A stretch of DNA of 32,807 nucleotides from Lachnospiraceae bacterium (GTDB lineage: Bacteria; Bacillota; Clostridia; Lachnospirales; Lachnospiraceae): assembly GCA_017428265.1 (NCBI GenBank), contig JAFRRD010000003.1, forward strand, positions 1-32,807, written 5' to 3'. The notes beneath the pieces were generated by a model, which searched no databases, had not been told where the DNA came from, and saw only the letters and a list, made by a program, of their open reading frames with translations. Numbering within the stretch: the first letter of the stretch is position 1; the number at the start of each line of letters is the position of its first letter. The translations under genes were made by a program, and so were the position numbers. Below, in pieces: positions 1 through 32,807 of this stretch.

Positions 1-17
1 ATCAAACTATCATGTTG
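1..17 (-). rRNA. rrs: 16S rRNA, 5' end only (cut by window edge)
   Basis: The minus strand runs into the left edge reading ATGATAGTTTGAT, which matches the conserved 16S start (GAGAGTTTGATCCTGGCTCAG in most bacteria). By E. coli numbering position 1 of the window is U17 and position 17 is nucleotide 1. The upstream minus-strand sequence has the build of an rRNA leader and promoter, which supports the call even though only 17 nt are present. Base 9 is U here where G is usual. Confidence 0.85.
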
Positions 18-201
18 AAAATTGATCACAGACTAAGAATCCATTGCTGACTTCTCTGTCCGTTATTTACCTTTGTTTTAGGTCGTTTTTTTCGTTCCTT
101 GAAATTTCTCCCTCCCGGTCCGAAGACCGTTCGGAAATGGAATTTTCAGGGTTGGATTACATCATTTAATTGTCAAAGTGCGGCCGCCTTTTCGAGGCGC
201 A
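18..201 (-). other. rRNA operon leader with boxA-like element
   Basis: Transcribed leader between the rRNA promoter and 16S. It contains a small hairpin (CGCC/GGCG arms near 185-198) followed at 163-180 by ACTTTGACAATTAAATGA, a placement and sequence similar to the antitermination element that precedes 16S in many Firmicutes. A second inverted repeat, CCGAACGGTCTTCGG as read on the minus strand, lies near 119-133. No protein gene is visible. Confidence 0.7.
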
Positions 202-207
202 TTGAGT

Positions 208-236
208 ACTCTATCACGTTGCTCCGCCCTTGTCAA
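208..236 (-). promoter_or_regulatory. rRNA operon promoter with A-tract UP element
   Basis: Minus-strand TTGACA (231-236), 17 nt spacer, TAGAGT (208-213). Upstream (about 237-270) are phased A and T tracts resembling an UP element, as expected of a strong rRNA promoter. Confidence 0.8.
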
Positions 237-292
237 CGACTTTTTTGACCTTTTTTAAAAAGTTTTTTTGCCTTGTGGAGGAGCGTCCGTCA

Positions 293-320
293 GACCACAA
301 AATATAGTGGTCGGTTTTTT
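293..320 (+). terminator. Plus-strand hairpin with T6 tail
   Basis: GACCAC (293-298) and GTGGTC (307-312) form a stem followed by GG and six T on the plus strand. No plus-strand gene precedes it, so it may block antisense transcription entering the 387-3014 gene, or be incidental. Confidence 0.4.
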
Positions 321-330
321 GGAGAATCAA

Positions 331-359
331 ACAGGCAGGGGTTTTCAGCCCCTGCCTGT
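331..359 (-). terminator. Terminator after TPR/charged-repeat gene
   Basis: Perfect 11-bp stem ACAGGCAGGGG / CCCCTGCCTGT with a short loop, followed on the minus strand by TTTGATT. It lies just past the stop at 387 and separates the dnaX-recR operon from the rRNA promoter. Confidence 0.75.
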
Positions 360-386
360 CGTACCGTTTCCTCTGTTCCGAACGGA

Positions 387-3014
387 TCAGACGATGTATT
401 TGGTCTTCAGGATCAGGCAGCCTTCCTTATTATATCTGCGGGCGAACAGGCCTCCCTTTTTCTCGGAAAGATCCGCCGCCGCTTCGATGATGTTCTCGGC
501 TTCCTCTTTGGTCAGGGCCGTGCCCTCGGCCACGCGGTATTCGGCCGCGCTCATGAGCGCTTCCTCGCCGTCCTCTTCCAGGACGCAGTCGATCGAGGTC
601 AGATAATTCTTGGCGTAGGTCACGAAGCTTTCCGGAACCATGCTGCCGGGAATGGAGAGCGCTCTCCGGCGCAGGGCTTCTTTCTCGTCTTCCGGTTTCG
701 CAAAGGCTTCGGAGACGATCTCGCGTTCTTCCTTTTCGGCCTTCGCAGCCACCGCGGCTGCAGCGCCGGCGGCCGTTCCGACAGCAGCGGCGGCTTCTTC
801 AGCCCTGGCTTCAACGGCCTCGGTCTTTTTTTCGACAGCTTCTTTTACGGCCTCCGCCTTCTCTTCGACGGTTTCCTTCACTTCTTCGAATGCCCCGCCG
901 AGGTCTTCGAACGCTTCCTCCGCCTTCACTTCGGCTGCGGCAGCCGTTTCCGCTGCAGCTTCGGTCTTTTCTTCAACCGCCTTTTTCGCCTCTTCGAGGA
1001 TATCCTTCGCGCTTTCCGCCTTCTCTTCGACGGCTTCCTTTACTTCTTCGACCTTTTCTTCAACGGTCTCCTTGATTTCCTCAGCCTTGGTCTCGACAGC
1101 CTCGACCTTCTCTTCGGCAGCTTCTTTTTCTTCTTCAACCGTCTCTTCGGCGGTCTCTTTGATTTCCTCAGCCTTGGCTTCGGCGGCTTCGACCTTCTCT
1201 TCGGCAGCTTCTTTTACTTCTTCGGCCTTCTCTTCGACGGCTTCCCGGACTTCTTCAGTCTTTTCTTCGACAACTTCCCGGACTTCTTCGGTCTTCTCCT
1301 CAAGGGCTTCGCCGAGCTCATTGGTCTTGCCTTCGACCGCCACGATCACGGCTTCGACTTCCTGCTGTGCGGCTTCGGCGGTCTCTTCGACGGCAGCCTT
1401 GACTTCCTCATCCTTCTCTTCAACTTTCTCTTCGGCCTTCTCCGCCGCTTCCTCCTGCGCCTTGAAGAAATCCTCAATGGTCTCCTGGCGGTAGTCGTCG
1501 TCATTTTCGGGAAGGATGACCGCGGGTTCCGGAAGGACAGGAGCAGCCTCGGCGACCGCTTCGGCAGCCGTTTCTGCAGCCGCTTCAACAGCGCTTTCGG
1601 AAGCTGCAGCCGTTTCTGCGGCTCCGGCAGCAAGTCCGGCAGCGGCAGCGGCGGCCACGGCGGCCTCTTCGGCCACGACGCCCTTGTCGAACTTCACGGT
1701 ATCGGACACGGCAGCCCGTTCATCCAGCACCGATTCGTCATTTTCACCGAGCGCCGCCTTGACCTGCGGCACGATCTCCTTGGTGGTCCCGCCGAGATCC
1801 ACTGCCGGCTCATCATCCGCCACGGCATCCAGATCCAGTTTCAGTTCGGAGGCTTCGGGTACGCCGGTGTCGATCTCCGGCAGTTCGTCCTCCTTGATGA
1901 TGGCGCCGAGCCTGTTGTCCAGATAAGCCAATTCGGTAGGCGTATCGGTCAGGGCAAAGACCGTCGCCGTATCGGCCTCCTTGACATAAGCCAGGATGTC
2001 CCGGAGAAGATCATCCGTAAGAGCCGAAGCGCCGTCCACGATCAGGTCCTTTCCGGAAATGTGCGGGCGGGAAGCCTCCAGGCCCAGCTTGTTGAACTTG
2101 AGCGCCGGAATGCGGGTGACCGCCATGTCGGTACCGGCCTTCTCATGATAGGCATTCAGGCGACCGAGGATCTGCGGGACAGCCTGCTCCAGGTTATCCG
2201 CTCCGACAAAGAGGATCCTCTCGCGCCAGGCATCGGACTTCGGTTCGGGAAGCAGCGGGCCTCCGGCGGGCTTTTCTTCCGCCTGCTCTGTTTCGTCTTC
2301 AGGCTCCTCATCCTCCGATCCGGATCCGTCCGCTGCCGGCTCTTCAACAGCCTTATCCTTTTCTCTGTATTCGGCCGCGACCTCCTGATAGCGCTGTTCA
2401 TAGAACTCACGGTTGTCCAGCTTGTCCTGCTGCTCGGCGCTGAGCGGCGCATATTTGCCCTTCAGCTTCAGGGCCGCATCCACATATTCACCGACGCTGA
2501 ACCAGAGGATGATCTCGTCGCAGAGTTTCACGCAGGCATCACCGAGGCCGGCTTCGTCATACAGTTCCGCCAGACGCAGGGCCCATTCCTCCTCGAATTC
2601 GTACTTTCTGTATGTTTCAAGGATCGCGATGCGCTTGTCCAGCGATTCCCCCTTAAGTTCCGCAAGCAGATAGCGCAGAAGGTAACGGCCGTTTTCCTCG
2701 GGCGCCTCCTGCAGATACATTTCATAATAATTCTGCGCCAGTTCCACGTCGCGGTCGGCGATCGCCAGGCCGGTCAGTTTATAGAGGATCCGCTTGCCGA
2801 CGGCCGACTCGTCGTAGGCCATCTGCAGCAGTTCGATCGCGCCTTTATAGTCACGGATGCGCTCATAGGCCGCCGCCGTGATGGTCAGCAGACGGACCGA
2901 ATGGACCTCTTCCCAGTCCACGGTCTCGGCGATCTTCACCGCCGCCGCGTATTCGCCCTTCTTGACCAGTTTCTGGATCTTTTCCGCTTTGACATTGTAG
3001 GTGTACTTATCCAT
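387..3014 (-). CDS. TPR-like protein with long Glu/Ala/Lys 11-mer repeat tract
   Basis: 875 aa, last gene of the dnaX-ybaB-recR run, 12 nt after recR, with SD AGGAGA before the ATG. Residues 1-200 are helical repeats of TPR type (aromatic/Ala-rich helix pairs), and residues 220-250 are acidic. About 255-375 form a compact alpha/beta region (LFVGADNLEQAV, DLIVDGASAL) with no visible P-loop. About 430-510 are Ala-rich and 520-760 are an almost pure E/A/K/V tract with an 11-residue rhythm (VEEKTEEVREV, VEEKAEEVKEA), predicted as a long single helix or coiled coil. The last 110 residues look globular. There is no signal peptide or membrane segment, so it is probably cytoplasmic. The 11-mer rhythm resembles LEA group 3 or apolipoprotein helices. 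I do not recognise a named family and assign no function. Confidence 0.85.
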   Translation of the reverse strand: MDKYTYNVKAEKIQKLVKKGEYAAAVKIAETVDWEEVHSVRLLTITAAAYERIRDYKGAIELLQMAYDESAVGKRILYKLTGLAIADRDVELAQNYYEMYLQEAPEENGRYLLRYLLAELKGESLDKRIAILETYRKYEFEEEWALRLAELYDEAGLGDACVKLCDEIILWFSVGEYVDAALKLKGKYAPLSAEQQDKLDNREFYEQRYQEVAAEYREKDKAVEEPAADGSGSEDEEPEDETEQAEEKPAGGPLLPEPKSDAWRERILFVGADNLEQAVPQILGRLNAYHEKAGTDMAVTRIPALKFNKLGLEASRPHISGKDLIVDGASALTDDLLRDILAYVKEADTATVFALTDTPTELAYLDNRLGAIIKEDELPEIDTGVPEASELKLDLDAVADDEPAVDLGGTTKEIVPQVKAALGENDESVLDERAAVSDTVKFDKGVVAEEAAVAAAAAAGLAAGAAETAAASESAVEAAAETAAEAVAEAAPVLPEPAVILPENDDDYRQETIEDFFKAQEEAAEKAEEKVEEKDEEVKAAVEETAEAAQQEVEAVIVAVEGKTNELGEALEEKTEEVREVVEEKTEEVREAVEEKAEEVKEAAEEKVEAAEAKAEEIKETAEETVEEEKEAAEEKVEAVETKAEEIKETVEEKVEEVKEAVEEKAESAKDILEEAKKAVEEKTEAAAETAAAAEVKAEEAFEDLGGAFEEVKETVEEKAEAVKEAVEKKTEAVEARAEEAAAAVGTAAGAAAAVAAKAEKEEREIVSEAFAKPEDEKEALRRRALSIPGSMVPESFVTYAKNYLTSIDCVLEEDGEEALMSAAEYRVAEGTALTKEEAENIIEAAADLSEKKGGLFARRYNKEGCLILKTKYIV

Positions 3015-3026
3015 GGTATTCTCCTG

Positions 3027-3626
3027 TTACAGCGCCCGCCGGCCTTCAAGGGCACGGAGCAGGGTGACTTCGTCTATATATTCCAGATCGCCGCCGACCG
3101 GCACGCCGCTCGCGATGCGGCTCGTCAGGATGCCGGTGGGTTTGATCAGCTTGCTGATGTACATGGCGGTGGTCTCACCCTCCAGTGTGGAGTTCGTGGC
3201 GATGATCACCTCCCGGACATCTTCGGTCTGGAGGCGCTGCATGAGTTCCTTCAGCCGGATGTCCGACGGGCCGATGCCGAGTGCCGGGGAAATGCATCCG
3301 TGCAGCACGTGGTAGAGGCCGTGATATTTGCCGGTCCGTTCGTAGGCAGCCAGGTCGCGGGGGTTCTCGACCACCATGATCTGGCTCTGGTCGCGGGCAG
3401 AGCTCCGGCAGATGGGGCAGAACTCCTCATCCGTCAGCGTCTGGCAGCGTTTGCAGAAACGCACGTTCTTCTTGGCGTTCGTGATGCTGTCCGCGAGCTG
3501 TACGACATTTTCCTCCGGCATGCTGATGATATGAAAGGCCAGCCGCGCTGCGGTCTTCGCCCCCACGCCCGGCAGGCGGGAGAGTTCCTCCACCAACGAC
3601 TGGATATGGCTGCTGAAATAGTCCAT
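3027..3626 (-). CDS. recR: Recombination mediator protein RecR
   Basis: 199 aa, normal full length for RecR, which works with RecF/RecO to load RecA at gaps and breaks. A helix-hairpin-helix lies at about residues 12-35 (LSRLPGVGAKTAARLAFH). A four-cysteine zinc finger follows (C58, C61, C70, C73), and then a Toprim domain at about 80-175 opening with VVENPRDLAAYE, whose Glu is the conserved acidic residue. The gene starts directly after the ybaB stop with no strong SD of its own, so translation is probably coupled. The dnaX-ybaB-recR order is the standard bacterial arrangement. Confidence 0.97.
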   Translation of the reverse strand: MDYFSSHIQSLVEELSRLPGVGAKTAARLAFHIISMPEENVVQLADSITNAKKNVRFCKRCQTLTDEEFCPICRSSARDQSQIMVVENPRDLAAYERTGKYHGLYHVLHGCISPALGIGPSDIRLKELMQRLQTEDVREVIIATNSTLEGETTAMYISKLIKPTGILTSRIASGVPVGGDLEYIDEVTLLRALEGRRAL

Positions 3627-3959
3627 TTAGAATCCGAATCCTCCGGTCAGGCCGCCCATAGCGCTCTGCTTTTCGGAAGAGACCTTCCTTAAGGCCTCGT
3701 TGAACGCGGCCACGAGCAGATCCTGCAGCATCTCAACGTCGTCCGGATCCACGATCTCGGGCTTGAGCGTCACCGCCTTGACGACGTTGGCACCGGAAAT
3801 GACAAGCTCCACGGCACCGCCGCCGGCCGTCACCGTGTATTCCTTCTCCTCCAGTTCCTTCTGCATCTCCTCCATCTGACGCTGCATGCGCTGGGCCTGC
3901 TTCATCAGATTGTTCATGTTGCCGGGCATGCCGCCCTGAAATCCGCCGTGTTTTGCCAT
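3627..3959 (-). CDS. ybaB: YbaB/EbfC family nucleoid-associated protein
   Basis: 110 aa. The family forms small dimeric DNA-binding proteins, nearly always encoded between dnaX and recR. The N-terminus is Gly/Met/Gln-rich (GGFQGGMPGNMNNLMKQAQR), followed by a charged helix (MQRQMEEMQKELEEKEY). Next is the TVTAGGGAVELVISG strand pair and a KPEIVDPDDVEMLQDLLVAAFNEA helix, all typical. It starts 2 nt after the dnaX stop and abuts recR, so it is part of the same transcript. Confidence 0.95.
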   Translation of the reverse strand: MAKHGGFQGGMPGNMNNLMKQAQRMQRQMEEMQKELEEKEYTVTAGGGAVELVISGANVVKAVTLKPEIVDPDDVEMLQDLLVAAFNEALRKVSSEKQSAMGGLTGGFGF

Positions 3960-3961
3960 GA

Positions 3962-5539
3962 TCAGTCCTCCGTCTCTATATCCATGGGAATGGCCGCCAG
4001 ATCCTCGTCCGTGACGAAGCGGGGCTTTTCTTCTCTGCTGCCCGCCGTGCGCACGTCAAAGCTCACAGCCTTTCCGTAATCTTTTGCGAGCGCCGCTTCC
4101 AGAAGGGAAACGGTCTCAAACCGTACTGCCGCGTTGTATTTGAAGCGATCCTTGAACACGATGCTCATCACGCCGCCGTCCTTCGGCTCGATCCAGGCCT
4201 CCTCGAGGGGCCACGCGGCCTGGCGCGGGAGCCGCCGCACGACCTGCCGCCAGCGGCCCTTGATCTCCTTTAAGGTCTCCCAGTCCGCCTTGCTGATGAC
4301 GCGCGCGGGCGCTTTTTCCTCTTCTTCGGCCCTGGCTTCCGGCTTTCCGCCGGCAGCTGACGCCGGCGCCTGCACGGTGAATGCACCGTTTTTCAGTTTC
4401 TGCTCCAGGTCCAGCACGCGGGCTGCCAGGCCGGAAATGTCGCTTTCCATGGCCGGCCGCGTCGCCTTGATCGCCGCCACCTCGAGCAGCACCCTCTTGT
4501 CCGCCGCCGTCCGCATATCATTATATACGGAAGAAAAGAGGCGGATCAGGCGCATGAGATCGCTCGGATCGGTCATTTTCGCCTCGGTCGCCAGACGCTG
4601 CCAGTCCTCCTCGGACATTTCCAGAAGATCGCTCGTCGCGTCTGCCGTCATGAGCAGCAAAAGGTTCCGCAGGTACCAGATGAAGTCCTGCACTAACTGC
4701 CCGAGCTCGCGGCCTTCCATGCGCACCGCCTCGATGACGGCGAGCGCCTCGTCCGTGTCGTCGGCCAGCATCGCGCGCAGGAAGCGGGAAAGCATGTCGC
4801 TGTCCACGGTCCCGAGCGCCTCAAGGGCTTTTTCGTAGGTAAGCACGCCCTGTCCGCGGAAGGCGACGCACTGGTCCAGCAGGCTGATCGCGTCGCGCAT
4901 GCCGCCGTCGGCTTTCCGCGCGATGTAGGACAGCGCCCGGTCTTCGGCCTCGATACCTTCGCCTGCCGCCAGTTCCTTCAGCCGCCCGATGATGTCCCCG
5001 GTCGTGATCCGGCGGAAATCATAGCGCTGGCAGCGCGACAGCACGGTCAGCGGGATCTTGTGCGGCTCGGTGGTCGCCAGGATGAAGATCACGTATTCCG
5101 GCGGCTCCTCCAGCGTCTTCAGCAGGGCGTTGAACGCGCCGGTCGAGAGCATGTGCACTTCGTCGATGATGTAGACGCGGTAGCGGCCTTCCGCCGGGCG
5201 GTACTGCACCTCGTCGCGGATCTCGCGGATGTTGTCCACGCCGTTGTTGGAGGCGGCGTCGATCTCGATCACATTGACCGAATTGCCCTCGTCCACCGCG
5301 CGGCACATCGCACATTTCCCGCAAGGCTCGCCGTGTTCAGGATGCTCGCAATTGACCGCCTTCGCGAAGATCTTGGCCACGGAGGTCTTGCCGGTGCCGC
5401 GCGAACCGCAGAACAAATAGGCGTGCCCGATACGGCCCGTTTCGATCTGATTGCGGAGTGTTTCGACGATGGCTTCCTGGCCTCTGACCTCGTCAAAGGC
5501 GGCGGGGCGCCATTTCCGGTAAAGTGCTACGTATGCCAT
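3962..5539 (-). CDS. dnaX: DNA polymerase III subunit gamma/tau
   Basis: 525 aa. Clamp-loader AAA+ ATPase of the replisome. Walker A is GSRGTGKT (45-52) and the zinc module is C64, C73, C76, C79. Walker B is IIDEVH (124-129), sensor 1 is in ILATTEPHKIP and the arginine finger is SRC (168-170). Residues 225-365 are the oligomerisation domain. A shorter tau-like tail follows, with a linker rich in Ala and Glu and a domain IV/V-like end from about 415. I saw no obvious A-AAA-AAG slippery site for a separate gamma product. Its own promoter and a leader hairpin lie upstream. SRP RNA just before dnaX is a recurrent Firmicutes arrangement. Confidence 0.97.
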   Translation of the reverse strand: MAYVALYRKWRPAAFDEVRGQEAIVETLRNQIETGRIGHAYLFCGSRGTGKTSVAKIFAKAVNCEHPEHGEPCGKCAMCRAVDEGNSVNVIEIDAASNNGVDNIREIRDEVQYRPAEGRYRVYIIDEVHMLSTGAFNALLKTLEEPPEYVIFILATTEPHKIPLTVLSRCQRYDFRRITTGDIIGRLKELAAGEGIEAEDRALSYIARKADGGMRDAISLLDQCVAFRGQGVLTYEKALEALGTVDSDMLSRFLRAMLADDTDEALAVIEAVRMEGRELGQLVQDFIWYLRNLLLLMTADATSDLLEMSEEDWQRLATEAKMTDPSDLMRLIRLFSSVYNDMRTAADKRVLLEVAAIKATRPAMESDISGLAARVLDLEQKLKNGAFTVQAPASAAGGKPEARAEEEEKAPARVISKADWETLKEIKGRWRQVVRRLPRQAAWPLEEAWIEPKDGGVMSIVFKDRFKYNAAVRFETVSLLEAALAKDYGKAVSFDVRTAGSREEKPRFVTDEDLAAIPMDIETED

Positions 5540-5585
5540 GGATTAGACTGTCCGTTTCCCTTCGCGCTTTAGTCAACAGAAAACA

Positions 5586-5602
5586 GGTCTTCCGAAAAGA
5601 CC
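5586..5602 (-). promoter_or_regulatory. Hairpin in dnaX leader
   Basis: GGTCTT ttcgg AAGACC stem-loop in the untranslated leader, followed on the minus strand by TGTTTTCTG. The tail is T-rich but broken, so it could be a weak attenuator or just a stabilising 5' hairpin. Confidence 0.4.
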
Positions 5603-5611
5603 TTTGGAATT

Positions 5612-5640
5612 ATGATAGCATATCAGCCGCCACTCCGCAA
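5612..5640 (-). promoter_or_regulatory. dnaX operon promoter
   Basis: Minus-strand TTGCGG (5635-5640), 17 nt spacer, TATCAT (5612-5617). It begins right after the SRP RNA terminator T-run and would transcribe dnaX-ybaB-recR and the TPR gene. Confidence 0.6.
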
Positions 5641-5641
5641 T

Positions 5642-5673
5642 AAAAAACCGACATTTCCTTGACGGAAATGTCG
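5642..5673 (-). terminator. SRP RNA terminator
   Basis: 10-bp perfect stem CGACATTTCC / GGAAATGTCG with a 5-nt loop, then GTTTTTT on the minus strand. Confidence 0.9.
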
Positions 5674-5674
5674 A

Positions 5675-5931
5675 TGAAAAGATCCGCGCGCCTCCGTTCG
5701 AAACAAACAGCGGCTGCCGCGGCGCCAGGCACCCTTACGGCACCCAGAGAGGCTGTTTAGTGCTGCTTCGTCCCCGACCTGACACGGTTCGCAGTTCTCT
5801 GTCGCGTAAGACCAGACGCCGTAACCCGGCACATCCGCCGCCTGTCCCTCCGGGAGGCATCACCCCTGCATCGCTTCAGGTACAAGGCACGCTGCGGCCC
5901 CGGCTGCGCGGAAAGGTGAAATCTTGGTTAC
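5675..5931 (-). ncRNA. ffs: Signal recognition particle RNA, large (Alu-containing) bacterial type
   Basis: The minus strand carries the S-domain signature GTGTCAGGTCGGGGACGAAG followed by CAGC, near 5757-5788, with the returning strand GGTGCCGTAAGGGTGCCTGG at about 5727-5746. At the 5' side there is an Alu-like segment, TGCCTTGTACCTGAAGCG (about 5872-5889), and GGGTGATGCCTCC. Terminal pairing AAGAT...CCGCGC with GCGCGGATCTT closes the molecule. It is about 260 nt long, framed by a consensus promoter and a strong terminator. The RNA scaffolds Ffh for cotranslational targeting. The exact ends are estimates from promoter position and pairing. Confidence 0.9.
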
Positions 5932-5937
5932 CGACCC

Positions 5938-5966
5938 ATTATAGTCGGCGGCGCCCTGCCTGTCAA
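5938..5966 (-). promoter_or_regulatory. SRP RNA promoter (full consensus)
   Basis: TTGACA (5961-5966), exactly 17 nt, TATAAT (5938-5943) on the minus strand. The TGA stop of the upstream 801-aa gene (5963-5965) lies inside the -35 box. Confidence 0.9.
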
Positions 5967-8368
5967 TCGGTAAAGACGCGCAAATAATTGTCGTCGCGGA
6001 GGATGGCTTCTTCGACCTCCCCCAGCGGGATGCGGGAAGATTCTCCGGACACGGAATCGTATACAAGAACATTCTGCCGGTCGCAGCCGATGATCCAGAC
6101 CTCGCCGTGATCCGGCCCGGTCCAGCGGATCGGGATGCCGGCATCAAGGAAATACTGGAGGTTCCGGAATGAGGCGCCGTGAAGGTCCAGGCTCTGCGGA
6201 AGGTCCGTACGGATGGCACCCGGCGAGACCTCTACCTTGTTTTTCCTGACCGACCAGCACCAGACAAGACGTCCGGTCGCGGCATCGATCACATAGCCGT
6301 AGTCAGGCGCGGCTGCCGCAATGGCCTTGCCCGCCGTCTCAAAAGCACCGAGATAATTCCCGCCGCTCCAGGCGTAACAGCCCGTAAAGGCATCGCCGCT
6401 GCCCGCCGGCGGCAGGCGCCTGCCTTCACGCAGGACGGGTCCCGACCGCAGCGTAAGATCCACGTAGGACGGCAGTTTGCTCATCGCGAGCATCGTGACC
6501 CGCTTCAGCGTCTCGTGCTTATACGTGCTTACCGATGCGGCAGACGTCTTCACGTCGCTGTCGCTGCGCAGCAGGACGTCGTCCTCCTTTGCCGTATAGC
6601 CGACGTCCTCTTTCAGGGCATAGCAGTGAACAATGATCTTCTCGCTGTCTATTTCGATGCCGCTGATCCAGGTTCCCGGGAAAGAATAGTTCATGATGCT
6701 GTTCAGATCTTCATCAAAGATCTCCAGCGCGTAAAAAGGATATCTTCCGCCGGCACCGTCATCCAGCGGCTGGCTGGCGCGCTTCCCGCAGCCGACGATG
6801 AGATCGTTCCGGATGAAGCCCAGGGTGCGGATGAATTCATCTTCTCCGGCCTCCAGCACCGGACCCGTCCCGGTTTTCAGGTCCATGACGTGGACCGCTC
6901 CGGGGAAGGTCCTGTCGCTTCCCGACTGCCAGGCGAACAGCGTCCTGTCGTCGCTCTGTACCAGGCTGTCGAATTCACTGCGGCTGACCAGGACCGCGGT
7001 CTCGCCCGAAGTCAGGTCGACGGCGGTGATCTGCCGGTTCATGCAGAAGTAGAGGAAATGTCCGCCGCCCCGCGCAAAGAGCTGCTCGACGTCACGCTCG
7101 GCCATCTCCGGCGATTTGTCCGAAGCGATCGCAATGATCTCCGTCAGTGTCCCTTCATTCGGATCGAAGGTATAGCAGACGGCGCCGGACATGCCCTCGC
7201 GGCTGCCGCCGTTCATATAGCCGCTGACGACGAATTCGATCTGCCCGCTCTCTTTGTCCACGGACATGATGCGGATGCTGCAGTCCGACTGCAGGGTCCT
7301 GAGTTCGTGCTCGCCCCGGCGGCGGAAGGAGAAAATGCGGGTCAGGGTATCGGTCCTGCGGTCGCAGCACCACAGATCGCCGTTCACCGTAAATGCCGTG
7401 AGATCGCCTGCGGTGACCGCCTCGGCCGAGCCTTCCTCCTGAATGCCGAAGAGGAAGCCCTTCGCGCTCACGGTATCTTCGTTCGCTTCCCAGACCTGGT
7501 TCGTGTGCCGCTCATATTCGAGCAGATACATCGCTTCTCGGTTTTTCTGCAGCGTCATGGTCTCCCGGCAGCGCAGCACGGCGGGCTGCATCCTGCCGAT
7601 GCGCACCTGTGCAAGATAATCGAAGCGGAAATAGCCGTAAGTGCCGTGTACGGCCTGGACCGTCATCCAGGTCTGCGAAGACTGGGTCACGCCCGAATCG
7701 CCCCACGATACCTGATCGAGGGAGCAGTGGATATCCACATAGGCCAGCGTGCCGCGGTCCGCCTGATCGTTCGGCTCCAGCTTCGCCGCATAGCCGGCGG
7801 CAGCCTCCTTGTCGAACTGAGCGTCGTGGAAGGCCAGGGCATATTCGGTGAGTGCCTCAAGATTTTCCGCGCTCACCTTGCGGATGCGGGTATAGTAGCG
7901 GCCCGTGATGTCCTCCATCTCGACCGTGAAGCGCAGCCGGTAATAGGTCTCGTCCTCGTAAAGGTCCTGCAGGGAAAGGCTGAAGCTGCATTCGCTGCGG
8001 CTGCCTTGGAGGACGGAGGTGCTGCCCCGCTCGATGAGGCGGCCGCCCGCTTCGTCGCGGACCTCCCAGGAGACCGATTTCGGCACGACGGCGCCGTCCA
8101 GCAGAGTCACCGTCATGTCAAGACTGTCCGCGAAGGGATAGACGCTGTCGGCAAGGCTCGCCGCGTCCATGTCCTCCGTATAGCCGTACAGCGGATTGAT
8201 GAGCCGGTCCCCGAAAGAAGCGCACAGTACGGGAAGGGAAGCCGCGGTCATCGCGCTTCCCCCGTCCTCAGCCTGCGTCTTTTCCTCCGGCGCGCCGATC
8301 ATGCCGATCGCAAACGCCAGAACAAAGACCGCAGCCAGTATGATCAGTTTCTTCCTGCCTGTGCTCAT
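5963..8368 (-). CDS. Large exported/membrane-anchored protein of unknown function
   Basis: 801 aa. Residues 1-5 are basic and 7-24 form one hydrophobic segment (LIILAAVFVLAFAIGMIG), so the protein is probably anchored with the bulk outside the cell. The remainder is beta-rich. It holds many short strand pairs ending in polar turns and repeated motifs such as TADLTAFTVNGDLWCCDRRT and DLTSGETAVLVSRSE that look like blades of a beta-propeller around residues 270-780. No catalytic motif is recognised. It follows the dCMP deaminase gene by 43 nt with SD GAGGA and is the last gene of that operon. Its stop codon is embedded in the SRP RNA promoter. I know of no named family and infer only a surface or sensor-like role. 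Confidence 0.85.
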   Translation of the reverse strand: MSTGRKKLIILAAVFVLAFAIGMIGAPEEKTQAEDGGSAMTAASLPVLCASFGDRLINPLYGYTEDMDAASLADSVYPFADSLDMTVTLLDGAVVPKSVSWEVRDEAGGRLIERGSTSVLQGSRSECSFSLSLQDLYEDETYYRLRFTVEMEDITGRYYTRIRKVSAENLEALTEYALAFHDAQFDKEAAAGYAAKLEPNDQADRGTLAYVDIHCSLDQVSWGDSGVTQSSQTWMTVQAVHGTYGYFRFDYLAQVRIGRMQPAVLRCRETMTLQKNREAMYLLEYERHTNQVWEANEDTVSAKGFLFGIQEEGSAEAVTAGDLTAFTVNGDLWCCDRRTDTLTRIFSFRRRGEHELRTLQSDCSIRIMSVDKESGQIEFVVSGYMNGGSREGMSGAVCYTFDPNEGTLTEIIAIASDKSPEMAERDVEQLFARGGGHFLYFCMNRQITAVDLTSGETAVLVSRSEFDSLVQSDDRTLFAWQSGSDRTFPGAVHVMDLKTGTGPVLEAGEDEFIRTLGFIRNDLIVGCGKRASQPLDDGAGGRYPFYALEIFDEDLNSIMNYSFPGTWISGIEIDSEKIIVHCYALKEDVGYTAKEDDVLLRSDSDVKTSAASVSTYKHETLKRVTMLAMSKLPSYVDLTLRSGPVLREGRRLPPAGSGDAFTGCYAWSGGNYLGAFETAGKAIAAAAPDYGYVIDAATGRLVWCWSVRKNKVEVSPGAIRTDLPQSLDLHGASFRNLQYFLDAGIPIRWTGPDHGEVWIIGCDRQNVLVYDSVSGESSRIPLGEVEEAILRDDNYLRVFTD

Positions 8369-8411
8369 GGATCCTCTGAGATATCTTGGTTAACCGTCCT
8401 GTCCGCCCGGT

Positions 8412-8897
8412 TTACAGGTCAAGTTCGATGCGGCGGCCCGACGGTTCGTAGGGATAGAACTCCACGCCGGCGGCGCGCAGCATGCGCTTGGATGCCCGGA
8501 TCGCCGAGGTGCCCGCGTAGCGGTCTTCGGCATAGATGACGGTGCGGATGCCGCTCTGGATGAGAGCCTTCGCGCACTCGTTGCAGGGGAACAGGGTCAC
8601 GTACAGCTTGCTTCCCTCAAGGGAGCCGCCCCGGTAGTTCAGGATGGCATTCAGCTCACTGTGCGTGGTGTAGAAATATTTGTTGTCGTAGGGGTCGGCG
8701 CTTTCCCGGTTCCAGGGGAAATCCTCGTCGGAGCAGCCCTTGGGGAAGCCGTTGTAGCCCATGGAAAGGATCTTGTTGTCCTGGCTCACGATGCAGGCGC
8801 CCACCTGCGTGTTCGGGTCTTTGGAGCGTCTGGCACTGAGAAAGGCGACGCCCATGAAGTATTCGTCCCAGTTAATGTAATCTTCTCTCTGGTACAT
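8412..8897 (-). CDS. comEB: Deoxycytidylate (dCMP) deaminase, ComEB-like
   Basis: 161 aa, the usual length. Converts dCMP to dUMP, the dTMP precursor, using zinc. The zinc and proton-transfer residues are H79 and E81 in the HSELNA motif (most family members read HAE) and C105/C108 in the PCNEC motif. GYNGFPKG (47-54) and the NTQVG strand are also typical. SD AAAGGAG precedes the ATG. It lies 66 nt after the Sua5-RpiB gene, and this neighbourhood of Sua5, RpiB and dCMP deaminase is seen in many Clostridia. The gene name follows B. subtilis usage. Confidence 0.95.
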   Translation of the reverse strand: MYQREDYINWDEYFMGVAFLSARRSKDPNTQVGACIVSQDNKILSMGYNGFPKGCSDEDFPWNRESADPYDNKYFYTTHSELNAILNYRGGSLEGSKLYVTLFPCNECAKALIQSGIRTVIYAEDRYAGTSAIRASKRMLRAAGVEFYPYEPSGRRIELDL

Positions 8898-8963
8898 GGT
8901 TTCTCCTTTATTTCATACGCTGAAACAGCGGTGCGCTGTCACGGCCGGGGCCGGGAAGGGCGT

Positions 8964-10502
8964 TCAGTCTTCGATCTGTGCGATCCTTCTTGCGTGGCGT
9001 TCCTCGCCCGAGAAGGGCGTATCCAGGAAAATGTCGACGATCTTCAGGGCCAGGCCGGGTCCGAGCGTGCGGGCGCCCATGCACAGGACGTTCGCGTCGT
9101 TGTGCAGGCGGGTCGCTTCGGCGGTGAAGCAGTCCGAGACCGCCGCCGCACGGATCCCGCGCACCTTGTTTGCCGTGATGGACACGCCGATGCCGGTGCC
9201 GCAGATGAGGATGCCCTTCTCCGCTTCGCCCGAGGCAACGGCGTTCGCGACGGCCTTGGCGTAGACCGGGTAATCGCAGGACGCCTCCGAGAAGCAGCCG
9301 AGGTCTTTCGTTTCCAGGCCCCGCTTAGCCAGGTGCTGCAGGATCTCCTGCTTTAAGGCGTATCCGCCGTGGTCGCATCCGATCGCGATCATTGTTTTTT
9401 CCTCCTTATTATCTCCGGCAGGCGGGGCCTGCAGGATGCGGTAGCCTGCGGCCTTGCGCAGGCGGTTCATGATGGCCATGCCGAGTTCACCCTCGGCGAA
9501 TGTTTCGGAATAAACGGTCTCGATGCCTTCGGCATCCAGCTGCCGGAGCAGGTCAAACAGCTTTCTGGCAACGGTCTCCGGCGCGCGGCGGCTGCCAGCA
9601 CGGAAAACGCAGAGCGAATGCCCCTCTTCCCGAAGCCTTGCGGCCGGCGCTTCGTACAGTACTGCGGTCTCATCGCTGCAGATGATCCCGGTCTTTTTTC
9701 CGGCTTCGGCCGCACGCGCGGCTTCGGCAAGGATCGTCTCCGGGGCGGTTTCGCCCTCGACGAGGGTGACCTCGGCCTTCGGCGCGTAGTGGCGGTATTT
9801 CATGCCCGGGGCCTTCGGGCGAAGGTCCTCGGTCGGTTTCGTGAGGACGGTCTTATCGATATCCACCGTGCCCAGGATGCTCTCCAGTCTTTCGCGGCCG
9901 ATAAAGCCGGGGCGCAGGATGACGGGAATCGAACCCGTCAGGTCAACGATGGTCGATTCCAGGCCGATGTCCGAAGGGCCGGCGTCCAGGATCATGTCGA
10001 TGCGGCCGTCCAGGTCCTCCCTGACGTGCGCCGCCGAAGTCGTGCTCGGCCGCCCGGAAAGATTCGCGCTCGGGGCGGCGATGGGGACGCCGGCCGCGCG
10101 GATGAAGGCCTGTGCCGCGGGATGCGAGGGCATCCGGACCGCGACGGTAGCGAGCCCGCCCGTCGTTTCGTCCGGGACCAGGCTGCTCTTGCTGAAAATC
10201 AGCGTCATCGGGCCGGGCCAGAAGGCCTCCGCAAGGCGCTTTGCCGCCGCCGGGATCTCGCTCACCAGAGGCGCTAGTTCCGCAATGTCTGCGATATGCA
10301 GGATCAGCGGATTGTCCGAAGGGCGTCCCTTCGCCGCGTAGATCTTCGCGGAGGAGGCGGCATTCAGGCCGTTCCCGCCCAGGCCGTAGACCGTTTCCGT
10401 GGGGAAAGCCACGAGGCCTCCCGCGCGGATGATCTCACCCGCCCGGCGGTATATTTCCTCATCCCCGGGGCCGCCGGTGAGGGTACAGAAAAGCGTTTCC
10501 AT
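8964..10502 (-). CDS. Fused threonylcarbamoyl-AMP synthase (Sua5) and ribose-5-phosphate isomerase B
   Basis: 512 aa in one frame. Residues 1-360 are Sua5/YwlC, which makes threonylcarbamoyl-AMP for tRNA t6A37. They include FPTETVYGLG (33-42), KGRP (58-61), the PSANLSGRPSTT loop and the C-terminal Sua5 domain ending in NRLRKAAGYRIL. Residues 371-512 are a complete RpiB (142 aa), which interconverts ribose-5-P and ribulose-5-P, with GCDHGGY, active-site Cys in ILICGTGIGVSI and HNDANVLCMGAR. The 10-residue joint is read through the RpiB ribosome binding site: AGGAGG stands 8 nt before the RpiB ATG, and an out-of-frame TAATAA sits in the joint. It could therefore yield a fusion plus free RpiB, or be a frameshifted former gene pair. 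SD AAGGAGGG before the first ATG overlaps the previous stop. Confidence 0.93.
   Translation of the reverse strand: METLFCTLTGGPGDEEIYRRAGEIIRAGGLVAFPTETVYGLGGNGLNAASSAKIYAAKGRPSDNPLILHIADIAELAPLVSEIPAAAKRLAEAFWPGPMTLIFSKSSLVPDETTGGLATVAVRMPSHPAAQAFIRAAGVPIAAPSANLSGRPSTTSAAHVREDLDGRIDMILDAGPSDIGLESTIVDLTGSIPVILRPGFIGRERLESILGTVDIDKTVLTKPTEDLRPKAPGMKYRHYAPKAEVTLVEGETAPETILAEAARAAEAGKKTGIICSDETAVLYEAPAARLREEGHSLCVFRAGSRRAPETVARKLFDLLRQLDAEGIETVYSETFAEGELGMAIMNRLRKAAGYRILQAPPAGDNKEEKTMIAIGCDHGGYALKQEILQHLAKRGLETKDLGCFSEASCDYPVYAKAVANAVASGEAEKGILICGTGIGVSITANKVRGIRAAAVSDCFTAEATRLHNDANVLCMGARTLGPGLALKIVDIFLDTPFSGEERHARRIAQIED
9390..9411 (-). promoter_or_regulatory. Internal ribosome binding site and start for RpiB
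   Basis: Minus strand: TAATAA (9406-9411, out of frame with the fusion), AGGAGG (9401-9406), 8 nt, ATG (9390-9392). This is a full-strength start site inside the fused reading frame. Confidence 0.8.
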
Positions 10503-10511
10503 TTTCCCTCC

Positions 10512-11609
10512 TTACGGCACCTGGATGATGCTGTAGCCCTGCGCGAGGCAGTACTCGATCAGCGGCTCCAGGATCGTCGGGGTGATGACGTTGGTCGTGT
10601 GGAAGCAGTAAATGCAGCCGGGGTGGAGACAGGCCTCAAGGTCGGCGATCAGCTGCGGCGCATCGAAGGTCGCCGCCGGGTCGTAGTCCGAATAGTTGCA
10701 GCTGCAGAAATCCACCTGGTAGCCCATGCGGGACATCATGATGATCGCCTGCTCGGACCAGTAGCCGCTGTTGAAATTGAACTTGGTCATCGTGTGGCCG
10801 AAGGTCTCCTGCACGTACTTCTGCATCTTCAGGGCATCTTCCATCTGGGCTTCGAGGGTCCAGCTGGCAATGCCGCTGCTCGGGCAGGAATAGGTATGGC
10901 TGCCGACATCGTGGCCTTCATCCAGCATCCGCCGCACCAGGTCGCGGTTTCTCTCGCCGTAGGAGTGGATGATGTAGAACGTTGCCTTGACGTCGTACTG
11001 TTTCAGAATATCCAGGACCTTTCCGGTATGGCCGTATTCGGTGCCGCACTGGAAGGAAAATGCCACGCATTTCGTGTTCACGTCGGAGCAGTAGCCGAGA
11101 AGCTTCGCGTCCGTACCGGCAAAAGTGGCAAGCAGGTTGTTGACCGAGGTCGGGCGGTTGTTCGCATCCACCCAGTTGTGGCGGAAGCCCGTGCCGAAGC
11201 CGTTCACCTTGCTGCTGTACTTTGCGCAGATGTCCGCCAGTTCCTCTGCGGAAAGAGCATGGATCTCGGTCTTCGGGGCAGGCGCTTCGGTCGACGGCTC
11301 CGTGGGAGCTGCCGTCTCGGGCGGTGCGGTCGTTTCCGTGCTGCCGGAAGGCGCCGTGGATGCGGCCTGCGTCGAGGGTTCCGGCGCTTCGGTCGAACTC
11401 TCGCCGCTCTGCGAGGCGCGGGAGGAAGGGATGAGATCATCCCCGTCGGGCACGCCGATCGACGGCAGTTTCGCACCGGTCTGCGCGGGGACGCTGTTTA
11501 CGGGAGGCTGTTTGCTGCACGCCGAACAGGCTGCCAGGATCACACCTGCCAGCAGACATGCCGTTATCTTCCGTCTGAGCCGGGCCTTCGGCCCCGAAAG
11601 CTGCTTCAT
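10512..11609 (-). CDS. NodB-fold (polysaccharide deacetylase-like) lipoprotein with altered metal site
   Basis: 365 aa. A basic N-terminus, hydrophobic stretch and lipobox LAAC (lipidated Cys28) indicate a surface lipoprotein. Residues 35-115 are a Ser/Thr/Glu/Pro/Ala linker. The NodB domain fills 175-365: VAFSFQCGTEY, KATFYIIHSYGER, EGHDVGSHTYSCPS, and a closing CIYCFHTT...YCLAQGYSIIQV. Compared with the usual TFDDG and HSxxH motifs, the catalytic Asp is Gln187, the metal-binding Asp is Cys188, His238 is kept and the second His is Cys242. The RxPY arginine motif is also lost. The fold is convincing, but ordinary deacetylase chemistry is doubtful. It is the first gene of the operon, from the promoter at 11658-11686, and its stop overlaps the SD of the Sua5-RpiB gene. 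Confidence 0.85.
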   Translation of the reverse strand: MKQLSGPKARLRRKITACLLAGVILAACSACSKQPPVNSVPAQTGAKLPSIGVPDGDDLIPSSRASQSGESSTEAPEPSTQAASTAPSGSTETTAPPETAAPTEPSTEAPAPKTEIHALSAEELADICAKYSSKVNGFGTGFRHNWVDANNRPTSVNNLLATFAGTDAKLLGYCSDVNTKCVAFSFQCGTEYGHTGKVLDILKQYDVKATFYIIHSYGERNRDLVRRMLDEGHDVGSHTYSCPSSGIASWTLEAQMEDALKMQKYVQETFGHTMTKFNFNSGYWSEQAIIMMSRMGYQVDFCSCNYSDYDPAATFDAPQLIADLEACLHPGCIYCFHTTNVITPTILEPLIEYCLAQGYSIIQVP

Positions 11610-11657
11610 ATCATACCTTTAAGGGCTTTCCGCTCAAGGCGGAACGCCCACGCCATT

Positions 11658-11686
11658 ATGATAAAGGCATCGCGGCTTTGTGTCAA
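11658..11686 (-). promoter_or_regulatory. Promoter for deacetylase-like/Sua5-RpiB/dCMP deaminase operon
   Basis: Minus-strand TTGACA (11681-11686), 17 nt, TATCAT (11658-11663). Upstream are two direct repeats, GAAAGGTGAGAC and GAAAGGTGCGTGAGAC (within about 11686-11744). Confidence 0.75.
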
Positions 11687-11755
11687 GTCTCACGCACCTT
11701 TCGCGGGGCACGATGACGTCTTTCACGGGGCTCTGTCTCACCTTTCACAAGCCGT

Positions 11756-12379
11756 TCAGAAGCCCATGAAGCGGGCAAGGCGAGTGAAGAATCCCTCCTT
11801 TTTCGGCGTTCCCTCCGGGTCGTCTTCATCCCCGTCGGCCGCGCCCGGTTCCGGCATTTCCAGTGCCTCCCAGATCTGCGTGAAGCTGAAGTTTTCCTCG
11901 TGGCAGACACGGAAGAGCTCGTAGGCCATGCGGGAGGTCTCCGCGTCGCCGTGATCACATTTTTTCAGCAGAAAACGGGACAGGGCCTGCAGCTGGCCGA
12001 AGAATTCCGCCTGCCGGGACGGATCGTAGCAGAAGCGCCAGCCCTCGCGGCCGTGATAGATGAGGCCCGGTTCCAGGAACAGCCGGTCCGGTTCGAGCAG
12101 GTATTCCGCGAGCCCGTTCGAAACCCGGTACAGGCTGTGCATGAGGCTGCGGATCTCGGCCGCCTCGATCTCCCGCGTGCTCAGGCTGACTTCGAGGCTC
12201 TTCAGGCCGTCGATGGCGTAGCGGTATTCCCGCCCTTCCTCCGTCGTGCGGCTTTCCATGCGCAGCAGGCCGGCCGGCGCCGCCAACTCCGCCATTTTTG
12301 CGGAAACGGGGTCCGCCGGTTCCTCTTCGTCAATAATCAGCCAGCTGGCATCCAATTCCCGGCTGTAGCGAATTTCCAT
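11756..12379 (-). CDS. DUF6382-type protein, last gene of Tad pilus operon
   Basis: 207 aa from the ATG at 12379, chosen because GGGAGG lies just before it. Residues 1-165 match the pattern I know as DUF6382: MEIRYSRELDASWLII, YRYAIDGLKSLEVSLS, EYLLEPDRLFLEPGLIYH, WRFCYDPSRQ and FLLKKCDHGDAETSRMAYELF. In many Clostridia this domain is joined to a C-terminal FHA domain. Here the protein stops after an acidic linker and a short basic, aromatic tail (KKEGFFTRLARFMGF), so FHA is absent. The tail could be an amphipathic membrane-binding helix. Function unknown; linked to pilus assembly or its regulation by position. Confidence 0.8.
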   Translation of the reverse strand: MEIRYSRELDASWLIIDEEEPADPVSAKMAELAAPAGLLRMESRTTEEGREYRYAIDGLKSLEVSLSTREIEAAEIRSLMHSLYRVSNGLAEYLLEPDRLFLEPGLIYHGREGWRFCYDPSRQAEFFGQLQALSRFLLKKCDHGDAETSRMAYELFRVCHEENFSFTQIWEALEMPEPGAADGDEDDPEGTPKKEGFFTRLARFMGF

Positions 12380-12399
12380 GATCCTCCCTTCGGTCCCGC

Positions 12400-12618
12400 T
12401 TATTTCGGCGGGATCCAGATTTCGATAAACTGGCACAGCCGGATGAGGTCGCGCGGGGTAAAAGGGTCTTCCGCCCGCACTTCGGCCGTATAGCGCTGCG
12501 CCTGCCCGCTGACGGCCTGCCCGTTCCGTCGCGCAAGCCCCATGACCCCGGCCAGAAGCAGCAGGATCGTGGTCATGATGAGAGCCGCCTCGACAGTCAG
12601 GCTCCCGCGGAAGGCCAG
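12400..12618 (-). CDS. Small TadE-like pseudopilin with unclear start codon
   Basis: About 72 aa. The core is GSLTVEAALIMTTILLLLAG: a Gly, then Glu at +5 and a hydrophobic helix, the classic prepilin-peptidase cleavage pattern. A short soluble tail ends in FIEIWIPPK. No ATG, GTG or TTG lies in frame near the processing site. The only nearby candidate is CTG at 12618, and there is no clear SD. Translation may be coupled to the overlapping prepilin peptidase gene, whose stop is at 12597. It may also be a decayed gene or contain a sequencing error. The role as a minor pilin is inferred. Confidence 0.6.
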   Translation of the reverse strand: MAFRGSLTVEAALIMTTILLLLAGVMGLARRNGQAVSGQAQRYTAEVRAEDPFTPRDLIRLCQFIEIWIPPK

Positions 12619-13064
12619 GCAAGCGCGGCAAGCTGCAGCACGAGGTTTGCGCCGGCAACGAACGGCAGAAAGGGCAGCGCTTTCACGCGCCGGCCCCGGA
12701 TCAGTCCGATCAGAAGGCCCGGCAGCGCGCAGAACAAAAGCGCCGTCAGCAAAAGGGTAAACAGCTCCTCCCAGGGGAGCCAGAAAGCTAAAAGGCAAAA
12801 ACATATCCCGTCTCCGTAACCGACCGCCTCCCGGGTGATCCGCGCGGCGGTAAGAAGCAGCGCACCGGCCGCAAGCCCGGGCAGATAGGCGCCGGCAAGC
12901 GCCGCAGGCTCAGCCCCCGATGCGAGTTCGATGATCCGCAGCAAAAGGCCGGCGGCCCCTCCTGCGGCAAGAAGCCGGGCAGGCAGTTCACGCCTGCGGA
13001 TATCCCATGCCGCGAGCAGGGCCAGCCAGACGAACAGAAGTACCGCTTCGGCTGTGTCGTTCAT
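12597..13064 (-). CDS. Prepilin peptidase, A24 family (TadV-like)
   Basis: 155 aa from the ATG at 13064, which overlaps the tadE stop as ATGA. It is an inner-membrane aspartyl protease with about five to six hydrophobic segments. Both catalytic Asp motifs are present: AAWDIRRRELP near residue 20 and the GxGD motif in AVGYGDGICF near residue 90. This short form lacks the methylase domain, as usual for Tad peptidases. It presumably cleaves the Flp, TadE and small TadE-like precursors encoded around it. An open frame continues upstream but overlaps tadE and is not the real start. Confidence 0.9.
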   Translation of the reverse strand: MNDTAEAVLLFVWLALLAAWDIRRRELPARLLAAGGAAGLLLRIIELASGAEPAALAGAYLPGLAAGALLLTAARITREAVGYGDGICFCLLAFWLPWEELFTLLLTALLFCALPGLLIGLIRGRRVKALPFLPFVAGANLVLQLAALAWPSAGA

Positions 13065-14134
13065 CCTGCCTCCTGCCCGCAGTAATAGCAGGGTCTGTAT
13101 TTCTCCTCCGCCTCGCTCAGGCCGATTTTCCGCACATAGCGCGTGATCTCGCCGCAGTCGCGGTCCGCGTGGTATCGTATCCCGTCGTCGGTGATGTACA
13201 CGAGGCCTGTCGTGACCGGCCTGCCGTGGCAGCAGTAATCGCAGGGGTAGTACTTTGCCCCGCTGCTGTTGCGGCGGTCCCCGACCTCGGCAGCGGGCAC
13301 CGCGACAGGCCGGATCTTCAGGATGCGGCACTGCAGGCTCCGGTGAAAGACCTCGCCGTTTTCGGTCACATAGACGACGGTCTCCTCCTCTTCCGTTTCC
13401 TCCTGCCCCTGCGTTTCGGGCTGCAGCGAGACCGTACCGATCCAGAGGCGCCGAAGGCTCCTCACCGTGACCGGGATGTGCAGGCGGAAGGGAAATCCGA
13501 CCTTCGAGACGATGCGGAAGCTCAGGACCAGGTCCAGTTCCCGCGCGCGCAGAGTGCTTCCGGAAAGCGACAGGCCTGCGGCGCCGCCCTCGATGCCCGC
13601 AGCTTTCAGCGCTTTCGCACCGATCTTCTCGGCAACGATCTCCTTTACCGCCGCCTGCCAGAGGATCGCCGCACCTTTCTCCGCGAGGAAGGCCTTCACC
13701 TCCCGGATGATCTTTTCCTTTCCGCCGAGAAGCGTCGTCCATTTTGCCTCCCCGGCCAGGACTGAGGACACGGCGCTTCCGTCCGCGATGGACATCAGAT
13801 CCGTTCCGGTATATTTTTCGGCAAATGATACAGCGTAGGACCACTCCGCGACAGCCTCACTGACTTCGTCCAGGGCTCTCTGTGCTTTGAGCGCCGCTGC
13901 CTGTTCCTGATAAAAGGTAAAAAAGAGGCCGCACAGCAGCAGGAAAAGGCTGAAGGCGATCGCCGCCTCCACGGTCATGACCGCGCGGAAAAATGCCCCG
14001 GATGCCGGAGTTTTGGAGAGACTTTTTGGTGTTCGGAAGGACTCATAAGTTTGGGGTTGAGGGAGATGTCTAATCCGTTCCTCTGCCAGGGGTCCGCCGT
14101 TTTTGATTTGATGCATCCGGGGTAAAGCGGTCAT
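13061..14134 (-). CDS. TadE-like pseudopilin with tandem His/Cys modules
   Basis: 357 aa. The start at 14134 has a near-perfect SD (AAAGGAGG). Residues 51-72 are a pilin-like helix: AVMTVEAAIAFSLFLLL with Glu56 at +5 relative to A51/V52. Residue 51 is Ala rather than the usual Gly. Residues 75-235 are a soluble pseudopilin-type region. After a Glu-rich spacer there are two copies of a small module: 252-301 (H264, C269, C298, C301) and 310-352 (H322, C327, C349, C352). Each follows VYVT..G..(F/Y)H....C ... Y.PC..C, a pattern I associate with putative zinc-binding tails of bacterial surface proteins. The stop overlaps the peptidase ATG. It is probably a minor pilin with an unusual extracellular end. 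Confidence 0.85.
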   Translation of the reverse strand: MTALPRMHQIKNGGPLAEERIRHLPQPQTYESFRTPKSLSKTPASGAFFRAVMTVEAAIAFSLFLLLCGLFFTFYQEQAAALKAQRALDEVSEAVAEWSYAVSFAEKYTGTDLMSIADGSAVSSVLAGEAKWTTLLGGKEKIIREVKAFLAEKGAAILWQAAVKEIVAEKIGAKALKAAGIEGGAAGLSLSGSTLRARELDLVLSFRIVSKVGFPFRLHIPVTVRSLRRLWIGTVSLQPETQGQEETEEEETVVYVTENGEVFHRSLQCRILKIRPVAVPAAEVGDRRNSSGAKYYPCDYCCHGRPVTTGLVYITDDGIRYHADRDCGEITRYVRKIGLSEAEEKYRPCYYCGQEAG

Positions 14135-14184
14135 GTTACCTCCTTTCCTTGTCTGCGCCGCAGGCCGGCAGCTGCAGGCAGCTG

Positions 14185-15765
14185 CTAATAGCCGCAGGCG
14201 GCTTTTTTTGTATATTGCCGGCCGAAGCCTGCGCCGGAAAGGCGCCGGAAGGCCGGAAACTGCAGATACATCGTTGTCGTCACCGCCGTCATTTTCAGTG
14301 TGGCGCTGACCATGTATTCCCGCAGGCGGAAATCGCTCTGCAGGCGCTGCTCCCGCGCTTGGATCACGTCCATCATACGGTAGGCCGCCTGCGGCCCAGA
14401 CTTCAGATAAAAAAGGAGCCGCAGATAGTCCCGGTAGCCGAGGCCGACGGTAAAGCCGGACGCTTCCCCGGCCGTTTCGCCAAGAGAGAGGGCCGAAAGC
14501 TTCCAGCTTGACTTGCTCTTCCAGAGCACGACGCGCTTTCCCTGAAACAGGGCGCGCAGGTCGACGACCGACTCCGCGGCCGCCCAGGCGGCGATCAGGA
14601 GCCACTTGAAAATGCTGGTCAGCTGCGGGACCGTGAGCGCCGTCATCACGGTGAGCGCCAGTGTTTCCGCCGCCGCCAGTTTCTCACTGTCCGTGCACAG
14701 ATAGGCAAAGTTGAGGCCTGTCCGGATCAGCATCAGGTCGCCGGCCACGGCAGCGAGCACCGCCCGTTCCGTGCTCTTCCCGGTGATGACGTACTCCGCC
14801 TCGTAGCAGTAGCCGCTGCCCTTCTGATCCACAAAACAGCTCATGCGGTCCATGAGGAACTCACCGAGAAGGAGCGTCTCGTCAAAGGAAAAGTCCGCCT
14901 TTGCCGTGCCGCTGTGGGCAGATTTCTCCGCATCGGAGAGCAGCGACGGACGCTCGGGATCCGACCAGGTCAGGGTCGAAATGGAGGAAGCGCCGGTGAC
15001 TGCGGCGAGGATGCCGCCGTCCTTGATCTGCTTTAACTGATCCAGCAGTTCGGCAAAACTCTTCCCGGAAAGATTCGGCGCTGTTCCGCTGTCTTCTCCT
15101 TCGTCTTCTCCTTCGCCGCCTTCCCCGCTGCCCGCACCCGCTTCCTGCGCTGCCTTGATCAGGTCTTCCGCCTTGCTCTTCAGGTCCTTGTAACTGCCCA
15201 GGATATCCTCCAGGCTGAATTCATCGCTCCCGAGGAAATTCTGCAGGGTCCCGCTGAAGCTCGCGGCCCCGTCCTCATCGAAAAGGCCGATCCGTTCGAG
15301 CAGGTCGTGGAGCAGCTGCCCGAAGCCCGCGCTCGTCATATGGTCCAGGACCGCATCCGCAAAGATGCGGCCGTTGTCTTCCGTCATGAATACGCTGTCA
15401 GCCGCCTGCACCGAGAGGGCGGCGAGGCACACGCGGTCGCCGTACCGCACCACGCCGTCCGCCGGCTGCAGATAGGCGCGCGCATAGCGCTCCGCCTCCG
15501 CGGTCCAGGTCAGGGTATAGCCCCGCCGGCCGCGCACCGCGAGCAGGCCGAAATCCTTCAGCAGGTCGCTGTCGAAGCCCGCAAAGACCGAATCCGCAGC
15601 GGACGCTGCCGCCTGATCGGTCAGATAGTCCAGGCAGGACGCCCGCGCGCTTTCCAGCGTGACTGCAATAAGGGCGGTCACGAGGAGGAAGATCAGGGCC
15701 AGAAAGACGGTGATCTGACCCTTCGGAGTCGGAAAGACCGTGGTCCTGCCCTCTGCTCTCTTCAT
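14185..15765 (-). CDS. DUF5702-type TadG-like pilus protein
   Basis: 526 aa. A basic N-terminus leads into GQITVFLALIFLLVTALIAVTLESARASCL (residues 16-45), which resembles a pilin N-helix but has Phe instead of Glu at +5, so cleavage is uncertain. The body contains an acidic Gly/Glu/Asp-rich insert (about 215-235, SGEGGEGEDEGED) and hydrophobic patches near the C-terminus (AVLAAVAGDLMLI, FKWLLIAAWAAAESVVDL). The start codon overlaps the flp stop as ATGA. This type is recurrent in Clostridia Tad loci between flp and tadE. It is probably an envelope-spanning assembly component; the exact role is not known to me. Confidence 0.82.
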   Translation of the reverse strand: MKRAEGRTTVFPTPKGQITVFLALIFLLVTALIAVTLESARASCLDYLTDQAAASAADSVFAGFDSDLLKDFGLLAVRGRRGYTLTWTAEAERYARAYLQPADGVVRYGDRVCLAALSVQAADSVFMTEDNGRIFADAVLDHMTSAGFGQLLHDLLERIGLFDEDGAASFSGTLQNFLGSDEFSLEDILGSYKDLKSKAEDLIKAAQEAGAGSGEGGEGEDEGEDSGTAPNLSGKSFAELLDQLKQIKDGGILAAVTGASSISTLTWSDPERPSLLSDAEKSAHSGTAKADFSFDETLLLGEFLMDRMSCFVDQKGSGYCYEAEYVITGKSTERAVLAAVAGDLMLIRTGLNFAYLCTDSEKLAAAETLALTVMTALTVPQLTSIFKWLLIAAWAAAESVVDLRALFQGKRVVLWKSKSSWKLSALSLGETAGEASGFTVGLGYRDYLRLLFYLKSGPQAAYRMMDVIQAREQRLQSDFRLREYMVSATLKMTAVTTTMYLQFPAFRRLSGAGFGRQYTKKAACGY

Positions 15766-15935
15766 TCCGTAATGACAGCCACGCCGCCGGTGATGCTTCC
15801 GAAAATGTTCTGCACCAGCGCCGTCAGCTGTTCCTTGAAGATCACCACCAGCGCGATCAGCACCACGAGGATCAGGATGATCTCCACCACGCCGACACCG
15901 CTGTCGTCTTTCAGCATTTCCTTAACTGTCCGCAT
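15762..15935 (-). CDS. flp: Flp pilin (Flp1 type), major subunit candidate
   Basis: 57 aa: MRTVKEMLKDDSG | VGVVEIILILVVLIALVVIF and a short tail ending GGVAVITE. The cut after Gly13 puts Glu18 at +5, the conserved type IV pilin pattern, and is followed by a 20-residue hydrophobic helix. Size, short basic leader and position between tadC and the TadG/TadE-like genes all fit a Flp pilin. SD GGAG lies before the ATG, and the stop overlaps the next gene by four bases. It should be the most abundant product of the locus. Confidence 0.9.
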   Translation of the reverse strand: MRTVKEMLKDDSGVGVVEIILILVVLIALVVIFKEQLTALVQNIFGSITGGVAVITE

Positions 15936-15948
15936 TGTTTCTCCTTTC

Positions 15949-16620
15949 TCAGGTCATCTGCATCTGCATAAGGGCGGGCGCCACGACGAGCAGAAGCGTC
16001 AGGGCAAATAACATCAAGATCGGGATGAGCAGCAGGGTCCCCGCCTGTTCCCCGCGCTTTTTGACCCGCAGCAGGTCGCCGGAAAGCGCATTCATCGCTT
16101 CCTGTTCCAGCGCCTGGAACAGTTCCCGGTTGCCCTGCTGGACATAGGTCTCCAGAAGGCTCCCCAGCCGCAGGTACTCCGGCGCGGCGCAGCGCCTGCC
16201 GAAATCCGCATAAGCGCGGTCCTCAAACACGCCGCCCATGATCTGCCGCCTGGTGATCTCCATCTCTTCGTAAACGAGTTTCTCCGGGCCGCCGGCTTCG
16301 CGGTCCTCCCGGTAGTCGCGCACGGTCCTCTCCCAGCTGCTGCGCAGGGAAAGCCCCGCCGTCATATATAAGCCCAGCCGCGTTACCATGCCGGCATAGT
16401 CGGCCTGGAGCGCGCGCAGGCGTTTTTCCTTCTGCTGTTTCTCCTGCTGCACGGGCAGGTAGAGGAGCGCGGCGCCGGCGGCTCCTCCGAGAAGAAGGAG
16501 GACCAGGCCGCTCTGCATCTCGCCGCCCGCAAGGGATATCCCCAGGCCGGCCAGGCCGAATATCCAGCAGATGACCGCGCCGCTCTTCGCGCGGCGCCGG
16601 CGCTTTTCAGCCTCCGTCAT
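15949..16620 (-). CDS. tadC: TadC-like inner-membrane platform protein
   Basis: 223 aa. The ATG at 16620 is preferred because GGAG lies 8 nt before it. Type II secretion F-family architecture: two N-terminal membrane helices (about 20-58), then a cytoplasmic helical domain with YAGMVTRLGLYMTAGLSLRSSWERTV. A C-terminal pair of hydrophobic helices follows (TLLLIPILMLFALTLLLVVAPAL). It works with TadB as the membrane platform for the TadA motor. It overlaps the tadB stop by 14 nt. Confidence 0.88.
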   Translation of the reverse strand: MTEAEKRRRRAKSGAVICWIFGLAGLGISLAGGEMQSGLVLLLLGGAAGAALLYLPVQQEKQQKEKRLRALQADYAGMVTRLGLYMTAGLSLRSSWERTVRDYREDREAGGPEKLVYEEMEITRRQIMGGVFEDRAYADFGRRCAAPEYLRLGSLLETYVQQGNRELFQALEQEAMNALSGDLLRVKKRGEQAGTLLLIPILMLFALTLLLVVAPALMQMQMT

Positions 16621-17419
16621 AGCATTTCTCCAGCATCCGGTCACCGACCAGCACGGCCAGCAGGTAAAAGGGCAGCGCCGCTGCCATGAGGATGCGGCCG
16701 CCCCCGCTGTAGAGTCCCGCCGTAAGGTCCGGCGAGGTCAGGTTCAGGTAGAGCAGGATCCCCGCCGGCACGAGGCACATGATGTGATATTCGAGTTTCT
16801 GCCCGGCAAGGGCCGCCTCGGTTTCCTCACGGACCATCCGCCGCGCCTCCATGGCCGAGGCCATGCGCTTTAAGACCGGCAGATAGTTGCCGCCGAGGCG
16901 TTTCGCGACCGCGATCACGCGGGCAAGTTCCGCCGTGTCCGCAAGGCCGCTCCGCGCCGCAAAGTCCCGCAGCATCATTTCCGGCGGCGTCTGGAGGCTG
17001 AGCAGGCGCAGCATTTCCCGCGCTTCGCACGCCATCATCGAATCGGCGCCGTGCATCGTCTCCGTCTCCTTCGCCGCCTCGCGCATGGCATTTTCCAGGG
17101 CAAAGCCCGTCCGGAGAAAGCCGGTCACCGAGATCAGCCAGTCCTTCAGCTGCTCCGTGAGGATCCGCTTCTGCCGCCGCGCATACTTGTGCGCCGCGAC
17201 TCTTGCGAGGACATACGCCCCGGGAAGGGCCGGAACCAGGGCCGCCGTCCCCCGGTAAAAGAGAAAACCGATGGCATATCCGGCCGCCGCACCGCCCGCT
17301 GCCGCCCCCAGGACCTTGCCTGCGGGCAGGCGGAAGGGCGGATAGCTTTCCTTTGGAAAGACCTTAGCGAAGGCACGGCGGATCAAGCCTCCCGCCCTCG
17401 GAAAAATGCGGCGGCACAC
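16607..17419 (-). CDS. tadB: TadB-like inner-membrane platform protein
   Basis: About 270 aa from a GTG at 17419, chosen because GGGAGG stands 9 nt upstream. Alternatives are TTG at 17530 (307 aa, long overlap with tadA) and TTG at 17386. Two membrane segments lie near the N-terminus (VLGAAAGGAAAGYAIGFLFY, ALVPALPGAYVLA). A T2SF domain follows (WLISVTGFLRTGFALENAMREA ... ARVIAVAKRLGGNYLPVLKRMA), then two C-terminal hydrophobic helices. Partner of TadC. The overlap with tadA points to translational coupling. Confidence 0.85.
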   Translation of the reverse strand: MCRRIFPRAGGLIRRAFAKVFPKESYPPFRLPAGKVLGAAAGGAAAGYAIGFLFYRGTAALVPALPGAYVLARVAAHKYARRQKRILTEQLKDWLISVTGFLRTGFALENAMREAAKETETMHGADSMMACEAREMLRLLSLQTPPEMMLRDFAARSGLADTAELARVIAVAKRLGGNYLPVLKRMASAMEARRMVREETEAALAGQKLEYHIMCLVPAGILLYLNLTSPDLTAGLYSGGGRILMAAALPFYLLAVLVGDRMLEKCYDGG

Positions 17420-18596
17420 CGCAGGCGGCCTCCCATTTTGTGCATCGTTCCGGCTGGGCGCCGGTCCAGACAAGGCCGCGTCCGCGCTGATGGGCAAAGA
17501 GCGCCCGGCAGCCCGTTTCTCCGTGTTCAAGCCGTTTCACCTCCTCGATCGCCAGCACGCGGCGCATTCCGTCATCCGTGCGGCCCAGATGCACGATCAG
17601 GTCGATCGCCGACGCGATCTGCCCCCGCACGGCGGCGAGCGGCAGTTCGCCGCCCATCAGAGCCATCGTTTCCAGGCGGCTCAGCATGTCGGCTGCACTG
17701 TTCGCATGTCCGGTAGACAGGGAGCCGTCATGTCCCGTATTCATCGCCTGCAGCATGTCGAGCGCCTCAGCGCCGCGCACTTCGCCCACGATGATCCGCG
17801 TCGGCCGCATGCGGAGCGCCGTCCGGATAAGGTCCCGGATCGAGATGCGCCCGGAGCCTTCGAGGTTCTCGTCGCGCGTCTCCAGACGGACCAGGTTCGG
17901 CAGGCCCTGCAGCTGCAGTTCCAGCGAATCCTCGATCGTGATCACCCGTTCGTCCGCCGGGATGAATTCCGACAGTGCGTTCAGGAAGGTCGTCTTGCCC
18001 GAGCCGGTCCCGCCGCTGATGAAAATGTTGCAGCCGGTCCGCACCGCACTCCTCAGGAACGCAGCCGCCTCCGGGCTGACCGAGCCCTGCGCGGTCATTT
18101 TTGCCATGGTCAGCGGGCTGCGGTAAAATTTCCGGATCGTCATCACCGGGCCATCCGGTGCGGCCGGCGGCAGGACGATATTGACGCGCGAGCCGTCGGG
18201 CAGGCGCAGATCCGCGATCGGCGTGGTCGTATTGACCAGGCGGTTCACGCTCGCCGCCATCAGCTGGATCACTTCCTCCAGCGTTTCGCGGTCGTCAAAG
18301 CCGCGGTCCCAGCGGATGATGCGGTTGCCCTTTTCGAGCCAGATCCCCGTCAGGCCGTTCACCATGATCTCGGTCACGGTCTCGTCGTCCAGGGCTTTCT
18401 GCAGGATGTCCATGCCGCGGAACGAGTCGAACAGTTCCTTCCGGCACAGCGTTTTTTCTTCTATGCTCAGCCGCCTCGTGCGCCCGTAGGCGGTCAGTTC
18501 CTCGTCGATGCGGGCAAGAAGCGCCTCATCCGGTACCTCGCCTCCCGCAAATGACGCCGCGACCGCAAGGCGCAGCGGCTTTAGTTCCTCTCTCAC
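17364..18596 (-). CDS. tadA: Pilus assembly ATPase TadA/CpaF
   Basis: 410 aa from a GTG at 18596 that overlaps the tadZ stop (GTGA) and has GGGAGG upstream. VirB11/CpaF-type secretion ATPase that powers pilus assembly. The N-terminal domain holds VTEIMVNGLTGIWLEKGNRI. Walker A is GGTGSGKTT (195-203), the Asp box is VITIEDSLELQL (218-229) and Walker B is RIIVGEVRGAEALDML (267-282). The His box is MNTGHDGSLSTGHANS (285-300). The C-terminal stretch LFAHQRGRGLVWTGAQPERCTKWEAACG fits the CpaF end. All motifs are intact. Confidence 0.95.
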   Translation of the reverse strand: MREELKPLRLAVAASFAGGEVPDEALLARIDEELTAYGRTRRLSIEEKTLCRKELFDSFRGMDILQKALDDETVTEIMVNGLTGIWLEKGNRIIRWDRGFDDRETLEEVIQLMAASVNRLVNTTTPIADLRLPDGSRVNIVLPPAAPDGPVMTIRKFYRSPLTMAKMTAQGSVSPEAAAFLRSAVRTGCNIFISGGTGSGKTTFLNALSEFIPADERVITIEDSLELQLQGLPNLVRLETRDENLEGSGRISIRDLIRTALRMRPTRIIVGEVRGAEALDMLQAMNTGHDGSLSTGHANSAADMLSRLETMALMGGELPLAAVRGQIASAIDLIVHLGRTDDGMRRVLAIEEVKRLEHGETGCRALFAHQRGRGLVWTGAQPERCTKWEAACGVPPHFSEGGRLDPPCLR

Positions 18597-19564
18597 GCTT
18601 CCTCCCGGACGAGGCGCCGCAGCGTCCGCCCCCACTGGGTATAGAGAAGCTGGCGGTAGTCCATCAGTTCGCTGACTTCCTCTGTCTCGGGAAAGCTAAA
18701 GCGCAGGGTCTTTTCGAGCAGGTCCTCCCGGCCTTCCCGCTCAAGCCGCGCGCAGAAAGCCCTCTCCCTGTGCAGTGCGATCCCGCCGGACTTTACCGGC
18801 ATGAAAATGCGGTCGGCCGCCTCCAGCAGCCAGACTTCGTCCGCCGCACCGTCGCCGGCATCGATCACGATGTGCCGGTAGCGGCCGCTTGCGCGGACCG
18901 CCAGGATGAGCGCCGTCCAGTCCTCTTCCGAGGCGCTCCGCAGGTCCTCCGGCTCCGCCGCGGGGCAGATCCAGACAAGATTGCCCTCGCGCTCCTCCGT
19001 TTCCGACAGGTGTGCCGCAGGGTCGCCCTTCACTTTTGCATAATAGAGAAGTTCCGCCAGGGTCCCCTCCCGCTCGCGCGGCAGAAGGGCCGGCAGCACC
19101 GAATAGCGCTCGGTGCACAGAAGAAGCGTCGGTTCCTTTTCGGCGAGGATCATCCCAAGCAGCACGGCAGCCGCCGTGGCCCCGGCACCGCGAACCGGCG
19201 AATACACCGCAAGTACGTCCGCCCGCGCGGGCTGCCCGTCCGCATCCGCCTCCTGCCCGATCATCCCCATGATCTGCGCGATCTGCCGCGAAGCCGGCCG
19301 GTAGCGGTACATCGCCCGCTCATCGCCCTGCCTCTCTTCTTCCGTGAAATACATCACGGGGCAGGCCGGCTCAAACTCGGCCGCCGCCTCCTCCGGGACG
19401 ATCGCCAGCTCCGCCCGGTGCTCCGCGAGGTACCGCCGCACTTCATCCGTGTGCGCAAACAGCTGCACGTTAAGGCGCGGCTGCGCCTTCTCCCGCAGCC
19501 AGCGGGCAAAGCGCTGCAGCCATTCTTTTTCCTTTCCGCAGATCACGACGGTCGTTTCCTTCAT
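18593..19564 (-). CDS. tadZ: TadZ/CpaE-like localisation ATPase with degenerate P-loop
   Basis: 323 aa. The ATG at 19564 is chosen because GGGAGG lies before it. Residues 1-105 are a receiver-like domain (VVICGKEKEWLQRFARWL, ELAIVPEE, VMYFTEEE). Residues 116-323 are a ParA/MinD-like domain (VLAVYSPVRGAGATAAAVLLG, HIVIDAGDGAADEVWLLEAADRIFMPV). The deviant Walker A normally reads KGGxGKT/S; here it is VRGAGAT with no lysine, so ATP hydrolysis may be lost. Family members position the Tad machine in the cell. First gene of the operon. Confidence 0.85.
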   Translation of the reverse strand: MKETTVVICGKEKEWLQRFARWLREKAQPRLNVQLFAHTDEVRRYLAEHRAELAIVPEEAAAEFEPACPVMYFTEEERQGDERAMYRYRPASRQIAQIMGMIGQEADADGQPARADVLAVYSPVRGAGATAAAVLLGMILAEKEPTLLLCTERYSVLPALLPREREGTLAELLYYAKVKGDPAAHLSETEEREGNLVWICPAAEPEDLRSASEEDWTALILAVRASGRYRHIVIDAGDGAADEVWLLEAADRIFMPVKSGGIALHRERAFCARLEREGREDLLEKTLRFSFPETEEVSELMDYRQLLYTQWGRTLRRLVREEA

Positions 19565-19603
19565 CGCAGCCTCCCGTTTTGAGACGATTTGAGACAATAA
19601 ATA

Positions 19604-19629
19604 GCAAGGGTTCACAAATTACCCCTTGC
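19604..19629 (-). promoter_or_regulatory. Inverted repeat in tad operon leader
   Basis: GCAAGGG (19604-19610) and CCCTTGC (19623-19629) with a 12-nt loop, in the predicted 5' leader of tadZ. On the minus strand it is followed by TATTTATTG, so it could be a weak attenuator or a regulator binding site. Confidence 0.45.
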
Positions 19630-19657
19630 TTATGATCTCCCCTTGTGATGTACTTCG

Positions 19658-19686
19658 ATTATCGGCCTTTACCGCCCGCCGGTCAA
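19658..19686 (-). promoter_or_regulatory. tad operon promoter
   Basis: Minus-strand TTGACC (19681-19686), 17 nt, GATAAT (19658-19663), about 95 nt before tadZ. It is divergent from the asnA promoter. Confidence 0.65.
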
Positions 19687-19768
19687 GGAACAGGGCACCT
19701 GAAAAGGCAACAGTTTGCACGCATCCGTTGCATGTTTTCTCATATTCCGTTCCGGAAACAAGGAATGC

Positions 19769-19815
19769 TTGCAAAAGAAGCCATTTAACGCTATTATCTG
19801 TTTTAATACGTTAAA
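19769..19815 (+). promoter_or_regulatory. asnA promoter with overlapping inverted repeat
   Basis: TTGCAA (19769-19774), 17 nt, TATTAT (19792-19797). Arms TTTAACG (19784-19790) and CGTTAAA (19809-19815) flank the -10 and likely start point, a possible operator. There is no T-box consensus in the short leader. Confidence 0.65.
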
Positions 19816-19856
19816 GCGCTGAACCAGACCGTTTCCGGTCCCGAAAGGAGGGCTTC

Positions 19857-20867
19857 ATGTCTCATCTGATCCTGCCGCCCGGCTATAAACCGATCCTTTA
19901 TCCCATGGAGACACAGCGGGCGATCAAGAAGATCAAAGATTATTTTCAGGATGAACTGGCTTATCATCTGAAGTTAAGGCGCGTTTCGGCACCGCTTCTC
20001 GTCCTGCCCGGATCGGGACTGAACGACAACCTGAACGGAACCGAACGGCGCGTTTCCTTCACGCTGAAGGATATGAATGAACAGACCGCCGAGATCGTCC
20101 AGTCCCTGGCCAAATGGAAACGCTACGCCCTCGGCAAGTACGGGATCGAAGCCGGCCGCGGTCTGTATACGGACATGAATGCGATCCGCCGGGATGAAGA
20201 GCTGGATAATCTGCATTCCGTCTACGTCGACCAGTGGGACTGGGAAAAGACCATCACCCGCGAAGAACGCACCCGTGAATATCTGCATCAGACGGTCGTG
20301 ACGATCTATCATGCGATCCGCAATCTCAGCGACTACGTCAACCGCTGCTATGAAGAGTTGCGCAACGAGATCCCGAACGAGATTTTTTTCATTACCGCCC
20401 GCGAACTGGAAGAACACTGGCCCGAGCTCTCCCCGAAAGAACGTGAGAACCGGATCTGCCGCGAGAAGAAAGCCGTCTTTCTCGAAGGGATCGGCGGTCC
20501 TCTCGCTTCGGGCCGGCCGCACGACGGCCGCTCGCCGGACTACGACGACTGGGAACTGAATGGTGACATCCTGCTCTGGAATGAACTGCTGGGATGCGCA
20601 TTTGAGATCAGTTCCATGGGGATCCGGGTCGACGCTGCTTCCATGGACCGGCAGCTTGCCGCCTCCGGCTGTGATGACAGGAGAACTCTCCCCTTCCATC
20701 AGGCTGTCCTGAACGATGAACTGCCGCTCTCTGTCGGCGGCGGAATCGGCCAGAGCCGGCTGTGCATGTATTTTCTGAAAAAGGCGCACATCGGCGAGGT
20801 GCAGGCCTCCGTCTGGCCGGACGGCATGATCCGCGCCTGCCGGGACGCCGGCATAGAGCTTCTGTAA
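19857..20867 (+). CDS. asnA: Aspartate--ammonia ligase (asparagine synthetase A)
   Basis: 336 aa, the normal AsnA length. Makes asparagine from aspartate, ammonia and ATP with a fold related to class II aspartyl-tRNA synthetases. Hallmarks: RRVSAPLLVLPGSGLNDNLNGTERRVSF (41-68), QSLAKWKRYAL, GLYTDMNAIRRDE, HSVYVDQWDWEK. Near the end are FEISSMGIRVD and the class II motif 3 equivalent LPLSVGGGIGQSRLCMYFL. SD AAAGGAGG is 5-6 nt before the ATG. A small hairpin (GACC gtttc CGGTC) lies just upstream of the SD. Monocistronic or read on into glgB. Confidence 0.97.
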   Translation: MSHLILPPGYKPILYPMETQRAIKKIKDYFQDELAYHLKLRRVSAPLLVLPGSGLNDNLNGTERRVSFTLKDMNEQTAEIVQSLAKWKRYALGKYGIEAGRGLYTDMNAIRRDEELDNLHSVYVDQWDWEKTITREERTREYLHQTVVTIYHAIRNLSDYVNRCYEELRNEIPNEIFFITARELEEHWPELSPKERENRICREKKAVFLEGIGGPLASGRPHDGRSPDYDDWELNGDILLWNELLGCAFEISSMGIRVDAASMDRQLAASGCDDRRTLPFHQAVLNDELPLSVGGGIGQSRLCMYFLKKAHIGEVQASVWPDGMIRACRDAGIELL

Positions 20868-20880
20868 ATACTTTTCGCTC

Positions 20881-20909
20881 TTTACCTTCCGTCTTTTTTT
20901 TGCTATACT
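20881..20909 (+). promoter_or_regulatory. glgB promoter
   Basis: TTTACC (20881-20886), 17 nt, TATACT (20904-20909). The start point would be about 15 nt before the AAAGGAGA SD. Confidence 0.6.
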
Positions 20910-20930
20910 GTTTTCAGCAAAGGAGACGCT

Positions 20931-22796
20931 ATGTTTTCCGATCTTGACAATTATTTATTTATAAAGGGCACACATTACGAGCTCTATGAAAAAATGGGCG
21001 CGCACCCGCTTCCGGGCGGGGGCTTTCACGTGGCCGTGTGGGCGCCGCACGCCGATTCCGTAACGCTCCTGTATGACGGCAACGACTGGAACCCCGACGC
21101 GACCCCGCTGCCGCGCACCGAAGGCACCGATGTGTTCGAAGCCGACATCCCGAATGCCCGCGAGGGCCAGTGCTACAAGTTCCAGATCAAAACGCGCGAC
21201 GGCCGCTACCTGAAGAAGGCCGACCCCTACGCCTTCAGCGCGGAATGCCGGCCCGGGACCGCTTCCCGTTTCTATGCGCCGCACTATGAATTCACGGATG
21301 ACGAGTGGATGGACCGCCGCGCCGCCTCTGACCCGACGCACGAGGCGATGAGCATTTACGAATGCCATCCCGCCTCCTGGATGCGCCACTGGGAGACCGA
21401 CGACGAGGGCTTCTACAACTTCTCCGAACTGGCAGACCGCCTCGTCAAATACGTGAAGGACATGGGCTATACCCATATCGAGCTGATCGGCCTTGCGGAG
21501 TATCCCTTCGACGCCTCCTGGGGCTACCAGGTGACCGGCTACTATGCACCGACCGCCCGACTCGGTTCTCCCGATGACTGCAAGCGTTTCATCGACGCCT
21601 GCCATAACCGCGGCATCGGCGTCATCATGGACTGGGTGCCGGCGCATTTCCCGCGCGACGATTTCGGCCTGGCCGATTTCGACGGTGAGCCGCTCTACGA
21701 GCATCCGGATCCCCGCCTCGGCGAGCATCCCGACTGGGGCACGAAGATCTTCAACTACGGCTATCCGGCCGTGTCCAATTTCCTGATCGCGAACGCGCTC
21801 TACTGGCTCCGCGAATACCACATCGACGGGCTGCGCGTGGACGCCGTGGCCTCCATGCTCTACCTCGACTACGGCAGGAAGGACGGCGAGTGGGTCGCGA
21901 ACCGCTACGGCGGCAATGAAAACCTGGAGGCGATCGAATTCTTCCGGCACTTAAACAGCGTCATCCACGGGGGCTTTCCGGGCGTTGTGACGATCGCGGA
22001 GGAAAGCACCGCCTGGCCGAAGGTGACCGCCGCGCCCGAAGACGGCGGCCTCGGCTTTACCTTCAAGTGGAACATGGGCTGGATGCACGATTTCCTCGGC
22101 TACATGAAGCAGGATCCGCTTTTCCGCAAATTTCACCACAATGAAATGACCTTCGCGATGAGCTACGCGGACGCCGAGAACTTCATCCTGCCGCTCTCCC
22201 ACGACGAGGTGGTGCATCTCAAATGCTCGCTCTTCGAGAAGATGCCGGGCTATGAGAATGACAAGTACAAGAACCTCAAATGCGCCTACGCCTTCATGTT
22301 CGGGCACCCCGGCAAGAAGCTCCTCTTCATGGGGCAGGAGTTCGGCCAGCGCCGCGAATGGTGCGAGGGCCGCGAGCTTGACTGGTTCATTCTCGAGGAC
22401 GAGAGGAACCGGGACCTGAAGAAATTCGTGCGCGGCCTGCTGCATCTGTACCGCCGCATGCCGGCGCTCTGGCAGGAAGACAAGGGCTTTGCCGGCTTCA
22501 AATGGATGGGCGTGGACGACGGCGCGCGGAGCATTTTCAGCTTCGCCCGCTACAGCCATGACCGCCGCCACCCGCTGGTCTTCACCGTGAACTTCACGCC
22601 GATGGAGCGCAGCGATTACCGCCTGGGCGTGCCGGCCAAGGGACACTACGAACTCGTCCTCGACGAAACGCGCGGCCTGATCCCGCAGAAGGAACGCCCC
22701 GTTTTCACCACCGAGGACATTTCCGCAGACAACCAGTACCAGTCGATCGCCTATGATCTGCCCGCTTACGGCATCGCCGTTTTTCGCAGAAAATAA
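20931..22796 (+). CDS. glgB: 1,4-alpha-glucan branching enzyme
   Basis: 621 aa. Forms alpha-1,6 branches in glycogen. The N-terminal CBM48-like domain (about 1-120) includes GAHPLPGGGFHVAVWAPHADSVTL. The GH13 (beta/alpha)8 barrel then carries SIYECHPASW and HIELIGLAEYPFDASWGYQVTGYYAPTARLG. The catalytic residues are all present: nucleophile Asp304 (GLRVDAV), acid/base Glu357 (TIAEES) and Asp425 (PLSHDEVVH). LFMGQEFGQRREW and the C-terminal all-beta domain complete the protein. No other glycogen genes are next to it, so it is a detached member of the pathway. AAAGGAGA precedes the ATG. Confidence 0.96.
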   Translation: MFSDLDNYLFIKGTHYELYEKMGAHPLPGGGFHVAVWAPHADSVTLLYDGNDWNPDATPLPRTEGTDVFEADIPNAREGQCYKFQIKTRDGRYLKKADPYAFSAECRPGTASRFYAPHYEFTDDEWMDRRAASDPTHEAMSIYECHPASWMRHWETDDEGFYNFSELADRLVKYVKDMGYTHIELIGLAEYPFDASWGYQVTGYYAPTARLGSPDDCKRFIDACHNRGIGVIMDWVPAHFPRDDFGLADFDGEPLYEHPDPRLGEHPDWGTKIFNYGYPAVSNFLIANALYWLREYHIDGLRVDAVASMLYLDYGRKDGEWVANRYGGNENLEAIEFFRHLNSVIHGGFPGVVTIAEESTAWPKVTAAPEDGGLGFTFKWNMGWMHDFLGYMKQDPLFRKFHHNEMTFAMSYADAENFILPLSHDEVVHLKCSLFEKMPGYENDKYKNLKCAYAFMFGHPGKKLLFMGQEFGQRREWCEGRELDWFILEDERNRDLKKFVRGLLHLYRRMPALWQEDKGFAGFKWMGVDDGARSIFSFARYSHDRRHPLVFTVNFTPMERSDYRLGVPAKGHYELVLDETRGLIPQKERPVFTTEDISADNQYQSIAYDLPAYGIAVFRRK

Positions 22797-22832
22797 CGCG
22801 CCCGCGCAGCACTTCACCTCCGGGAGGACATT

Positions 22833-23255
22833 ATGGAATTTATATTCGTCATCATCGTGATCATCGCCGTCGTTGTCAAAAACATCGGCAAAATAAGCAA
22901 AAGTTCATCATCTTCCTCTGCGGACCGCGCGCCGCAGGCCTCTTCCCAGACCTACCGCTACGCGGCGCAGAACCGCCAGACGGCAACCCGCTACAGCGGG
23001 TCTTCGAACGCGGGAAGCTTCGGCCGCTCGTCCTACACGAAACTTGGATCCGCCAATGTCAATACGCGGGACGGCCGGGTGTACGCGTCGATCGACTTTG
23101 ACAACACCCACTATCATGCGGAAGGTTTCGACTTCGACTGCTGCATCAGTTTCAAGGGTCTGCCGCCGGGAACGGACGAGCTGGCCGTGCTGATCGCGTC
23201 CAACAACCGCCACGAGCGCGAACTGGCGAAGCTCCTGAAGGAACGCCAGGCGTAA
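22833..23255 (+). CDS. Small membrane-anchored protein of unknown function
   Basis: 140 aa. Residues 2-16 are strongly hydrophobic (EFIFVIIVIIAVVVK) and would anchor the protein. Residues 20-75 are a Ser/Ala/Gln/Tyr-rich low-complexity linker. Residues 76-140 look folded (YTKLGSANVNTRDGRVYASIDF, then a FDFDCCISFKGLPPGTDELAVLIA segment) and end in a charged helix. SD GGGAGGA precedes the ATG, 36 nt after glgB, so it is probably cotranscribed. Not recognised. Confidence 0.75.
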   Translation: MEFIFVIIVIIAVVVKNIGKISKSSSSSSADRAPQASSQTYRYAAQNRQTATRYSGSSNAGSFGRSSYTKLGSANVNTRDGRVYASIDFDNTHYHAEGFDFDCCISFKGLPPGTDELAVLIASNNRHERELAKLLKERQA

Positions 23256-23300
23256 CGCTTCGCCGTTTATCGTGCCGCCGGAACACTTCCGCTGCACGCA

Positions 23301-23333
23301 AAAAGACCGCAGGTCCGCGACCTGCGGTCTTTT
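23301..23333 (+). terminator. Strong hairpin terminator, likely bidirectional
   Basis: AAAAGACCGCAGG / CCTGCGGTCTTTT with a 7-nt loop. The T-run on both strands suits the convergent glgB/140-aa unit and the ggt gene. Confidence 0.9.
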
Positions 23334-23340
23334 GTTGTCT

Positions 23341-23378
23341 GTCATCCTGAGGCGGCCGGAGGCCGACGAAGGATCTTC
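23341..23378. repeat. Possible dispersed GTCATCCTGAG...GAAGGATC element
   Basis: The sequence begins GTCATCCTGAGGCGGCCGGA and ends GACGAAGGATCTT between two convergent genes. I recall similar elements, GTCATCCTGAG followed by GAAGGATC, as multicopy intergenic repeats in many bacteria. Only one copy is visible here, so the call rests on memory. Confidence 0.4.
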
Positions 23379-23394
23379 TCTTTTCTTCTCGTCC

Positions 23395-25005
23395 CTACCA
23401 CACCGCCACGCAGCCGTCGGCACGGGGCTCTGTCGCTCCCACGAGCACGTCTTCGTCATTGCGCAGGATGATCTGCCCGCGGCCGAAAACCGTCGCATCC
23501 GGCTCGCGTCCGACCTCGTGGCCGCGTGCGCGCAGCGCTTCGGCGATCTCCTCCGGAACACTTTCCTCCAGCACGATCTTCTTTTCGCGAATCCATTCCC
23601 AGCGCGGGCGGTCCAGCGCCTCCTGCGGATTCATGCCGAAATCGAGCAGGTTTGAGATGACCTGCAGCTGGCCCTGCGGCTGCATGAACGCGCCCATCAC
23701 GCCGAACGGGCCGAGCGCCTTTCCGTCCTTCGTCAAAAAGCCCGGAATGATCGTGTGGAACGACTTCTTGCCCGGTGCATATACGTTCGGGCTGTCCGGG
23801 TCGAGCGAGAAGCCGAAGCCGCGGTTCTGCAGCGAAATGCCCGTCCCCGGCACCACGACGCCCGATCCGAAACCGTTGTAATTGCTCTGAATGAGGGAGA
23901 CCATGTTCCCCTCTCCGTCCGCCGTGCAGAGGTAAATGGTGCTGCCGGCGAGTGGATCGCCCGGCGCGGGCAGGATCGCCTTTTCCCCGATGAGCGCGGC
24001 ACGCCTGGCGGCATAGTCCGGCGCGATGATGGATTCCGGCGGCACCCGCATCGTGCGGGGATCCGAAATGTATTTCAGCCCGTCTTCGTAGCCGAGCTTC
24101 ATCGCTTCGATGATCTTATGAAGATTCTCCGGTGAATCCGGATGCTCTTCATCCAGTTCGATATTGTTCAGGACTGCCAGCGCTGCGAGGACCACCAGGC
24201 CGTCGCCGTTCGGCGGCATTTCCCAGACGTCCGTGCCGCGGTAATTCACATGCATCGGCGTGACCCATTCGGGCCGGTAGCCCTCCATGTCGCTTTTCCG
24301 GATATACCCGCCGGTCCTGCGCGCAAAGGCGTCGATCGCGTCCGCCAGTTCGCCTTCGTACATGGCTCTGCCCTTCGTCGCCGCGATCTTTCGAAGCGTC
24401 TTTGCCATCTCGGGGCAGTTCCAGACCTCGCCCGGACGCGGCGCATGTCCCTTCGGCGCAAAGGTCTCAGCCCACGGCCTGAACTCCTCGCCCTCACGCT
24501 TTGCAAAGAGTTGATATCCGCGTTCCCAGAGGTCCGCGATGACCGGTGTCACGGCAAAGCCTTTCTCCGCGTATTCCGCTGCCCGCTCCATCAGCGCCTC
24601 GAAAGGCAGCTTTCCGAAGCGTTCCGACAGCTCCGCCCAGCCGGCCACGGCGCCGTGCACCATCACCGGAAGCCAGCCGCGCTGCGGCATTTTTTCATGG
24701 CCCATCGCCCGCAGCATCTCCGCCGTCAGGCCCATCGGCGCGCGTCCGCTCGCGTTCAGGCCGTACAGCTTTCCGTCCATCCAGACGATGGCAAACATAT
24801 CCGAGCCAAGACCGTTCGTCGTCGGCTCCACGGCGGTCATGCAGGCCGCCGTCGCAACGGCTGCGTCCACGGCATTGCCGCCTTTTTTCAGCACGTCAAG
24901 GCCGGCCTGCGCCGCCAGCGGCTGCGAGGTCGCGACCATCCCGCGGGTCCCGTAGACCAGCCCGCGGCGGGAAGGGTACCGATAGGTAAATGCGTCAAAC
25001 TGCAT
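23395..25005 (-). CDS. Gamma-glutamyltransferase family protein (YwrD-like)
   Basis: 536 aa, N-terminal nucleophile hydrolase normally self-cleaved into two chains. There is no signal peptide, so it is cytoplasmic, like B. subtilis YwrD and unlike secreted GGT. The N-terminal region shows GTRGMVATSQPLAAQAGLDVL and GGNAVDAAVA. The likely nucleophile is Thr356 in GSTIYLCTADGEGNMVS. Downstream are QSNYNGFGSGVVVPGTGI and PQGQLQVISNLLDFGMNPQEALDRPRW. Likely acts on gamma-glutamyl compounds; the substrate cannot be told from sequence. SD AAAGGAGA lies only about 10 nt after the serS terminator, and no promoter is obvious. Confidence 0.92.
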   Translation of the reverse strand: MQFDAFTYRYPSRRGLVYGTRGMVATSQPLAAQAGLDVLKKGGNAVDAAVATAACMTAVEPTTNGLGSDMFAIVWMDGKLYGLNASGRAPMGLTAEMLRAMGHEKMPQRGWLPVMVHGAVAGWAELSERFGKLPFEALMERAAEYAEKGFAVTPVIADLWERGYQLFAKREGEEFRPWAETFAPKGHAPRPGEVWNCPEMAKTLRKIAATKGRAMYEGELADAIDAFARRTGGYIRKSDMEGYRPEWVTPMHVNYRGTDVWEMPPNGDGLVVLAALAVLNNIELDEEHPDSPENLHKIIEAMKLGYEDGLKYISDPRTMRVPPESIIAPDYAARRAALIGEKAILPAPGDPLAGSTIYLCTADGEGNMVSLIQSNYNGFGSGVVVPGTGISLQNRGFGFSLDPDSPNVYAPGKKSFHTIIPGFLTKDGKALGPFGVMGAFMQPQGQLQVISNLLDFGMNPQEALDRPRWEWIREKKIVLEESVPEEIAEALRARGHEVGREPDATVFGRGQIILRNDEDVLVGATEPRADGCVAVW

Positions 25006-25020
25006 AGCATTCTCCTTTTC

Positions 25021-25068
25021 TCAAAAAGAGCCTCCAAAGCAGATCGTGGTGACTCTGTTCCGGAGGCT
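25021..25068 (-). terminator. serS terminator just upstream of ggt-like gene
   Basis: Minus strand: AGCCTCC, 26-nt loop, GGAGGCT, then CTTTTTG. A second small hairpin (ACCGC ttt GCGGT) lies just before it. The ggt-like SD follows directly, which suggests readthrough or attenuation. Confidence 0.7.
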
Positions 25069-25090
25069 GACCGCAAAGCGGTTCCTTAGT

Positions 25091-26371
25091 TTATCTCAGT
25101 TCTTCTTTCCCGCCCATGTAAGGCCGGAGGACTTCAGGGATGCGGACGCTGCCGTCTTCGCGGAGGTTGTTTTCCAGGAAGGCGATCAGCATGCGCGGCG
25201 GTGCAACGACCGTGTTGTTCAGGGTGTGGGGCAGGTAAGTCCTGCCGTCCTCGCCCTTGACGCGGATCTTCAGGCGGCGGGCCTGGGCATCGCCCAGGTT
25301 CGAGCAGGAGCAGACCTCGAAATACTTCTTCTGGCGCGGGCTCCAGGCTTCGATGTCGCAGGATTTGACCTTCAGGTCGGCGAGGTCGCCGGAGCAGCAC
25401 TCCAGCTGGCGGACCGGAATGTCCAGCGAGCGGAATAGTTCGACGCTCCATTTCCACATCTGCTCGTACCACTTCATCGAATCCTCGGGTTTGCAGACCA
25501 CGATCATTTCCTGTTTTTCAAACTGGTGGATACGGTAGACGCCGCGCTCCTCGATGCCGTGCGAGCCCTTCTCCTTGCGGAAGCAGGGGCTGTAGGAGGT
25601 CAGAGTTTGCGGCAGGCTCGCCTCGGGCAGGATCTGGTCAATGAACTTGCCGATCATCGAGTGCTCGCTCGTGCCGATGAGATACAGGTCCTCGCCCTCG
25701 ATCTTGTACATCATGGCATCCATGTCGGTCTGGCTCATGACACCTTCGACGACGTTCCCGTGGATCATGAACGGCGGGATGCAGAAAATGAAGCCCCTGT
25801 CGATCATGAAGTCGCGGGCATAGGTCAGGACCGCTTCATGCAGGCGCGCGATGTCGCCCATCAGGTAGTAGAATCCGCTGCCCGAAACGCGGCCGGCGGC
25901 TTCCATGTCGATGCCGTTGAAGCGTTCCATGATCTCGGTGTGGTAGGGGATCGGGAAATCCGGCACCTTCGGTTCGCCGAAGCGCTCGACTTCCACGTTC
26001 TCGCTGTCGTCCTTGCCGATCGGCACGGAGGGATCGATGATGTTCGGGATCTGCAGCATGACCTTGTGCAGCTGCGCCTCCACTTCCTTCTCGCGGGCGC
26101 TCAGCTCCTCGATGCGGGCGGCATCGGCGGCAACTTCCGCCTTCACGGCGTTCGCTTCGTCGCGCTTTCCCTGGCCCATCAGCTTGCCGATCTCCTTGGA
26201 CAGGCGGTTGCGGGTCGCGCGCAGGTCTTCCACTTCCTGCTTGATGGTGCGGTTTTCCCTGTCGAGAGCGATGGCTTCGTCCACGAGCGGGAGCCGCTGG
26301 TCCTGGAATTTATTCCGAATGTTCTGTCTGACGACTTCCGGGTTGTCCCGGAGGAACTTGATGTCTAACAT
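25091..26371 (-). CDS. serS: Seryl-tRNA synthetase
   Basis: 426 aa, full length. Charges tRNA-Ser. Residues 1-110 form the antiparallel coiled-coil arm (MLDIKFLRDNPEVVRQNIRNK ... EVEAQLHKVMLQIPNI), and VPIGKDDSEN marks the junction. The class II core includes the TSEHSMI serine pocket. Motif 2 is FRKEKGSHGIEERGVYRIHQF, somewhat unlike the common FRxEAGxxGRDTRG form, and motif 3 is LPHTLNNTVVAPPRMLIAFLENN with its Arg intact. Own promoter upstream; no serine T-box consensus was found in the short leader. Confidence 0.97.
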   Translation of the reverse strand: MLDIKFLRDNPEVVRQNIRNKFQDQRLPLVDEAIALDRENRTIKQEVEDLRATRNRLSKEIGKLMGQGKRDEANAVKAEVAADAARIEELSAREKEVEAQLHKVMLQIPNIIDPSVPIGKDDSENVEVERFGEPKVPDFPIPYHTEIMERFNGIDMEAAGRVSGSGFYYLMGDIARLHEAVLTYARDFMIDRGFIFCIPPFMIHGNVVEGVMSQTDMDAMMYKIEGEDLYLIGTSEHSMIGKFIDQILPEASLPQTLTSYSPCFRKEKGSHGIEERGVYRIHQFEKQEMIVVCKPEDSMKWYEQMWKWSVELFRSLDIPVRQLECCSGDLADLKVKSCDIEAWSPRQKKYFEVCSCSNLGDAQARRLKIRVKGEDGRTYLPHTLNNTVVAPPRMLIAFLENNLREDGSVRIPEVLRPYMGGKEELR

Positions 26372-26402
26372 GGTGTCTCTCCTAAGAGTTTAGTCGTTAC
26401 GA

Positions 26403-26431
26403 ATTATCCGCTTTTCCCTGTCTTTTGTCAA
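26403..26431 (-). promoter_or_regulatory. serS promoter
   Basis: Minus-strand TTGACA (26426-26431), 17 nt, GATAAT (26403-26408). Divergent from the rplM promoter about 110 nt away. The leader to the ATG is only about 25 nt, too short for a T-box. Confidence 0.8.
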
Positions 26432-26536
26432 GCGACCCGGAGGAAAAACGAAGGGCTTCCTCAAAAAAGAAGAAGCATTCCTCTGAAAATCCGCCGGAAA
26501 TCGCAGAAAAAGCCGCATTTTTCGGGCAAAAAGGCG

Positions 26537-26565
26537 TTGACAAGCGGAAAACCCTTGCGTATAAT
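26537..26565 (+). promoter_or_regulatory. rplM-rpsI promoter (full consensus)
   Basis: TTGACA (26537-26542), 17 nt, TATAAT (26560-26565). The leader to the ATG is about 93 nt, where an L13 autoregulatory leader is known in some Firmicutes. I could not confirm such a fold. Confidence 0.9.
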
Positions 26566-26664
26566 AATCAGGCGCGGCAAAAAAGGACGGATATACCATG
26601 CCCCGGTGACGCCTCTTTGCACTCGCACAGCATATTGAATATTCATTATTATAGGAGGCTCACC

Positions 26665-27093
26665 ATGAACACATTCATGGCCAACCCCGCCACGATCGAG
26701 AGAAAGTGGTACGTGGTTGATGCGGAAGGCAAGACCCTCGGCCGCCTGGCAGCGGAAGTTGCCAAGGTGCTCCGCGGCAAGAACAAGCCCGAATTCACCC
26801 CTCATATCGATACCGGCGATTACGTGATCGTCGTCAATGCGGAAAAGGTCAGCGTCACCGGTAAGAAGCTTGACCAGAAGACTTACATCCGTCACTCCGC
26901 TTACGTCGGCAACATGAAGGAGACCACTCTCCGCGAAATGCTTGCGACCAAGCCGGTCACCGTGATCGAACACGCCGTCAGGGGCATGCTCCCCAAGGGC
27001 GCTCTCGGCAAGGCCATGGGCGAAAAGCTCTTTGTCTATGCCGGACCCGAACATCCTCATCAGGCCCAGAAGCCCGAAGAGCTGAAATTCTAA
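26665..27093 (+). CDS. rplM: 50S ribosomal protein L13
   Basis: 142 aa, standard length. Signature stretches: [50 protein letters not shown] split across residues 13-62, then [14 protein letters not shown] and [15 protein letters not shown]. It ends [18 protein letters not shown]. Early large-subunit assembly protein binding 23S rRNA. SD AGGAGG is 7 nt before the ATG. Always paired with rpsI. Confidence 0.98.
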
Positions 27094-27105
27094 GGAGGCG
27101 CAGAT

Positions 27106-27492
27106 ATGACTCAGTATTATGGAACCGGCAGACGTAAAAAATCTATCGCCCGCGCTTATCTGACCCCCGGCACCGGCAAGATCACCGTCAACAAGAGAGA
27201 TCTTGACGAGTACTTCGGCCTGGAGACCCTGAAGGTCATCGTCCGTCAGCCCCTGGCTGCGACCGAAACTCTTGACAAGTACGACGTGAACGTGATGGTC
27301 CACGGCGGCGGCTTCACCGGCCAGGCCGGCGCCATCCGCCACGGCATCGCCCGCGCCCTGCTGAAAGTCGACGGCGAGTTCCGCCCGATCCTGAAGAAGG
27401 CCGGCTACCTCACCCGCGACCCTCGTATGAAAGAGAGAAAGAAGTACGGCCTCAAGGCCGCACGTCGTGCTCCGCAGTTCAGCAAGCGCTGA
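27106..27492 (+). CDS. rpsI: 30S ribosomal protein S9
   Basis: 128 aa. Starts [26 protein letters not shown], contains [19 protein letters not shown], and ends RRAPQFSKR, whose C-terminal basic tail reaches the P-site tRNA. The SD (AAGGAGG) overlaps the rplM stop. Last gene of the core block before the AT-rich region. Confidence 0.98.
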
Positions 27493-27513
27493 TCTCGAGA
27501 CAAAGACACTCAG

Positions 27514-27547
27514 AAAAGCCCGGAAATTCAACGTTTCCGGGCTTTTT
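27514..27547 (+). terminator. rplM-rpsI terminator
   Basis: GCCCGGAAA / TTTCCGGGC stem (27518-27542) followed by TTTTT; the complementary A4 precedes the stem. Confidence 0.93.
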
Positions 27548-27607
27548 CCATGCCCAAATCTTTTTGATTTGTTTTCGCAAAATCTGACGAAATCTGACCG
27601 AAAAAAA

Positions 27608-27673
27608 GTAGTTAATACTGAGGGAACCGCCCTTTTTGGGGCCTCAGTAGTTAAATTTTGAGGGAATTTTTTT
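27608..27673 (+). repeat. Direct repeats forming two mutually exclusive hairpins, second with T7
   Basis: Two imperfect copies begin GTAGTTAA and end TGAGGGAA (27608-27626 and 27647-27666). Segment A ACTGAGG (27617-27623) can pair with segment B (C)CTCAGT (27642-27648), helped by GCCC/GGGC inside. Segment B CCTCA can instead pair with segment C TGAGG (27659-27663), which is followed by seven T. This resembles an attenuator. No gene starts until 28093. Confidence 0.5.
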
Positions 27674-28029
27674 GAAATGAGAGAGCGTAAGAAGTACGTT
27701 TGACCTCATTTTTCGACCCTCGGAACCCAATGTGAAAGCTGGGTTTTGATGGCTACAGCTTCGGTTTTTCGAAACAACAGATCGTCTGTCAGGATTTGAC
27801 CGAATCTGATCATTCCAATCCTGTTTTATACTCATATGAGACGCCCAGCAGAAAGCTCATCCTATCATATCCGGATGGAATATAAGGACTTTTGTTATAG
27901 TTCCTACCCGCAACAGCAAAGTTTATTCTGGGCAACTGAGCAGAAGAGAACGTTAAGGGCCGAAAAATGATATGTCAATAGGCTGTGAAAAGCAAAGGCA
28001 TAGTGTGGCGTTTTCACGCAAATAGTGTC
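27674..28029. other. AT-richer gap without a recognisable gene
   Basis: No convincing open frame with a ribosome binding site on either strand. Scattered short repeats are visible (AATCTGAC-like units at about 27582-27600 and near 27797-27811). Base composition shifts visibly from the preceding core genes. Confidence 0.6.
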
Positions 28030-28077
28030 TTGACATTTATTGAGTTTATGGTATTATGACAATATAGTGACATGTCA
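28030..28077 (+). promoter_or_regulatory. Promoter and palindromic operator of XRE-family gene
   Basis: TTGACA (28030-28035), 16 nt, TATTAT (28052-28057). A perfect 10-bp palindrome TGACATGTCA lies at 28068-28077, right after the likely start point, and TGACA recurs at 28031 and 28057. Suits autorepression by the HTH protein it precedes. Confidence 0.7.
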
Positions 28078-28092
28078 TCATGGAGGTACCCT

Positions 28093-28851
28093 ATGAGCCA
28101 AAGATCAATCCCAGGCAGTCATGATTTGGGGAAAACAATAAAAGAAAGACGAATCGAATTGAACTTGACTATTGAAGAGGCGGCAGACAGAGCAGGCGTC
28201 GGGCTAAAAACATGGTGCCGTTATGAGGCAGGAGAATCCATCCGCCAAGATAAAGCCAAAGGCATATGCAAGGCCTTGAACTGGAGAGCCTTGCCCTCAT
28301 TGGACGAACAAGATGACTGTTCTCTTGACATCAATGAATATAGAGCAAACGAGTACTGGTCAAAGATGTTGGAGGAAAGATTTGGTGCAACGGCGGCAGC
28401 TTCCTTTGTTATCGGGAGCGAGATCCTTGAGGATCATATAAATGAAGATCTCGAAGAGCTGTCTCATATGCCCAACGGAAGCCATGTTGGGCAGCTTGGC
28501 ATATCCTTTATCGCGGACGATCTTCCCCCGCAATTTCTTCCCCGATATGATTATGAGTTTCTATACGCGCTGCGATGTGCCTTGCATAAAATGAAAGAAT
28601 GTGTCAGATATGAGACAGACCTCGTCGCCCATAGTGTTATAGAGGAGCTCGTTCTTTATTTGGTCATTGAAGAATCCCGCATGCTTCTGGAGGACGGGGA
28701 TTATGTACCGGAAGAGGGCTGGGATGATTGGATTTTCGATCTTTTCGATGATATCGATATTGTGACTCTTCTTTATTCTGATCATTATGTGACGAAAGAT
28801 AATATATATCACTTCGACCATTGGACGGATGAGCAGTTTTATATGAACTGA
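28093..28851 (+). CDS. XRE-type helix-turn-helix protein with unknown C-terminal domain
   Basis: 252 aa. The ATG at 28093 is chosen because GGAGGT lies 6 nt before it. An ATG at 28072 is in frame but lies in the operator and lacks an SD. Residues 10-60 are the HTH: LGKTIKERRIELNLTIEEAADRAGVGLKTWCRYEAGE. The remaining 190 residues are acidic and helical (CVRYETDLVAHSVIEELVLYLVIEES, WIFDLFDDIDIVTLLYSDHYV) and match no family I recognise. There is no membrane segment. Probably a regulator, autoregulated through the palindrome at its start. No obvious toxin partner is adjacent. Confidence 0.8.
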   Translation: MSQRSIPGSHDLGKTIKERRIELNLTIEEAADRAGVGLKTWCRYEAGESIRQDKAKGICKALNWRALPSLDEQDDCSLDINEYRANEYWSKMLEERFGATAAASFVIGSEILEDHINEDLEELSHMPNGSHVGQLGISFIADDLPPQFLPRYDYEFLYALRCALHKMKECVRYETDLVAHSVIEELVLYLVIEESRMLLEDGDYVPEEGWDDWIFDLFDDIDIVTLLYSDHYVTKDNIYHFDHWTDEQFYMN

Positions 28852-28942
28852 TACGGTCCGTTTCTTCAAATACAATAGCAATGTATTGGTTACCGCTTTG
28901 TTTTACAGAAGGGAGAACACGTATTGAGCACACGGAAAATGA

Positions 28943-29092
28943 AGCTTTGACCCGGGCTGTATTTGGGCTTACTATCGCAGCTTGAAGGAATGGGAGCACG
29001 AGCGCGGCTATCTACGCAATACTTGTCTTGCGGCGCAGGATAAGTTTAAGAAGTATCTGGATTATTTCAGGGTGCCGTATGAGGGCAGATAA
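28943..29092 (+). pseudogene. Coding-like fragment without a start
   Basis: A 49-codon frame opens after a stop and ends at TAA, with coding-like content: CIWAYYRSLKEWEHERGYL, then AAQDKFKKYLDYFRVPYEGR. No ATG, GTG or TTG with an SD begins it. It looks like the 3' remnant of a larger gene whose 5' part is gone. Family not recognised. Confidence 0.4.
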
Positions 29093-29161
29093 GAATTTGT
29101 TTGAATGCTGGGAACCACCTCTTGTTGGAAACTACACATTGGTTAAGATAGGAGAAACAAT

Positions 29162-29788
29162 ATGTTCGAACGAATGAGTTGGAGTAGCGCCTATGAGCTT
29201 TGGAAACACAGTAGATACTTTTTCCCAAAAAGTCTTTTTGAAGCGCCTGCTGCTGAATCGGTTTTTGTGGATTACAATCAGGAAAACTATATCTACGGCT
29301 ATGATTGGCTTTCAAATGAAGAAATGGAAGAGAGGAAACGACTGATCAAGGATAATCCAAGTCAGTTTTTATACTTTACTCAGCCCACAAATAAGGGCAC
29401 CATTCAAACCGCTCAAATGCTGACAGAGGCAAAGGACGAGAAGGAGCTTGCCGCGATCTGGATTGCAGCCACTTCATTTGAACTTAAGGAAAGCGACCCG
29501 CGAAACGGAGTGAGACGTTATGCGTATGCGTTACACGATGCCGCTATATCATTTCTTCGTGAACGATTCTATGTTTGGCACCATGCAATGCGAAGGCTGG
29601 TTCCGGATATTATGATTCCAAATACTGTTTTGGAGAGTCTGCGGTGCGATGAAGCCGAACCCGTAATAGGCTTGATTCAGATGAATGCTATGATGCTGAA
29701 GGGATCCTATACGTTGCTACGCTATTCGTCTTTGAGTGACGAAGAACTTGCTAAAGAGCAGCCCCACAGCCTGCGTTTAGCTCTGTGA
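29162..29788 (+). CDS. Hypothetical protein
   Basis: 208 aa, SD AGGAGA before the ATG. Rich in aromatic residues, with no signal peptide or membrane helix. The N-terminal part (ERMSWSSAYELWKHSRYFFP, ENYIYGYDWLSNEEMEERKR) precedes a helical C-terminal half (DEKELAAIWIAATSF, AISFLRERFYVWHHAMRRLV, VIGLIQMNAMMLKGSYTLLRY). Codon use is AT-rich like the surrounding island and unlike the ribosomal genes. I do not recognise it and assign no function. Confidence 0.7.
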   Translation: MFERMSWSSAYELWKHSRYFFPKSLFEAPAAESVFVDYNQENYIYGYDWLSNEEMEERKRLIKDNPSQFLYFTQPTNKGTIQTAQMLTEAKDEKELAAIWIAATSFELKESDPRNGVRRYAYALHDAAISFLRERFYVWHHAMRRLVPDIMIPNTVLESLRCDEAEPVIGLIQMNAMMLKGSYTLLRYSSLSDEELAKEQPHSLRLAL

Positions 29789-30058
29789 GTAATCTCGTTC
29801 GGCCCGGTTACATACCCCGAAAGTCAAGTCTGCAATATACGCTCAAACCAAAATCATGCTTGTTAATGAAAACTTACTTAGAGCAACGTTTTCATATCGT
29901 TTTTTCTTCACTTTTTTAGGAGAAACCCGTGCGCTTTCTGCCTGAAAACATAGGTTTTGCAACGTTTTTAAAATGTGCTTGCTCAAATGCGTTATTCACC
30001 GCTTGACCAGGTATTTATGATAAGGGTCTTCCCCGTATCATTTAATGTTCCTGCGGAA
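29789..30058. other. AT-rich gap
   Basis: No gene seen. GCAACGTTTT occurs twice in direct orientation (29883-29892 and 29959-29968). It separates a plus-strand hypothetical from a minus-strand regulator, so it should hold both transcript ends, but no clear terminator was found. Confidence 0.5.
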
Positions 30059-30655
30059 TTACTCTGTTTCTTCCGCACTGTGTCCGATGAGCTCGTTCCG
30101 GCGCTTCAGGCGCTCTTCCGGGGTCAGATCCTCCGGCTCTTTATCCGGAAGCTTTATTCCGGCGTAGTAGGCCAGTTCCTGGTCGAACCACCGGTCGAAG
30201 TAGGCCTGATCGGTCCAGTAGGTCTCGACCCGTTCCCTTTCCTCCGCGAACCTCTCCAGGAAGAGGCACAAATCCGCGTTGTGCTCGGCTGTCTGGTCGT
30301 TCCCGTCGAAGGTGAGAGAGCAGGTCCACCCTTCCACATTCGGAGGCCGCTTCACATCGATATTGAATCGGATGCCGGCCTTCTTGTTAAGTTCGTTCAG
30401 GGCTTCCAGTACATCGGCGAAGGATTCCAGACGGATTTCCTGCCGCTTATAGCCCATCAGCTCCGCGGAAGAAACATGTAAGATCTTTGCAAGTTCATTT
30501 ATGGTAGCGATGGATGGCTCGATCTCTCCGCTTTCATATTTCTGGATCGTGCGGAGCGTCTTATTCAGATGCTGTCCCAGTACCGTCTGGCTCATCCCGG
30601 CTGCTTTCCGGGCGTCCCTGATCCTGGTTCCTATTCCCGAGGGGATCGTATTCAT
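30059..30655 (-). CDS. XRE-family transcriptional regulator
   Basis: 198 aa. Residues 7-62 form a classic Cro/C1 HTH: GTRIRDARKAAGMSQTVLGQHLNKTLRTIQKYESGEIEPSIATINELAKIL split over the domain. The rest is an acidic domain of unknown type (FADVLEALNELNKKAGIRFNID, AYFDRWFDQELAYYAGIKLPD). It ends in a charged tail (TPEERLKRRNELIGHSAEETE). SD GGAGGTG precedes the ATG. It is transcribed away from the ATPase gene at 30872, with a palindrome between the two promoters, so it may control both. Looks like an island- or prophage-type repressor. Confidence 0.85.
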   Translation of the reverse strand: MNTIPSGIGTRIRDARKAAGMSQTVLGQHLNKTLRTIQKYESGEIEPSIATINELAKILHVSSAELMGYKRQEIRLESFADVLEALNELNKKAGIRFNIDVKRPPNVEGWTCSLTFDGNDQTAEHNADLCLFLERFAEERERVETYWTDQAYFDRWFDQELAYYAGIKLPDKEPEDLTPEERLKRRNELIGHSAEETE

Positions 30656-30676
30656 GCTTTTTCACCTCCGGATAGT

Positions 30677-30705
30677 ATTGTAACACATAGCCGTGAGAAT
30701 TGCAA
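30677..30705 (-). promoter_or_regulatory. Promoter of XRE regulator (198 aa)
   Basis: Minus-strand TTGCAA (30700-30705), 17 nt, TACAAT (30677-30682). Confidence 0.7.
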
Positions 30706-30712
30706 TAGCGTA

Positions 30713-30733
30713 ATGCGAAATAATTATTCGCAT
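30713..30733. promoter_or_regulatory. Palindrome between divergent promoters
   Basis: ATGCGAA (30713-30719) and TTCGCAT (30727-30733), 7-nt AT-rich centre, just upstream of the -35 of the XRE gene. Candidate operator for that regulator. Confidence 0.55.
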
Positions 30734-30802
30734 ACGGTGGCAGCAAGATGTCAGGTACATGCAGCAAATCGACAAAGGCAGACTATTAAGATCAGACAGA
30801 CC

Positions 30803-30831
30803 TTGACAGACTTGAAAAATAAGTTTAAAAT
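30803..30831 (+). promoter_or_regulatory. Promoter of AAA+/DUF4143 gene
   Basis: TTGACA (30803-30808), 17 nt, TAAAAT (30826-30831). The -10 lies inside the palindromic element at 30822-30853. Confidence 0.75.
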
Positions 30832-30853
30832 GAAGTTGGCTTCAGATTAAACT
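30822..30853. repeat. Imperfect palindrome (upstream copy) over ATPase promoter
   Basis: 32 nt: AGTTTAA (30822-30828) pairs with TTAAACT (30847-30853), and ATGAAG with CTTCA(G), around a TTGG centre. It aligns without gaps to the palindrome after the gene, with 27 of 32 bases the same by eye. Confidence 0.75.
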
Positions 30854-30871
30854 AAATAACGAGGTATCATT

Positions 30872-32098
30872 ATGGCATATATCCATCGTTCTCTGGAAAG
30901 AAAATTTCTTAAAATGAGCAGTGCCTTTAAGGCAGTCATGGTGACCGGAGCCAGACAGGTCGGTAAATCTACGATGCTGAAATATCTGGCTCAGGATACC
31001 GGCCGCACTTATGTTTCCCTGGATGATGCGGATATCAGGGGGCTGGCAGAAAGTGATCCGAAACTCTTCTTTCAGATGTATCAGCCTCCTATCCTTATAG
31101 ATGAAGCGCAGAAAGCACCGGCACTCTTTGAGCAGATCAAGATCCTCTGTGATGAAAGTGATGAACGGGGGCGGTTTTGGCTGACCGGTTCCCAGAGCAG
31201 GAAACTGATGAAGCAGGCCGGAGATTCCCTGGCAGGCCGGATCGGCATCCTAAAACTGTTCAGTCTGTCAGCGAAAGAACTTGAAGGAAGACCGGATGAT
31301 ATACCTGAGGACTATACCCTCTCTTCGCTGCTTGTAAGAAGCCGGAACTATCCGGAGAACAATATTCAGGATGTTTATACCCGCATTTGGGAAGGCGGCA
31401 TGCCGGATATGATATCAATGGATGCCGAGCTTCGCCGTGAATATTGGAATTCTTATATTGATTCCTATCTTATGCGGGATGCCGTGGATGACAACGGCAT
31501 TCAGGATACAGAAGGATTCCGAAAGCTGCTAAGGGCCTGTGCAGCGTTTACCGGAGAGCTGATCAACTATAATGATCTGGGAAACGCCGCAGGTGTTTCC
31601 GGTGCGACGGCAAAAGAATGGGTCAAAATTCTCCAGACGATGGGAATCATTTTCCTGTTGGAGCCCTACTTCAATAATGAACTGAAGCGCATGATCAAAA
31701 CACCGAAACTGTATTTCTGTGATACCGGGCTTTGTGCGTTCCTGTCTTCCTGGACCAGCCGTGACGTACTGATGAACGGAGCGGCATCCGGCCATTTCCT
31801 TGAGAACTATGTTGTTTCAGAGATGCTCCGCAACTCATATTACGGAGAGAAGAAAGTGAATCTGAATTTTTACCGGGATACGAATCAAAAAGAGATCGAC
31901 CTGGTCATGGAAACAGACGGGCAGCTCCATCCCTTTGAGATCAAACGTGCGGCATCACCGGATAAAAAGGTCATTAAAACTTTTTCCTTACTCGAAAAAA
32001 GCGGAAAAGACATCGGAGCAGGAGGCATTATTTGCATGGCTGCAAAGCCGTTCCCGATCGATGCGGAGAACACCATGATCCCTGTCAATTTGCTGTAA
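30872..32098 (+). CDS. AAA+ ATPase with DUF4143 and nuclease-like C-terminus
   Basis: 408 aa. Walker A is GARQVGKST (26-34), Walker B is ILIDEAQ (74-80) and the sensor-1 strand is FWLTGSQ (102-108), all of the AAA_14 type. A winged-helix-like region follows (YNDLGNAAGVSGATAKEWVKILQTMGIIFLLEPYF). The C-terminal DUF4143 part keeps a PD-(D/E)XK-like set: Glu in GHFLENYV, Asp in KEIDLVM, and the FEIK motif near residue 356. The family is widespread and poorly understood; members are often mobile or accessory. The RBS is weak (GAGG). It sits alone between two related palindromes and divergent from an XRE regulator. Complete, with no frameshift. Confidence 0.92.
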   Translation: MAYIHRSLERKFLKMSSAFKAVMVTGARQVGKSTMLKYLAQDTGRTYVSLDDADIRGLAESDPKLFFQMYQPPILIDEAQKAPALFEQIKILCDESDERGRFWLTGSQSRKLMKQAGDSLAGRIGILKLFSLSAKELEGRPDDIPEDYTLSSLLVRSRNYPENNIQDVYTRIWEGGMPDMISMDAELRREYWNSYIDSYLMRDAVDDNGIQDTEGFRKLLRACAAFTGELINYNDLGNAAGVSGATAKEWVKILQTMGIIFLLEPYFNNELKRMIKTPKLYFCDTGLCAFLSSWTSRDVLMNGAASGHFLENYVVSEMLRNSYYGEKKVNLNFYRDTNQKEIDLVMETDGQLHPFEIKRAASPDKKVIKTFSLLEKSGKDIGAGGIICMAAKPFPIDAENTMIPVNLL

Positions 32099-32130
32099 GA
32101 GATAACTCCCGATAATCATAACTAACCGAC

Positions 32131-32160
32131 TATGTCCGCAGGCTGAAGCTTGCGGACATA
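32131..32160. terminator. Long perfect hairpin after the ATPase gene
   Basis: TATGTCCGCA (32131-32140) and TGCGGACATA (32151-32160). The inner bases extend the stem to a TGAA tetraloop, about 13 pairs in all. No clear T-run follows (TTAATATT), so termination is uncertain. Confidence 0.55.
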
Positions 32161-32166
32161 TTAATA

Positions 32167-32204
32167 TTCAGTTTAATATGAAGTATACTTCATATTAAAC
32201 TGAA
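32167..32204. repeat. Perfect 38-bp palindrome (downstream copy)
   Basis: The half-site TTCAGTTTAATATGAAGTA (32167-32185) is followed immediately by its exact reverse complement (32186-32204), with no loop. Positions 32170-32201 align with the upstream element at 30822-30853. Confidence 0.95.
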
Positions 32205-32500
32205 ACGAGGCGACGACCTGGTGCATATAAGGACGGCTCGGTGAGAACCACGGAGGGGCAGAAGGACCCATGGATCCGGTAAGCTGCCGGACATCTGATG
32301 ATTTCCCGCATAGATTGCATCTCCGGGGGCGTCAGGGACAAATACGGAAAGATCATATCGGGCCTAAAATGTTGGACCGGCGGCAGAAACAATAGAGGCT
32401 GCCGTTGAATTGGGAAACAGAGTGATACTGAAACAGTATGCGCTTTGAAAAATCATATAATGGAAAACCTGAATTAACACGGCAAACCGATATGCAAATA
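32205..32500. other. Gap with weak coding remnants
   Basis: One plus frame (32199-32408) is open apart from a TAA at 32280-32282. It reads AYKDGSVRTTEGQKDPWIR, stop, then AAGHLMISRIDCISGG. It has no start signal and no recognised family. It may be a decayed gene, or chance. Confidence 0.3.
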
Positions 32501-32543
32501 TTAAAGCCCCAGACCGGAGACTTTTACATCTACAGTCTGGGGC
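32501..32543 (-). terminator. Terminator of ftsH-like gene
   Basis: Minus strand: GCCCCAGAC, 20-nt loop, GTCTGGGGC, then TTTAATATTT. Located about 70 nt after the ftsH stop. Confidence 0.75.
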
Positions 32544-32614
32544 GCGTTACTTCTAATCAGGAAAATTTTCCGAACAAGTCCAGACGGACATTGACGGAAT
32601 TTGGGCCTGTGGTA

Positions 32615-32807
32615 TTATGTGCTCGCGTTTTCATTCAGGATCCGCATGAACTCTTCACCGGTAATCGTTTCATGTTCATACAGATACGAAGCTAGTTCAT
32701 CCAACTTACCGCGATTGTCCTTTAGAATGGCCAGTGCTTTTTCGTGCTGCTTCCGTACCAGTTCGACAACCTGTGCATCAATTTTGCTTTGTGTTTCAGC
32801 GGAGCAG
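32615..32807 (-). CDS. ftsH: ATP-dependent zinc metalloprotease FtsH, C-terminal end (cut by window edge)
   Basis: Only the last 63 codons are inside the window. They read CSAETQSKIDAQVVELVRKQ, then AILKDNRGKLDELASYLYEH and ETITGEEFMRILNEN. This matches the FtsH C-terminal helices, where family members commonly read S.ETQ..ID.EV......Y..A..IL...R..LD.LA..LLE.ETI.GEEF. The ATPase and HExxH protease domains would lie beyond the edge. It could be a second FtsH copy in the accessory region; that cannot be judged here. Confidence 0.8.
   Translation of the reverse strand, partial: CSAETQSKIDAQVVELVRKQHEKALAILKDNRGKLDELASYLYEHETITGEEFMRILNENAST

Follow-up and report, generated by a model that had tools for sequence, protein, structure and literature searches.

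PDC-S01, which we take to be the same family as COG1373 and which was reportedly defined in a preprint by Payne and others in 2024, is carried in PADLOC as a single-gene candidate for phage defence. According to the accessible sections of PMC12988326, 29,494 bacterial and 9,986 archaeal PDC-S01 systems have been counted, the fourth most common prokaryote defence, and validation is pending for most such defence candidates; in the accessible sections of PMC13356809 it ranks first in frequency among individual loci of rumen genomes. The trigger, target and mode of action of PDC-S01 are not given in these sections of the two papers. In the accessible parts of three further papers, an AAA_14-DUF4143 gene is among those with expression changed by plasmid DNA in Thermus (PMC4406477), the ATPase SSO1545 is grouped with DNA-binding relatives (PMC4599002), and IniR is a regulator with an ATPase domain likened to SSO1545 (PMC5760070). 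A palindrome in the promoter of PDC-S01 genes goes unmentioned in what was accessible of all five papers (PMC12988326, PMC13356809, PMC4406477, PMC5760070 and PMC4599002). No such operator was found in the titles and abstract openings of the DUF4143, PDC-S01, COG1373 and PF13173 literature, a set that did not include the preprint defining PDC-S01, and a search for defence and autorepression combined returned no matching paper. The family is known, and the co-varying operator described here appears to be undescribed in the literature searched.

In this study, we analysed one stretch of DNA, hereafter the window, which is the whole of contig C15 (32,807 bp) from a 2.16-Mb draft genome that is 95% complete. 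Near its end lies a gene whose product contains the Pfam domains AAA_14 and DUF4143 and is matched by the PADLOC profile PDLC04790 (PDC-S01) over residues 2-408 of 408, with 361 bits and an E-value of 1.4e-108; the ATPase is fused to a PD-(D/E)XK domain, a combination described for PDC-S01. Sequence and structure model together point to an AAA+ domain, a helix-turn-helix and, as a likely third part, a PD-(D/E)XK nuclease, the site of which is likely intact. Residues 261-290, which follow the helix-turn-helix, have low model confidence (pLDDT 31-44), and in comparisons with the model the AAA+ cores of unrelated proteins score equally high. No solved structure was related to the ATPase by sequence up to E 0.1, and no NCBIfam family matched it up to E 0.001. 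The same genome has a second DUF4143 gene (G000:C45:18459-18929, 441-aa frame), which is without a significant upstream palindrome. The features of the window are collected in Table 1.

Table 1. Location of the features discussed, and of two further annotated features, in the window
Feature	Position	Strand	Basis or remark
Large signal recognition particle RNA, bacterial	5684-5911	-	101.7 bits
XRE-family regulator gene	30059..30655	-	Neighbour common to the window and G053
Inverted repeat ATGCGAA-N7-TTCGCAT before the XRE gene	30713..30733	none	Sequence unlike P1 and P2
Sigma-70 type promoter of the ATPase gene, TTGACA-17-TAAAAT	30803..30831	+	11/12 matches; many homologues alike
P1, 32-bp imperfect palindrome over the -10 box	30822..30853	none	Proposed autoregulatory operator
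AAA_14-DUF4143 ATPase gene, 408 aa, PDC-S01	30872..32098	+	Pfam, PADLOC, sequence and model
Terminator-like stem-loop of the ATPase gene, between gene and P2	32131..32160	+	
P2, perfect 38-bp palindrome (19+19)	32167..32204	none	Proposed second operator copy
Short tail like a PDC-S01 ribosome-binding site and gene start	32205..32231	+	Leader alignment; possible lost-gene remnant
FtsH-like gene tail (by eye)	32615-32806	-	Cut by contig end; similar to the G238 FtsH-like gene tail

A preliminary description of this DNA had noted one long palindrome overlapping the -10 box of the ATPase gene and a related one just past the gene's end, and both placements are borne out by direct reading of the sequence. 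The -10 box (30826-30831) lies inside the left arm of the first palindrome, P1 (AGTTTAAAATGAAGTTGGCTTCAGATTAAACT), and the second, P2, begins 69 nt past the stop codon (32098), after the terminator-like stem-loop. A hand count gave the same agreement between the two as claimed earlier, 27 of 32 positions, with 32170-32201 as the aligned part of P2. The arms of P1 are 14 nt long with 12 of 14 positions paired, a score equalled by none of 100 shuffles, and P2 is without a good -35 box. When a 15-nt half-site was searched for in the genome with up to 2 mismatches, seven matches were obtained, of which the best four correspond to the P1 and P2 arms, two from each, and the other three have 2 mismatches each. 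A degenerate form of the whole motif occurred without mismatch in 1 of 299 family genomes, which is the window's own, and with up to 3 mismatches in 2 of 392 order genomes at three places, namely P1, P2 and a site in G566 situated 17 nt 5' of the start of an ATPase that is 92.6% identical to that of the window; the reversed control pattern in the same search of 392 genomes was matched in 1. The motif is more than a chance occurrence and is not a genome-wide repeat.

Homologues were drawn from two sources: 100 family genomes, of which 24 gave matches at E 1e-40, and a single scan across species genomes, which yielded 30 loci with labels that include Lachnospiraceae, Oscillospiraceae and two Spirochaetes. 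Scoring was confined to the 53 loci that had 80 nt of upstream sequence and a start that could be used; these are related to each other and not independent. Left out were L018, L023, L029 and L031 (partial or unclear start), two matches without a locus, and L073, L075 and L076. An inverted repeat with a shuffle p of 0.05 or less was found in 33 of the 53, in every case centred 20-50 nt before the start codon, as against 8 of 106 other genes in the species-scan loci, three of them at this distance (Fisher 3e-13). The letters of the operator vary among homologues, for example TTAGGATAAAATAAAGTATACTTTATATTTTCTTAA in L013, TTTCGGCTAAAATA..ATTAGCCGAAA in L032 and CCTATATTTTGTTATATA..AACAAAATATAGG in L035, and on Moraxella bovis plasmids and the Treponema succinifaciens plasmid pTRESU01 the start codon is preceded by perfect repeats whose arms measure 21 and 19 nt. 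The remaining 20 homologues have no significant repeat by score; a repeat with a wider gap can be seen by eye in several of them (e.g. L019, L021, L034), and in L022 it seems by eye to be absent. Within a wider sample of DUF4143 genes from across the phylum, a significant repeat was present in 1 of 22 (L166) and there lies farther upstream than the usual place; in this survey starts were picked by rule, so that a few are probably wrong, and gaps above 8 nt were not scored. The sample of 22 leaves aside L045 (the window's own gene), L163, L167-L170, L177 and L178 (partial or below cut-off) and four matches without a locus. This low count indicates that the palindrome is a trait of the subfamily, whose proteins mostly begin M-x-Y-I-x-R, rather than of DUF4143 genes at large. 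The preliminary description had proposed that homologous ATPase genes lacking any flanking palindrome would speak against the association, and the result divides accordingly between the near homologues, 33 of which have one, and the wider DUF4143 genes, of which 21 of 22 do not when judged by the same score. Viral contigs were also searched, with no match to the ATPase protein alone, one to the alignment and none to the motif. Inspection by eye of an IMG/VR viral contig (L179, 5001-6227) indicated a PDC-S01 gene with its own promoter palindrome, in the vicinity of likely DNA methyltransferases and a NACHT-like gene.

The two arms of these repeats change together. Upstream regions were cut at a fixed place and the left halves paired with the right halves of other loci. 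With a set of 17 representatives (below 72% identity), this lowered the mean dyad score from 8.59 to 5.71 (sd 0.33), and none of 200 swaps reached the true value; with all 50 loci that were tested, the drop was from 8.84 to 6.16, and the true pairing was not reached in any of 60 swaps. This loss of score means that a change in one arm goes with a matching change in the other, and it argues that the promoter dyad is under selection. In the subfamily, a dyad over the gene's own core promoter is therefore kept by compensatory change, as is expected of an autoregulatory operator. Across 38 operators, operator identity also goes up as the proteins become more alike (Spearman 0.80, pairs not independent), from a mean of 45% at 35-45% protein identity to 77% at 75-90%, with a shuffled baseline of 41%. 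Such co-divergence alone is no proof of binding, since the pairs are not independent and the operator and the gene are linked DNA with shared descent.

The position of the promoter bears on whether the repeat functions as DNA or as RNA. Among the 48 loci whose promoter scores at least 9, 35 have the -10 box inside the repeat, 32 of them, by our own count, in its left arm; in one clade (L063, L064, L068, L069, L072) the box lies just 5' of the repeat. A -10 box within the repeat, and hence an untranscribed left arm, speaks more for a DNA site bound by a symmetric protein than for a hairpin in RNA. It has to be considered nevertheless that P1 and P2 could be RNA hairpins of the attenuator or terminator kind. 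The fold of P2 together with the adjacent terminator-like stem-loop is indeed very stable (z -9.3), and in the clade just mentioned the left arm is perhaps partly transcribed; the left arm of P1 itself, however, lies before the transcription start because it contains the -10 box, and P2 is without a T-run and stands behind another terminator-like stem, so that we regard this explanation as highly improbable.

Our preferred reading, to which we give a probability of roughly 0.6, is that P1 is the operator through which a PDC-S01 nuclease represses itself, and that P2 is a second copy of this operator. A dimer or higher oligomer of the ATPase would bind the P1 dyad with its winged helix, cover the -10 box and in this way repress its own synthesis. 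A trigger, presumably the DNA of a phage or other invader, would be sensed through the ATPase, release it from the operator and activate the nuclease. In this scheme P2 would be the leader left behind when another gene of this family was deleted. The co-divergence of site and protein and the helix-turn-helix point indirectly to the ATPase as the presumed binder; a regulator of the host or of a mobile element, such as the neighbouring XRE protein, is an improbable candidate for this role. The XRE gene, with a 96% identical protein, does adjoin a P2-like palindrome in genome G053 as well. Yet relatives of the XRE protein are found within 1.5 kb of such an ATPase at 2 of 14 places, the XRE gene is preceded by a different inverted repeat, which is perhaps the XRE protein's own site, and the palindrome sequence tracks the ATPase across different hosts. 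An XRE protein as general partner of the ATPase was accordingly rejected, and it is unlikely, on these sequence comparisons, to be a general binder of P1 and P2.

P2 differs from P1 in being no family trait. Probing each locus with its own operator revealed a copy on the downstream side at 2 of the 53, namely in the window and at L010 of G053 (a homologue at 66%), where the copy is 26 of 34 positions identical to that locus's own operator; three of the 53 had less than 200 nt of downstream sequence, and copies would be missed where a locus's best repeat was not its operator. A second copy upstream, about 50-80 bp from the first, is present in 6 of 53 (L009, L011, L017, L026, L064, L072). A further operator-like match, at -1816 in L054, looks like chance. 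The sequence directly 3' of P2, GAAACGAGGCGACGACCTGGTGCATATAAG, is similar to close homologues in the region of their leader and start. Its mean alignment score to 15 homologue leaders was attained in 4 of 2000 shuffled sequences and in 19 of 3000 random windows of the contig. The likeness is modest by its best single leader score, for which the counts are 153 of 2000 and 123 of 3000. At 32232 homology to G053 begins, with a partial pemK-type RNA that G053 also has; in the window it spans 32232-32273 and scores 26.2 bits, below the gathering score of 34.8, its 5' half seemingly missing. Complete pemK-type RNAs (60-63 bits) occur at four places in 3 of 16 genus genomes, by eye each 5' of a ParA-like gene. 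Stretches in shifting frames, like a small broken gene, follow the partial RNA at 32270-32445, and pieces of this segment had no Pfam family match.

Most likely, as far as these alignments go, P2 is the leftover leader, with operator, ribosome-binding site and start, of a second family gene that was deleted, and it may still be a site bound by the ATPase. The main rival to this view of P2 is an auxiliary operator that still works. In its full form, put forward in the preliminary description, P1 and P2 would both be in use as paired operators that loop the gene, a proposal that we consider possible but doubtful. It would fit the perfect symmetry of P2, its 27 of 32 identities with P1, the downstream copy at L010 and a related downstream palindrome seen by eye on the Treponema plasmid. 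The last of these looks like a terminator, though, with a T-run after it, and both the scarcity of downstream copies and the leader-like tail after P2 weigh against looping. The operator half of the earlier proposal is thus supported for P1, given the promoter repeats in near homologues over controls and the co-varying arms, whereas a gene bracketed by two such sites is not the rule.

The way in which the gene travels has a bearing on another possible role of the palindrome. Among 46 locus pairs with ATPase DNA at least 78% identical, 43 share only the DNA from 0 to -113 before the start through at most 21 nt past the stop, the exceptions being L053/L054, L104/L105 and L013/L014; of nine pairs at 85% DNA identity or more, six share only about -52..-107 to -7..+21. 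On these alignments the gene moves on its own, from promoter to stop. Such sharing is no proof of a dedicated mechanism, because repeated transfer itself trims shared DNA to the working unit. Since the limits of the moved unit are roughly the -35 box or promoter and the stop codon, and a downstream copy is as rare as stated above, the earlier suggestion that the two palindromes are the ends of a mobile unit is rejected as a general explanation. In G309, a member of the window's genus, a PDC-S01 relative lies between an exonuclease-like gene and a TraX gene, the counterparts of which, compared base by base, are 1-3 nt apart in G301, G302, G303 and G310. G300 (L150) and G304 (L149) have other DNA in this interval and no ATPase match below E 0.05. 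No target-site duplication was seen by eye, one filled site and four empty relatives being too diverged for a short duplication to be recognized. At the G309 site (L078, G309:C24, 5633-5811), which is empty in four relatives, a stub of a second PDC-S01 gene (MYIQRVIEKCFESG) lies directly 5' of the intact one. Family remnants as a rule beside the gene were rejected, there being one weak match at L035 and the one in G309; remnants are not clearly commoner near the gene (1 in 59 kb) than farther away (1 in 123 kb). Empty Moraxella plasmids numbered none among 30 matched records. On the Emticicia plasmid pEMTOL02 (L111, 2998-4164) a PDC-S01-like gene lies between the genes for L-ribulose-5-phosphate epimerase and araA, in the opposite direction. 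The analysed set ends short of L142-L144 and, for L106, at its flanks.

The comparison with G053 (L101, G053:C2, 7116-10085, against window 30015-32377) adds a second interval. In common with the window, G053 has the XRE gene together with the DNA upstream of it (91% identical) and the pemK piece (83% identical), and the ATPase between these common flanks is a different one, with 66% protein identity and the opposite orientation relative to the flanks. The junctions lie 8 to about 650 bp away from the palindromes, and a simple flip between palindromes is for this reason unsupported. Inversion of one ancestral unit was rejected on the same ground and because the ATPases are about 70% identical in DNA as against 83-91% for the flanks; judged by these identities, two separate ATPase arrivals in one interval are likelier. 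The presence in G053 of an integrase C-terminus near this interval, not far from the ribosomal protein S9 gene, suggests a decayed integrated element.

These observations could be read to mean that the protein recognises or cuts the palindrome with its own nuclease, the site being either a mark of self DNA or a place that is cut to move or copy the gene, in the manner of a homing endonuclease. The likely intact PD-(D/E)XK site would be in keeping with this, as would the gene's movement on its own, its clean insertion between two genes nearly abutting in relatives, and the different ATPases in opposite orientation in one interval. We nonetheless hold it to be unlikely, as the palindrome sits on the -10 box in the window and in most homologues, in the position of an operator rather than at either end of the moved DNA, a self-cut site would break the host chromosome, the junctions with G053 are off the palindromes, and remnants do not clearly cluster near the gene. 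Also improbable, even more so in our estimate, is a self-spreading element made of this one gene, with the palindrome as both its operator and its self-recognition site. Besides repressing itself at the dyad, the AAA+ nuclease would then recognise that dyad or related ones in invaders or in rival copies, and cutting there would promote its own insertion or the loss of rivals. If true, this would leave lone operators like P2 and gene stubs like that of G309, and one of the commonest defence candidates would turn out to be a homing-like selfish gene.

Returning to the operator that we prefer, the co-varying promoter dyad would provide a candidate DNA ligand for each PDC-S01 protein, with which binding, repression, release by a trigger and cleavage become directly testable. 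The arm sequences may amount to a specificity code that can be read against the winged helix, and a very common but unstudied defence-candidate gene would gain a direct handle on its function. With PDC-S01 as characterized in the accessible sections of PMC12988326, the gene of the window has in common its sequence membership, an ATPase joined to a PD-(D/E)XK domain and the single-gene arrangement; the difference lies in the operator, as no operator or promoter palindrome is named in those sections and the trait is absent in 21 of 22 wider DUF4143 genes. IniR of mycobacteria is similar in its AAA+ domain, which has been likened to SSO1545, and in promoter binding, but according to the accessible part of PMC5760070 it has MalT-like and C-terminal DNA-binding domains, induces another operon and has no nuclease domain named. 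The archaeal ATPases SSO1545 and PAB2304 (PDB 2fna, 2qen) are also among the closest known systems. Self-repressing controllers of toxin-antitoxin and restriction-modification systems place a dyad over the promoter of their own defence gene, and the repressor there is usually a small antitoxin or C-protein. The promoter dyad is the feature in common with these controllers, and the difference is that in PDC-S01 the effector itself would act as the repressor.
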